64,000 nucleotides of DNA, taken from positions 1,668,514 to 1,732,513 of the forward strand of contig JALPQD010000044.1 in NCBI GenBank assembly GCA_023101885.1, in the 5' to 3' direction. This stretch comes from Typhlomys cinereus. Its lineage: Eukaryota > Chordata > Mammalia > Rodentia > Platacanthomyidae. The position numbers and the translations under genes were made by a program. The notes beneath the pieces are model-generated. The model did no database searches. It was not told the origin of the DNA and saw only the letters and a list, made by a program, of their open reading frames with translations. How positions within the stretch are numbered: the first letter of the stretch is position 1; each line of letters starts with the position of its first letter. Of the stretch, positions 1 to 64,000 are shown piece by piece.

Positions 1-1470
1 GTCATGAGTACCGGCTGGACTGTGTGCATTCTGGGCGGGTGGGGAAAGGGGAAGAAGAAAAAATCTTAGACCAGAGTATCAAATGCTTCTATCACCACTC
101 TGACTTGTGAGATAAGGAGAGCCAGGAAGAACATAAAATTGTACAAAATAGAAATCAAGTAACTCCCCATTTTCACTAGAAGTGATGCAGTTTGATGGTG
201 CATCCATTCATTTCTCTGTTCTCAGTTATTGGCAATGATCTCAACAGCACAGCAGTATGTCAAGCAGAAAACTACTTGAGTGTTTGCACTAGAAACTTTT
301 TAGGTCCCAGACTTCCTCGTCAGTGTCTTGGGTACAAAATATTCCTAGAGGTTCTCGTGCTAGGGTGTGGTTTTGTATAAAAATGGAGTTTGGGGAAGAT
401 AATGCATAATGAGGGGTCTCCCTTCATGAATGGATTAGTCCATTGATAAATAAATCCACCATCTGAGGGCATTGTTAAGAGGCTTTGGAGATTATAGAAG
501 ATGGAGTGTGCTTGGAAGAAGTGTTAGTGGCCATGGGGTGGAGGTGCTTTTGAGGTATATATCATGCTTTCTGCCTTGTCCTCTGTTACTTCTCTGTTCA
601 CTGTCTACCAGCATTTTACCACTTTATTCTATTACACTTTCCCCACCATGATGCTCTGCCTCACTGTGAGCCCAGAATTAATGAAGCGAAGGTCTACAAA
701 CTGACGCTTCTGGAACCTTGCAGCCATATGAATTCTTACACTCTGGTTTCTTTCAGGTATTCTGTCATTACAACAAAAGGTCTGACTTGTGTGATGTGTA
801 TATGCTTTTATAGAACACAAATACCTACTTAAAAATTACTAAACAATGATGTTTTAGAAAGAAAAGAGAACAAAATAACTAAATATCTTGAGGTAACTTG
901 ATTTCTTGGCTAAAGTTTCTATCTTCAATCAAAGGTCCCTAGAGCTTTGGGCCACTGGAACATTGCAAAAGACAGTTTCATAGCTGAAAGGGGAGGAAAC
1001 ATCTGCAAGGTGGGCAAGAATGTTTCAGAGGAAACTGCTACTGACCAGCATATGCTGGATCTGATCCGGAGACTCCTCTCACCATTGTCAAAGCTACCAG
1101 AGCTTCCAAAGGAATGCCTGTGCATCTCTGTTCTTTCCCAAAGTCAAGACTTGCCCTGCAATTTCCCTTCACTAACCAGACATGTGCCTAGAAGTTTATT
1201 CGTCTCAACTATAGAGTGAATTCCTCTCTCAAGAACAAGCAATAGACAAGCTTCTCTACACTGATTCAGCCTCTGAGAATGTGATTCTCTGACATGCTCC
1301 TGAGCAGAAAGGAATGGACAGAGGGAAGATGAGTCTTAACTTCTAAAGCAAATTTTATACTTCAAATGCTAAAGGAAAACAAATGCTAATATAAGTAGTA
1401 GTGTATTCAACAACTGATGTTTCAAACCATGGGAGGAGGGGGGTAATAGAGAAATGAGCCTAATCATTCT
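1..1470. other. Unique intergenic sequence, nothing recognised
   Basis: I read both strands and found no gene family, RNA gene or repeat that I can name. The short open frames here (up to 90 codons, 947-1219 plus) have no recognisable motif and no flanking splice pattern that I would trust. Confidence 0.6.
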
Positions 1471-2025
1471 TAATTAGTCAGTTTTAGAGCAGGCCATGCT
1501 GGGAAGGTCTTCACTATTGGGATCACCCTGAAGGAACACACCCTATTAATCTGGAGGAACTGACTCTAATTCTTCACAGAGATAAGGCAATCAACTCCCC
1601 CAACCCTTTCTTCATGAAAAGATTTAGAGAAAAGCTCTCCATTGCAAATAAGCCCTAACTTGAGGTGGGCCACAAGACTTACTAAACTGATCCTGGGACT
1701 CCAATATGAACAGACTAATGAGAAGTATCAGACCAAAAGCTCCAATCAGGTATGCAGAAACTGGAGCTAATGAATGAGGAATAAACATTGTTCTGAGGAC
1801 TACCAAACCCTATAAATACCCCTGACCCTGGCAGCCATCTTTGGCTCCCTTGATCCTCATGGATTCCAGGTCTGTAATCCATGAGTTCCCTTCTGGCTTC
1901 TCTTGCCCCTCATAGATTCTATGTCTAGATTCTGTGTGGTCTTTTCTTTTCTTTTACTCTCTGTAATAATCCTCTTACACTGCTCTCCTGCTTCAAAACT
2001 CAGAATAAGAAGCCAACAATTTGGG

Positions 2026-2247
2026 TCTGGAGAGATGGCTCCAGGGTTAAGACTCTGCCCTGGCAAGCAGAAGGACCTGAGCTCAGATCCCAGGTCCCAC
2101 ATAAAAATGCCAGCAGCAGCCTGGACTTCTGGTCCTGGTGGGCAGAGGCTGGGAAATCCCAGAATCAAGTAAAAAGGAGATAAAAGTAATCCAGGATGAT
2201 TCCCAAAGTCACACTTGGTCCTCCGCAGAAACATATAGTGCCCCCCC

Positions 2248-2300
<53 letters not shown>

Positions 2301-2320
2301 AATAAATTTTTGAAAAAAAG
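2026..2320 (+). mobile_element. B2-like SINE inside LTR A
   Basis: The head reads ggagagatggctccagggttaag, followed by a B-box-like segment (gagctcagatccc), the SINE body with aatccaggatgattcccaa, and a CA tail. An imperfect target duplication brackets it: agaagccaacaatttg before and agaaggcgacattttg after. The divergence between the two flanks suggests a moderately old insertion. Confidence 0.82.
2252..2297. repeat. (CA)n microsatellite, SINE tail
   Basis: About 22 CA units directly follow the SINE body, preceded by a short C run. The length suggests a polymorphic locus. It produces spurious Thr/His-rich open frames. Confidence 0.95.
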
Positions 2321-2746
2321 AAGGCGACATTTTGGAGCAGCCATCGGAGGGCTCTCATGCCCCTCTCAAATTCAAAGTCCATGAGTTCTATTCTTTCTCC
2401 CTTCTAATAAACTCTGCCTCAATCCTCTATGAGTGTTCTGGTTTCAATCTTTGACACAAGAACACAAGAACCTGGATTTAAAACCCTAGAGAATCCACAT
2501 CACTAGGGCTAATATTAAAGAGAAGCTAGTTCAAATCATATTTCATGAATCGAACCTTGATAAGATGCAAATGTTACTCTTCCAGATTGAAGCTAGGGAT
2601 CCAAGCTCCAGCAGCAAGAATGTGAGGAACTATGCTTTCTCTATCACAATCTGAAAGTGAAAATTGTCCCCCATCATCCCATCACCCCATCATGTATCTA
2701 AGCATATCTGATCAAAGTAATGCTGTTGTGTGACTGTCCTTCCAGG

Positions 2747-3270
2747 TGTGACTGACACCATCTTGGATTTTGATCCTACTCTAACATAGGGAGGATGTGG
2801 TATATCAGTTTGAAACATTCTATCTTGGAGGAAGGCTCAGACATGAGACAGCTAATTGATCTCAGAAAGGTCCTGAAACCGAGGTTGATGGTAGCTAGAG
2901 GTTTCCCCAAGGTAAAGAAAATAGTAAACCACTGGTAGGGGAGGACTCCCTGGCCAGCCAAGCCCTCTGAAGGAGACTCCAAGGATTTTAGAAGTCTCTG
3001 ACCAAACAAATTGTGCAACAGAGAAAGGGTGCAGCTTCTGAGAGTCTCATCCAGGATGGGGTTGGCTTTCTGGTGTTAGAGCTGCCTTTAAGTTGTCACT
3101 GCTTCTTGTAAGTAGCTCTCATTCCTATTCCTATTACTAATACCAATAAACAGGTTCATCCAGTTGGACTTAATTCAATCATTACTTTGGCCTGTCATCA
3201 AATCCCTATCTAGGGTGAAGAGACATTTGTGTGGGGTCTCCCAAGGAAAAGTGTCCCACAGCCGATGTCT
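2747..3270 (+). mobile_element. LTR-like repeat, family Z, copy 1
   Basis: It starts near tgtgactgacaccatcttgg and has an aataaacaggtt signal near 3147. It aligns by eye with 5730-6340: caccatctt / gccatctta starts, the gaaac-gag stretch, agtctcatccaggatggggttgg / agtctcacccacgctggagtag, and ttctggtgttagagctgcctttaag / ttctggtgacataactgcctttgaa. Two diverged copies in one window mark an interspersed family. The ERV class is uncertain. Confidence 0.55.
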
Positions 3271-3940
3271 TGTCACCTCATCTGTCCCTGTCTATTAAAA
3301 TCATCCCAAGATAAGGATTTTACAATGTTGTGGCTTTACAGTTTCTTCAAAGAATGCTGAGGTGATTATTCTTGAACTGCATGCATAAACATCATCTCTC
3401 ATCCAATTTGAAGTTCATGAATGAATAGCTGATGTTGAAAGTAGTCCACTGAATAGCTATAGTGCTGTCAATGTTTCACTAGTGCCAGAAGGCTATCATG
3501 TCCTGACAGAAAGGAACAAAATGTGGTTATAATCTCATCAGGATTCTCAGAAAAGCACATCTATGGTGTGCTAAGCACTAATTAAGTGTATTACAAATAT
3601 TTGTTGAATGAGTGATTGGCTCTTCACTTTATGAGAAATAAGTGCCTCTTAATGATAAGAATATGCATACCTGAAACTTCAGGAACTTGAAAAAAATAAC
3701 TACATGAATGACATTTTAAAATAAGGCTATGAAACCCACAACTTACGTTTCTGCTTACGTATGACACACGGATTAAAGAAAGCAGTGTACTTGCACTAAG
3801 CTTTTTTAAGGTACAGTCAAGCTGTGATTGCTTTGTCCTTATGAATTCAGGTAGAGATAAAAGGTAACAGAGATAGTTGGCTCATTTGGCACAAGAGTAC
3901 AGGTTCTAATGGATTTCAGTTGGCATAAAGGAGTCTTGGA
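3271..3940. other. Unique intergenic sequence, nothing recognised
   Basis: AT-rich sequence without an open frame of note or a repeat that I recognise. Confidence 0.6.
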
Positions 3941-4045
3941 CTGAGGATATAGTTCAATGGTAGAGTAATGCCTAGCATACATGAAACTGCGGTCAAACCC
4001 ATTGTCCTCCCCAATAAAAGAATAAGGGAAAATAAATAAAATTAA
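3941..4045 (+). mobile_element. ID-type SINE
   Basis: The text ggactgaggatatagttcaatggtagagtaatgcctagca is the diverged tRNA-Ala-like head of an ID element (A-box region tagttcaatgg, B-box region ggtcaaaccc), followed by an A-rich tail near 4012-4045. ID elements are rodent-specific, which supports the host assignment. Confidence 0.8.
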
Positions 4046-5725
4046 AACTGGGTGAATTCTGATGCTAACACTTTCAGTTGTATGTGACCAAGGACAAGTA
4101 GAGACTTCAGGATTGCTCTAGGAATTGGTGATAATGTGTATAAAATTCCTAGTTAATAATACAGAAATACAGAAAATAACAGTAACTCTTAAGTAATTTT
4201 AAAATAAAATGGCTAAAGGAAGACAAAAATATGGACCAACATTGATTTAGGAATATCAGCCCACCAAATATGTATTACTATACACACGAAAACACATTTC
4301 TGAGGATGAAGCAAAATCAGAATCTGAAATCAAGGTACACTAAGTTTTCTTTCTATTAGTATTAAAAACTTTCATACCCTTCACCTACTGTTAGCAGTTG
4401 ATAAAAAAATATACTTCATTTATGTTTTCTCAGTATAAGCCACAGACACACATGAATGTACTCATATTATGTTTTAAGCATATTATGTTTTAAGTCTTTG
4501 AAAATAATTTGAAGATATTATGACAATTCACTAATAAATGTTTCACCCTGTCTTTTCTAAGAGGAAATACACTCAATAATCTTATTTACTTTAAAATATC
4601 TAAGAGGAAAAATAAATATAAATAAATTGCAGTATTCAGACACTGAAATTCACCTAAAGAGTTGTAAATCTGTGTACTGTTCTCACTACTGGTCGGTAAC
4701 TGTGGGTTTGATGCACCGTGGACTCTAATAAAGTCCTACCAAAGATTTAGTAAAGTATGTTTATACAATTAGCATTTTAGCTACCTATTTATATCAGGAC
4801 TTTACCAACAATGTACTTTGTGAAAACGGCGTACTTAATATAGGAATCCATTTCTATAAAGAAATAGCTGGTGGTGGAGAAGCATGAAGCTGGGTTTCTC
4901 AGATTCTATTACCCACTACTTCCCCTGGGACTGCGAGTCAGCCTCTTGGGACGCTATCTCAGCCGCACCAGAATGGGACATCATACCACCTGGCTCTGCC
5001 CCAGTGAGCTGGCTTGGAGAAAGGAGATTTCACAATATCATCCTTTCCCCTCAGCCTTATCTCCACAGGTAACCTTTTCTACTGCTTTTATCAATGGATG
5101 GACATTCAGGGTAGCTCTCCCTGAAGCAACTTCAATTCCCAGTTTATCACAGTAATTTTGATGTCTCTTAAAGTTCCTCTCCTTCAGTTTTTTACTCAAG
5201 ATCACTAAAATATCACACCACCGCTGTCAGGTTTGCTTTTTTTTTTTTTTTTTTATTGTAGACTAACAAAATAAGCCAAACCACTTCTAGTTAGTGAGGT
5301 AACCTTGAACCAATTGCTTGAAACTTCCAGGACCTCAGATTTTCCCCCAGGGTGATTTACAAAGAAAACAACATGAGTTCAAATCAGCTTGAAATGCAGC
5401 TTTTCCAAAGTAAAGCTATGTGGGTGGACTTTAGTTGCCACCTACCTGAGTTCACAGTCCTGCTTCTCTCCAGAGGCAGTCTGGGTGTATGTATTCACAC
5501 ACATGCATATATCTGTGCACACATGCACACTGTATGCATGTGTACACACATGCACACACATATATATGTACTATAAAACAGAAGGGGTACTCCTTGGGAA
5601 GAAAGGAGCCAAAAAAAAGGGAATGGATGGGAAAGAAAGACAAACACTTTATGTTTTCTCTTACACACAGAATCTACAAATCTCCTATGCAGAATATGGA
5701 CAGTATGCAGAGAAGACAGAGGATC
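4046..5725. other. Unique intergenic sequence; poly(T) and alternating purine/pyrimidine tracts
   Basis: The stretch has a 24-base T run near 5231-5254 and degenerate CA/TG tracts near 5497-5568. Frames at 4871-5155 (94 codons, plus) and 5389-5748 (119 codons, plus) overlap these tracts or unique sequence. They show no motif, domain or codon pattern that I recognise, so I do not call a gene. Confidence 0.55.
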
Positions 5726-5856
5726 AGGTTAGCTTGATGCCATCTTAGACTGTATGCCCCCAGTCTAATCTAAAGAGGACAATATGTAGCAACTTAAATA
5801 ATCTTATGCTAGAAGAAGACTCAGAAGAAGTTTCTGAAACTAACAAGCTTGAGCTG

Positions 5857-5918
5857 AGGAAAAAGAGGGGAGAGGAAAGAAGGGGAGTAGAGAGGGGAAG
5901 GGAGGGGAGGGGAGGAGT
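5857..5918. repeat. G-rich polypurine tract
   Basis: Continuous AG sequence with several GGGG runs on the plus strand. It could form triplex or quadruplex structures. It lies inside LTR family Z copy 2. Confidence 0.8.
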
Positions 5919-6006
5919 CTGTCTATGTTAAGGAAAAAACAAAACAAACAAACAAAATAAAACAGTGAACAACTGCTAGGAGCAGAGACTCTCCCACCAC
6001 CCAATC

Positions 6007-6110
6007 AGTCTGAGGGAGACCTGGGGAAGCCAAGCAGTCTGAGGGGGACCCTGAGTGCTCAGAAAGTCTGAAGGAAACACTGAGCAGTGCAGAAGCCTGA
6101 AGGAAACCCT
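6007..6110. repeat. Imperfect 30-36 bp tandem motif (agtctgaggg)
   Basis: Four diverged units each begin agtctgaggg, agtctgaagg or agcctgaagg and run into gacc/aaccctgag. It is a small minisatellite-like expansion inside LTR family Z copy 2. Confidence 0.6.
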
Positions 6111-6255
6111 ACTAGCAACTCATGTAGCAAAGTGCTCCAGGGGTGTAGCATCTGTAAGTCTCACCCACGCTGGAGTAGATGTTCTGGTGACATAACTGCC
6201 TTTGAATCATCCTTGCTCCTGGGAGTGACCTTCACCTCTACTCCTGTAGCTAATC

Positions 6256-6314
<59 letters not shown>
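6256..6314. repeat. (AT)n microsatellite
   Basis: About 29 AT units without interruption. It is self-complementary, so it can extrude as a cruciform. It also yields fake Tyr-Ile repeat proteins in both directions. Confidence 0.97.
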
Positions 6315-6316
<2 letters not shown>

Positions 6317-6340
6317 CTAATATACAACTCCTGTAGAAGA

Positions 6341-7540
6341 CTATATGGTCTGTCATGGACTGCTATCTGGATGGAAAGATGGTTGTGTGGCATCTCCCCA
6401 GAAAATTGTTCACACAACAAAGGGGAGCAAGGAAGAGTAAAAGGGAGTAACAAACACAAAAAGACAAGTGGTGACAAGTATGAAACTGCCCTAATAAAAC
6501 CCATTATTTTATACACTAACTATAATCAGATTCATTGAAAATGTAATAGTCATGTGAATGAGTAAAATAATTTTTTAAAAAAATGTATGAAGTGCTCTAT
6601 TTTCTTTAGCCCAGACTTGAACAGAAAACGGCTTCTGCAACAGCGTGGAGGCTTCCCCAGGTTCAGGCACACATGGATGATCCGTTTCACAGCCGCATTT
6701 GCACACATTCCAGTCTGTCTCTCAAGGCTTACTATGAACTATAGGAAACAGTGGAAGATGGGCTTATCCACCTCCTTGCCTCTCTTCCTTCCTCCCACAT
6801 ATCTGGTCAAAGAGTAAAAAAAAAAAAACAACTCTTCACTAGTAACAATTTCTGTTTCCTAATAACTTTGGAGTTCAGAGAAACTAAGGCATCTGCTCAT
6901 GGAACTAAGTGGCTGCACACTGAGCATGTATAAAATGTCTCCTCAGACCACAGATGCCTCCTGATCTGAACTTTCTTATCATCATCCAATCAAATCTGTC
7001 CTCAGAAGATCCATTAAGATAAGGTTCCCTAACATTCTGAAAAATCACTGCCATGGTAGCATTCTAGTTTCTAAAATGCATATTATGCCATGGACTGAAC
7101 TGATGTGGGACATTACTAGACTTCTCAACAACCGATATCATTGCTGGGGTCAGGTGATAAAATTACAGCAATTCCTGACCATTCTACAGTGGCTTAATTT
7201 TTCCAATTTAAACTCCATAGACTAGAATAACTGTTCTGAAGGACAGAAAGAAGAGAAAAAGGCCAATGACAAGAGGAAAAAAATAGAAGCAGATTGATGC
7301 TTTCAAAAAGAGTTCTTTGTACTATAGTCCTAGGGAGAAAGGAATTGATTGGTTAACCTGTGGTTACTTCACCTGAAGTCTTTCATTTGAGGATAGGACA
7401 GGGGAAACATTATCCTGTCAAATAAAACTGTTACTATTGCAGTTTTGCAGAGATGTCTCTAATCCTCATTTCTCAAGTCAGATTAACAACTCTTAGCTTG
7501 TGGGCTGAGCTTCAGCCTCTGTGACTCACTGTTCTTTTTT
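6341..7540. other. Unique intergenic sequence, nothing recognised
   Basis: I see no repeat or gene family. Frames of 60-77 codons (6587-6817 and 6751-6933 plus) overlap each other in different frames and lack motifs. Confidence 0.55.
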
Positions 7541-7544
7541 TCTT

Positions 7545-7775
7545 TTCTGTGTGTATGTGTGTGTGTGTCTATGAGTGCACATGTGTTTGCGGGGGTGTTT
7601 ACTGTGTGAGTTACCTGTGGGGGTGAAGGGGGCACTTAAGTGTCTGTATTTGTGGAAGCCCAAGGGTAACATCCAAAATCATCCTGGATTTGCTCTACCT
7701 ATTTATTGCTTTGCTTTGAAGTTTTCCAGGCTTGCTATCTAGGGCTAAAATTACAGATTGCTGCTACATCAGCTC
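7545..7775 (-). mobile_element. B2-like SINE, antisense, 5'-truncated
   Basis: A degenerate TG tract is followed by the minus-strand SINE body (atcctggatttgctctacc...ttgctttgctttgaagttttccaggc). The tRNA-like head is missing at the right end. Confidence 0.7.
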
Positions 7776-7794
7776 AGCACTTTGTTTTGTTTTG

Positions 7795-8724
7795 TTCTGT
7801 TTTTTTTTATTTAATGTTGCATATGGGCATATAGTAACTTTATAATATTTTCATCCCTTAGTCCCAAATCCCACCCCCTCCTTTTCTCCTTACAAACCTT
7901 CAACTTCCCTACAAGACTCCTTCCCATTTTCAGATCTTTTCATTTGTGTGGCTCACTGTGTTATATCTAGCATATGCCTGGCCTGATTCATGCTCCAGCA
8001 AGCATCCTAGGTCACTGGATATATCACTAAGGAAAACATCTTCCTTTACCTCTCCATCAGTGTCTCAGAGAGGTATGGAGTTTCTTGAGATATTCTGATG
8101 TTATGGTGAGATGTTGATATGACAGTTCCTATGCAATTCTTGTGTAAGTTTACATAGCTCCCATGAAATCTTATATATCACCACTATGTTATATCTAGGT
8201 GATGATGCCTGGCCCACCACTTTCCTACAGGCTCTTACAATCTTGCCCATGCTTTCTGAAATGTTCCCTGAGTCTCGGGGTGGGGATGGGTGAAGCTTAT
8301 ATGTCCTGATTAGGAAAAAAGCAGTCCACATACACTTATTTTCTGCTCTCTTCCTAGCTAAATATTCATAGTCTGGTCTTCCCTTGGGATTTATTTCCTT
8401 CCTTTTCATATGTACTTATTCTAATTTACAGTAATAGAAATGTGTTCCATTCTGACAAGTGGGCCTTAAATCTGATCAGAAAAGTGTTGATTATCTCCAC
8501 GATACTCATGCCATGATTACACTGATGGTCACCTGTAATCATGGTAATTACAAATTATAATTTGCAGATCACACAGGTTGATGAGGCCTTTGATTATTTT
8601 TCTCTCCCAAAAACTTCTACATAATGCTGTAGAAGCTAACCAGCAAGGAAGAAGCTACCAAATCAATTCTAGTTGGTGCGTTTGTCAATGTCTTGTGATC
8701 CCTGTGTTGCATCTTTAGTAATAC
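7795..8724 (-). mobile_element. L1 3' UTR, older subfamily (Y), antisense
   Basis: The pyrimidine-rich left end (tail side, tttttttatttaatg and cccaccccctcc) and the text through gatgaggcctttgattatttttctctccc match in reverse the sequence at 14345-15355. Similar minus-strand pieces lie at 33840, 36940 and 52690. The 102-codon minus frame at 8101-8409 lies within this repeat and is not a gene. Confidence 0.7.
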
Positions 8725-8792
8725 AGCCTTTTTTTTTTTTGATGGTTAATTTTTTTTATTTCCATTCATACTAACTTAATAGGTACACCGGT

Positions 8793-8890
8793 CCCCTCCC
8801 TCCTTCCACCCCAATCCCCCTTTCCCTCCCTCTGTTCCCCCCTCCCTCCACATCCCCCAGTACCTCCCCCTCCCATCCCTGGAGCATCCT
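8793..8890 (-). other. G-rich segment of L1 3' UTR
   Basis: The minus strand carries repeated GGGAGG and GGGGGA runs. A G-rich polypurine tract is a known feature of mammalian L1 3' UTRs and has quadruplex potential. A related C-rich plus-strand tract occurs at 47100-47225. Confidence 0.75.
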
Positions 8891-9411
8891 TTAATGTGCA
8901 TGCCAGACTCTCCTCTGGGTCCTCCTCTCCGATGAGGTGCAAGGACCCACTGACATTTCCCAGAACCCTTTCCTGTGTTCCCCTTAAGCATAGGAACACT
9001 ACTGTGGCTGTCAATCCCTTGCCTCCAAGGATCCTAGTGCCTTTAGCCCATGCTAGGCATTGTAGGGTCAATAGTGTGTTGGACATTGCGCAGGGCATGC
9101 AAAGTCCAATTATGGTTGCTTCAGCCCTAACTTGTGTGAAGTATTTTGCATACCATTACTCCTCCCATCCTTGTGCTCTTACAATCTTACCGCCCCCTCT
9201 TCTGCAAATTTCCCTGAGCTTCAGGATGGAGAGAGATTAGTCTGGCCTAGTTTCAGGTGGTTGATACAGAGTCTCTGATGTTCTGGATTATGGTTTGTTG
9301 ATTTTTTTTTCAGTTTTGTTGCTCCTGCAATGCCCTTCACTCCATCCTGATGGGTATTGGATGTCACCCCCTGGCCAGAGATAAAAACCTGTTAAACTAG
9401 AGTCTTGTTAT

Positions 9412-9424
9412 AAGAGTATATTCA
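9412..9424. repeat. Target-site duplication, left copy (KIAA1191 retrocopy)
   Basis: aagagtatattca here is repeated at 10982-10994 on the far side of the poly(A). Removing the insert restores the L1 3' UTR as seen at 18951-18970. Confidence 0.9.
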
Positions 9425-9578
9425 GGGTTGGTAGTTTTTCCAAGGTAGTAGTGTGGGTCACTGCTGTAGACGCCACTTTCATGATGGTTCAACTCAGGAC
9501 GTCGCCCCAGCTTCTCCAAGGATCTGTTTGTGTTTGGCCTCTTTAGTGTGGAAGTTCGGGCGGTGGTGCAGAGCGGGA
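9425..9578. other. Non-KIAA1191 5' segment of the retro-insert
   Basis: This piece lies inside the target duplications but does not read as KIAA1191 coding sequence in any frame on either strand. The minus strand keeps one frame open through the whole segment (with HHESGVYSSDPHYYLG in the middle). It could be a 5'-inverted piece of an alternative KIAA1191 5' region (twin priming) or a template-switched piece of another RNA. I do not recognise the peptide, so the origin is open. Confidence 0.6.
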
Positions 9579-10968
9579 GAACAGAACAGACCCAGGAGAG
9601 CATCCAGCGTTTGAACAGCAGGCAGGCCTGAGGGATGCTGGCTAAACACCCCACAAGGGCCTTACCACTGAGGAGACCAAGTACTTCCGAGTGGCAGAAG
9701 CCCTCCATAAACTAAAGCTTCAGAGTGGAGAGGTAACAAGAGAAGAGAAGCAACCTGCCTCGGCCCAGTCCACCCCGAGCAGCACCCCTCACTCATCTCC
9801 TAAGCATAAACCTAAGGGCTGGTTCACCACCAGTTCCTCTGTAGCCTTACCTGGCCGGAATCCTAGCATCATGCATCCTAGAAGTGGAAGTGGTAAGAAC
9901 TCATCAGATAAATGGAGCCTCTTTAGACCAAGACCCCTCCAGAAGTCTGATTCTGGAGGTTTTGCTGTGCAGGCCTATAAAGGAGCCCAGAAGCTGTTTT
10001 CCATGGAATTGATGCGTGCCCAGGCCAACCAAATGGCTGAAGATTCAGCAGCCTTCAAGCCACCCAAGATGGATGTCCCAGCGGTAGAAGGGAAGAGACA
10101 TGCACCCAGAACTCATACTCTCCAACTTCGTGACTTGAATGCTCTGACACCCACTGGTTTCTACAGCGTTCTATTCTAGGGACTTTTCTCTTACTTTGGT
10201 TCTGACATAGGAATAGTATCTTTAAAAAAAAAAAAAACCCAAAAACCTCTTAAATGACTAATCTGGAGACATAATTTAATTTTGAGTAATATTAGCGTAA
10301 AGCTGTCCTGCTTTAAGTTTGCTGAATAAAGTAAGTGGTTGTGTTAGGAGACCTTATGACTTTTTTTTAAAATCATTTATCTAGACAAAAACGTAGACCC
10401 TTGCCTATAAGGTAATGTTTATGTTCTAAGATCAAAGATTCTTGATTATTCACCATGGGCAGTGTGAACACTGACAAATAAATCATGATCTGGATGGTCG
10501 TCCTCGTGATGTAAGCCTTGACAGCAGCAGGGCCAAAATGACCACTGGGGACAGCTAACACCGGTCATGACTGGGCTCTCTTCTTGTTTTGTCCTGTAGC
10601 CATTCCTTGGGGCTCTGCTGGTATGGCAGAGTAAACAGTTATGTAGGATAGCCTCTTGTGCACTCTGGGTAGAGTCAGTATTGAAAGACAGTTTGCAGCT
10701 GTGAGAGTAATTTCCTGTCCAGAAAAGGGCCTGGGCTTTTAAATGATCTTCAAACTTTATGCAACACATCTTCTGAGGAAATAAAATACCATGGGCAGGT
10801 CCACTGTCCTGAACTCTGTCTCAGATCCTTGCTGGATCTTGTTCTGAGTAGTACTTTGTTTACACAAAAAGATAATCTTAGTGAGGAGCAGAGTCCAAAA
10901 CTGTCAGAAAATTAATTTATTTGTGTTACATGTCTTGTGTTGACAATAAAAATCCTTACTATTTCCTC
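9579..10968 (+). pseudogene. KIAA1191: Processed pseudogene of KIAA1191 (p33MONOX)
   Basis: The plus strand encodes a peptide that I recognise as the C-terminal half of KIAA1191/p33MONOX, a cytoplasmic protein annotated as a putative monooxygenase. Recognisable stretches are TQESIQ, EETKYFRVAEALHKLKLQSGE, PASAQSTPSSTPHSSPK, SDKWSLF, MAEDSAAFKPPKMD and the C-terminus RDLNALTPTGF. The parent is about 305 residues; this copy retains roughly the last 190. Breaks: a 1-base deletion at 9608-9609 shifts frame after ESIQ, and TAA at 9643-9645 replaces a Tyr codon. The normal stop is replaced by an extended end (YSVLF, stop at 10177-10179). No introns, a 3' UTR of about 790 bases with aataaaaat at 10945, and a poly(A) at 10969-10982 identify it as an L1-mobilised mRNA copy. 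The 162-codon open frame (9691-10179) lacks a start ATG (it opens with an internal GTG) and any promoter, so I do not treat it as a gene. Confidence 0.93.
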
Positions 10969-10982
10969 AAAAAAAAAAAAAA
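10969..10982 (+). other. Poly(A) tail of KIAA1191 retrocopy
   Basis: An uninterrupted A run begins about 24 bases after the aataaa signal and abuts the right-hand target duplication at 10982-10994. It is the hallmark of retrotransposition. Confidence 0.93.
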
Positions 10983-11337
10983 AGAGTATATTCAAAGGTA
11001 GATGTAATAAAAGTAGGAAACCGCAGTGAGGGAGGGGTCAATCACCCATTTGCAAAATGGTTGCTTTTTATCTGCCAGACTATATGCCCTCCCCTTCTAG
11101 TGAGATCATACTCCATCAGTTGTAAATGATCAGGAAGGAAAGTCTGTGAACTTAACCAGATGTCTCATTACTTACTTGCAGTCTTTGATGGTGGCCTATT
11201 TTCTCTGCTGTAACATGGTCCCCTCTCTCCTTGTTTCTGGTGGGGACCTCCTTCCCCATCCCTCCTATTCATAATCTTTGCAATTACTGTAGATATTACA
11301 GAGATTTATCCTTGAGTGTCTCTAAGTGGGTTTGGTA

Positions 11338-11861
11338 CTAAAAGCCACCTTTTAGGGAGTACATAGAGCACTTAATTTTCTGTGTCTGGGATACTTCACT
11401 CAATATAATTGTTTCTAATTCCATCCATTTCCTGGCAAATTCCATTAATTCATCATTTTTGATGGCTGAGTAGTACTCCATTGTATAGATGTACCACAGT
11501 TTCTCTATCCACCCGTCAACTGTTGGACATTTGGGTTGATTCCATGACTTTGCTATTGTAAACAGTGCTGCTATGAACATGGTCGTGCTTGTGCTATCGA
11601 GGTCAATTTTTGCTGTATGGGGGGTTATTCCCAAAAGTGGAATAGCAGGGTCATATGGCATTTCAATCTTTAATTTCTTTAAGAATCTCCAGATGGCTCA
11701 CCAGAGTGGTTATATGAGCCTGCATTCACCAGCAATGTAGGAGAGTTTCCCTCTCTCCACATCCTCTCCAGCATTTGGTGTTGTTTGTATTGTGGATTTT
11801 TGCCATCCTGACCAGTGAGATGATATCTCAGGGAAGTTTTGATTTGCATTTCTAATAGGGC
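11338..11861 (-). pseudogene. L1 ORF2 C-terminal fragment
   Basis: The minus strand reads MPYDPAIPLLGI, FIAALFTIAKSWNQPKCP, WYIYTMEYYSAIKNDELM and ELETIILSEVSQ, the conserved C-terminal region of the L1 ORF2 polyprotein downstream of reverse transcriptase. The longest intact frame is 107 codons (11338-11661), ending at the natural ORF2 stop. 5' of it the frame is broken (11710-11860). No EN or RT domain is present, so it is inactive. Confidence 0.93.
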
Positions 11862-12570
11862 CTTTTTTAAGGGTAACCAAGAGCAATGGCAAAAATTTAC
11901 CCTGTTTGGGAGTCTTTGAGACCTCTCTCACCAACAATTTATCAGGAAGTGTCACATACATGTTACTACCAGCATAGTTCTAAATGGAGCAGTCCAGGGC
12001 ATCTTGGTATTTTGCTCTGTTTTCCTCTCTGTGCTCCTCTGCATAAGGACTGTCCATTCTTATTCCTTTTTAAAAGAAATGCTTTTTGATATATTAATGA
12101 CATAGAAGGTTTCTATCTGTTTCCATCCCACAACCTTAGGATTTTTCCCTAAGTCCTAAGCCCCTCCTATGTTCCATCCCTTTATCTTTCCTGGGTATTA
12201 TTTTCATATACTCCCTCCCTCACCTTACCTGCCATAATATAGTATATATCCCCTCCATTTTCACCTTCGTGCTCATTGGTCCCTTTCAAGTTTTCTGACT
12301 TTTATAATAATTCCAAGTCGAATACTTCATTCAGAAGATCAAGGCCAGCATCTGCATATAAGATGGAGCATGAGGTTTTTGTCTGAGATACCTTGTTCAA
12401 TATTATATTTTCCAGTTCCATTCATTACCAGCAAATTCCATAATCTCATTCTTCTTGACTGCTGAATAGTATCCCATTGTGCACACCTATTTTCATTACC
12501 TATTCCTCTGTTGATTGGTGTGTTAACTGATTCCATTTTCTTGTTATTGTAATAGAGGATCAGCATTTTT
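11862..12570 (-). mobile_element. Older L1 fragments, antisense
   Basis: 11866-11960 is the reverse complement of 14108-14205 (tgacacttcctgataaa, ggtctcaaag, ttgccattg). It is followed by a pyrimidine-rich stretch and by a diverged ORF2 C-terminal piece near 12350-12560 (ttccattcattaccagcaaattccata, tgctgaatagtatcccattgtg). This is at least two old pieces abutting the younger L1. Confidence 0.65.
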
Positions 12571-12572
12571 AT

Positions 12573-12652
12573 ATGCGATCTGGGGACCTGAATTCAGGTC
12601 CTTTTGCTTGCAGGGCAAAAACTTTAACCACTGAGCCACTTCCCCAGTCTTC
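12573..12652 (-). mobile_element. SINE head fragment, antisense
   Basis: Only the tRNA-like head of the B2-like family remains: atctggggacctgaattcaggtcc...accactgagccacttccccag. It contains the reverse complements of the B and A boxes. The body and tail are absent. Confidence 0.75.
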
Positions 12653-13138
12653 CATGTTGATTTTTAACTTGGTCCATCTGTCTCTAGTGCATAAGCATAG
12701 TTCAAACCAGTGGATCTCGGTATTTAATATTAGCTTCTCATTTTTATCAAAGTGTGGTTTTCCAACAGTTAAAAACAAGATGCATACAAATCCATAGTGA
12801 GTATAAATAATTGACTCCTTCGGGATGAAACAGAAGAATAATAAAGTTGGTCAAAAGACAAAAGTAGAGACTAGAAAATGAAGTCAGGGGAAAGACAACA
12901 AATGGTGAAAGCAGATGACATGCAAGATTATTCAAATAATAGTTTTCATGACAGTACAACCATTGCCTTTTGGTTATTTTTTTCCACTAGAAAGATAGAG
13001 ATGAGGGATGATTTGGGGTGCTTGGATGGGATGGAGCCTTTCTTGCTTTAAGTGGTCATAACTGTAGGAACTATGGCCCTGGAGAATCTGTGACCACCAA
13101 AGTCATCCCAGGTCAGTGGCTTAAGAATTTGAAGAACG

Positions 13139-13328
13139 GGAGCTGGAGAGTTGGCTCAGGGGTTAAGCCTCTGCCTTGCAGGCAGAAGGTCCTGAGTTCG
13201 GATCCTAGACCCCACGTATAGACACCTGGCGGAAGCAGGGGTGGCCTGTGGTTCTACACACATACACACACATGCACACACACACATACATGCACGATTG
13301 AATAAATAATAAAAAAAATTTTAAAAAA
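13139..13328 (+). mobile_element. Short internally deleted B2-like SINE with perfect TSD
   Basis: The head is well preserved (gctggagagttggctcaggggttaag, then cctgagttcggatccta). The body then jumps from ggaagcaggggtggcctg directly to tggttctacacacatacac, omitting about 110 bases present at 28913-29219. It ends in ttgaataaataataaaaaaaa. The 16-base duplication aagaatttgaagaacg (13123-13138 and 13329-13344) is perfect, so the insertion is fairly recent. The missing middle may define a short subfamily or an RNA processed before reverse transcription. Confidence 0.9.
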
Positions 13329-13394
13329 AAGAATTTGAAGAACGATTTTCACAAATGATGAAAAAGACAACTTTTAAGAACAAGTTTTAGGGTT

Positions 13395-13407
13395 TTTTTT
13401 TGTTTTG

Positions 13408-13457
<50 letters not shown>

Positions 13458-13690
13458 AAGAGGGCACTTGAGTGCGTGTGCCTGTGAAGATCCAAGATTA
13501 ACATTGGGAATACTGGATTGCTGTATTTTCTTACTACTTTGCTTTAAGGTTTTCCACACTCCACCTTCCAGAGCCAGAATTATTAGCCAATGCTTCTTCT
13601 TTGAACATTTTTACATGGCATTTGGGGATCCAAACTCAGGTTCCTCTGCATTTAAGACATGGGCTTTCATCCACAGCCATCTCTCCAAAT
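13395..13690 (-). mobile_element. B2-like SINE, antisense, with (TG)n
   Basis: A (TG)n tract of about 23 units (13410-13455) is followed by the antisense body (ttgggaatactggattgctgt, ttgctttaaggttttccac) and a diverged head ending agccatctctccaaat. It lies about 65 bases from the SINE at 13139-13328, in opposite orientation. Confidence 0.85.
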
Positions 13691-13929
13691 CTGGTAGAGC
13701 AACTTTTAGAAAGATGGCTTACAGAAAATTTGAAAGGGACTGACGAGTGGGAAGGTGGGAAGGAATGGTTAGGGCAAGACCTTTTAAAGGAGAGATTTAG
13801 GATACCTTGACAAATAGGGTGAGGGATGGAATAACTGGGAAAAAATACATAGCGGGAATGAGGGGATGGGAGATAAGAGGGACAGAGGGACTTATGCAAA
13901 AACCTTAAGATTGTGGGAAGTAACCTCAA

Positions 13930-15355
13930 AGGAACCTCCTATGCCAGTAACATGTAAAAAAAATCCATGTCTTTTAAAGAAAGGAACAAGAATGAGCAGT
14001 TCCTATACAGACAAGCATAGAGTGAGGAAAACAGGGGTTGGGAAAAAAAACCCTGAGCTAATCCACTTAGAACTCAGTGACAAAATTATACTAGAAATAA
14101 TAGCAATGTGACACTTCCTGATAAAATGTTGGTCGGAGAGGTCTCAAAGGCCCCCAAACATTATAGGCTTTTGCCATTGTTCTTGGTTGCTCTTCAAAAA
14201 TCTGTCAATAAGACCCTTATTACTGAAGACACAACATATATGGATCACAGAATATGGGCAAAATAAATCAACTGGAACTGTTCTGACAACATCTTCCTTG
14301 TTGGAGAGCTTCCACAGTACCAAGGAATACTGTAGAAACTTCTAGGAGAGAGAAAAAAAAATCACAGGCCTCATCACTACATGAGATCTGTAAGTTGCAA
14401 TAAAAATCATCATGGCAGCAGGTGACCACCAGTGTAATAGTGGCATGAGTATCAAGGAGAAACCAACAGCTTTCTGATTGAACTTAAGACCTGCTTATCA
14501 GAATAGAAACCATTCATGTTACTGTTAACTAGAACAAGATCCTAAAAAAAAGGAAGGAAATAGAGCAATAGGGAAAAACAACCAAAAAACCTGTATGTAG
14601 GATGACAATATACCAAATAATCTGTGGATAGGAGCTATTATACCCATAGATTTGAAGAATACTTAATATTCAGCCTAGAAGTCTTCTACAACAGAGGTAG
14701 AGGATCTCAATCCTGATAGGGTGCATTCTAGGGCAATAAAAGAGCAGTGAAGTGGACAGCAATGGCCAGTCATAATGCAGAATACCAGCAAGTATCAGAA
14801 AGGCTCACCCCTGAATCAGGCCAACCTAATTTCTACCCATCCTAAGGCTTTGGGAACCTCACAGAAGATGGGGCAGTAGGATTGTAAGAACCCAAAGATG
14901 AGAAATTTGGACAAGACTGTTGTACAAGACATTCCATTCAAGGCAGGACTGCTGCATCTAGGAACTCACTACAGCAAGATCTGCATAATGGCTGACATAC
15001 CAACATGCCCCCACAGATTATCCAGGAACTCAAGGAAGATAAGAACATGCAGTGGAAACCTTCGGGACTGACGCTGGATGAGTGAAGGGAAATATCCTTA
15101 TCAGTGGGGTGGCCCAAAGAGAGGCAACTTAGTATGCCACAGAGGCCTGAACCACCACAAGAGTAGACAAGTCAGAGGGAAACCTGCATAGAAGCAAACA
15201 GACAAGAGATTGGGAGGGAGTGGAATGGACTGATGAAGGGATGGGAGGGAGAGGGAGGGATAGAGGGAAGCAGGAATAAGTACTCGATATGCTCATAAAT
15301 GTAGAAAAATAAAATAATAATTAAAAATGAATTTCAACTAAATGCAAAAAATAAA
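13930..15355 (+). mobile_element. L1 3' region, older subfamily (Y), sense
   Basis: It matches in reverse 7795-8724 and, in the same orientation, 53260-54130 (cagcctagaagtcttctac, ggaactcactacagcaagatctgcataatg, gtagacaagtcagagggaaacc). The end is a G-rich purine stretch (15210-15275) followed by gtagaaaaataaaataataatt, typical of an L1 3' UTR and tail. Confidence 0.78.
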
Positions 15356-16190
15356 AAAAGAAAGATGGCTTAAATGAGTCAAGGTAAGAAGAGTTTCTGT
15401 TAGCAAGAACAGGGCCCAAGAAAGGGTTACCCCGAAGAGTCCCTGTGTAAGGCTAATAGTGCTTTATTGGGCTGAGGCATGGAGTGAAGCATGAGGTATT
15501 CACCTTTACCTCCATCCTAGTACCTGAACTGGAGCCTTGGGTCCACCCTGATCATACATAGCTTCTAAGTAGCTCAGTACAGTTGTTACATAAAAGGGAA
15601 AGAAAATGAAGAAGAACAAAAGGAGCTGGAGGAGGAGGAAGAGGAGGGGAAAGAGCATTAAAATACAAACCACTGCTCCTAAATACTTTTGGTGTTTCTA
15701 GGCAGGACAGAACTGCCAACAGAACCAAGGATACTTCTGGCCAAACCATAGCTGGTTGTCAAGGGCAAAAAAGCAGATCTCTTGTTCCCAAGGTCCTTGC
15801 CCTAAGCTGTCTGACCAGTTTCTCTGTTCTATTCTCATTAATAAGTATTTCCTTTGATAAGAAACAAAATAATTCATCACTTCATAACCTTTGATAAAAA
15901 TAACATGTGACTTTGCAGAAACTGGGCCCCAAAAAAGCAGAAAACAAGTTGGTAAGTGAGCTCCATGACTTTCACATCCCTGCTTCACTGAAAAACATAC
16001 ATAATTTGGGAAGAAAAGTATGTAGACACAAAAATGACCTAAGGATATTTACAAAGACATGTTTCAAAGTGTAATTTCCTAAAATCACTTATAATTCTGC
16101 ATGAATCAGTAGCTGAAATCAGCTCTAGTTCATTGTGAGTAATCAGGAAGCTGTAAAAATGATATTTATGCTTAAAATATTAAACACTAG
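15356..16190. other. Unique intergenic sequence, nothing recognised
   Basis: It contains a purine-rich stretch (15598-15652). No gene or repeat is recognised, and the minus frames of 65-96 codons lack motifs. Confidence 0.5.
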
Positions 16191-16785
16191 AGGCCCCGCA
16201 TGATGTGCATGCATGCAATCTCTGCCCATGGAGGTGGAACAAGAAGAATCAGGAGTTCAGTGTCACTCTTGGAAACATAGTGAGTTCAATATCAGCTAGA
16301 AGCTTAGATACAGTTATCAACTTGATGGTTGAGAGTTCTGAGCTCTGGGCACATTTGTAGAGAATTGCAGTTGAGTTAAGCCCAGAGCAAACCTGCAGGA
16401 GATTGTCTGGTTGGTGGGGCAGGCCCAGCCCATGGTGGGCAAGATTAGTCCTTGGGCAGGTGAATAAGATGGAGGGAATTATTTGAGAAAATTGGCATCC
16501 TCTGCATACTTGGTCGGACATACTAGTCTGGCAAATAAGGATTGTCCCTCTCTCAGCTGTTACGTGGTTACAGTGTGTTCAGTTCCCTTGGCCCTTATTG
16601 CTGGTGTGGGTTTTCCTGCCAAGATGGACAAGGAACTGTAACCAGAAATTGTAACAGAAAATTAAACATCTTGTTCCCTTAAACTGTTTTGTCATGAATT
16701 TATCAGCAACCGTGTAAGCTAACTGCCACATGTTCAAACTGACCCTGTGTCAAAACAGCAGCAGCAACAACAACAAAAAGATTGA
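16191..16785 (+). mobile_element. B1-like SINE, split by a MaLR-like LTR
   Basis: The left half (gcatgatgtgcatgcatgcaatctctgcccatgg, gaatcaggagttcagtgtcact) and right half (gttcaaactgaccctgtgtcaaaacagcagcaacaac) together form a diverged 7SL-derived B1-type monomer. The LTR at about 16306-16728 separates them, so the B1 copy predates the LTR insertion. Confidence 0.65.
16306..16728 (+). mobile_element. MaLR-like solo LTR (family X), copy 1
   Basis: The sequence from agttatcaacttgatggttgag through aaacatcttgttcccttaaactgttttgtcatgaatttatcagcaacc matches copies at 40876-41308 and 56134-56553 (plus) and 30225-30643 (minus). The internal sequence next to the related partial LTR at 26130-26215 resembles MaLR internal sequence, hence the class call. 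Related mouse repeats begin with a similar gtcaacttgac motif. Confidence 0.72.
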
Positions 16786-16807
16786 CTGAACACCAACTTC
16801 CTACCCC

Positions 16808-16885
16808 TCTCCCAGGGCTGGGAATGGAATGGAACCCAGGGCCACATGAATGTCAATTCTATGCTTTACCACTGAGCTACCTCCC
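16808..16885 (-). mobile_element. ID-type SINE, antisense
   Basis: The text ggaacccagggccac...ctttaccactgagctacctcc is the reverse complement of an ID head (A-box and B-box regions both visible). A run of 14 C with one G follows at 16884-16900. Confidence 0.75.
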
Positions 16886-16968
16886 CCCCCCCCCCCGCCC
16901 TCAGCCTGAAAGTCAGCTCTGAAGAGAAAGGATGTAGTTTTTGATAATGTACTTTAAAAAAAAAAATC

Positions 16969-17335
16969 TGGAGGCCAGAGAGATGACTCAGTGTTAAAAT
17001 CTTTGCCTCTCAAGCAAAAGAACCCAAGTTTAGATCCCCAGATGCCATGTAAAAATATCAGGTGGATATGGCAAATGTTTGCAATTCTGGCTTTGAAAGT
17101 CAGAACTCGGAAACTCGGAAACCCCAGAGTGAAGCAATAAGGAAATAGAGCAATCCAGGATGTTCCTGATGTCACCCTTGGGCCTCTCAACAGGCACACA
17201 CACTTATTTGCTTTTGCCTTCTTGTGCACACACAAACACATACACACACACGATACACCACACACACACACACACACATACACCCACACATACATATACA
17301 CACACACCCCACACCTACACCAACAAATAATAATT
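16969..17335 (+). mobile_element. B2-like SINE with CA-rich tail
   Basis: Head gccagagagatgactcagtgttaaaatc, B-box-like caagtttagatcccc, body caataaggaaatagagcaatccagga, then an imperfect CA/CAT tail to about 17320. Flanks share aaaatctg (16963 and 17339), consistent with a short target duplication. The tail produces a 148-codon minus frame (16954-17400) that is not a gene. Confidence 0.85.
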
Positions 17336-17862
17336 TTTAAAATCTGCAGTTTTACTGAATTCATCAATTCTCTCAGTTTTAATTCAATTCTTATACTCAT
17401 AATCTTGAAGTTTCCTCCCCTTTGAGTCCTCTAGACCAGAACAGAAGTCCCAGAAAAGTCTGACTTTCCTCTGAAAACACCATACTCAAACACAGCCATG
17501 GCTGGGAGAGTACATATTCCACCACAACTTCTTTATTCTTTTAAATATCAAATTATATATTTCAATATCATAATGCCATGTGAATAACTCTGATTTTGAA
17601 GAAATTTTCCTTAGGTGATTCCTTTCAGCATATCCCTGCTTTCTTTTGAAAAATGAAATCTTATATATAGAAGGAAAACCTGAAAGGTTTGCCAAAAAAC
17701 TGTGCTGTCCCTCACTACCTTTAGGAAAGGTCCCAGAGTTAAAGCCTTCTGTGTAAAAGATGCCATACAAATCAGCAAGATATATAGAGATCAATTAGCA
17801 AGAAGGCAAAAATCACAAACAGAAAAGAGGAACTATTGTTGGGGAGACTTAGAGCACTGTAT

Positions 17863-18840
17863 TGTTAACCACAGCCACAATTTTGTAAAGCCTCTGATGT
17901 GGGTCTGGGATTTGTATGTGTCCACGTTCTTGTGTTCAGGAGTTGAAAACTGAAAGCAGAATATGCACAGAGGATTAAGGCAGAGTTTATTAGAGAAGAG
18001 AAAGAACAGAACTCACAGACCCCAGATATGGAGTCCCATGAGGGCCAAGGGAGCCAAAGATGGCTCAAGTTATTTACGGCTGGCCTGGGAAAAGCAATTT
18101 TTCCTCATTCATTAGCTCTGGTTTCTACCAACCTGATTGCAGCTTTTGGTTTTCTTCATCTCATTGGTCTGTTCGTAATGGGGCCCAACCCAGTTGATCT
18201 TGTAGCTGACCTCTGGTAGACTTTATCTACAATGGAGAACTAATCTCCATATCCTTTCATAAACAGAGGATTGCAGGAAGGTGGTGACTTTATCTCTGTA
18301 AAGGATTAGAGTCAGTTCCTCCAGATTAATAGGGTGTGTTCTTCCAGGGTAATTCCAACAGTGAGGGATGAACTTCAGGACATTCAAATTCCTCCCAGCA
18401 TGGCTTCTCTAAAACCGCCTAACCTCCGCCTTAGGTAGGAGGTCATTGTGTAAAGATCACAGTTCCAGCCTTCATTCATTGCCTTGCTTCCCTAGTAACT
18501 CCATGGCAACTCCTTAGCAACACCTGAGACTATAAAAGATTGCAGCGCCACCCAGAGTCTCTTTCTTCTCTCTACAATTTCTGGTCTCTACCTGCTTTTC
18601 GCTTCCTCTCTCCACTCACAACATGCTGTCATGACAGCGCTCTCCTGGCTCCCTCTGACCTTAAGCTATCTCTTCTGTTCTAATGCTTTCCCACCTTAAG
18701 ACTAAACCATGGCTCCTTTGATCAGTAGGCCTTCAACTCTAAATAAACTCCTTAAGTCTCTCCCCGTTCCTTTCTCTAACTGACTTCATATATAGCACTG
18801 AGCGCAGGGGTGCTGTGAGTAGATTCCCAAGGGTGTTTCT
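17863..18840 (+). mobile_element. LTR family B, copy 1, split by LTR A
   Basis: The left part (tgttaaccacagccacaattttgtaaagcctc, 17863-17894) and right part (18423 onward: cctccgccttaggtaggaggtcatt) join into the sequence seen uninterrupted at 22216-22650. It carries a TATA box (tataaaagattgcagcgcc, 18531) and a polyadenylation signal (aataaactcc, 18742). No gag-pol follows, so it is a solo LTR or an LTR fragment. The class is not assigned. Confidence 0.78.
17895..18422 (-). mobile_element. Solo LTR, family A, copy 2, nested in LTR B
   Basis: In reverse complement it runs from ttaggcggttttagag to ccacatca and matches 1471-2503 without that copy's SINE. It contains an aataaact signal (reverse complement near 17975). 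The insertion is bounded by cctc at 17891-17894 and 18423-18426, consistent with a 4-base target duplication. Its position inside family B shows that family A moved later. Confidence 0.8.
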
Positions 18841-18904
18841 TTCCTTCCTTCTGTCCTCCCATTTCCTCAGGGCTCTCTGAGCCTTCCTCCTTCACTTGTG
18901 CACC

Positions 18905-19515
18905 TTTGATAGGCCAGAGATAAAAAGCTGTTAAATTAGAATTTTATTATAAGAGTATCAAAGGTAGATGGAATAAAAGTAGGAAACCACAGTGAGGGAG
19001 GGGTCAATCACCCATTTGCAAAATGGTTACTTTCTATCTGCCAGACTGTATGCCCTCCTCTTCGGGTAAGATCATACCCCATCAGTTGCAAATGATTAGG
19101 AAGGAAAGTCTGTGAACTTAACCAGATGTCTCATTGCTTACTTGCAGACCTCAATGGTGGCCTATTTTCTCTGTTGTAACATGATCCTCTCTCCTTGTTT
19201 CTGGTGGGGCCCTCCTTCCCCATCCCTTCTGTTCATAATCTTTGCAATTATTGTAGGTATTACAGAGATTTATCCTTGAGTGTCTCTAAGTGGGTTTGGT
19301 ACTAAAAGCCACCTTTTAGGGAGTACATACAGTGCTTAATTTTCTGTGTCTGGGATACTTCACTCAATATAATTGTTTCTAATTCCATTCATTTCTCGGC
19401 AAATTTCATTAATTCTTTATTTTTGATGGCTGAGTAGTATTCCATTGTATAAATATACCACATTTTCCTTATCCACTCGTCAACTGTTGGACATTTGGGT
19501 TGATTCCATGACTTT
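18905..19515 (-). mobile_element. L1 3' end, antisense, 5'-truncated
   Basis: It is close to 10985-11545 and 9374-9415: ORF2 C-terminal text (SWNQPKCPTVDEW, WYIYTMEYYSAIKN) then 3' UTR to gccagagataaaaag. The distal 3' UTR present at 8725-9370 is missing. The 74-codon minus frame at 19389-19613 is the broken ORF2 end. Confidence 0.88.
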
Positions 19516-19969
19516 ATAGCGATGATTTTTAAGTTCATTTTCCCTTTATTAATATGTAAAGAAAATCTTTTAAGGTCCCAACAAATTGTGTAAAAGCAAC
19601 TAGACATGTTCATTGATTAGAGGAAGAAGACTCCTTGTAGTCTAAAGAGAAAAAAAATGCACTTTTATATTTGCTAAATTCTGTTATTTTTCGCAGTCCT
19701 GACTTTAACAAGACTGAAGATAAAGATGCCATTGTGTTCTTACTCTAACCAAGTTTTTAAATCTTCTGAAAATTCACATCATTTTGATGCACTCTTCCAG
19801 CAAAGCACATCCTTCCCTCTCCTCTGGGTTCTTAAAGCCTACTGCCAGGATTCTGCCGACTCTTCTGGATTTCAGCATGCCATCCTAATCCAGATGTAAT
19901 GATTGCTGGATGTTTCTACTGTCATGTGGTAAGTTTAACATGTTTCCTATATTATATTAAAGAACAATA
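19516..19969. other. Unique intergenic sequence, nothing recognised
   Basis: AT-rich sequence with no repeat or gene recognised. Confidence 0.55.
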
Positions 19970-20255
19970 GACCTCCATGGATAGATTCTTTTAATGTTAA
20001 GGTGTTACTTTATATAACGAGCCACTGTGTTCTAAAGGAAATTTAAAATATATTGTTTTTCTGTCTACCAAAGTTTTGCTATCTACTTAAAGGCATATCT
20101 TCTAGACCAGGAGACCTCCATGGATAGATTCTTTTAATGTTAAGGTGTTACTTTATATAACGAACCACTGTGTTCTAAAGGAAATTTAAAATATATTGTT
20201 TTTCTGTCTACCAAAGTTTTGCTATCTACTTAAAGGCATATCTTCTAGACCAGGA
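19970..20255. repeat. 143-bp tandem duplication, two units
   Basis: Units 19970-20112 and 20113-20255 begin gacctccatggatagattc and end ctagaccagga. I find one difference (cgagcc versus cgaacc). Near identity in apparently unique sequence indicates a recent segmental tandem duplication or a copy-number variant. Confidence 0.95.
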
Positions 20256-20831
20256 GAGAATGCAAAGTTAACAGATGTTGACTAAGTTGCATCTTCCATG
20301 TGCTTTCTCTTACAAATTATAAAAGCATCATAGTTTAACAATGTATTTACAAGTAAGTATTTTGACCACATTTAGCAATGGATATTTGAGGTCAATTTAT
20401 TTGTCATTCAAACTGGAATGAGAAGTAATTCTAAGCAATAACATCTGTACATTTGGCTCTAAAGGATATTTATGCTTTCTGCATTTTAGAAACAGCTTCT
20501 TAAATTATTTATGTTATATATGCAATTTAAATTCAACTTTCTTCCTAGTTGACTTATTTGTTGTTGTTATTATTTTTAATGATATAATTATGTGCTAAGA
20601 CTTAAGAAAATAAGGATTTATTTAAAGATGCTTGAGTTCTACCTAAGCGTCATCTAAATATCACATGTTAAAAGTCCCAGACTAGCAGTATAACTGACTC
20701 TCTGGATATTCAATAGTTGTTTAACTTGGAGGTCTATACTAATGTGTACAAAAATACAAGCATTTAGTATTTTGGCTCTTGCCTTTCAAGGTCAACTGGG
20801 TCCCAGGTGGCTACGGGGCACCTCTCAATAA
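20256..20831. other. Unique AT-rich intergenic sequence
   Basis: Nothing recognised on either strand. Confidence 0.55.
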
Positions 20832-20908
20832 GATCCATCAGCTGGAAGTCACCTGCCCTCTTTTCAGAAAGGTCATGGAGCCTTGACATTGGAATCTGAC
20901 CAGTGTAC
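20832..20908 (+). repeat. Inverted repeat, left arm
   Basis: It pairs with 21234-21312 in reverse complement, with two mismatches and one 2-base indel over about 79 bases. The spacer is 325 bases. No known repeat family is recognised in the arms. Confidence 0.95.
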
Positions 20909-21233
20909 ATGCTGCAAAGTGAGAAATCCAGACAGGCACCTGTGCCTTGTGCTTCCAAAGGAAGCCACTGGTCAGCATAACCTTGAATCACCCACTGGCA
21001 CAACTTGAAAAGGAGCCAAGGGCTCCTAAGGAAAATTCCCAAATAAATCCTAAGGAAGGAATCTTTATTTGGCTTTGATAAATTTAGCCAAAAGTTTCAT
21101 TCTGGCCATCAGTGTATGACTTTGATACCTAGTGGGAAAGTCTAACCAAAGATTGATATGTTTATTGTGTGTCTTTGACATGCTCTGGACACCAGACTTG
21201 AGCCTATATGAATATTCATATACACTGCAGCGG

Positions 21234-21312
21234 GTACACTGGTCAGATTCCAATGTCAAGGCTTCATGGCCTTTCTGAAAAGAGGGCAGGTGACTTCCAG
21301 TGCTGATGGATC
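21234..21312 (-). repeat. Inverted repeat, right arm
   Basis: Reverse complement of 20832-20908. The spacer holds a smaller inverted motif (ccaaataaa near 21039 and tttatttgg near 21065). Any transcript crossing both arms would fold into a long hairpin. Confidence 0.95.
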
Positions 21313-22215
21313 TATATGAGTAAGACTATGAGTATTCATTTCTCATTAATGTTTGTCTTTATAAAGGTATTGCCTAAATTCCAAATCCTTACCCTACAGC
21401 ACCCCATAAGACCTGTTACAAAGAAAACAGGTCTACTAGTGTTTCAATAGATGGTTAAAACACGTTTTTTTTTCTTGCTCCTAGAATCTACTGAAAGGTA
21501 TTTACACTCTACTGCTAACTATTCCAACAGTTGTAACGATGCTAAACCTAAATCTTATGTTCATCACTCCAGAGTCAAGGTTTAGTGATGAGAAGAGGAA
21601 CCAAGTCAATAGGACCAGATGGATGCTCTTGTGTTCCTATCAAGAGAACCTGATGCCTTTTATTCAGGCTATTTTAAAATATCTTTTAGTTCTGGATTCT
21701 CCTTGTTCTCTGCCCAAGGCTTCTTATATTAAATTTTTGTAACTCCCCTGCTTGGCATCTTTGTCCAAATGCCAATCAAATTTTCTTTCCTCCACTCACC
21801 TGGCTATTAGAAAAATAAAAACACCTGGGTACCTTTAGAGATCCCTGAGTTAGGGCTCCCCACTCTAGGGGTATCCCTATTGCTACACTTAACAATGACC
21901 CCATCCAGACAGACATGTCACCCCACCTCCCTCCTAGAAAATAGGGTTACTTCTTGGGATTATAAAAACAGGAGATAGAAACTAATAAGCAGTTCAGGGC
22001 TTGGGATCTCAAAGGCAACACTTGTATTTTTGTTCTTGTTGAGAAGTAAAAAATTTCCTTAGATTTTCTCTCTTGCAGTTCAACTATGCTTTAAATTAAG
22101 CTAAAATAAGCTCCGTTCTAAACTCATTGACTTATCTGCCCAGTACTCCCTCTACAAAGTAACAACTGTGTTCCTTCTTTCTTCATTATGGTCTAATACG
22201 AACAAGAGTTAGGAA
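21313..22215. other. Intergenic sequence, possible LTR remnant
   Basis: Around 21830-22000, text such as gatccctgagttagggctcccc followed by ttataaaaacagg resembles an LTR promoter region. I cannot match it to another copy here. The rest is unrecognised. Confidence 0.35.
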
Positions 22216-22650
22216 TGTTGGCCATAGCTGCCATTTTGTAAAGCCTCCACCTTAGTCAGTGGTCATTTTGTAAAGAACACACCTCTAGTCTTTACTGCCC
22301 CACTTCCCTAGTAACTCCTTGGCAACACTTTAACAATTTCTGAAACTATAAACGATTATGACCCCACCCAGTGTCTCTCTTCTACTCTGCAATCCCTATT
22401 CTCTCCGCTCTTTCTTTTCCTCTCTTCCTCCTCCTGCCAAGCTGTCATGGTGGCTCTCTCCCTTTTCTCTCTGGCCTCAAGCTATCTCTTCTGTTCTAGT
22501 AATGTTCTCCCACTTTAAGGCTAAACTGTAGCTCCGTTGGCCAACAAGCCCTCAACTCTAAATAAGCTTCTATTTCTTAAATCTCTCCCTCATGTCAGTT
22601 TTGCTTTATTCATGGACCTTTATGTGGCACCCACACAAGGTCTGAGTTGT
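22216..22650 (+). mobile_element. LTR family B, copy 2
   Basis: This is the uninterrupted counterpart of 17863-18840: tgttggccatagctgccattttgtaaagcctccacc, a degenerate TATA region (ctataaacgattatgac, 22348), ccaagctgtcatggtggctctc, and aataagcttc (22560). It confirms that 17895-18422 is an insertion in copy 1. Confidence 0.78.
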
Positions 22651-24559
22651 TCCCATTCCCTCTGCAGCTGACCTAACAGTGTATTAATTTCCTGAGTCTC
22701 TTGTATCATGTCACTACAATCCTGGTAATCAAAAGAGCAGAATGTCCTGTTCTGTGTTCCAGGATCTAGAACTCTGCGATGAGTAGGTAGGTTCTTGGTG
22801 CCATAATCCCTGTCACTATGCTAGAGGATAAGCCTAGCTTGCCTCTGGTGGATTCTTGGCTTTTAGCCTCCACTTCTTCCTCTCACATTCACCCTTGCCT
22901 TGGGTGTGTATTTTTGTGCCCCATTTCCTGTGAGGACATCAGTCACTTGATTAGACACACTGTACTGCACCATAACCTCATTATAACTGTGTGTACAAAG
23001 ACCCTGTTTCCATAACAGTCACATTCTGAAAATCTAGCTGGGCATGAATTTGGGAGTAAGGAGTGCTCTTAAATCCAATGTAGTTCAAGATGATTTTTTG
23101 CTTAATAGTATTTTAGATACTCAGTCGACAGAGCCACTACTCTCCCATAGCAGCGATCACCAGCAAGTCTGTTGTGTGGAAGATGCCCTGCCTTCGTGTC
23201 TAGCTCACCATGTCTTTCAGACATGCTCTAGCTTCAGCTCCTGCCCACACCCTCATCCCTCTATGCTACCCTCCACGCCATGACAGGATGAGTTTTCAGG
23301 ACCTCCGTCATGAACTATCACTTCTGCTCAGCGAGAAGTTTCCCCACACACTTGGAATGTACCATATGAGCAGGATGCACTTGCCTCCCATGTCTCACAC
23401 CTTGCTCGACTCTTGCACTCTAGCTTTATTTCTAATACTCATCCTGTATCCTTTCTCAGAGAATTTTGACCTTTCACCTCTGCTTCCACATCCAGCCACA
23501 ATCACTTATTTCCCCATCTTTGGCCTGCTCTTCCCCATGACTAGCTTCATTACTGTGATCCAATCTCTATTCAGCATTCACTTTTCATAGTTCTTCCTTT
23601 CAGCAAGCTACAGGGTCTGTGAGAGGACTGACCAGCAGAGGGACCAAAGTGCTACCTGAATAAATCAAGCCAAATATGGCCATTTCCTTAACTCCTTGAA
23701 ATGTGTAGCTTTTGGTAACCTGGTTTAGAGACTCAGTGGAGAGCTGAAGCTACAATGAGATTTGGGCTTATCCTGTCTGTGAATGGAAGGTAGCAGATGT
23801 CACCATGTAGGCCCAACATGAATGCTAATCCTGTTGCGGTAAAAATTGTGACAGGTCAAAGAACAATGGTTCTCTCTCCTGTGTGTGTTGGCCTACCAGG
23901 TCTCAGCTACAGAAGCACAGAACAGCCATACATCCCTAAGGCAGGAAGTAAGTGAGTGTGGTATACCTCCAAACCCAACCATTAGACATGAAGCCCTGCC
24001 CTGAATCAAATGTGTCAAGTTCTTAGTAACCAGAATTCCCATCCGTTGATTAGGGAGCTCTGTGAGTTGCAATATATCCCTCCACACTATATGTTCTAGT
24101 CCTCATCCTTTACCTGTGATTATATTACTTCAGAAAAGAGTCTTGACAATTGCAATGCTCATGTTGGGGAACGACTCAGAAGGGGAAGACTAATGGAAGA
24201 GTCAGAAGATAGGTGAAAGGTAGAAAGATGTTTTTTTCTGGGCACGATATGGCCATTTCATTTAAAATAATAATCCAGGAAAGTCATTCCATTCTATTTT
24301 GTTGTGGTCTTTTCTCTGTTGTAATTCAGTTGTTACTAGTGCTAACACTAAAAATTATAATACAAGGAATGGCTCACATAGTAGGTCACTTACAGTGTGC
24401 TTAACTTCTATTCTGAGAATTGAAATACATGTGTGCATTTTATCTCACTTGGTCCTTCAATTCTAGGATACTGGATTTCTTTTTGTTTCTATGTTTTGTT
24501 TTACTCTGTATGTATCCAGGGCCTTACACCAGCTAAGCCTGTCGGCTGTAATGCTGAGA
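22651..24559. other. Unique intergenic sequence, nothing firmly recognised
   Basis: The plus frame 23210-23590 (126 codons) and the overlapping 23044-23283 frame are Ser/Leu/Pro-rich with no recognisable domain or start context, and they use different frames of unique DNA. I do not call them. Confidence 0.45.
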
Positions 24560-25270
24560 TGTATCTCCAACCTTTTTTTATTGAAGTTTTTATTCAAATT
24601 AAATTTAGTTTCATTGATGCACAAAAACATAAAAATTGTACCTATTAATGTGAGATTTTGATGCATGCCTACTTGATACAATATTTAAATCAGGTTAAAC
24701 ATATATACCTAATTAATTATGGTTAATCCCTACCAAGCTCGTTCTCCTAGTTTCCAAATTGTGTAGTGTGTTCTTGTTGCCCATATATTGATATAGAGTG
24801 ATCTTACTAAGTGGTTGTACCCCACAGCCTCTGGCTTCCCTCTGCCAGTCACTAAGGGCCATTGATGAGTCTCATTCCACCCCTTGCTAACACCTACTCA
24901 TCCACTGCCCTCCACATCTGACTCACAGCTTCTAGAATTTTAGCTTTTTAAATTTCACATATGCATAAGATCATGTGGTATGTTCCCTGTGCTTACCTCA
25001 TTTCACTTAGCACAACATCTGTCAAGGATTATTTCACCCACATTGTTGTAGATGGCAGGACGTTGTTACTTCTCAAGACTCTATAGACTATTCTATGGTG
25101 TGCATGTCCCACATTTTTCTCTCTCATTCCTTGGCTGATAGATGCTTAGGCTGCTTTGCTCTCTTTGGCTGCTGTGTATGGTATGGCAGTGTGGAGGAGT
25201 CCAGATGTCTCCCTAACCTACTGACTTTATTTACAGTAGACAGATACCCAGCTGTGAAGGTGCTAGCTCT
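24560..25270 (-). mobile_element. Ancient L1 3' region, antisense
   Basis: Text such as tttttttattgaagttttt, ttcacttagcacaac, gtagatggcagga and gactattctatggtgtgcatgtcccac is the diverged antisense ORF2 C-terminus and 3' side of an old mammalian L1 (L1M/HAL-like by eye). Confidence 0.7.
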
Positions 25271-25594
25271 TTATGCTTAATATGGGAGGAACGTTCCTGC
25301 CCTTCCATAAAGGTCTGAGTGATTTCCATGTACATCAATCAATTATTGGTATCTTCCTTCAGTACTTTTTCTTTGGTCTTCTGATAACAGCATTCATTGT
25401 GGTTTGTATTTGCATTTCCTGGTGATTTGGTTCTGACAATTAGAAATGAGAATATCTCATTATCTTTCTTCTCTCCTAGTTAAATCTAATCTCCTATCTA
25501 GTCTACTCAATGCTTGTGATTTTATTTTATATTTTATATGTTGCTTTCTTATTTATGGATTGCTAGGTTAGAGCTCAGGACCATGAACATTCCT

Positions 25595-25835
25595 TGTATA
25601 TGTGTGGGTTTGTGTATACAAAAGACATTTGAGTGTGTTGTGCCTAAGGGAGATATCTGGAATCACACTAGATTGTTCTACTTCCTTGTTGCTTTGCTCT
25701 GAGATTTCTCATACCTTCCAGAGCCAGTACTAAGACCACTGCCATATCTGCCTAGAATCTTTGCATGAGATTTGGGATCAGAACTCAAGTTCTTTTGTTA
25801 AAAGACAAAGGCTTATTTGTTTATTTATCTGCTGA
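25595..25835 (-). mobile_element. B2-like SINE, antisense, old
   Basis: A degenerate TG segment, then tctggaatcacactagattgttctacttccttgttgctttgctctgagatttctc, then a diverged head (gggatcagaactcaagttc). Confidence 0.75.
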
Positions 25836-26129
25836 AAATAAAATAAATAGCAATGTACATAGGTGCATGTGTCTAAGATTGAAGCCATTCTTTAAGCCTC
25901 TTTCTGTTTCAAATGTCCATCTGAAAGATGCATTATTATAAAGTAAAGTTGACTGCTGACCAAGTTCATTTAAAAGCCACAAATCCCAACAGTTACTCAT
26001 ACTGTGACATTTCCTAGTGCATAGTCATGGTAGGCACTTGTCCAGGAGGTAACAATTTGGGGAGTCTGGTTCATAAGTAAAGCACACATTCATGTATGTG
26101 TGTATGTGTGTGCATGTGCCTGTGTATTG

Positions 26130-27020
26130 CCATGGTTTAAAATGTGAGTTAAACCCCTGTTACCTTAAGTTGTTTTATTATAATTTTATTAGCAACTATG
26201 CCGAGTAACTCCAACAGAGTTTAATACTAGGAGTGGAGTGTTGATAAATCTGGTTATGTGACTTTTGTGGATTTTGAACAGTTTTGTTGGATAAAGTTTG
26301 AAATGTTTGAAACTTTTTGAGACTATGTATTACAAATACCATTTTACAGAGTTTAATGGCCTATTTCGAGAATAAAGGTGCTGAGTTTTGGATTGTGTGG
26401 GCCCAGTTTGTGATAAAGGAAACAAGGACTTTGGCAAAGTTGAATTTAAAAAGGGTGGACTGGTTTGCTTGGTAGAGTAGAGCTGTGTTAGAAGCCTTGA
26501 AACTTTGGATGAGGAAATGGCAGACAGCAGAGGAGTTGTGTCTATTGGAGAGATTAACATCATTGAAGAAAAACCTAGTGCTTTGCCCTGGAATGGTGGA
26601 AGACATGAATACCACCATATAGACAGAATTAGTGCCTTGAAAACCCTGATTTCCTCAAGGGATGAAAAGCAAGCTGAAGCATTTTCTTCTTCAGAAGTTT
26701 TTGCTACTTAGAAAGGGACTTTTCCAGAGTCAGCATGGAAAATTTGTTATATCTGTGATTTGAGTGGCTCAAGCTATGTTTCGACCTCATTGCGGAGTTC
26801 ATTAGCACTACCCAGAAGCTTCTGGTTTTGATGCACAATTAAAGGGCTCATAGAGAGTGGCAGAAGCTTGGCACCAAGTGGCGGGTTTGGAGTTCCAGCA
26901 AGGGAAGGTGAAGTTTTCAGCTGCAGAGATGAACCTAGAATATTGTCGTAGGTGCCAGAACCATGGGATGCATGCTGAGGACAATTTTATCAATAACAGT
27001 GCAGAGTAACTGAAACATCT
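26130..27020 (+). mobile_element. MaLR-like ERV remnant: LTR 3' part plus 5' internal region
   Basis: 26145-26215 (taaacccctgttaccttaagttgttttattataattttattagcaac) is the 3' end of the family X LTR. It is followed by taatactaggagtggagtgttgataa, the kind of junction seen at the start of MaLR internal regions. Repetitive internal text then follows (gaaatgtttgaaactttttgag; gcggagttcattagcactacccagaagcttctgg). MaLR internals are non-autonomous and encode no functional protein. The 68- to 88-codon frames here are incidental. Confidence 0.7.
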
Positions 27021-27076
27021 AATAACACTAGTAAATTTAAAACATCTAGTGCCTTTTTTTAAAAAATGAAGCATTT

Positions 27077-27946
27077 TGGAGGCCGGAGAGATGGCTCAGG
27101 AGTTAAGAGTCTGCCTCACAAACAGAAGCTCTTAGGGCCAATCCCAGGTACCACATAAAAATGCCATGAGGAAAGGGCAGTGGCTTGCACTTCAGGCCTT
27201 GGTGGGCAAAGCCTGGGAAATCTCAGAGTCAAGAAAAAAGGAGATTGAAGCAATCCAGGATGATTCCCAAAGTTATCCTTTGTGGGGGTCTTCAGGCCTA
27301 AAGCCTGCTCTCTGGAGAATGATACATTAGCATCTAAAATGGACAGTTGTTAGGGACTCGTCCCTTTGGAAGTTGAGTTTTGTCTCTTGTCTGCATAGAA
27401 CATGGCAGATGAATTCCTTTTAGATCACTTTTGTTGTTCTCAGAACTGAGAAGGTTAAAACTTCCCACTATAGATCCTTCTCTATGCATTTGAGATATGT
27501 TGATGCATGGACCAAATAACTCTGCTTTGAGACATTCATTGTCCATTTCCATTTAGCAACTGTCATGCCTGCTTTTAACTCTACCTGGAGACATCATGTC
27601 TGGTCCCATACAGCAAGTAGATGTCACTCTTGCTTTTTCTTTGCTGGCCTGGAATGTATACATTTCTGTAAAGATTTTGGCTCTGCTCTTCTTTGATCGT
27701 TTTCCTATAAATACTCATATATGCTACAATAAAATTGGCTTAGATTATGGAAGACATTCTAGGTTCCCTCTGACCCAATGCCTGATCAATTCCTACTGCT
27801 CCCACTTCTGTTTCCTACATGGAAGTCTGGGTTTATGCTGGTTCCTGGGCCCAGACAACTCTTGGACCTCCAGACGGATATGCAGTGCCTTCTGATACAC
27901 ACACAATAAACAAATAAACAAACAACGTAAGTAAATAAGTAAATTT
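27077..27946 (+). mobile_element. B2-like SINE, split by an LTR
   Basis: The SINE head and body occupy 27077-27280 and the tail 27858-27946. The target duplication aaaaatgaagcattt occurs at 27062-27076 and 27947-27961, proving that both parts belong to one insertion and that the LTR entered afterwards. Confidence 0.9.
27281..27857 (+). mobile_element. 577-bp solo LTR inside a SINE
   Basis: It begins tgtgggggtc and ends cccagaca, fitting TG...CA. Flanks are atcctt and actctt, a decayed 6-base duplication (4 of 6 match). It has a TATA box (cctataaatactc, about 27703) and a polyadenylation signal (aataaaattgg, 27729) very close together. The host SINE supplies clean boundaries, so this is a reliable full-length LTR. 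The family is unknown to me. The 99-codon frame 27596-27895 crosses it and is not a gene. Confidence 0.8.
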
Positions 27947-27961
27947 AAAAATGAAGCATTT

Positions 27962-28256
27962 GAAGATAGGGAGATGGCACAGAGGTTAAAACTTTTGCCT
28001 CAAGCAAAAGGATTTAAATTCTGAGACCCAGATCCTGCATAAAAATTCCAGGTGGTTATGGTGGTGTTCTGCAGTTTTAGCCCTGAAAGGCAGAGCCTGA
28101 AAACCCCAGAGCAAAGCAATATGGAAATAGAAGAATCCAGGATGATTTCCAATGTCACCCTTGGACCTCTACAGGCACACATGAGTGCCCTCTAATACAC
28201 ACACACGCACACGCACACGCACACGCACACACACGCACGCATGCACACAATAAATA
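27962..28256 (+). mobile_element. B2-like SINE with CA/CACG tail
   Basis: It abuts the target duplication of the previous SINE. Diverged head gaagatagggagatggcacagaggttaaaac, body gcaatatggaaatagaagaatccaggatgatttcc, tail (cacacg)n at 28198-28245. Confidence 0.85.
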
Positions 28257-28448
28257 AAGTATTCATTACCCTCATAGTGTGTGCAGGCCAGATCATTTGG
28301 GAGCAGGCAAGCAAGGCAACTCTGGCTAGAGATCTTTTAAGACATATAATAGGAACTGTGCATGCCCCCTGCTGGTTGAGAATAAACAGTGCGCATAGAT
28401 CAAGGTCTTCCCTCCTTGGACAAGAGTTTGATGCCCAGCACTGTGAAA

Positions 28449-28470
28449 CAAAAGTATGAACATACTTTTG
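28449..28470. repeat. Perfect short palindrome
   Basis: caaaagtatg, two bases, then catacttttg: 10-base arms with a 2-base loop. It lies at the boundary between unassigned sequence and a SINE 3' half. It could be the terminus of an old element or chance. Confidence 0.9.
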
Positions 28471-28625
28471 AAGCACTAGTGTGAAGTTAGAGAGATAATA
28501 AGGAGGTAGAGCAATCCAGGACAACTTCAAAAATCACTCTTGGTCCTCCCCAAGTATATACAGTCAAGTGTTCTCTGGTACGCACATGCACATACACCCC
28601 CCATACACACATATATACACATAAA
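28464..28625 (+). mobile_element. B2-like SINE, 3' half only
   Basis: gataataaggaggtagagcaatccaggacaacttc, then a CA-rich tail. The head is absent or replaced by unrelated sequence at 28280-28460. Confidence 0.7.
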
Positions 28626-28897
28626 TTTTAGAGAATTACTTGCTTTATCTCTTACTTACCATGTAGAAAATTGGCCAAGTAAAATCAAAACTTTAATTTA
28701 CCTAATTCTCAAAGTTTCGTAGCAAAGTTAACAATCTTATGTGTCTTTGAAACTCTTTCTGACAATTTCAGCACCCTCTATAAGCCCATTCCTGCTCATG
28801 CCTGTTCCTGCTCATGCCCACAGCATAGCAGTAGCCAAATCCATTCTGTTGTGTTATAGTCTAGCCACGTGAGATCAGCAAAGCACTACAAACATCT

Positions 28898-28912
28898 AGA
28901 GAGCAAGTTTTT
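28898..28912. repeat. TSD, left copy (young SINE)
   Basis: agagagcaagttttt is perfectly repeated at 29220-29234. Confidence 0.93.
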
Positions 28913-29219
28913 TTTTTTTTTTTTAATTTTTTTTATTATTATTTATTCAACTGTGCGCATGTGCGTGTGTATGTGTGCGCACGTGTGTGTCTGTGTGTGT
29001 GTGTGTCTGTGTATATGTAGAACCACGGACGAATTCAGGAACCACCATGGACGCCTTCACCTCCTTCTGCCCCGGGATTCACAGGCTCCGCCCTACCAGG
29101 ACCAGAAGCGCAGGCCGCCCCCGCTTCCGCCTGGCGTCTATACGTGGGATCTGGGATCCGAACTCGGGACCTTCCGCCTGCAAGGCGGAGTCTTAACCCC
29201 TGAGCCACCTCTCCAGCCC
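28913..29219 (-). mobile_element. Well-preserved full-length B2-like SINE
   Basis: On the minus strand: the head ggctggagaggtggctcagg (pol III A-box region), then ggtcccgagttcggatccca (B-box region), a GC-rich body with many intact CpGs, aggcgtccatggtggttcctg, a TG/CA region, and an A-rich tail with aataaataataat. The A and B boxes are near ideal for a tRNA-derived promoter, the CpGs are not decayed, and the 15-base target duplication is perfect. It is the youngest-looking member here and the best consensus proxy. It could still be transcribed by pol III. Open frames of 73-130 codons across it are artefacts. Confidence 0.93.
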
Positions 29220-29379
29220 AGAGAGCAAGTTTTTAAAGCAATTTTAATTAGAATTTTATAGCTGGGCTTGCAAGCTTGTATGGTGATTTTTTATGGAACT
29301 TTTTTATAAAATTGTATAAAATAGAACAGAAAACAAGCTTCAACAAACATGCAAAAATTGGTGTAACACTTTATTCTAT

Positions 29380-30224
29380 CAAACTATAATAAAATAAAGG
29401 TAGAAATAATCAGCAAGACGTACTACACAAGATACACAAACTCTTAGAGATTAAATAGCACAATACTGAGTGGTAAATGGGCCACTGGATACATCAAGAA
29501 GGAAATCAGAAAAATTCTAGAATCAAATAAAAGTGAAATGCAACATACTAAGACCTAAGGGATACATGAAAGTAATCCTAAAAACGATGGTTGTGCCAAC
29601 AAGGGCTGATATGAAAAAATCAGAGTGGTCTCACATAAAGAATACAGCAGTTCACCAGAAAACCCTGGAAAGATGAGAGCAGCCCAATTCCAAAAGCTAT
29701 ACACAGAAAGAGATAATTAAGAACAGGACAGAAATGAATGAAATAGAACTGAAAAATACTCAATTATATTTGAAATGATAGATAAGGTTGATAAAACCTT
29801 ACCTGAACAAACCAAGAAAGAAAAGACTCAAATTAATAAAGATCAAAGATGAAAAGGTAGTCATTATAGCAGATATTAATGAAGCTTAAAGAAATCAATA
29901 AAATGTACCTTAAACACTTGCATACCACTAAATTGGAAAATCTAAAAGAAATAGATTTCTGGATACACATGAACTATTCCAATTAAGGTAAGAGAAGATA
30001 AATGTTGAAACAGATTTATAGCAAGCAATTAAATTGAAGCAATAATGAAAATATGTACAACTGAAAAAGTGGATTCACTGCTGAATTCCATCAGACCTTT
30101 GAAATAAAACTATCCTCAAACTACTAGACAAAATAGAAAAGGAACGAGTGCTGCTAGGCACATTTCATAGAGATAGTAGTATTCCAAGACCAAAACCAGA
30201 TTAATATGCAATAGCCATTGCAGT
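29380..30224 (+). pseudogene. Decayed L1 ORF2, sense, 5' piece
   Basis: A-rich plus-strand sequence whose frames give an ORF2-like succession (gataaggttgataaaaccttacctg; aagaaagaaaagactcaaattaataaagatcaaagatgaaaagg). Many stops and shifts. It continues beyond the LTR at 30225-30643. Confidence 0.7.
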
Positions 30225-30643
30225 TCTCCTGAGAAGTTGCTGATAAATGACCATCAAATGGCTTAGGGAACGAGGGGTTTATTTCTTACTGATAGTCCAG
30301 TTACAGTCTGTAGTTCAGATTGATGGGAGAGCATGCACCAACACCAAGGCTGAGGGAACTGGCCACACCATCTCTACATAATGGCTGAGAGAGGGACAAT
30401 CCATACTTGCCAGACCAGCATGTCTGGCCAAGTTACACAAGGATGCCAACTTCCTCAACTGGCTCTCAGTATTTTATTCATCTGTTCAGGGCCTATTCCC
30501 ACCCACCATAGGCTGGGCCTTCCCCAACAGCTAGACTAATCTCCTGCAGGTTTGCTCTGGGTTTAACCCAACCACTAATTCTTCACAAATGTGCCGAGAG
30601 CTCAAATGTTCAAGTCGACATCTGTGCCTAACTATGACAACAG
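30225..30643 (-). mobile_element. MaLR-like LTR (family X), antisense, within L1
   Basis: Reverse complement of the family X consensus seen at 56134-56553: caaacctgcaggagattag, gcccagcctatggtgggtgg and aaataaacccctcgttccc are all visible on the minus strand. Confidence 0.82.
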
Positions 30644-30659
30644 TCAAAAAAATATTAGA

Positions 30660-30925
30660 ATTTGGTAGATGCTGTACAAGCATGAGGAGGTGGGGCGAGG
30701 TTCCCAGCAGCCAGATAAAAAGTCCAGTGTGTTAATACATGCTGGAGGTAGAGATGAGAGGATTCCAGGATCGAACAGTCTAGCTAATCACTGAGCTTCA
30801 GATTCAGTGACAACCCTTTCTTGAAAAAAAAAAAAAAGAGAGCAATAAAGAAAGGCAACCAACATTGATCTCCACATGCATACATCAAATTCACGCACAT
30901 GCACACACAAACACACACACATCAC
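30660..30925 (+). mobile_element. B4-type SINE
   Basis: agccagataaaaagtccagtgtg...gaggattccaggatcgaacagtctagctaatcactgagcttcagattcagtgaca, an A run, then gcaaccaacattgatctccacatgcatac and CA repeats. This is the B4/RSINE layout, in which an ID-like and a B1-like part are combined. B4 elements support a myodont rodent host. Confidence 0.72.
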
Positions 30926-31300
30926 AGAGTAATTACACTAATAAATATAGACTCCAAGTTTTCTAAATAACATACTTGCAGTCAAATTCAAGAATATATA
31001 AAACTATTATCCATCATGGTCAATTTCACTTTGCTGCAGAGATGTGGAGATAGTTCAACGTATATAAATCAATAAATGTGCATACATCACATGAATGAAT
31101 TAAAGAATAGAAATCACATGATTATCTCAATAGATGTGGGGAAAACTTTTGACAAAATCTAACATTTTTTTCTTGATAAAAGCCCTAAAGAGACTAAGAC
31201 TAAAAATAATTTATCTGAACTTAATAAACTTATGCACAGTAAACCTATAACTAACATTGCACTAAATGTTTTTCTTTAGAAGAATCAATAATGTACAACT
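30926..31300 (+). pseudogene. Decayed L1 ORF2, sense, RT region
   Basis: The plus frame near 31120-31165 reads approximately an Asp-x-x-Lys-Thr-Phe-Asp-Lys-Ile motif (gatgtggggaaaacttttgacaaaatc), the conserved block upstream of the L1 reverse transcriptase active site. It has many stops. It is the 3' continuation of 29380-30224. Confidence 0.72.
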
Positions 31301-31890
31301 GGCCATCTTTTATCAGGTACAATGAAAAAGAAAATTACATCATTTGTAGGAAAATAGATGCAACTGGATATAATGTAAATGAAACTTATCTAGCATTAAT
31401 GTTATATGTTTTCTTTCACTTCTGGTTCCTATGTTTTATTGAGATGCATAAAATCATGTACATCTATATGTTTGATAATAAAGTACAAGTGAAACTATCT
31501 GAGAGAACAAAGGAGACAAATAGGAAAGGCAGGGGTAGAAAAGGAAATGTAGAGAAGTTTAGGGTAAAATATGCTCAACATATAATACATACTTGTTTGT
31601 AAGTTTATTAAATATGAAAAATTTTAAATAGAAGTTAAATTACCCATATGCTACAATTAAAATAATTAGGGCAAGTACAATATATTCAGAAGGCAAAATT
31701 TACGCAACATAGGAAGATTCCTCTTTCCTGTGAATTTTATGCTGACCAGTCAGTCTAGTTACCTGAGACTCAATCTACATCCCCCTCCCCACTCCTTGTT
31801 CATGAGTTGAATATACAGGATGAAGTCCAATAAGCAATACTTTTAAATTGAATACATGGATAATAATTATTGTTACATTAGAAATGCAAT
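31301..31890. other. Unique AT-rich sequence
   Basis: The 103-codon plus frame 31291-31602 overlaps the L1 boundary and has Tyr/Ile/Lys-rich low-complexity content. No family is recognised. Confidence 0.5.
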
Positions 31891-31894
31891 CCAG

Positions 31895-32160
31895 CACTCA
31901 AAGAGATAGTTCAGAAGGAAAATGTATATGTGCTCAAATCTGATAACCAGACCCTATGTGGTGAAAGGAGAGAACTGATTTGTGAGAGTTGTTTGTCCTC
32001 TGAAATCCACACTCATGCCATAAAAAACACAAGCTCATGTTCTCTCCCTCCCTCTCTCTCTCTGTCTCTCTCTCTCTCCCTTCTCTCTCCCCTCTTTTCT
32101 CTATCCTTATCATCTTTCTCTCCTTTATTCATCATCTCTCCTCTTCAAATAATAATGAAA
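31895..32160 (+). mobile_element. B3/B2-type SINE with (TC)n tail
   Basis: agagatagttcagaaggaaaatgtatatgtgctcaaatctgataaccagaccc...gagagttgtttgtcctctgaaatccacactcatgcca, then a pyrimidine microsatellite (32044-32105). It is a tRNA-like SINE distinct from the abundant family here. Confidence 0.68.
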
Positions 32161-32835
32161 TAAGGTAAAAAAATTTCTAAATGCAATTCTAATTCTTAAG
32201 GCTATAAACTAATTATGTAACTAAAAGTCTATCAAAGAAAGAGGGGGATCTCTAAGTATACACTGTAATTTCATCAACTTTCAGGTGAAAGATAAATAGA
32301 ATTTAAATATGTTGTTTTAAAAACAATATTTATTACTAATATTGTTGATTTAGAAAGGGGAAGTATGGGCAAGCTAAGTTCCTCACACTTCATAGATAGT
32401 ACATGTGGCAACTATGTCACAAGTCAAATGTTTACAACATACACTGTCAAGGGCAGAGACTTCTGGGAAATGAGAAGGCAGATTTTTAGGATTTGTTTTC
32501 TGTCCTTTGAATGCTTTGAATTAAAAACATATTACACACTTTTTAAAATGAGTTCCAAAGAAATCAAAAGTGTAAGGCAAGGTCTGGAAGGGAGAAAAGT
32601 ACATGATGAATTTCAAATTTGCTTTCCAGCATGACTTTTGTAATTGTTTGCATTACTCAATCTTGATGAAACATAAATTATAATGATTGTATATATCATC
32701 TGGGGAGTCACTTTTTGCTTTGGTTTAGTGTTGTCTCTGAGGCATGGTCTCACTTATAAATCCCAGAACGACCTCATACATATGTCAATCCCCGTGTTTC
32801 TGCTTCCTGAGTTCTGGTGTATGCCATAACACACG
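32161..32835. other. Unique sequence, nothing recognised
   Basis: The 89-codon plus frame 32365-32634 has an ATG but no motif, homology or regulatory context that I recognise. A chance frame is most likely. Confidence 0.5.
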
Positions 32836-32860
32836 TGTGTGTGTGTGTGTGTGTGTGTGC

Positions 32861-32911
<51 letters not shown>
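32836..32911. repeat. (TG)n(AG)n compound microsatellite
   Basis: About 23 TG units (one interruption) followed by about 15 GA units. It generates nested Ser-Leu and His-Thr frames on the minus strand that are not genes. Confidence 0.95.
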
Positions 32912-32914
<3 letters not shown>

Positions 32915-33210
32915 TTTGTTCTGTGCATGTGTGTATATGTGTGTGCATGTGGAGGCCACAGGTTGACATCAGATATCTTCCTCAGTGCTCTCTATCTTAA
33001 TTTGTGAAACAGGGTATTTCACTGAACCTAGGGCTTGCTGATTTAGCTAGAGCTATTTCTGCAAGTTTTAGGGGTCACCTGTCTCTGCCCCAGCATCCAG
33101 CACTGGGGTGACAGACATGCACTGCTTATATGGATGCTGGGCATCCAGACTCAGGTTCTCATTCCTGAGCAGAGAGCATTTCACAAGCTGAGCCATTTCT
33201 CCAACCTTCC
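32912..33210 (-). mobile_element. B3/B4-type SINE, antisense
   Basis: ctgtctctgccccagcatccagcactggggtgacagacatgcactgc...atggatgctgggcatccagactcaggttctcattcctgagcagagagcatttcacaagctgagccatttctcc is an antisense tRNA-like SINE with its head at the right. The compound microsatellite is its tail. Confidence 0.65.
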
Positions 33211-33342
33211 AGTTTATCCCTATCAGCATTAGTCCTCATCAGTTTCTCAAGGAGGTGTGGAACTTTGTGAGATCTTAAAAGACTACCTACTGACCCCACT
33301 TTTTCTTGACTTCTTATCATTATAATGATATTGCCTTGTCCT

Positions 33343-33343
<1 letters not shown>

Positions 33344-33372
<29 letters not shown>
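33344..33372. repeat. (AG)n microsatellite
   Basis: About 14 uninterrupted AG units in otherwise unique sequence. Confidence 0.93.
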
Positions 33373-33374
<2 letters not shown>

Positions 33375-33835
33375 AAGAAACTAAAGGTCAAGCTGATATT
33401 TGGAAGTATAAATTCTAAGAGTTCATCATACAGTAAATGAGTCCAAAACAGTGTCTCTTGTCACAAATGACAGCACTTTCAAAGTAGTGATACTATCTGT
33501 GATTTTTTTCATATCACAGTAGGTCATCCTTAAGATTTACTCAACACTATGAAGTGAATTTTATGTATGAAATCATTCTTTAGCATTATTTTGTGGTAGA
33601 TTATGAACAATTCAGTCAGTAAAAAATACATTCTAACTGCAACTGTTCAAATGAATAAACATGATACATTTATTTTTCCAAATGAAAGACTATTAATCAG
33701 TTCAATAATTAAAAATTTTACAGATTATCAGTTTCAGTGGTTTACAGTTATAATTTAGAGCAATTTGTTGTATACAATGTTGTGAATTAACTCTTAGTAA
33801 GATAAATCTTTTCATTAGAACATTTTTAGTGTCAC
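33373..33835. other. Unique AT-rich sequence
   Basis: No repeat or gene recognised. Confidence 0.55.
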
Positions 33836-33839
33836 ATAC

Positions 33840-34560
33840 ATAAATATTGCAAAGTTATGATATTTTCACACCTTAATCACCAATCCCAGGGCCCCTCCTT
33901 TTCTACTTACAACCTTTCATCTCCCCTACCAGACTCCCTCCTAATTTTCAAGTTTTTTCACTTGTTTGGCTCACTGTGTTTCATCTGGTTTGTCTTAGAT
34001 GACAATGCCTGACATGATTCATACTCCATCAAATAGCATCAGTTACAGGGTATACTCTTGAGGAAAGAATCTTCATTTTCTTCCCTATCAGCATTAGTCC
34101 TCACCAGTTTCTCAAGGAGGTGTGGAACTTTGTGAGATCTTTTCTCTTCATGATAAGATGTAGATAGCATAGTTCCTATGCAATTTTCATAAAAGTATAC
34201 ATATCTAGTATATCATGTATACCTCGGTTCTGTCATGTCCAGGAAATAATGCCTATCCTATCACTGTCCTATTTCAGGCTCTTACATCCTTACCATCCTA
34301 TCTTTCAGTAATGTCTCCTGAATCTTGAATGGGTGTGGGCGTAATAGTAGCATGAAAGTATCAGGGGAGAAAAACAATCAACTCATCAAATCTGTAAAAT
34401 TTGCAAGTTTCAGTAGCAATCACCATAGCTAAACTAGCTGATACTTTCTGATACTACGGAAGTTATCCAGCAATGAGGAGTTTTCCATACCAGCTCCAGA
34501 TGGTGTTATGTTCTCCATGTCTTGTGATCCATATGTATTACAGTAAGATAAAATTTTAAA
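33840..34560 (-). mobile_element. L1 3' UTR, subfamily Y, antisense
   Basis: It parallels 7840-8700: gatattttcacaccttaatcaccaatcccagggcccctccttttc, gtttggctcactgtgttt, caggctcttacatccttaccatcc. Confidence 0.72.
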
Positions 34561-35160
34561 TCTCTTCTTTATGAGAAATCCAATCCATAACACTTCTCTC
34601 TCTTTCTCATTGATGCTTTCTATTGAATCATCGGTTTAAGACCTGAAGTATAGTCACATTCAGAAGTAGACTATGGTTCAGTAGAGATTGTTGAAGATGC
34701 ATACGTGTGTACTTTTCCCTTCCTGCATGTTTCTTTAAAGTAATCTTACATTTTAATATTCTGGACATTTTTATAGCTATTGTTCATTCATTTTTTTCAT
34801 CAAAAACCCAGAAAGACTTATTAAGTACTTTCAATTTCACTTTGTAAAACTAAAAATTCCAAGTTTACAAAAAATGTAAAATAAAGGAAAACTTCAAGAT
34901 CACAAGCAAATCAACTTATAATTAGAGCATCACAGATCAATTTATACACAAATTACTCTAAAGAAAAATTAATGTGTTATACTCTTTCTAAAGTAAAAAA
35001 CTATTTCATTGTGGATGTATATTTATTTTAATAATAATGTTACATTAAGTTTTTGAGAAATTAAAGGACTAATATAGCAACTTTCATTCCCATCAGCCCA
35101 GAGTACTTGTGGAGAAAAAGGGCTCTTGCCACTGCTTACTGAAATACCTCGCATGACAGG
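34561..35160. other. Unique AT-rich sequence
   Basis: Nothing recognised. Confidence 0.55.
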
Positions 35161-35179
35161 CTAGGCTAAGGCCATTCTT

Positions 35180-35205
35180 TTTTTAAAAAAACAACTTTAG
35201 TGTGT

Positions 35206-35252
<47 letters not shown>

Positions 35253-35480
35253 GTGTGTCCCTGTGGAGGGCCAAGGGTGACTTTGGAAATCATCCTGTAT
35301 TGCTTCTACGTCCTTGCTTTGCTCTGGAATTTCCCAAGCTCTGCCCACCAGAGCTGGAAGTATAGGCTACCACCGTTTTCCACCTAACTTTTTTTTTTTT
35401 AATGTGAGACCTGGGATACAAACTCAGGACCTTCTGCTTGCAAGACAGAATCTTAAACCCTGAGCCATCTCTCCAGCCCA
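35180..35480 (-). mobile_element. B2-like SINE, antisense, with TSD
   Basis: (TG)n at 35200-35250, body tttggaaatcatcctgtattgcttc, head ending tgagccatctctccagccca. Target duplication ctaaggccattctt at 35166-35179 and 35481-35494 is perfect. Confidence 0.92.
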
Positions 35481-35494
35481 CTAAGGCCATTCTT

Positions 35495-35960
35495 AAATAA
35501 TTTAATGGAAATGAATTGTTTATACCCAAAACTGGTTCTTCCTAAACTAAACTGGGAGTAGAAGAAGATATAGCAAAATCAATACTTACAATTCATTGTT
35601 TTCTAATGCAATTTGAGACATAACTGGAGACATCACAATAGAGACCAGCAATTAAGTGACTCATTAGAGCATATTTTGGAAATGTATATTCTAATAAATT
35701 GGAAAATCTAGAAGAAATGTACATATTAAACAAAAGGATATAAAGTAATTATATACATCATGATAAACAACAAAATTGATTCAGTTATTTTAAAAAATAA
35801 TCTCTCAATACAAAAATCTCAGGTTAATATATTGTCACTGAATCTACCAGACCAATAATTATGAGCTAGCTTTAGCACTCCTCAACTGTGTACTATTCTG
35901 TGAAATAAAGAAAAGGAGCATGCCAAACTCAGTTTACAAAGCATTTCACCCTTATACCAA
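35495..35960. other. Unique AT-rich sequence
   Basis: Nothing recognised. Confidence 0.5.
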
Positions 35961-36520
35961 GTCAGATAAGGCATAAGAAAAATGAAATATAATTATATGC
36001 CAGTCTTTCTGATGAACATAAGTGCAAAAGTCCTCAAATGCTTGAAAACTCATCTATTCTTTGGGCCAGGGTGCAGCCAGACAGTATCTTATGACATGAC
36101 AGGATTGCTGTATATATGAACTCACTACAGTTTTCTGTACTTACACAAGACCTGCACAGAATTTGGTTGATCGACATTTCATAATGGAAGGGGAAAGACC
36201 TCAAGAGGCTCCACGCCCCTCTGAGAGACTCATGAGGGTTACTACTGATGAGGAAGAAAGAAGATGCTTCCCTTGATGGTACATGATCCATGCTTCAGCA
36301 AGTGCTCAAGCACATGCCATTAAATCCAATCCCGATGAAATTCACTGGGCCATACATTAGAAAAACACGAAAATCGGAGGGAGACTGGCAGGAAAGAGGA
36401 AAGCTTGTAATGAGAAAAGTGGGGGGGGGGGTAGGATTGGGATTGAGGTGTAAAAATATCATAAATTCACTGTATTTTTGTATGAGACTCTAAAAACATA
36501 AAAGCAAAATTAAATTTTAA
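35961..36520 (+). mobile_element. L1 3' UTR-like fragment, sense
   Basis: ggattgctgtatatatgaactcactacag, acaagacctgcacagaatttgg, and a G-rich end with a run of 11 G (36421-36431) followed by an A/T-rich tail resemble the older L1 3' UTRs at 14900-15330. Confidence 0.5.
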
Positions 36521-36935
36521 AAAGCTGAATGAAAATAAAAATAAATACTTGCAAACTGAATGCAATCATATATCAAAAAATTATTATTTTCCATAATTAT
36601 GTTATTAAGTGAAATAAACCAGATGTACATAAATATTGCATGCTTTCCTCCGTCTGTTGATGCTAGATTTTTTAAACAGAAACATGAGACCAATTATATT
36701 TATTTATCACACAGAAGTAAAAGGGAGACTGTATGGGAAAGGAAACCAGTGAAATGAAAAAGAAAGGCAGAGAAAAGAAAAAGTATGAGTTTGAAAATGA
36801 CCAAAATACGTGACATACCTGAAAGAAGCTGTCTCTATGAAACCATCACTATGTAAAATGAATATAAACCAATGGTAATTATGAGTGTTCCTACGAACTT
36901 CAAATTCTTTTTTTAAAAATCCAGCAGTTGCTCTT
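36521..36935. other. Unique AT-rich sequence
   Basis: Nothing recognised. Confidence 0.5.
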
Positions 36936-37142
36936 TTATTATTATTCTTTTAATGATTCATAAATGAATATAGTGAATTTATCATTTTTCACTCTTTAAT
37001 CCACAACTCTATCCTCTCTTCTCTTCTCCTTACAGCCCTTATTCTTCCCTACCAATTTCAAGCATTTTCGAAAATGTGGCCTATTAGTTTTTTATGATTT
37101 GCCTTTGATGACCTATGTCTGAGTACTTGGTAGGGAATGAAT

Positions 37143-37163
37143 TTTTTTTGTGGTGTGGATGTG

Positions 37164-37212
<49 letters not shown>

Positions 37213-37384
37213 ACTATTAGTAGTCATAATAGTAGTACAGGGCACTAGAGGGTGCATTCTGTAGAGGGCCAAGGATGAATTCAGGAATCACTCTGGATTG
37301 CCCTACCTCCTTATTGCTTTGCTCTGGGGGAATCACTCTGGATTGCCCTACCTCCTTATTGCTTTGCTCTGGGGTTTTCCAGGC
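37143..37384 (-). mobile_element. B2-like SINE, antisense, with internal duplication
   Basis: TG tract 37165-37210, then the body. The tRNA-like head is missing. A 45-base segment of the body is present twice in tandem. Confidence 0.82.
37284..37373. repeat. 45-bp perfect tandem duplication in a SINE
   Basis: Units 37284-37328 and 37329-37373 both start ggaatcactctggattgcc and are identical as read. Confidence 0.95.
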
Positions 37385-37790
37385 TGAGGAAAGCATTTTC
37401 CATTTCCTCCCCCATCAACTTTAGTGTGGGACTTCTTGAGATCTTTCCAATTTAATGGCGAAATGTTGATAGGGCAATTCCCTTGCAAGCCTTGTGGACG
37501 TGTACAGAGCTGCAGTAAAATCATACGTACCACAATCCTGTCATATCCAGAAGATAGTGTCTAGCTTCATTCCATCACATTTCAGGCTTTTACAATCTTA
37601 TTACTCCCTCTTCCTCAATGTTCCATAAGTCTTTTGGTGGGAGTGGAGGGATTTAGATGCCCTGTTCAGGGGGGAGCAGTCTGAAGTTACTTACTTTGTA
37701 TAATTTAATTAGTTGTAATTTTTTTATGATAAACCCCTTCCATTGTAGAAGGAAACTTCTAGGTTGAGTGCTGAGTGCTCTTCTAATCTA

Positions 37791-37843
37791 TGTTTTTTTT
37801 TAAGTTTTATTTATTTATTTATTTATCTATATATTTGTTTATC

Positions 37844-37889
<46 letters not shown>

Positions 37890-38120
37890 CAGAGGGTACT
37901 GTGTGTCCCTGTGAAGGACCAAGGGTAACTTCAGGAATCATCCTGGGTAGCTCTACCTTCTTTTCACTTAGCTCTGAGATTTCCCAGGCTGCCCCTTCCA
38001 AGGCTGGAAGTGCAGGCCGCCACCATTCCACCTGGAGTGTTCATGCGGGATCTAGGATCCAAACTCAGGTCCTTCTGATCTCGAGGTACAGGCTTAACTC
38101 CTCAATCATTTCTCTAGCTT
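37791..38120 (-). mobile_element. B2-like SINE, antisense
   Basis: Poly(T) and (ATTT)n, (TG)n (37850-37886), body aggaatcatcctgggtagctctacc, GC-rich middle (gaagtgcaggccgccaccattcc), head ending tcatttctctagctt. Confidence 0.88.
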
Positions 38121-38535
38121 CGTATTTCAAATTCTTAAGCAGTAGAATTGTGTGTATGTGTGTCATCTCTATCTAAAGTACATAGCCTCCAAAATTTAAA
38201 AAAAAATACATGCAACGGCCTTCTTCATCACACTGTCTATGGTTCCTACTCTAAAGAATAGTCACAGCCACATAAAGCTATTGTCTGTCTTGTGATGCTT
38301 CTCCTCCACTCAGTAGGGTTGCTGCTCCGTGCTGCAACCACATGTTGTACGTTTAGCTAGGCTACATTGTGAACTGAATATCTGGAAAAAATCTGGAAAA
38401 AAACTTGAATGTATTCATAAATTGAGCTAAGCTGCAATTAAAATTATGTAACACAAATGCAATAATTTAGAAAATATTCATCACATATTGTAATTTTTTT
38501 TAAAAAATGCTGAAAAACAACGTCTGTCATTTCTT
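38121..38535. other. Unique sequence
   Basis: Nothing recognised. Confidence 0.5.
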
Positions 38536-38570
38536 TTTAAATATATTTTATTTATTTAATTTGTGTGTGC

Positions 38571-38615
<45 letters not shown>

Positions 38616-38845
38616 AAAGGGCACTCTGTCCCTATGGAGAACAAGGGTGACTTCAGGAATCATCCTAGATTGCTTCTACCTCGTTTTTGCTTCACTCTGG
38701 GATTTCTCAGGTTCCACCGACTAGGACGAGAAGTGCAGGCTGCCATCAGTTCTGTCTGGTATTTTTACATGGAACCTGGGATCAAAACTCGGGACCTGTG
38801 CTTGTGAGGCAGAGTCTTAACTCCTGAGCCATTGGTCCAGCCCAC
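38536..38845 (-). mobile_element. B2-like SINE, antisense
   Basis: A/T tail, (TG)n (38568-38605), body aggaatcatcctagattgcttc, head ending tgagccattggtccagccc. Flanks share gtcatttct (38526 and 38849). Confidence 0.87.
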
Positions 38846-38857
38846 ATTGGTCATTTC

Positions 38858-38899
38858 TATGAATGAATAAATGAATGAATGAATGAATGAATGAATGAT
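38858..38899. repeat. (GAAT)n microsatellite
   Basis: About ten tgaa/gaat units, one of them taaa. Confidence 0.93.
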
Positions 38900-39039
38900 A
38901 TATGAGTATAGACATAGAACAATTAGGACAGATTTGTTCCTCCCTTGTGTTGGATTTTAGATAATTCTTTCCCTTTGTGCTTATATTTTCTAAATTTTGT
39001 GCAAGAAAACTGATATTGATAGGCCAAACATAGATGTGA

Positions 39040-39120
39040 GACATTGAGACAACTCATCAGGTAAGACTCCTACTCACAAACTTGGAGACCTGAGTTCCAT
39101 CCCTTGAAGTCTGCATGGTA

Positions 39121-39212
<92 letters not shown>
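39040..39212 (+). mobile_element. B3-type SINE with (TC)n(AC)n tail
   Basis: Head acattgagacaactcatcaggtaagac, B-box-like gagacctgagttccatccc, then (TC)n 39123-39180 and (AC)n 39181-39212. The tail adjoins the opposite-strand TG tract of the next SINE. Confidence 0.72.
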
Positions 39213-39216
<4 letters not shown>

Positions 39217-39231
39217 TGTCTTTTTTTCATA

Positions 39232-39281
<50 letters not shown>

Positions 39282-39521
39282 TGTGTGTACAAGAAAGTAC
39301 TTGAGTATTTGTGCCTGCCTGTGGAGGCCAAGAATAACTTTGAATGTCACCCTGCATTATCTGTCTCCTTATTGCTTTGTTGTGGGGTTTTCTAGGCTCC
39401 AGGGCTGGAAGTACAGGCCAACTTCATTTATGTCTGGTATTTTTACACAGGATCTGGGACTGAACTCAGGACTTTTTGCTTTTAAGGTAAAGACTTTAAC
39501 CCCTGAGCCATCTCCTTAGCC
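39213..39521 (-). mobile_element. B2-like SINE, antisense
   Basis: Poly(T), (TG)n (39236-39290), body tttgaatgtcaccctgcattatctg, head ending tgagccatctccttagcccc. The gcactgtc duplication (39213-39220 and 39525-39532) marks the target site. Confidence 0.87.
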
Positions 39522-39744
39522 CCATGCACTGTCATAATTCACACATTACAGTAAATAACTAGAAACTCAACAGGCTTTAATGGTATCTGAGGTGTAGCAA
39601 TATTGATAGTAATAACCACTTAGTATAAGAGAAAGTAGCAAACTGAACAGAAGACATTTTTGCATAACTTCACTTCCCCCTTTCTCGCCCAATTTCTGAT
39701 GATTTCATGACACAACATTTCAAAATCTTAAAAAGAGATGTGTT

Positions 39745-40150
39745 AGTTTCTATTTCTGTTACTACAATCAAGGATGATTAGGGTAACAAGGGTTTACTAA
39801 TGCTCAAGAGTTCAAGTGATAGCTGATCGCCACAGCAGGAAAGCACACCAGCAGCAGGACTGAGGGAAACACCACACTGCACAAAGGAACAAGTGAGAGA
39901 AGGGCAAAGTACGAAGCATACTGTAGCTTGCCAACATATCAAATTACCACCTGCTCTGTCTTTCTTTCTCTCTTTCTCTCTCATCTGCCTGTCCAGGAAT
40001 AGTCCCACCCACTGTGGCTGGGTTTTCCCACATTAAGCAGATGATTCCTCCCTGTAGGCTTGTGTGGAGGCTTGCGCTATAGAAATAATTCTTCCGAGGT
40101 GTAACTGTAGTCACATTGCTCAGTTGTCAACTTGACCCCTAAAACTAACT
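39745..40150 (-). mobile_element. MaLR-like LTR (X-related), antisense, split by an IAP-like LTR
   Basis: It runs from ttagtttctatttctgttactacaatc to gttgtcaacttgacccctaaaactaact, and resumes after the ERVK LTR with ctaactgccacagg. The piece at 46486-46762 plus 51225-51270 belongs to the same subfamily. Confidence 0.72.
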
Positions 40151-40218
40151 TGTCCCGCGCAACCGTCTCGCCAGCAAGAACAACGCGGCACACGCACAGG
40201 ATCCTTCTGCAGTAAAGC

Positions 40219-40224
40219 TTTAAT
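40219..40224 (-). promoter_or_regulatory. Polyadenylation signal of the IAP-like LTR
   Basis: ATTAAA on the minus strand, about 70 bases downstream of the TATA box in LTR orientation, delimiting R. Confidence 0.7.
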
Positions 40225-40291
40225 GCGTCTTGAGAGGGAGAGCATAAGCTTTCAGAGTAGAAGCGGAGACCCCGAACAGGAAAAACCCAAC

Positions 40292-40300
40292 CCTTATATA
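40292..40300 (-). promoter_or_regulatory. TATA box of the IAP-like LTR
   Basis: TATATAAGG on the minus strand, placed at the U3/R side as expected for an ERVK LTR. Confidence 0.8.
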
Positions 40301-40482
40301 GGTTAACGGTCTTCGCCTAGGACGTGTCGCCTTCTGACTGGCTGTTGCTCGTACAACGTCAAAGGGAGAGGCGGGAAACCAAGGATGGTCAGTTACCCGG
40401 CGCCTGCGCAGTAGCTTGTTCTGCCGGAGTCGGCACCATCTTGTAACGGAGGATGCATGTAGGGCAGCGCCCTACACTAACT

Positions 40483-40875
40483 GCCACAGGAGAATAAGTT
40501 CTAATGATCATGAGGTTTTATTGTCATTTTTCAAAAAAATATTTTTCAAATCAAAATTTAATAAAAATAAGAATAGCTTCCCACCTAAGAGTCACACAGA
40601 CAATCTATAGCCTCTGTGATTTGAGGCCAGTGTCCAGCAACTCCAGCAGCCCAACCTTTACCAAGAAGTCAGGCAGAGCATCCATCTGCTTCTGATCTTG
40701 GCAGCTGGTGCCCAGGTGACACTGATATCCTCATTCGTCAAAGAGTGCTGGTGTACAGAACTTGGCTGCTTCTGAGGCTGAGGCTGGGAAGCAGAGGACT
40801 CTGGGAGCACACTCCCTATAGTAACTGTGCAGAGAGACAGCCTGATGTTGAGGTCAGAGGCTAGCAATCCAACTG
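40483..40875 (-). other. Unassigned sequence, possible old retrocopy on the minus strand
   Basis: The minus strand has an open stretch (73 codons, 40658-40879) followed by an A/T-rich end with aataaaacc and attaaattttg. It reads like coding sequence plus 3' UTR but I recognise no protein. It is weak evidence only. Confidence 0.25.
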
Positions 40876-41308
40876 TCACGGTTAGGTAAAAGTGCCAACT
40901 TGGCAGTTGAGGGTTTGAGTTCTAAGTATATTTGTAGAGAACTGGTAGCTGAGTTAATCCCAGAGCAAACATGCAAATGATTGTTTAGTAGATGAGGAAG
41001 GCCCAGTCCACAGTGGGTGGGACTGGTCCAAGCAGGTGAAAGAAATGGAGGGAGCTGTTTCAGAAAGGAGGCATCCTTGTGTACACTTGGCCAGGTGCTG
41101 GTCTGCAAGTAAGGATCATTCCTCTCTCAGCTGCCACATGGATGTGGTGCAGTCAGTTCCCTTGGCCCTTCGGTGATGATGGTTCATGTTCTCCAGGCAA
41201 ACTGGACTAAGAACTGCAAGCAGACTTTCATAAAAGAATAAACCCCTTGTTCCCTTAAGTTGGTTTATCATGATTTTATCAGCAACCATTGAGGTAAACT
41301 GCTACACC
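40876..41308 (+). mobile_element. MaLR-like solo LTR (family X)
   Basis: ctgtcacggttaggtaaaagtgccaacttgg to ccttgttcccttaagttggtttatcatgattttatcagcaacc; closely parallel to 56134-56553. Confidence 0.83.
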
Positions 41309-41559
41309 AGCCAACTTTGGCACTCCACATTCTTACTACCACAGAATCAGACTTGTGCATAAATGAGGTCAGAGGCCAATACTGGCAGATCCCAGCACTG
41401 TCCCCACCTGCCACATGATTCAATCATAATATCAGAGGTTGCCTTCCCCAGTTATATATAGGATTGTCTCAACTTCTCCAACCATGAATCAGAATTAGTT
41501 GTTCTCATCACCAATATCAACCTTCACCTAACTAATCAAAAACCATCTAAGGGTCCTGG

Positions 41560-41817
41560 GGGGAGATGGCTCACATGGGCATATACAATCAAGTGGCTTC
41601 TTGTACACTCCGCCCCCACATACACACACAACTCACAATTAAAAGGACCAGAGTTCAAATCCCAAGTAGAAAAGTCAGGCAGATATGGTAGAGACCTCTA
41701 ATTCCAGCCCTGGAAGATATAACCTGGAAAACCCCAGAGCAAAGGGATGAGTAATCCAGGATGAAGCCCGATGTCACCCCTGGGCCTCCACTGACACACA
41801 CATTCAAGTGGCCTCTT

Positions 41818-41862
<45 letters not shown>

Positions 41863-41880
41863 AGTCTTCCAATGCACACA
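41560..41880 (+). mobile_element. B2-like SINE, rearranged
   Basis: A head start (gggggagatggctcacatggg) jumps to a tail-like segment, then a second body (cagagttcaaatcccaag, gagtaatccaggatgaagccc) and a (CA)n tail (41820-41858). It is probably one copy with an internal rearrangement or two overlapping copies. Confidence 0.7.
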
Positions 41881-42034
41881 TATGAAAGATAAAAAATTTA
41901 AAGAAGAGAAGCTACATCATTATCTTTCACCCTACATAAAAATTAACTTTGAATGAATCAAATAAGTCATGTAAAGCCTAAAATTCTGAAAATTGCTGGA
42001 GGAAATAGCATTGAATACTCTACAAAGTAGTCAT

Positions 42035-42173
42035 AGAAACTGGCAAGATAGCTCACCAGGTAAAGGCACTGTATATAAACCTGGCAACTTGAGTTTGATT
42101 CCCAGAGCATACATGACAGAAGAGAACTAAGTTTTGAAATCCTGACTTTCACAAGTATGCTATGAAGTTGTTT

Positions 42174-42225
<52 letters not shown>

Positions 42226-42260
42226 CTTTCTTACCTCTCTCCCTCCCTCTCCTCAAATAA
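42035..42260 (+). mobile_element. B3-type SINE with (TC)n tail
   Basis: actggcaagatagctcaccaggtaaaggcactgtatataaacctggcaacttgagtttgattcccagagc, then a body and a TC tract of about 26 units (42169-42221). Confidence 0.75.
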
Positions 42261-42299
42261 ATACATAAAATTTTTTTTAAGATAAAGATTTCTGTATAG

Positions 42300-43140
42300 G
42301 ACTCATGTCATTCAAAAAATAAGGCTAACAGTTAGTAAATAGGGCCTAACAGAATTAGAAAAATTCTGTACAAAGAACTGCTCATTGATGCCCTTTGACA
42401 GCAACCTGCAGAACAAGAGAAAATCTTTGCCAGTTATCCATCTAACAAAAACTCGAGTAACTGAGTACTGAGAACACAAACAACACAATCTCCCTCCTCA
42501 CCTCGCTGCAACAAAAGAAAATAGGTGTTATAATCTGATCAAAGCCCATGGCTAGAAAGGTCATAATCCCTATGAGGCAGTCTACCAACAATGTTTTGCT
42601 AATTGTAAAAGTCACGCTGCCTCCTCAATATTTATATCTAGACCCATAGATTAATGCTGCTCTCAGTCTTGGTCAGGGAAGCTTCAGGTTACACTCATGA
42701 TGGTTAATACAAAGACTCATGGATGGTCAATGTGCTGAGAACAAGTTGAGTGCTAAAGCCTGAGAAGAACACCTACATCTGAGGACTCAGGGGACATCAC
42801 AGAAAGAGGAAGCTGGAAAGAATGCAATTGCTAGAGGATGGTAAGGAGCAGTGTAGAATGTTGTCTACTAGACAGGACATAACTGTTGTACCCATCACCT
42901 TGCTGCAGTGTAAGGTGGGATCATCAACAATCCAGCATGGATTCCTGACACTCTATAGGGAGCTAACAGTTACTAGGGGAGCAGAAGTCATATTCTTAGT
43001 GGTGTGGCCACTGGTCAATTGCCCTTGCTCGAATAAATAATCTTTCATCTGTGCTCATGCAAGCAAGCCTAATAAAATGCACTAGATCCCTAGAAAAAAA
43101 TGAAAATAGGGGGGGACTGGGACAAAGAAAGGATTCACTG
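42300..43140 (+). mobile_element. L1 3' UTR (Lx-like), sense
   Basis: agactcatggatggtcaatgtgctgagaacaag, ggactcaggggacatcacagaaagaggaagctggaaagaatg and ggatggtaaggagcagtgtagaatgttgtctactagacaggacataac resemble Lx-type rodent L1 3' UTRs that I know from mouse. It ends in a G-rich and A-rich stretch (43091-43115). Confidence 0.72.
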
Positions 43141-43144
43141 AATG

Positions 43145-43146
<2 letters not shown>

Positions 43147-43191
<45 letters not shown>
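43147..43191. repeat. (AT)n microsatellite
   Basis: About 22 uninterrupted AT units. Confidence 0.96.
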
Positions 43192-43194
<3 letters not shown>

Positions 43195-43199
43195 ATTAT

Positions 43200-43735
43200 T
43201 TAAAACATTAAAATTAGAGCATATTCTGAATTCCACTTCCAATATCACAGCTCCTATAACATTAGCCTTTCTACACTTAGCATATTTACCAGGCACCAGA
43301 TTTTCAAAGAAAAAAATGAGGAGGAAACTCTTGCTTTGACAGATGCATTTTCTATGTGCAAGTAATGATAGTAATCATTTTCCTTTTTAAAGCAAGGGCT
43401 CATGGCTCTCTTTTTATGAAGAGAGAAGCAGGGTTTGGGGTGCATTTTTTTAATGTTATCCCTATGTGAAATTTAATGTTTCTTTCAACAAGTGTTTCCT
43501 GACTCTAGCTGGAGTATATGAACCACAGTTATTTAAAAAATGCACACATATCCAACCTGCAATTTCAGCATTTCATTAAAAAGTCTAATAAGCTTAACAT
43601 AATATAACTTGTTTCTGTTCCCATATTGATGTTCACTTGTGGTTTCAAAAATAATAAGAAAAGAGAACAAAACATGAAAACATCTGCTTCTTCTATAATT
43701 TTAGTCCTTGCTTGTATTAATTAATTAGTTAATTT
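43200..43735. other. Unique AT-rich sequence
   Basis: Nothing recognised. Confidence 0.5.
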
Positions 43736-43739
43736 TGTT

Positions 43740-43840
43740 TGTTTGCTTTGGAGACGGGACAGCTGAATTCTGGGCTGCCCTGGGATTCACGGTGTAGCCC
43801 GAGCTGGCCTCAAACAAGCAGTAAACCTTACTTGCTCTTA
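43740..43840 (-). mobile_element. B1-type SINE, antisense, fragment
   Basis: tttggagacgggacagctgaattctgggctgccctgggattcacggtgtagcccgagctggcctcaaac is the reverse complement of the B1 right side (gagaccctgtct, aggccag). Confidence 0.75.
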
Positions 43841-44119
43841 GGTGGATGGTGTGACTACATGTATTACATGTATTACCCAGTTCTCTTCTTCTGGATACTG
43901 AAGATGATCATATGCATTCAAAATTATTTTGAAACTTGAAGGAATTATTCACATCACTTTCCAAAGTACGAACAAAATATTTGAATTCATCTGTACTATA
44001 TTCAAAGAACTCACACATATAGCTATTTATTAGGAAAAAATAGTTTATTTAGGGAGCAACTGTGTCCCTAAATGTGATTCTCACTTTTTTAGCAGATGGA
44101 AGGGATTTTCTTTTTCAGT

Positions 44120-44346
44120 AGCATGGAGGGGGAGTGTATGTATGAGAAGGCACTTGACTGTGCGGAGTCCCAAGGAGTCACCCTGAATTGCTCTATCTTC
44201 TTATTGCTTTGCTCTGGGATTTCCCACGTTCTGCCTTCCAGGATAGGAATTGCTGACTGTTGCCATATCTGTCCAGCATTTATTATGTGGAATCTGGGGA
44301 TCTGAACTCAGGTCCTGCTGCTCCCTGAGCCAGTTCCCCAGCCCAG
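44120..44346 (-). mobile_element. B2-like SINE, antisense
   Basis: gagtcaccctgaattgctctatcttcttattgctttgctctgggatttccc, then ggatctgaactcaggtcctgctgctccctgagccagttccccagccc. The tail is largely lost. Confidence 0.82.
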
Positions 44347-45090
44347 ATGGGAGATTTTCCAGAGCAACAGCAACATGGTCTTCCCAATATTTTCAGACTG
44401 TGTGTTCTCCCCTGGATGTATTTTCAGGTCCCTGTGATTTTTTTCATGCAGCTTCACACATCATTGCTCTGTGATGCTAGTTTCCACAGAGGCTTGGAAT
44501 AGTGGAAGTTGAAGCCATCCACTAGCAGGGCCTGACATGCCAGTGCCAGCGCTCGACTTGGTCATGCGCTAGCTAGATTCTGGAAGATGAGAGACGGGAA
44601 AGCCAGGCAGGGCTCCTGACTGTAACCTCCAAGATTCTACTGCAGCGGCTGACAGCCAATGATGCCCAGATGTGACAGAAAACCCAGCTGTGGTCAGGGA
44701 AACCACCCGGGAAGCCTCTAAGATACAGGCACAAGAGGCACCTATTGCTTCCTACCACCAAGGTTCCATGGTTGCTTGTTACACATCATTGTGGAGACAT
44801 TATAAACCGGCTGGAACCATTCTACAAGAAAGGGAACCGAAGACCTAGGGAACATCCTACAGAGGGCGTGATGGTGAGCCAACAACCTCTATCACCTGTC
44901 AACCAATGGGCTGATTTGGCTGATCTGCCCAGTGAAGTGTGTGTCCCCTTCCTTCCACCCAGTCTGTATGTGCCTTCCTTGTATGTGTGTTCTCTGTGAA
45001 TGTGAACAACTTTCCTGGCAAAAAGGAAGATCATTCTTGAGTTCCAGACAAGCTTTGAGGAAGCAAAGATGGGAGAGAAGTGATAGAGAA
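44347..45090. other. Unique sequence, nothing recognised
   Basis: Overlapping frames of 60-84 codons on both strands (44573-45034) show no motif. Confidence 0.45.
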
Positions 45091-45094
45091 GGGA

Positions 45095-45362
45095 ACTGGG
45101 AAATGATTCAGGGATTAAAGCCTAAGTCTCCCAAGCAAAAGGACTTGAATTCAGATTCCTAGGTACCATATAAAAATTTTCAGGGGGATGTAACAGCCAT
45201 CTGCAATTCTGGCCCAAGAAGGCAGAGCCTGGGAGAACCTCCAGAGCAAAGCAATAAGGAAGCAGAGAAATCCAGATGATTCCAGATGTCACCCTAGGGG
45301 TTTCCACAGGCGCACATGCTCAAGTGTCCTCTTGTACACATACATACACGCACACAAGGAAA
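45095..45362 (+). mobile_element. B2-like SINE
   Basis: gggaactgggaaatgattcagggattaaagcc, ttgaattcagattccta, gagcaaagcaataaggaagcagagaaatcc, CA/CATA tail. Confidence 0.82.
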
Positions 45363-45601
45363 AAATGAAAGTGAGCAGAAAAAGGATTTTTAACAAGAGT
45401 TAAGAAAGAGAGCTAACAGGTGCTCATTATGGCTTTTAACTATTTTCTGGGAATTCTTGAAAACAGTAGGGCATGGCAGGAGCCAACTATCTTACATTCA
45501 TGCGACTTGATGATGCAATGTATATTTAACTCTTAAATTGAAGGTAAGGGGCTAGACTAATAGCATAGTAGATTAGAGGCCTTGGAGATCTTATTCTAGT
45601 A

Positions 45602-45613
45602 AAGTTAGTTAGC

Positions 45614-45653
<40 letters not shown>
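45602..45653. repeat. (TTAG)n microsatellite
   Basis: About 13 TTAG units with one variant. It is not the vertebrate telomere unit TTAGGG. Confidence 0.95.
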
Positions 45654-45658
<5 letters not shown>

Positions 45659-45699
45659 GAATCCATAATGCAATATAGGAGGGAATAAATAATAGAAAG

Positions 45700-45810
45700 T
45701 AGAGATGGAGATGCCACTTACCAGCAGAGCGCTCTTGTTACATGTGAAGTCCTGGGTTTCATGCCCTGCATGGCAAACATCAACAACAGCAAAAAAAAAG
45801 TAGAAAAAAA
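45700..45810 (+). mobile_element. ID-type SINE, diverged
   Basis: agatggagatgccacttaccagcagagcgctcttgttacatgtgaagtcctgggtttcatgccctgcatgg and an A-rich end. Confidence 0.55.
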
Positions 45811-46485
45811 AGTAGGTTAGTGCTTCTTTTGTGCATAATGCACAAGCCACCAAAGGAGAGAGAATGTTTTATTTATTTTTTCTTTCACGGTATCTAATCC
45901 TGTGATTGCACATAAATTATTACTCAGCATGCAGTCTGTTGAATTGAACTGAACAATTGTGGAATAATTGCTTTGTAAGTACTTTGAGTTCTACATTGCC
46001 ATTCCCCTCCAAGATTCTCATCCATTTCTGAAGGCCAGAGTCTTTGAAATGGACATGAAAACTCGTTTGTTTGCATATGATTCATTTTAAAAATATAATC
46101 TACTTAACCCAATTTTAGGTAATTAACAAATTTAGTGTCACTGGCCCAGATTCTCTGCCACGAAAGTACAAAGAGTACCAAAGAAAAGTAAGCTGAAGGA
46201 AAAAAACATGAAGAAGGAGGACTACAAAGCAACAGAAAGAAAAATCATGGTGGGCATTAACCTGGGCAAAGGCAGAAAGCTGGTGGTCTCCTGAGTCAGT
46301 GATGCCCCCAAAGCTTCTTTAACCTCTCTAAGCTTCATTTCTACCAATCCTTCCATAAAGAGAGGAATAAACAGCATTTCCCCTACTGATCACAAAGGAA
46401 ATAAACTGGGAAGCAGTGAGGGGATGCCAGGCAGGCATTAAGTGGTGTGGTAAATGTTGCTGCATCATTATCTTATGTTAGATGA
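45811..46485. other. Unique sequence
   Basis: Nothing recognised. Confidence 0.5.
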
Positions 46486-46762
46486 GTGTCTCAGTATCCT
46501 ATCTCCCTTGCTGCAGTGAATATATGAGCCAAACAATTTAGGAGGAATAAGAGATTTTTATTCATTCTCATGGCTGCAGGTTATAGTCCATTATGACAGG
46601 ATAGTTGGTGGGAACTGAGCACACCATGCACAGGAACAGGTAAGAGAGGGGGAAGGACCAAATCATACCTGCCACAGTCAACCAGTTTTCTCTCCATCCT
46701 ATCCATCTGCCCTGGGAATGAGCATGGGCTAGGTTGTTCCACATCCATTATATACTCTCCCA
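46486..46762 (-). mobile_element. MaLR-like LTR (X-related), antisense, left part
   Basis: gtctcagtatcctatctcccttgctgcag to ccattatatactctcccatag. The remaining end lies at 51225-51270, beyond the inserted SINE and L1. Confidence 0.65.
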
Positions 46763-46972
46763 TAGGTGGATTGGAGAAATGGCTCAGGGATTAAGACTCT
46801 GCCTCACAAACACAAGATCCTGAATTCAAATCCCAGGTCCCACAGAAAAACACCAGGCTGAACAAACAATCTCCACTTGAGACCCTGGTGGGCAGAGCCT
46901 GGAATAATCCCCAAGTGAAGCAAAAAAGAAGTAGAATCAATCCAGGGTGTTTCAAACACATGGTGCCCTCTG

Positions 46973-47008
<36 letters not shown>

Positions 47009-47015
47009 AATGAAG
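46763..47015 (+). mobile_element. B2-like SINE
   Basis: gtggattggagaaatggctcagggattaagactctgcctcacaaac, caaatcccaggtcccac, (CA)n tail 46976-47006. Confidence 0.85.
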
Positions 47016-48057
47016 TTTTTTTTAATTTCCCACAGGTTCACCTTAATTAGATAATTCTTTTTTATATATATTTTCCCAATCATGCAAGCTTCCCTTTCCT
47101 CCTTCCCTCCACCCCTCCCTCCCTCCAACTCTCCCCAGTTCCCCTTCCTCACTTGCCCCTTCCCCACTTCCTTTCCCCCCTCCCTCCCTTTCTCCTAGTT
47201 CCTCCCCTGCCCTCCTCCCATTCCCTGGAGCATCCTTTAGTGTGAATGTCAAACTTCCTTCTGAATTCTCCACTCTAGTGAGGTGTAAGGACTCAGTGGC
47301 ATTGCCCAGAACCCTTTCTTGGGCTCCCCTTTAGTATGGGAACACTATTGTGACTGTTAATCCCTTGCCTCTAAGGATCCTAGTGCCTGTGATCCATGCT
47401 AGACTTTGGCTGGGGGAGGGTGTCATTGACATGTCAGCCATTGTGCAAGTCATGCAAAGTCCAATTATGGCTATTGAGGCCCTAACTTGTGTGGAGTATC
47501 TTGCATATCATTGCTCCTCCCTATTTTTAGGCTCTTACAATCTTACTGTCCCCTTTTCTGCAAATTTCCCTGAGCTTTAGGAAGGGGAGAGATTTGGCTG
47601 ATCTGGTTCCAGATGATTAATGTAGAGTCTCTGATGTTCTGAATTATGGTTTGCTGTTGTTTTCAGTTTTGCTGTTCCTGCACCAAACTTGGCTCCATCT
47701 TGATTGATATTGGAGATCACCTCCTCTTAGGACAGCTTTCATTGTGTTGCAGAGATTTTGATATGTTATATTTTCATTATTGTTCACTTCTAGGAAATCT
47801 TGAATTTCTTTTATGATTTCTTCCTGAACCCAACTCTCATTCAGCATCATAGTGTTTAGTTTCCAGGAGTTAGTGTATTTTCGCTGTTTGTTGTGTTGCA
47901 GATGTCAAGCTTTAGACCATGGTGGTCTGATAGGGTACAGGTTAGTATTTCAACTTTCTATATACGTGGAGATTTGTTTTGTAGCCCAATATATGGTCTA
48001 TTTTGGAGAAAGTTCTGTGTGCTGCTGAGAAAAATATGTATTCTTTAGTACATGGAT

Positions 48058-48073
48058 GAAAAATTCAATAGAG
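48058..48073. repeat. TSD, left copy (U1 retrocopy)
   Basis: gaaaaattcaatagag is perfectly repeated at 48256-48271 after the A-run. Confidence 0.97.
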
Positions 48074-48237
48074 ATACTTACCTGGCAGGGGAGATACCAT
48101 GATCACGAAGGTGGTTTTCCCAGGGCGAGGCTTATCCATTGCACTCCGGATGTGCTGACCCCTGCGATTTCCCCAAATGTGGGAAACTCGACTGCATAAT
48201 TTGTGGTAGTGGGGGACTGCGTTCGCGCTCTCCCCTG
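48074..48237 (+). pseudogene. RNU1 (pseudogene): Full-length U1 snRNA retropseudogene
   Basis: The 164 bases equal the whole U1 snRNA from atacttacctg to cccctg. U1 base-pairs with 5' splice sites in the spliceosome. Here the 5' splice-site-recognition sequence (acttacctg), the stem-loop I region and the Sm site (aatttgtgg, 48198-48206) are intact. I find one difference from the vertebrate U1 that I know: C instead of T at 48230, in stem-loop IV. It is followed by tag, an A-run (48241-48255) and a perfect 16-base target duplication, so it is an L1-mobilised RNA copy. It sits inside an antisense L1 with no visible PSE/DSE promoter and no 3' box, so it is expected to be silent. Confidence 0.97.
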
Positions 48238-48334
48238 TAGAAAAAAAAAAAAAAAGAAAAATTCAATAGAGGTCTGCAAGGTCCATTTTAGTAAGGGTTT
48301 GATTACGTTCCAATATGTTTCTGTTAAGTTTTTT

Positions 48335-48359
48335 TATTATTTATTATTATTTATTCAAT

Positions 48360-48390
<31 letters not shown>

Positions 48391-48619
48391 ATGTATGTAT
48401 GTGTGTGTAGAACCACAGACGAATTTCGGGAACCACCATGGACCGCCTCCACCTCCTCCTTGTTTACTCTGCCCTGGGATTCACAGGCTCCACCCTACCA
48501 GGACCAGAAATTGTTGATTGGTGAGTTAGTGGCATCTATATGTGGGGTCTAGGATCCGAACTCAGGACCTTCCACCTGCAAAGTGGAGGCTTAACTCCCT
48601 GAGCTATCTCTCCAGCCCC
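48335..48619 (-). mobile_element. B2-like SINE, antisense, in L1
   Basis: Full-length copy: A/T tail, TG region, gtttactctgccctgggattcacagg body, and a head ending tgagctatctctccagccc. Target duplication tctgttaagtttttt at 48320-48334 and 48620-48634. Confidence 0.92.
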
Positions 48620-49100
48620 TCTGTTAAGTTTTTTACCTGTTGATCTATCCCACGTTGAGAGAATGGTATTGAAATCTCCAAGAATTATTGTTTTGGGGTT
48701 GATTTCTTGCTTTAGACGCTATAGCGTTTGCTTAGTGGAGAAGCCCATATTAGTTGCATATATGTTCAGTATTGTGAAGTCTTCCTGGTGAATTGTACCT
48801 GTGACTAAAATGTATGTCCTTCTGTGTCTCTCATGATTTTTTTGTTTGAAGTCCATTTTGCCCAATAGCATAATAGCTACCCCTGCCTATTTCCTGGTTC
48901 CATTAGCTTGCAGAATTTTTGACCAGCCTTTTACTTTTAGGATGTGCCTATCTTTTGTGGTGAGATGTGTTTCCTGAAGGCAGCAGATGGATGGGTTGTG
49001 ATTTCTAATCCAAGTGTGTAATCTGTGTCTTTTGATTGGTGAGTTAATTCCATTGACATTTAGTGTTATAATGGAGAAATTACTTTTAATTCCTGACACT

Positions 49101-50345
49101 TTTTATGTTTAGTGGCTTTATAAGTGTATTATTTGGCTTTTAAGGTTCTGGTGGTATTATACTTCCCTTCTGTCCTTCTAGATATGCTTGTTCTTTTCTT
49201 CAAGCTTGAGTATCTTTACTAGAATTTTTTGAAGGCTTAGTTTGGTAGACATGTCAGCCATCAAGTTATCTTTGTGCTGGAAAATTTTTCTTTCACCCTC
49301 GATCATGACTGATAATTTTGCCAGGTATATCAGCCTGGGTTGACATTTTTGTTTATTCAGTACTTGAAGTATGTCTCCCCAAGCTCTTCTTGCTTTTACT
49401 GTTTCCTTTGAAAAATCGTTTGTTATTTTAATAGGTTTACCTTTAAAAGTGACTTTTTTTTTTTCCCTTGAAGCTCTCAGCACATTTTCTTTGTCTTGTG
49501 TATGGAGTATTTTAACTATTATTTGCCATGGTGAGTTTCTATTTTGGTCATATCTGTTTGGGGTGCAGAATGCCCTTTGTATTTGGATGGGCCTCTCATT
49601 CTTTTATTTTTATTTTATTATTTATTCAATTGTGCATGTGTGTATGTATGTATGTGTGTGCATGTGTGTGTAGAACCACAGATGAATTGAGGAACCACTA
49701 TGGACACCTCCACCTCCTCCTTGTTTACTCTTCCCTGAGATTCACAGGCTCCTCCCTACTAGGACCAGAAACGCAGGCTGCCCCAACTTCAGCCTGGTGT
49801 CTATATGTGGAGTCTAGGATCCAAACTCAGGACCTTCCATCTGCAAGGCAGAGGCTTAACCCCTGAGCCACCTCTCCAGCCCCCAGGCCTCTCATTCTTT
49901 AGATGAGGAAAGTTTTCCTTAATGATAATTTGAAAAATTTCCTCAGGTGTGGTATCTTGGGATTCTTGTTCTGGTATTCCATGAATGCACATGTTAGGCT
50001 TCCTCAAGGTGTCCCATAACTCTTGAATATTCTTCTCAAGTATCTTTTTGGCTTTAACAACCTCTTCCATTGAGCTGGTTAATTCTTCCACTTTGTCTTC
50101 AAAATCTGATATTCTATTTTCTGTTTCATTAGTTCTGCTGATAAGACTCTCTGTTGAGTTGAAGATAACTTGTCTTTTAGTTCAATTTTAAACTCTGCTT
50201 GAGATTGTTTTAACTGCTCTATGCCTATTTTTGTTTCTTCAACTGTTTTCCTCAACTCCTCCAAGTGCCTGTTGTGTTCCTGTTCAAAGTGATTGATGCA
50301 GTTATTTAACTCCTCCCGGATTTCCTCTTTCATAGTATTGATCAT
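49101..50345 (-). pseudogene. L1 ORF1 remnant, interrupted by a SINE
   Basis: Minus-strand pieces in order: a coiled-coil segment (INTMKEEIREELNNCINHFEQEHNRHLEELRKTVEE, 50079-50345), then EELTSSMEEVVKAKKILEKNIQELWDTLRKPN followed by IHGIPEQESQDTTPEEIFQIIIKENFP (RRM region, 49890-50091). A C-terminal piece follows: AREKKKVTFKGKPIKITNDFSKETVKARRAW and QPRLIYLAKLSV (49178-49483). This is the coiled coil, RRM and CTD order of L1 ORF1p, an RNA-binding trimer. The SINE at 49605-49885 and frameshifts disrupt it. Confidence 0.92.
49605..49885 (-). mobile_element. B2-like SINE, antisense, in L1 ORF1
   Basis: Target duplication ggcctctcattcttt at 49590-49604 and 49886-49900. Its body and head match 28913-29219 and 48335-48619 closely, so the three belong to one subfamily (aaccac-ggaggtgtccatrgtgg type body). 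Confidence 0.93.
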
Positions 50346-50359
50346 GGTAAAGATCAGGC

Positions 50360-51222
50360 TTTGAAAATCATTATCTTGAGTATGGCTTTCTTGGCTATTT
50401 TCTGTGAGTTTGTTTGGAATCTATCATTATGAGGTTAATTTTTTCCGTGGAAGATTTGTTGTCTTGGTTTCTGTTTCTCATGGATTTGCTCTATGATCTG
50501 GGTATTGTTGTTTTATCTCTTAAGACTTTCTTTCAGTTTCTGTGTGTTTTTTATTGAACTGAATTAGTTGGAATTACTACTCTTGAGCAGTTATTACTAG
50601 TGTTTGCCTTGGAGTTGGGTAGGCTTGTCTGGAATTGGAGTTATTTCCTAGATGAAGCTATTAGACTGTTAGTACATCAATTAAGTCAAGTTTAGTAGAC
50701 AGTAAGTGAAGATTAGTATGGTAGTGCACTTTTTCGGTTAAGTACCTTGGTAATATGTGAGGGTGAATGGTATAGTCCCTGAAGTTGTATTTGTTTTGAG
50801 GTGGCTATATGGAAAAGTTAAACTACCTGTGACTAATAATTGAAAGGAGCAGGATGGTTTACTTATCTTTGGACTGGATGTGAAGAATCTCTCCCAAGTG
50901 ATAGGATGATTTTAGAGGACTTCAGATGCGTGGCCTTTGTCCGCAAGAGCTTTGCTAGGGTATTCTTTGGACTCTATTGAGTTCAAAGGAGTAGAGGATC
51001 CTCCCTGAACCACATTTGGATGGAAAGGGCTGTCCCGCAGATCATCTGGGACATGGGGTGTGACCTAGAGGCTTTCCCCAGCACCAGAGCAGACTGGCTG
51101 CAGCCGCGACTGGCTAGTGGATAAGCTGGAACGAGAGGTGACCTGGCACCTGGTGTATGGTCTAGGGGGCCATGAACCATGTCCCAGGTGGAAAGGTAGA
51201 TATTCTTCATAAGTATGCCTAA
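50360..51222 (-). promoter_or_regulatory. L1 5' UTR (promoter region)
   Basis: Read on the minus strand, about 860 bases precede ORF1. The distal part (50980-51215) is GC-rich relative to surroundings, as expected for an L1 internal promoter. I cannot resolve monomers or YY1-type sites with confidence. Confidence 0.6.
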
Positions 51223-51224
51223 AG

Positions 51225-51270
51225 ACTCAGTTCTCAATTGTCAAATTGATACCTGAAACTAACTGCTATA
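51225..51270 (-). mobile_element. MaLR-like LTR (X-related), right end
   Basis: ctcagttctcaattgtcaaattgatacctgaaactaactgc parallels 40118-40150. Together with 46486-46762 it shows the host LTR that the SINE and L1 entered. Confidence 0.7.
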
Positions 51271-51694
51271 AGAGGATTCTACCCCCTGTAGCATTGTAGC
51301 ACTGGCAAATTGTAGTTTTGTGAAATAGCGCAGCAGCCTCCCATGCGAAAGAAATTTCACATGTCCCATTGCCATGCTACAAACACACTAAGTAACTTAA
51401 TGCTCAGGAGACATTGGCACCTTACAGACTATAAGTCAGAGGTATCAATTGGCTCCATCAGAAAGACCATGCTGAGCAACTGGCAATTTTCTTATTTCTC
51501 AGTTTCTGATTTAAGTTCTTGTGATAGTTTGACATAATAAAAGCACAAAGATGCAACATGTACCATAAAACAAATACATATCCTTTCTGTAAATTCAGTA
51601 AGTCTGCTTGAAGGTTGGGGTTAAATCCTTGTGTCAGACAAAAATAAAAACTGGATTCATACAATAGTTTTCTTCCCTAGGGAAATTCTTAAAT
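51271..51694. other. Unique sequence
   Basis: Nothing recognised. Confidence 0.5.
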
Positions 51695-52083
51695 ACAAAG
51701 AGTAGACTCTCCCCGGTCAGCATAATGCAAAGAGGGCCTGGACTTAAAGTGTTCCCAACCCTGGTTTACCACAGCATAATGTGAGCTTGAGCTTATTTTT
51801 GAGAGCTTTGTGGCCTCCATCCTCCTATTTATATGATGTGGTCAGTTGGGTGCGGTCTACTCAATAAGAACAATGAGGATGGGGGTGGAACCCCAAGGTG
51901 AAGCTTTTGCCTCACAAGCAGAAAGACCTGACTTGGGATCCCCAACCCAAATCCCACATAAAATGCCAAGTGGGTGTGGTAGCAGCCTGCACCTCTGCCC
52001 TGAAGGTAGAACCTGGGAAATCCCAGAGCCAAGCAATAAGGAGGTAGAGCAATCCAGGATGATTCCTGTTGTTACTCTTGAGC

Positions 52084-52127
<44 letters not shown>

Positions 52128-52365
52128 TCAAGTGCTCTCTTCTACACACACACACATACATGTACACCTCACACACATATACAAAAGAAGAAAAATGAAT
52201 GCTTAGTTTTAGTTTAATATCTCTTCTTATTTGTTGAATTTTGGTTGGAGCAGGTTCTGAATCAAAGAATTAAGCTATGCATCCCCTTCTTAAACATAAG
52301 GCCATGTTGGGTGCATTTCTATATACCCAACTCCATAAGCTCTCCGGGGAGAGTCTACTCTTTGT
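51695..52365. mobile_element. 671-bp unit with 22-bp perfect terminal inverted repeats
   Basis: 51695-51716 (starting acaaagagtagactc) and 52344-52365 are exact reverse complements. Without the SINE at about 51877-52195 the unit would be about 350 bp. I see no clear target duplication next to the inverted repeats (flanks ttcttaaat and ggagacag). It may be a MITE-like DNA element or a chance inverted duplication. The terminal sequence is not one I recognise from hAT, Tc1/mariner or piggyBac. Confidence 0.5.
51877..52195 (+). mobile_element. B2-like SINE
   Basis: Diverged head (gaaccccaaggtgaagcttttgcctcacaagcagaaagacctgac), body caagcaataaggaggtagagcaatccaggatgattcc, and (CA)n tail 52087-52121. 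Frames of 71-123 codons across it are artefacts. Confidence 0.83.
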
Positions 52366-52680
52366 GGAGACAGAGGCTTTTGTAGTTTGTGGGATTTCTT
52401 TCTTATCTCTATTCTCTAACTCCAGACCTTAGACTAAGACCCTGTTGCAGGAAAAGTACCTTCTACATGCTCACTGTGTCAGCATCCTTGACTGCCCCTT
52501 CCACATCACCTCAGCACTTACATAATTGCAAAGTAGTTGCTTAGCAACCGAATCATCCAGCGCCTTCATCCCACCTCTTCTATGTTAAACCTCCAGACAG
52601 CTTGCAGATTATTTTCAGCTCACAACAGCCTTTCACGGGAAGGAATTTGAAACTCCAGATTGCTGATTCACATATTTCTT
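52366..52680. other. Unique sequence
   Basis: Nothing recognised. Confidence 0.45.
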
Positions 52681-52689
52681 ATTTCCCTC

Positions 52690-53035
52690 TCTTTTCTTTC
52701 ATTCTTTCAGTCATAAATATGATGAGTGTGTTTTTACCCCTTAGTACCCAATCCCATCCTTCTTCCTGTCCCACTTCGTATATTCCACTTTCCAGTTTCC
52801 CTCCTACTTTCGTGTCCTTTTTTTTTTCCTTCAAGTGTGACCCACAGGGTTTCATTTGGGATATCTGGAATGGAAATTGCCTGAGCATCTGAGGAGCATG
52901 CCTGAGCCATCAGTGGGTAAACTGTTGAGGAAGATAGGTCCCCTTCTCCTGTTTGACATCAGCCTTCAATAGTCTTTACAGTAGAGTAGCATTTCTTGAG
53001 ATCTTCCCTCATCTATGGTGAAATGTTGATCCATC
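52690..53035 (-). mobile_element. L1 3' UTR, subfamily Y, antisense
   Basis: accccttagtacccaatcccatccttcttcctgtccc...gacccacagggtttcatttgg...gagatcttccctcatctatggtgaaatgttgat parallels 7850-8115. Confidence 0.7.
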
Positions 53036-53125
53036 TGTTATTGTGCAGGTCTAGTGGAAGGCACTGTATGTCTCTGTGGAGGACCAAGGGTGACTTTGGG
53101 AATCATCCTGTGGATACATACACAC
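53036..53125 (-). mobile_element. SINE body fragment, antisense
   Basis: gtggaaggcactgtatgtctctgtggaggaccaagggtgactttgggaatcatcctg; no head and no long tail. Confidence 0.7.
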
Positions 53126-53259
53126 ATGCACCTTATTCAAATAGTCACATAAAAATGGGGAGAAGAGTCATTTTGTCTGATCTCTGACAGCAGTGATGTT
53201 TTCTTACATGGTTTCAAGCATTGTGTCATCGTGTTCATGGCCTTGAAAAGTGTTTTATA

Positions 53260-54130
53260 AAATACTGGATATTCACTAGTCAGAATGGTACACATACCTG
53301 TTACTGTAAACTAGAACAAGAACTTAAAAAGGAAAAGAAATAGATCAATAGGGAAAACAGCCAATGAACCTATAGGTAGGAAGACAGTACGTCAAACTGC
53401 TCCATTAATAATTGTCATTATAACCATAGATTAGAAGGACATTTAACATTCAGCCTAGAAGTCTTCTTCTACAGCAGATATGGAGGATCTCAATACCTAG
53501 GATAATAGAATGCCTAGGATAATAGAATGCCTAGGATAATAGAAAAGCAGTGAAATGGACAGCAATGGCAGCCATAATACAGAGTACCAGCGACTCAGCA
53601 AAGCTTCCCCAGAATCAGGCCAGACTAATCTCTCCCCATTTTAAGGCTTGGGGACCTTGCAGAAGAGGGGACAGTAAGATTGTAAAATCCTAAAGATGGA
53701 AAGGTTCACCATTGGACATGACACTCCACTCAAGGCAGAACTGTTGCATTTAGGAACTCACTGCAGTGAGACTTGTCCTTACCAGACCTGCATAATGACG
53801 CACATGCCCCATAGATTATCAAGGACGATTATTAATGGAGATAAGAACTTCAGTGGAAATCTTGGGATCTAAAGCTGGATGAGTAAAGGGAAATGCCCGT
53901 CAGTGGTGGCCAGAAGAGAAGCAACTTGATATGCCATAGAACCTAACTTCCCACAAAAGTAGACAAGCCAGAGTGAACCCTAGGGTCCATAGAAGCATAT
54001 AGGCAGGAAAGTGGGAGGGAGTGGAGGGATTGATGAAGGGAAGGGAGAGGATGGGAGGGAGGGGGGATGGAAGGAAGCAGGGGTGAATACTCAATATGCT
54101 TGCAAAAGTAGAAAAATAAAATAAAAAAAG
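53260..54130 (+). mobile_element. L1 3' region, subfamily Y, sense
   Basis: Parallel to 14500-15330: cagcctagaagtcttcttctacagcag, aggaactcactgcag, gtagacaagccagag, G-rich end (54010-54075) and tail gtagaaaaataaaataaaaaaag. With 52690-53035 it forms an inverted pair of L1 3' ends. Confidence 0.78.
53496..53543. repeat. 17-bp tandem repeat, 2.8 units
   Basis: cctaggataatagaatg occurs twice, followed by a partial third unit. It lies inside the L1 3' region. The sister copy at 14700-14720 has no such array. Confidence 0.93.
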
Positions 54131-55330
54131 AATGTCAACAAAAATGCTGGTATTTACTAAGACTAGAGAAAGGGTGGTTTTAGAATCATCTAGAACAACA
54201 TGGGCGAATTTAGAGACTCTCACTAAGTGAAATAAACCAGTCCACTTGCACGAGTATCAAGTAGTGTCAAATTCATAGATCCCGAGAGTTGGAGAAGTGA
54301 GGGGGGCAGTGGTTACTCTCTACTGAGCACGCTCAGTTTAGAAAGATAGAGAAGTCCAGGGAAGTGTGATGATGATTATACTACACTAGTATGAAGGATT
54401 GACAGTCCCTGAATGTCATGTCTTGGTAAACTCTATGGTACTCTTGGTACTCTCTTGCTCTTGGTACTCTCTATGATAAACTTCTCAGTGTGCGATGTAA
54501 ATTTTACCACAGTAAAAAACATAGAAGCTCCTGAAAAAGGTTGCAAGAGAAAAAGTGTGCAAATGAATATATATAAATGAATCAGGATTTAAAAAACAAG
54601 CATATACAATGTTAACAAATTCCCTTTTTATAAACTATTTTCCCCTTAAAATGTATAGAGAATTTCAGGAAAATAGTGCCCCCTTGTGGACCTCTTTGAG
54701 GTGGCAGTATGCATGATGAGTAATCCCAGATGTCCCTCTATAATTACACTGTTTAAATTACACACTCCAGGTTTTGCACATGGACCTGTTTTTTGTGTCC
54801 TTTGATAACAAAGGCCTTCAACGCTTCTCCCAAATTATTTTTCCAGCAGACATCAAAGTAATATACATATTATATCAGATGTATTTCGGATAGATTGCTT
54901 TCTTTTATATTCCTAGTTGAGAGAATCAAAGACTATTCATTTATTTGAAAACTTTTTCAGAGTTGAAATTGGATAATTTTTCTGTTAATTGTAATCTGAG
55001 ATATTTAAGTTCATGTTTGGTTTCTATAAGAATGGCTCTCCGTGAGGAAAACAATGTTATTTGGAGTGCTTGAGAGGAGGTAACATCTTGAAGACTGATT
55101 TTGTTTCATCCATCACTTCATCTTGCTCTTCCTCTCAGAAGGAATTATTTTATTACCCCCATTCACCTTGCTACCGGAAAGCATAAAATTAGAGAAAATA
55201 AATATCTAAGTGATATTCATGGACTGACATTATCTTCTGTGGGCATATTAACACTTCTATTTCAAATAGATCTTTGAGTGCTTATACAATTGTTTCTTTA
55301 TTGCACTATGTGAACTTTTAATTTTTTATT
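54131..55330. other. Unique AT-rich sequence, nothing recognised
   Basis: No open frame or repeat of note apart from short ctcttggtactct repeats near 54440-54475. Confidence 0.5.
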
Positions 55331-55334
55331 TACT

Positions 55335-55522
55335 GCAATTGTGTGTGTGAGAGAGAGAGAAAGGAATAGAGAGAAAGATTGCAAGTGCTCACATGGAGGA
55401 CAAAGGACAACTTGTGAGGCAATTTTTTTTTATCCATCTTTAATTGGGTTCCAGGGATTGAGCTCAGGTCATCAGGCCTGCACAGCAAGCACTTTTAATC
55501 CGCTGAACCATCTCACCATCAT
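55335..55522 (-). mobile_element. B3-type SINE, antisense
   Basis: (GT)n/(GA)n tail, gaggacaaaggacaacttgtgag, then ttccagggattgagctcaggtcatcaggcctgcacagcaagcacttttaatccgctgaaccatctcacc (tRNA-like head in reverse). Confidence 0.75.
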
Positions 55523-56130
55523 TTAACTAGAGAATTCGACTGACCTCAGTGGTCAAGGAACATGCCAAGTATTTCAAGGTCATTAAAAGAATGAGTTGGT
55601 AAGCAAGATTAAAATGTGGATGCACCGATGACAGGTAATTGCCAAACTGCTGGAGAAAAGCTATGCTCCAAAGTAGAAATCATTTTCAGTTGGTGTTTTT
55701 TCAAGATGACTATGATATTGTGAAGATAAATGGGATTCAATAAAAACTTCTGTTGTCGGCATAGAAGACTTAATTGCGCCTGCCAGCGCCTTTCCCCTGA
55801 CCTTAAAAAGGTCTCATTAAATGTACCATTCAGTGAAAAGTTCACATTAAATACTTTCTTGCAATTGAGCTTCTGTTTTCTTAGGATCTGAAACTTGAAT
55901 GCTCTGGGAATGTAGGTGTATGGTGTGTGCAGTGTGCATGTATGTACATGGTGTGTGTGTGTGTAGGCACACATCATAATTTGAATTTGAGTTGTCCCCT
56001 GCAGGCTTTTGTGTTTGGATCCTTAACTGACACTTAGTTTTGAGAATGTCATGGCACTTTTAGGAGGTGGAGCTTGCTTGAAGAAGGCAGGTCACAGGTC
56101 ACAGAAGATGAGCCTTACGGGTTTGGTTGC
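55523..56130. other. Unique sequence with a TG-rich tract
   Basis: Degenerate TG at 55918-55965. The 122-codon minus frame 55609-55977 starts in that tract and shows no motif. Confidence 0.45.
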
Positions 56131-56133
56131 TGT

Positions 56134-56553
56134 CATAGTTAGGCACAGGTGTCAATTTGACAGTTGAGGGTTTGAACTTTGGGCACATTTGTAGAGAATT
56201 AGTGGTTGAGTTAGGCCCAGAGCAAACCTGAAGGAGATTATTTAGCTGATGGGGAAGGCCCAGCCCATGGTGGTTGGGATTGGGCCCTGGATAAATCACA
56301 GAGAGCTGGTTGAGAGAGTCGGCACCCTTCTGTTCACTTGGCCAGACATGCTGGTCTGGCAAGTAAGGATTGTCCATCTCTCAGCTGTTAGGTGGTGATG
56401 GTGTGGCCAGTTCCCTCGGTCCTGGTGTTGGTGTGAGCTCTCCTGTCAAGCTGGACTGAGAACTGTAACCAGTAATCATAAGAGAAAATAAACCCCTGTT
56501 CCCTTGAGCTGTTTGATGTCATTTATTAGCAACCATGCAGGTGAGGTGCAACA
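56134..56553 (+). mobile_element. MaLR-like solo LTR (family X), best copy
   Basis: From gtcatagttaggcacaggtgtcaatttgacagttgag to aataaacccctgttcccttgagctgtttgatgtcatttattagcaacc. It is the clearest full-length member. The same blocks are found at 16306, 30225 and 40876. Confidence 0.85.
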
Positions 56554-57340
56554 GTGGCCCAGTCCTGCTTTGTCCTTTGCTACCTCTGCCTCCATGGTGA
56601 TGGCTGCAGTGGTTTGATCCTGCTGCCTCCAGCTCCAGCTGCCCACCATGCTTTGTCCACACTAATGGACTCTGTCTCCTCTCTGGAACTGTAAGTCAAA
56701 TAAATCTCCCTTTATCCCTTTTGTCTGAGTGCTGTCTCACACCAACAGAGAGAGGTAAATGTGACAGTGTGGTAGCTCAGGCAGTTTGTGACATACCTGC
56801 TTTGAGCTGTTTCAGATACCATTAACGATGAGCCCACAGTGGGATTGTAATGCATCATTAATAGGCTACATCTCTTCCAGTTTAGACTCTATGTGGATTT
56901 TGAAAATCTTTTCATTTTGGATAAATTTTAAATTTGTAAAAGTTTCCAAAGATAGCTTAAAGAGTTTCTATGTACACATCAGCTATTTTCTCCTCATGTT
57001 ATCATCTTACACTAAACTGGTAAATGTGACAACATTACCAAGCTAACACTGACATCCCTGTTCATGGAACTCCAAACTTCATTTCAAATGCTGTGGCTTC
57101 CTTCCAGTGTTCATTTCCAATCCAGCTCATCTGGGTTGGCTCTTTCCCTTTCTTCCTCTCAAGTCCTCTGTTTTCTTTGGTCTCTGAGCATCTTGGTCTT
57201 TACCTGTTTCTCATGACTTTGCCAAAATTGTGAAGAATATGAGTTTCACAGTATGTTCAGAAATGTAGTGTTGTCTAATGTTTTTCTTCTAGTTAGACTG
57301 GAGTTACAGGGTATTTAATAGAATATGAAGATGGTGAAGA
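56554..57340. other. Unique sequence
   Basis: Near 56555-56760 text such as gtcaaataaatctccctttatcccttttgtctgagtgctgtctcac resembles the 3' end of another LTR-like repeat, but no second copy is visible for comparison. Confidence 0.4.
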
Positions 57341-57344
57341 AGGC

Positions 57345-57569
57345 TGGAAAGAAGGCTCAAGGATTAAATCCTTTGCCTGGCAAGTGAAAGAACCTGAGTT
57401 CAGATCCCAAAATTCCATGTAAAAATGTCAGATGGAAATGTGGGAAGCCTATAATTTCATCAGAGTCTGAGAAGCCCCAGAGAAAAGCAATTTGGAGGTA
57501 GAGTGATATCAGAATATTCCTGATATCACTCTTGGGACTCCACAGGCACACACGCTCAAATGGCCTTTT

Positions 57570-57619
<50 letters not shown>
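57345..57619 (+). mobile_element. B2-like SINE with (CA)n
   Basis: gaaggctggaaagaaggctcaaggattaaatcc, ctgagttcagatccca, (CA)n tail of about 24 units (57572-57619). Confidence 0.85.
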
Positions 57620-59585
57620 CGGAGAAGGGCCTGTTTTACCACAGTGTATGTCAAGGAGGGGTATGTGGTGCTAACATACATCAACCATGGTGATGAAGAT
57701 GGCCACTATGATGCTGGGGTAAGGCACTGCCTGATGAATTTACCACAACCAAGTCGTTGATACTTCCTCTTACTATTCTTTAAGAAAGACAAGAACAAGA
57801 ATGGGGAAGATTAAATTCTACCTCCTGGAGAAGTAGTATTTCCATGTGTCATCTGGAACGTCTACATAGAAAACTTATCTCAGTGGGTGCAATAACATAT
57901 ATCTATTTTTAGCCCCATATTCAGACAGGTAAGACAGATAGATCTCAAGTTTGAGGTCAACTTGGATAAAACAATGAAATTTAAAAAAAAGAATAAAAAT
58001 CTGCCTCTTCTCCCTCATTTATTTATTTAATGATTTAGTTACATCAGTATATAAATTGTTTTAAACTTTTAATAATATATATCAGAATGCATAATATCTT
58101 AAACTTTGGGTTATGATCTAATATTGCTGTGTTTATTTCATTGCCCAAATTGCAGCTTTGGCCATTGGCATTCTTCTAGGCTTGTTTGTTCATTGCTGTT
58201 CCTGATATGCTGTGACATGCTGAACATCCTATTTATTCTAGTATTTGCTCCACCACAATCCTAAACTAGCCATTGTTAAAAGGAACCCGAATTGCTTTCA
58301 CCAATGAGTGGTTTGTAAAACATCATGATCTGGGCTCTTACCTGGGGGATGCTCCTGAGTGTCACAGTTTCTAGACTCGTTCAGTATATTCAACCAAGAA
58401 ATATGCTCATTTATAATAATGACAGGACTACATCCATGAAGCAAGAAGATAAACATGTAATGAGTCACAGATAGATCATAGATAAATTGATCATACACAA
58501 AAAGACAGAAGATAGGTGTATAGATAGATGATAGACAAAAAGACAGACACCGAGAGAGAAAGTTAATACAAATTTCTACTCATTTCTCTCACACTCATCT
58601 TGTAGCATAAGGTATATTAGAATACTAGAATGAAAATATCTTCTCTTGTGGTTTTTTGTGGCTTTTTAAATCTTTCAGTTTACTTCTTCCTATTAACTGA
58701 ACTTGTCTTAGTAACACTTTTTATAATTGCAAATAATCTCTCTGCTCAGTTGCTAAAGCTTATAATGACATTGCAATATAATCATCTATTAGTTAAGAAG
58801 AAGAAATGAAAGAATGCAAAAACTACCCTAAGCTTTAAGCAGAGGACAGTGACAGAAAGTGAATGCAGAGAATCATGGTGAATGCAGATGATCAGAACTG
58901 GTGAAGTTTCAGGATTCAGTCCTCAGCACATACATGCATGCATGCATGCATGCATACATACATACATATTAAACCTAAAACAAATAAGAGAAGAGACTAT
59001 AAGGAAGGAGGGTGCTGGAAGATAAGAATAAAGAGGTAAAAAGAAATGGCAGAGAGGGGAGTAATCAGAATGCAGTTGTCAAAAAAACAAAATTTGTCAA
59101 TAAAGTGGAAAACATGTATAATGATCTTTTAGTTGATGAAAAAGTTTCGTGACCCATGTAGCAAATACTGTAACTGTTTGCCTGCTCTTTATTTATCTCT
59201 TCTTCAATTTAAAATTTTAGTGGCAATTTATCAATTTAGTGGCAATTTAGTGTGCAATTTATCAAAATCTTCCTCTATTTAATCTATGGTTGCTCCCACA
59301 TAACCTGTATTTGTGAAGTATAAGAAGGACCTTGATGGGTGAAGCTATGGGGAAATCTGTGTTTCCCCAATAAAAATTATCTCTGACCCTTTGTTCTGCT
59401 CTACCTTCCCAAATAAGATATGCACAAGATGCCCGGAGATATAGCAGTGGTGTCCTACAACCAAGACGACAAATGCCTCACACAAGGAGAATGGCAGAGC
59501 AGGAAGATAGATGAGTTCTCTCAGAAAGTGCCGCTACTTTCGATCTCTCTGTCCCAGACTCCTTCATCGCTGCTGTTGCTCCAAA
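57620..59585. other. Mostly unique AT-rich sequence
   Basis: A very diverged B1-like stretch may lie at 57885-57990. A (CATG)n(CATA)n tract is at 58928-58970. A duplicated tatcaatttagtggcaattta is at 59218-59255. No gene recognised. Confidence 0.4.
58928..58970. repeat. (CATG)n(CATA)n microsatellite
   Basis: About six CATG units followed by three or four CATA units. Confidence 0.93.
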
Positions 59586-59589
59586 GCAG

Positions 59590-59695
59590 GGGCTCCCTAA
59601 TAGCCCAAGCAGGACTGGTTCTCCAGTCCTCATACTCAGGCTGGCACACGGTGAGATTACAGCCATGCACCACCACATCAAGCTCCCAGACTTCT
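59590..59695 (-). mobile_element. B1-type SINE, antisense, fragment
   Basis: ctcatactcaggctggcacacggtgagattacagccatgcaccaccacatcaagctccc is the reverse complement of a 7SL-derived monomer's left side. The 106-codon plus frame 59420-59740 crosses it and is not a gene. Confidence 0.65.
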
Positions 59696-61210
59696 TATTA
59701 CCTGGAAAGTGAGCCCCTATTTGGCAAAGCTGCTGTGTGAGGTTAAGGAATCTTATGTGATGTAAGCTATTTGGAAGAAGTGATCTATTGGTCTAATATG
59801 ACATGGTATGCTATGAAGAAGAAGCCAGTGCTTATTTATTGCATCACATAAAGCACATTTCAGTTTCAAGGGCACTATGCAAAAAAATTAATGACATTCT
59901 TTATGTTGGTGCTAAACTAGCACCTTTCAGGATTAATCAAAAAGTTCTACTCATGTCATGAAAAGAAATAAACTGTAGAAAAACAGAGAAATAGTGAGAG
60001 AGAGAGAGAGACTAAAGGAGTGCCCGAGTTCATGGAAGAAAGTGTAATTTAAAAGAATCATTAAAATTATAATGACTTTTAAGTGATACATTTTTTCTTT
60101 GAAAGACTAATAATAATAATAGGCAATCTTTGTGTTCTGGGAAGCTGATGAAGCATGTAAAAATTGTAATATTTACTACTCATGATAGCATTTTGCATTG
60201 ATTGATATTAGTATCTGCATTGGAAAGATGAGGGAACTCAAAGGGTTTCCTCCCTAGGAGCCTTGGGTCGTGTGGCTAGTAAGTGCTCATATTCAGATCC
60301 AGGAGGGTCCTACTTTATGTTTTAAGTCCTCAATTCTTTGCTAAAGAATTTGAAAGGAAAACATTGTGCTCTTATTTTATTAAAAGACAACTAACAAAAA
60401 TATTTTTGAATGTGTCATACACTTAATGAAAGGCAAAAAAAAATATTTTCTTACCCAGATACAAACAAATCACACTGCTAGACTACATAAATTGTAGATA
60501 AATACAATAGCTTAGACTGACAGATTGATATTAATCTATGGCACTAGAACATAACATTGTCACTAGAAAATCCTTTTTCAGTTAGAGCACAAAATATGAG
60601 ATCTATTTGTTTCAAAAATTGTTTGAAAGAAAAATTGTCCTCTTACATTGTCCATTATTTATTTTTGTATGAGATATTTTGTTGCCATTTTTGAAACTGT
60701 AGGCTGCTTCAACTGTCATTTTCATTCAGGAAATGATAGATATACATGAGCTTAAATCATGTATGAAAATTGTCAGAAGTTCATCATTTTCTCTATATAG
60801 CAAGTGTATATAGTTTTCTTCATAAAATTATTGATTGTTCAATAAATTGAGAAGTATCAGGTGCTGTCAGAGTAACAAGAAATAACATTTCCAACCATTG
60901 TGTTAGTCTTTTTGTGGACAACATGCCTTTTTCACTCTACTCAAATAAAAAGGTCACAGTAACTATAGTAATTAAAAGTTTGCATGGCCACTCTCAACCA
61001 CTAAACAAAGATTTTTTTATGAATATCTGTGGCTTGCACAACACATCTGTGCACAGGACAGAATAGATTGCCTGAAATAACAAATCCCAGATATCAACAG
61101 ACAGAGGAGTAAAATTTCATATCTGGAAGTAGCATTTCTAAAAATTCAATTCCAATATATCAGTGGTTGCATAAATCCTCATTGATTAATGAAAGTAAGT
61201 GAACTGATTT
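59696..61210. other. Unique AT-rich sequence, nothing recognised
   Basis: (GA)n at 59995-60012. No open frame of note. If the ERV to the right extends this far, its env-side and 3' LTR region are not recognisable to me here. Confidence 0.45.
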
Positions 61211-64000
61211 TAAAAAAATGACTTCAGCATATAAATGAGTATCTATTTATACACAGAGATAAAAAATCAATCCAACTGCAAGAGAGTCTGATAAGGAATT
61301 GGCCATATGAAATGTTTCCTTCCCAGGGAATCCAGATGTGTGGTGGGCTCTCCAGACCCCTTAATGTCTGAATAATTCTCCCGTAGCATCTTATTCCATA
61401 AATCATGTCAGTTTGCCTTGGGTAATTTCATATAACTTGCCTGTACCTTCAGGACATGCTTGGTTGAGTGACATGTATTTCATTTCCATTTGATGAGGAA
61501 TTGCTATTGTACATACCCAACACTGTAACTTAATGGGCAGATTACACCCAGTTCATCATAGGAGCTCAAGTTTCAAGGTAACTGGGTGGCCCATGGCACG
61601 AGTTCATTCTCCATCAAGGTTCGTAAGCTAACAGGCCAGTTGTTGTCTCTCAAAGGGAGAATGATTGTCTGTAGATGTGACAACAGGGCTTTGCTCTGAA
61701 ATCTCAGGGCCTCTCTGTGCTTCTCACAGGGCAGCTTCCAAGGACTCCAAATTGTGTCTCTGTCTACCACTGACACCTCAAATACCCTGCATCTTCTGGA
61801 CCATATAACCCAAGTGGCAGAGCAGCTGACAATCTTGGATTGTTGAGCCTTGTGCTGTTCAAGCCTCTAACTAAAAGGAGCAGCTTTCTGACCTACTCAG
61901 CATATGAGCCAAAGCAGCACACTCAATGAGGAATACGCTGCCTGTAAAAATGCAGGCAGTTTCTAGTTTCTTTTGACAGAGGAAGGGATCAAGTGCAGCA
62001 ACCTATCTTTCACCTTAGAAGGGATATCTCTTCATACCTCTAAGTAACTGAACTCCTAGAAATTTGACTGAGGTAAAGGCCCTTGAATTTTGGATGGATT
62101 TTTATTTCTCATTCTCTAATGCACATAAGATTTACCAATAGGTCCAGAATGGTTTCTATCTCGTACTCATTTTATATATCAATATAATGATCCAACCTTG
62201 TGGAAGAGACAGGGTACCAACATCCCTTACAATTAAGCTATAACACAAGGCTGGAAAACTAATATGTTCTTGAAGTAAAACAGAAAGGTTTGGCTTTTGG
62301 TGGTCTTTCTGAACATTTGTAGAGAAAAGGCATTTGTAAGAATCAATAGCACATATCAGTTATCAGGAGATGTGTTAATCTGATCAAATAAGAAAACCAA
62401 ATGTGGGACAGCAGCTGCAATTGGAGTCACTAATTGATTATATTTGTGATAAGCAACTTGTTCAAGTCTGAAAATTGGTTGAGGGGCTGAGACTCAAGGC
62501 ACCCTTCTATTCATTTTCTTAAATATTTTTCTGATTTTACAAATCAGGCAAGAACTTAGTAGACTTCTATTTTGCTTCTGGGAATTCTTTGATTAATTAA
62601 CCAGTGCCAGAGGTCTACATGAGTCAGATCATTATGAGTTTTGCTTTGACTATACTGTTCATTATGGGTAGTATGCTTGCCTTGCCTTTGGTGATTCAGT
62701 TGTGTGATTGGTCCTTTCTACTCATGGACTCAATTAGACCCAGTACATTTAGGGTTCCATGTTGAGCAGATTTTCCTACTCTAAGGACTTGCTTAAAGAT
62801 AAAAACAAACACAATAGTGAGAAAATGGAATCAGTCTCATGCCCAACAGAGATAAGTACTCAATATACTTGTAAAACTAGAAAAAATAATAAATAAATAC
62901 AAAAGAAGATAAGAGCAAAAAGTAGACCTCTTTTTTAAAAAAAGACTTCTGTTTCTTATAGTATTAGTGAAGAGTGCGTCTTTCAGACCTCCCATTTGTG
63001 ATAGCCATGCAGTCAAAAATTAATGTATTTCAAGCTAATTAAAAATATCCAGATAATTAGAAATATAGCTTTGCAACTTGTTAAAATTCCCACTTTGCAG
63101 AAAGTCTCCCAGTTTAGTACAGGCTGCAGATCATCCTGTTCCAACCAGTAAAGATATGTGGGCCCAGTTCCACAAGCAAGCAGCCATAATTTGTCATGAA
63201 GGCTAGTCAGGATTCAGCTGCAAACTAAAATTTATTCTGTGTGTCCCACTAAGATCAGTCCAGCTGCCTCTCATCCTGTCTCACAAAATGATGCTTCACA
63301 CTGAACATTTGCAACTTTTGGCTGAGTATGAGAGTATAAAATTTGTCTCTTTTTTGTTTTACTACAGCCTTTGTCTGCCTCAGTCCCCATAGGTATATAA
63401 ACTCTGAAAAGTGCCATTCTGCCCTCAGGAGGTTCCTGGCATTAGGCATCTCGTTGAGCCGACCATATTAAAAGTTTGTTTTTAGATATTTGGTGTGGTG
63501 CCTGAATTCAGTCTAAATAGACTGAAACACATTGTGGAGGATTACATTTTAAATGCTAAGTCTACTCCAGCATTTCAATTTCCCTGACCCATTGAGGTGC
63601 CTTCATCAATATTAAGCCAAGAGATAGCAGGCATGTCCAACTCTTTCTCAGTAGGTCATCCTTGAACCTATACTTCAACCAATTGAATAAACTCTTGACA
63701 CTTCTTTTTAACTTTGTGAGCTATACTTTTAAACCCAGAATGGCAGAGATTCTGCCAATACTCAATAAGAGTAAGTCTGATTTGGTTTTTTGTGCTTTCT
63801 CCAGACTTTGACTTCAATGAATTAGAAAATTCATTAATTTTCTTTAGGAATGCAACATACCTCTTCATGAATCACTTTCTACCTCACTCGTGATAATAGG
63901 CTTACCTTAATAGGCTTTTATCTGGTTATAGGTCTAGGGTCAGTGATGAGTGGGCATTGAGGGGCCTCTTCATTGTCTAGCTTGGTATCTCTTTCAGGGT
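61211..64000 (-). pseudogene. Decayed ERVL-type provirus internal region (pol, part of gag)
   Basis: Minus-strand translations in several frames give, in genomic order of an ERV pol from right to left: RT text TPIAAAVPHL and FDQINTSP (62375-62430), the active-site neighbourhood with the position reading Y-I-D-I (near 62175), KIQGP and RDIPSKVKDRLLHL (61990-62080). RNase H-side text follows (VVDRDTIWSPW, DNHSPFERQQLAC, TRAMGHPVTLKLEL, 61562-61780), then integrase-side text with IWIPWEGNISYG (61224-61400). This order and wording fit a class III (ERVL-like) pol. The second catalytic Asp of the RT motif is lost, and there are many stops and frameshifts. Minus frames at 63255-63449 and 63668-63868 (KINEFSNSLKSKSGESTKNQIRL-type text) probably represent gag/protease-side sequence, which I cannot verify. 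The element continues past the window end. No LTR is seen. Confidence 0.78.

What the first reader, a model, noticed from the sequence alone, without database searches (positions are those of the whole stretch)
48074..48271. Essentially perfect, full-length U1 snRNA retrocopy with intact target duplication
Most U1 pseudogenes in mammals are either truncated or carry flanking U1 gene DNA. This one is exactly 164 nt, has a tail and a perfect 16-base TSD, and differs from the U1 that I know by one base (48230, stem-loop IV). It shows L1-machinery mobilisation of a full-length, 3'-adenylated snRNA, recent enough to be nearly unmutated. The plain U1 start at +1 immediately after the TSD means full-length reverse transcription.
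Basis: partly seen in the sequence, partly recalled or inferred. Interest (0 to 1): 0.75.

Follow-up and report, generated by a model that had tools for sequence, protein, structure and literature searches.

The report
U1 RNA copy pasted by LINE-1
The sequence is a complete, nearly fresh copy of the splicing RNA U1 that LINE-1 jumping-gene machinery pasted into older LINE-1 DNA; the event is of an ordinary kind, but this animal's genome holds hundreds of such U1 copies, more than the human count in print.

Summary
Confirmed: 48074-48237 is a complete 164-nt U1 (Rfam U1, 174 bits), followed by TAG+A15 and flanked by a perfect 16-bp duplication. Joining the flanks gives an empty site that reads through LINE-1 ORF2 endonuclease without a gap. 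No U1 promoter element lies upstream.

It is not exceptional at home. The same genome has 416 U1 5' ends and at least 148 full-length copies. Of 122 sites read, 109 have duplications of 9 bp or more, 112 A-rich tails, and 38 (this one included) are identical over 164 nt. The C at 48230 is the source-gene base, not private.

The same tool shows about 15 strong U2 and 10 strong U4 copies (lower bounds). Many tails begin with 1-4 T that two gene-type loci encode, and at least two copies carry precursor 3' ends: L1 seems to take adenylated U1 at or near 3'-end maturity.

Known kind; the scale, youth and U1 bias are the news. Species not named.

The parts
48058..48073 (+). left copy of the 16-bp target-site duplication, gaaaaattcaatagag
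   Evidence: 0 of 20,000 shuffles reach 16 bases
48074..48237 (+). complete U1 snRNA sequence, 164 nt, first base to last
   Evidence: Rfam RF00003, 174.3 bits, model 1-166 of 166
48230..48230 (+). C at U1 position 157 (T in human U1, recalled): the base of this genome's U1 genes
   Evidence: gene L070 and the visible ends of L133 and L134 have C; T in 5 of 113 copies
48238..48255 (+). tail TAG + A15; the first T fits the encoded +1 base of TTTT-type U1 genes, the rest is not encoded there
   Evidence: TAG tail found once genome-wide
48256..48271 (+). right copy of the target-site duplication
47947..48073 (-). target: old L1 ORF2 endonuclease segment, part left of the insertion (approximate outer end)
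   Evidence: joined flanks align with human L1 ORF2p residues 167-215, no gap, E 1.9e-11
48272..48322 (-). target: the same L1 ORF2 segment continued right of the insertion (approximate outer end)

Best explanation
48058-48271 is a recent trans insertion by LINE-1 of one U1 snRNA. A U1 gene with C at position 157 was transcribed, and its RNA was trimmed to about one base past the mature end and given an oligo(A) tail. L1 ORF2p nicked an old L1 copy at an A-rich site, primed reverse transcription on the A tail, copied U1 to its very first base and left a 16-bp duplication. Shown here: full length, tail, duplication, empty site colinear with L1 ORF2, missing promoter, source-gene base. Inferred: the enzyme that adenylated the RNA, that adenylation came before reverse transcription, and which gene was the parent. 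The copy belongs to a large young set of U1 retrocopies made the same way, probably from several U1 genes.
For: Complete U1; 16-bp duplication; empty site colinear with L1 ORF2p; no promoter element within 3 mismatches in the window, best 9 of 18 in the 80 bases upstream. The sibling set has the same anatomy: 109 of 122 sites with duplications of 9 bp or more, 112 of 122 A-rich tails; mispaired flanks reach 9 bp in 194 of 12,882; the nick profile of 102 sites has A at +1 in 86 and T at -1 in 65. Two copies of 3'-extended U1 also end in A tails inside duplications (L063; L121), and 43 of 121 tails have 1-4 T before the A, which two gene-type loci encode.
Against: The tail of the window copy is TAG before the A run, so at least A and G before the run are unexplained. 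Its nick (GGAT/GAAAA) is not the standard TT/AAAA; at the sites with a duplication 78 of 109 fit a loose Y/RRRR rule, so 31 do not. Human U1 shows little tailing at steady state (PMC12811392, passages). No empty allele from another individual or species was seen.
Confidence: 0.83

Rival explanations
1. Template switching: L1 reverse transcriptase starts on the poly(A) tail of an L1 RNA and jumps to the 3' end of a U1 that was never adenylated.
For: It would leave the same U1 + A tail + duplication. It is known for U6 and U6atac (PMC4476161 section 7). Tails with odd bases at the junction (7 of 121 begin with a G run) could be jump marks.
Against: Doucet et al. saw no U1/L1 chimeras made by switching among 33 human U1 sequences. 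Ends here fall at the mature end, at +1 to +4 and just past the 3' box, as trimming intermediates would. I did not search for U1/L1 chimeras in this genome.
Confidence: 0.13
2. A U1-derived SINE: some U1 copies are themselves transcribed and re-mobilised, so the set is a self-spreading family.
For: Hundreds of near-identical copies; repeated non-CpG variants T107C in 7 and C157T in 5 of 113 copies.
Against: 123 of 124 copies read lack the U1 promoter element (at most 12 of 18 matches). The commonest sequence carries the base of the U1 genes at 157, tails differ from copy to copy, and no second body part is shared.
Confidence: 0.05
3. A functional U1 gene.
For: The RNA sequence is intact and scores as high as any.
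Against: Flanks are L1 ORF2; no promoter element; no GTTT..AAAA box within 60 bases downstream; A tail and duplication.
Confidence: 0.01
4. DNA-level duplication of a U1 locus, or assembly haplotypes counted as copies.
For: Two pairs of copies share flanks (L077/L118, L104/L105).
Against: 124 copies collapse only to 122 sites by flank comparison; the window copy has its own flanks and duplication.
Confidence: 0.01

Closest known systems
Poly(A) class of U1 processed pseudogenes in human (Doucet et al. 2015, PMC4476161; sections 5 and 7 read, passages elsewhere)
   Same: U1 sequence, A-rich tail, target-site duplication, L1-like nick, no promoter; direct capture of adenylated snRNA is the mechanism proposed there.
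   Different: Human: 88 U1 hits at 90% identity or more, 33 characterised, 18 with poly(A). Here: 416 U1 5' ends, at least 148 full-length copies, 38 of 122 sites identical. Methods differ.
SINEs with snRNA-derived heads (Kojima 2015; seen only as a title in a reference list; paper not held)
   Same: U1-derived sequence in a retroposed repeat.
   Different: From recall those have a U1 or U2 head joined to a LINE-related body; here there is bare U1 plus A tail, and no promoter in 123 of 124 copies.
U6 pseudogenes and U6/L1 chimeras (PMC4476161, PMC13174262 passages)
   Same: snRNA mobilised by L1, abundant; U6 is abundant in this genome too (48 of 48 scored are strong).
   Different: U6 is a Pol III RNA with its own U tail and is often fused to L1; the U1 copies here stand alone.

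Membership tests
L1-mobilised poly(A) U1 processed pseudogene | U1 RNA sequence without gene flanks | tested here: met
   complete U1; L1 ORF2 on both sides
L1-mobilised poly(A) U1 processed pseudogene | A-rich 3' tail | tested here: met
   TAG + A15 at 48238-48255
L1-mobilised poly(A) U1 processed pseudogene | target-site duplication | tested here: met
   16 of 16 bases
L1-mobilised poly(A) U1 processed pseudogene | L1 endonuclease nick of TTTT/A type | tested here: inconclusive
   this site is GGAT/GAAAA (or one base later, GATG/AAAAA); the sibling set fits TT/AAAA
L1-mobilised poly(A) U1 processed pseudogene | empty allele in a relative or individual | not testable with these tools
   no related mammal genome is held; colinearity with L1 ORF2p is the substitute
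snRNA-derived SINE | composite body passed on from copy to copy | tested here: not met
   after U1 come tail and duplication in the copies read
snRNA-derived SINE | promoter carried inside the element | tested here: inconclusive
   the upstream U1 element is absent in 123 of 124; an internal promoter was not tested for
functional U1 gene | proximal promoter element and 3' box | tested here: not met

The most novel reading that the evidence does not exclude
In this lineage U1, but not U2 or U4, has become a preferred L1 passenger: a recent burst of hundreds of bare U1 retrocopies fed by oligoadenylated, almost mature U1. The cause would be a changed balance of U1 3'-end trimming and adenylation in the germ line, or an L1 protein with affinity for U1. 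The junctions of these copies would then be a natural record of U1 3'-end processing.
Probability: 0.35. Interest if true: 0.68.

Novelty: new member of a known kind. Interest (0 to 1): 0.42.

Why it matters
As a single insertion it is ordinary. As a set, hundreds of young U1 copies with readable junctions could show which form of U1 RNA (mature, +1 to +4, or precursor, then adenylated) the L1 machinery takes in the germ line, and they raise the question why U1 is taken so often and U2 and U4 so little. They also warn annotators: a top Rfam score for U1 is no sign of a gene in this genome.

Tried and rejected
Shared TAG tail as a family mark: rejected, 1 match genome-wide. Non-templated oligo(U) as the source of the T between U1 and the A run: my first reading, given up for runs of 1-4 T after two gene-type loci were seen to continue TTTT; it stays possible for copies that end at base 163 followed by T (9 of 121), and for T5 and T10. 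A first 3'-box pattern was too strict and found nothing, not even L070; the second found 16 places against 9 for its control, 5 of the 16 of U1 type. U1 in viral contigs: 0. A second U1 within about 9 kb on either side of L070: none at gathering score. Species: KIAA1191 and RAG1 comparisons show a mammal and name no species; I recalled the SINEs as rodent-like and first guessed a jerboa, which the text on the jerboa Dip SINE (PMC8466645, passages) did not settle. U6 is uninformative as a control, all 48 scored copies being strong. Age: mean non-CpG change 0.0050 per site in 113 copies, of the order of 1-2.5 million years at recalled rodent rates, but the sample was picked for little change, so this is no estimate for all copies. 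U5, 7SL, Y RNA and U1/L1 chimeras were not searched.

Full report
WHAT IS THERE. The stretch 48074-48237 matches Rfam U1 end to end with 174.3 bits, the only Rfam match at gathering score in the window. It is followed by TAG and 15 A (48238-48255) and bracketed by GAAAAATTCAATAGAG at 48058-48073 and 48256-48271. Shuffling the upstream 40 bases 20,000 times never gave a 16-base match (longest 12).

EMPTY SITE. No relative's genome is held here, so I used the target itself. Removing the insert and one copy of the duplication (script 12) gives a minus-strand reading whose peptide, with X at a stop, aligns to human L1 ORF2p residues 167-215 over 49 residues without a gap at the junction, E 1.9e-11. 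So U1 landed inside an old L1, antisense to it. A separate SINE with a tRNA-Ala-like head (48541-48612, minus) lies close by, in the same L1 as judged by the script 12 frames.

ONE OF HUNDREDS. The window's own genome (2.677 Gb, 1235 contigs) holds many siblings. A pattern with exact 20-base 5' and 13-base 3' ends finds 148 full-length copies, reversed control 0; only the first places are listed, and I read all listed ones but one, which reads N inside. The 5' 31 bases with up to 2 mismatches occur 416 times, control 0. Both counts miss withheld stretches, and may hold some alternative haplotypes. I read 124 copies (start within 3 bases of the U1 start, match reaching base 155 or more; shorter U1-like matches inside the loci were dropped); by flank comparison they are 122 sites. 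They come from best-hit lists and from the full-length pattern, so they are biased to complete and little-changed copies.

ANATOMY OF THE SET. Of 122 sites, 109 have an exact duplication of 9 bp or more, 112 an A-rich tail, and 38 (the window's own included) are identical over 164 nt; 78 of the 109 nicks fit a loose Y/RRRR rule. Duplications are 9-19 bp long. Wrong pairings of flanks reach 9 bp in 194 of 12,882 cases, against 101 of 114 true pairs in the same call. At 102 sites the first duplicated base is A in 86 and the base before it T in 65. In 113 copies (L070 and L019 left out) CpG positions changed at 0.0454 per site and the others at 0.0050; 72 of 82 CpG changes are C>T or G>A, as neutral decay of methylated DNA would give. 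Repeated non-CpG variants are T107C (7) and C157T (5), which may mark other source genes. Thirteen of 122 sites gave no exact duplication of 9 bp: L070 is a gene, L019 and L098 lack an immediate A tail, and several others show shorter or imperfect duplications by eye.

SOURCE GENES. L070 has GTGACCGTGTGTTTACTG starting at -61 and a 3'-box-like stretch, and differs from the window copy only at U1 position 75. Two further gene-type loci on the same contig (L133, L134) have the same element, 18 of 18. That these loci are expressed is inferred from the elements. None of the other 123 copies has more than 12 of 18 matches to the element, and the window has none at up to 3 mismatches.

3' ENDS. After U1, L133 and L134 continue TTTTCTG and L070 continues ATGTTT. 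Of 121 copies (L070, L019 and L105 left out), 50 go on with A, 43 with 1-4 T then A, 9 end at base 163 followed by T and 3 by A, 4 go on with AT (one of them, L098, has no clear tail), 2 with ATGTTT, and 10 are other: 7 G runs, T5, T10 and TGGG. Runs of 1-4 T are what TTTT-type genes encode, though the parent of each copy is not known. L063 and L121 run about 32-35 nt past the mature end, through the box, into A tails with their own duplications, like cleaved precursors; a third locus, L135, has the same kind of downstream sequence and A run, but its body is withheld and its duplication was not checked. L058 carries both L070's change at position 75 and an AT start, so it may be a child of L070; that change is also a CpG transition, and three other copies with it do not start AT.

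LITERATURE ON U1 TAILS. In human cells U1 is trimmed and oligoadenylated, TOE1 removing the tails, and U1 variants carry A and U tails (PMC7328512, passages). Uridylated, 3'-extended snRNAs bind DIS3L2 in the cytoplasm (PMC5069555, passages). PMC12811392 (passages) finds little tailing of U1 at steady state, so the captured form would be minor or transient.

IS IT U1-SPECIFIC? With the same Rfam tool all 42 scored U1 matches exceed 171 bits. For U2, 15 of 46 scored exceed 178 bits and the list falls to 69.6. For U4, 10 of 41 exceed 115 bits and the list falls to 63.2. For U6 all 48 scored reach 110 bits, so the list is saturated. The tool scores only the best candidates of a loose first look, so the U2 and U4 numbers are lower bounds; that both lists fall to low scores suggests, without proving, that few strong copies were missed.

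COMPARISON. Doucet et al. 2015 list 88 human U1 hits at 90% identity or more, 33 characterised, 18 with poly(A) (PMC4476161 section 5), and propose direct capture of polyadenylated snRNA (section 7). Hoeppner et al. 2018 report dozens of U1-U5 copies per genome (PMC5967550 section 5) and continuous emergence rather than recent bursts (passage). This genome exceeds both for U1 and looks like a recent burst, but methods differ and no other mammal was counted here. No paper listed in searches reports such a U1 burst by its title or shown abstract; the library holds open-access papers only.

VERDICT. The observation and the L1 mechanism hold; the claim of rarity does not hold in this genome. Membership in the known class of poly(A) U1 processed pseudogenes is met on three features, inconclusive on the nick and untestable on the empty allele. 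The open and more interesting question is why this genome took up U1 so often and so recently.

Noticed in passing
window about 9480-10984: Intronless-looking copy of KIAA1191 (p33MONOX): ORF 9691-10179 is 73% identical to the best hit, and an A run follows a polyadenylation-like signal near 10970-10984; probably another processed retrocopy.
   Followed up: partly
window 19969-20257: Two tandem copies of a 143-bp unit, 99% alike: a recent local duplication.
   Followed up: no
window 37284-37374: Two identical tandem copies of a 45-bp unit inside a SINE-rich stretch.
   Followed up: no
window 13144-13217, 29143-29213, 35403-35473, 48541-48612: tRNA-Ala-like heads of an abundant SINE family that I could not name.
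   Followed up: no
L019 1501-1664: U1 99.4% identical to the window copy with neither A tail nor duplication, flanks unlike L070, and a second U1-like stretch (77%) about 600 bp away: old gene or pseudogene with a preserved U1 body, unexplained.
   Followed up: partly
L104 and L105: Two U1 copies about 1 kb apart with the same duplication and flank: a later local duplication that carried a U1 copy along.
   Followed up: no
L077 and L118: Two U1 copies on different contigs with nearly the same flank but different tails: either haplotypes or two hits on one repeat site.
   Followed up: no
L122 1007-1381: Open frame resembling importin alpha (recalled, no call), on the contig of the U1 gene L070.
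   Followed up: no
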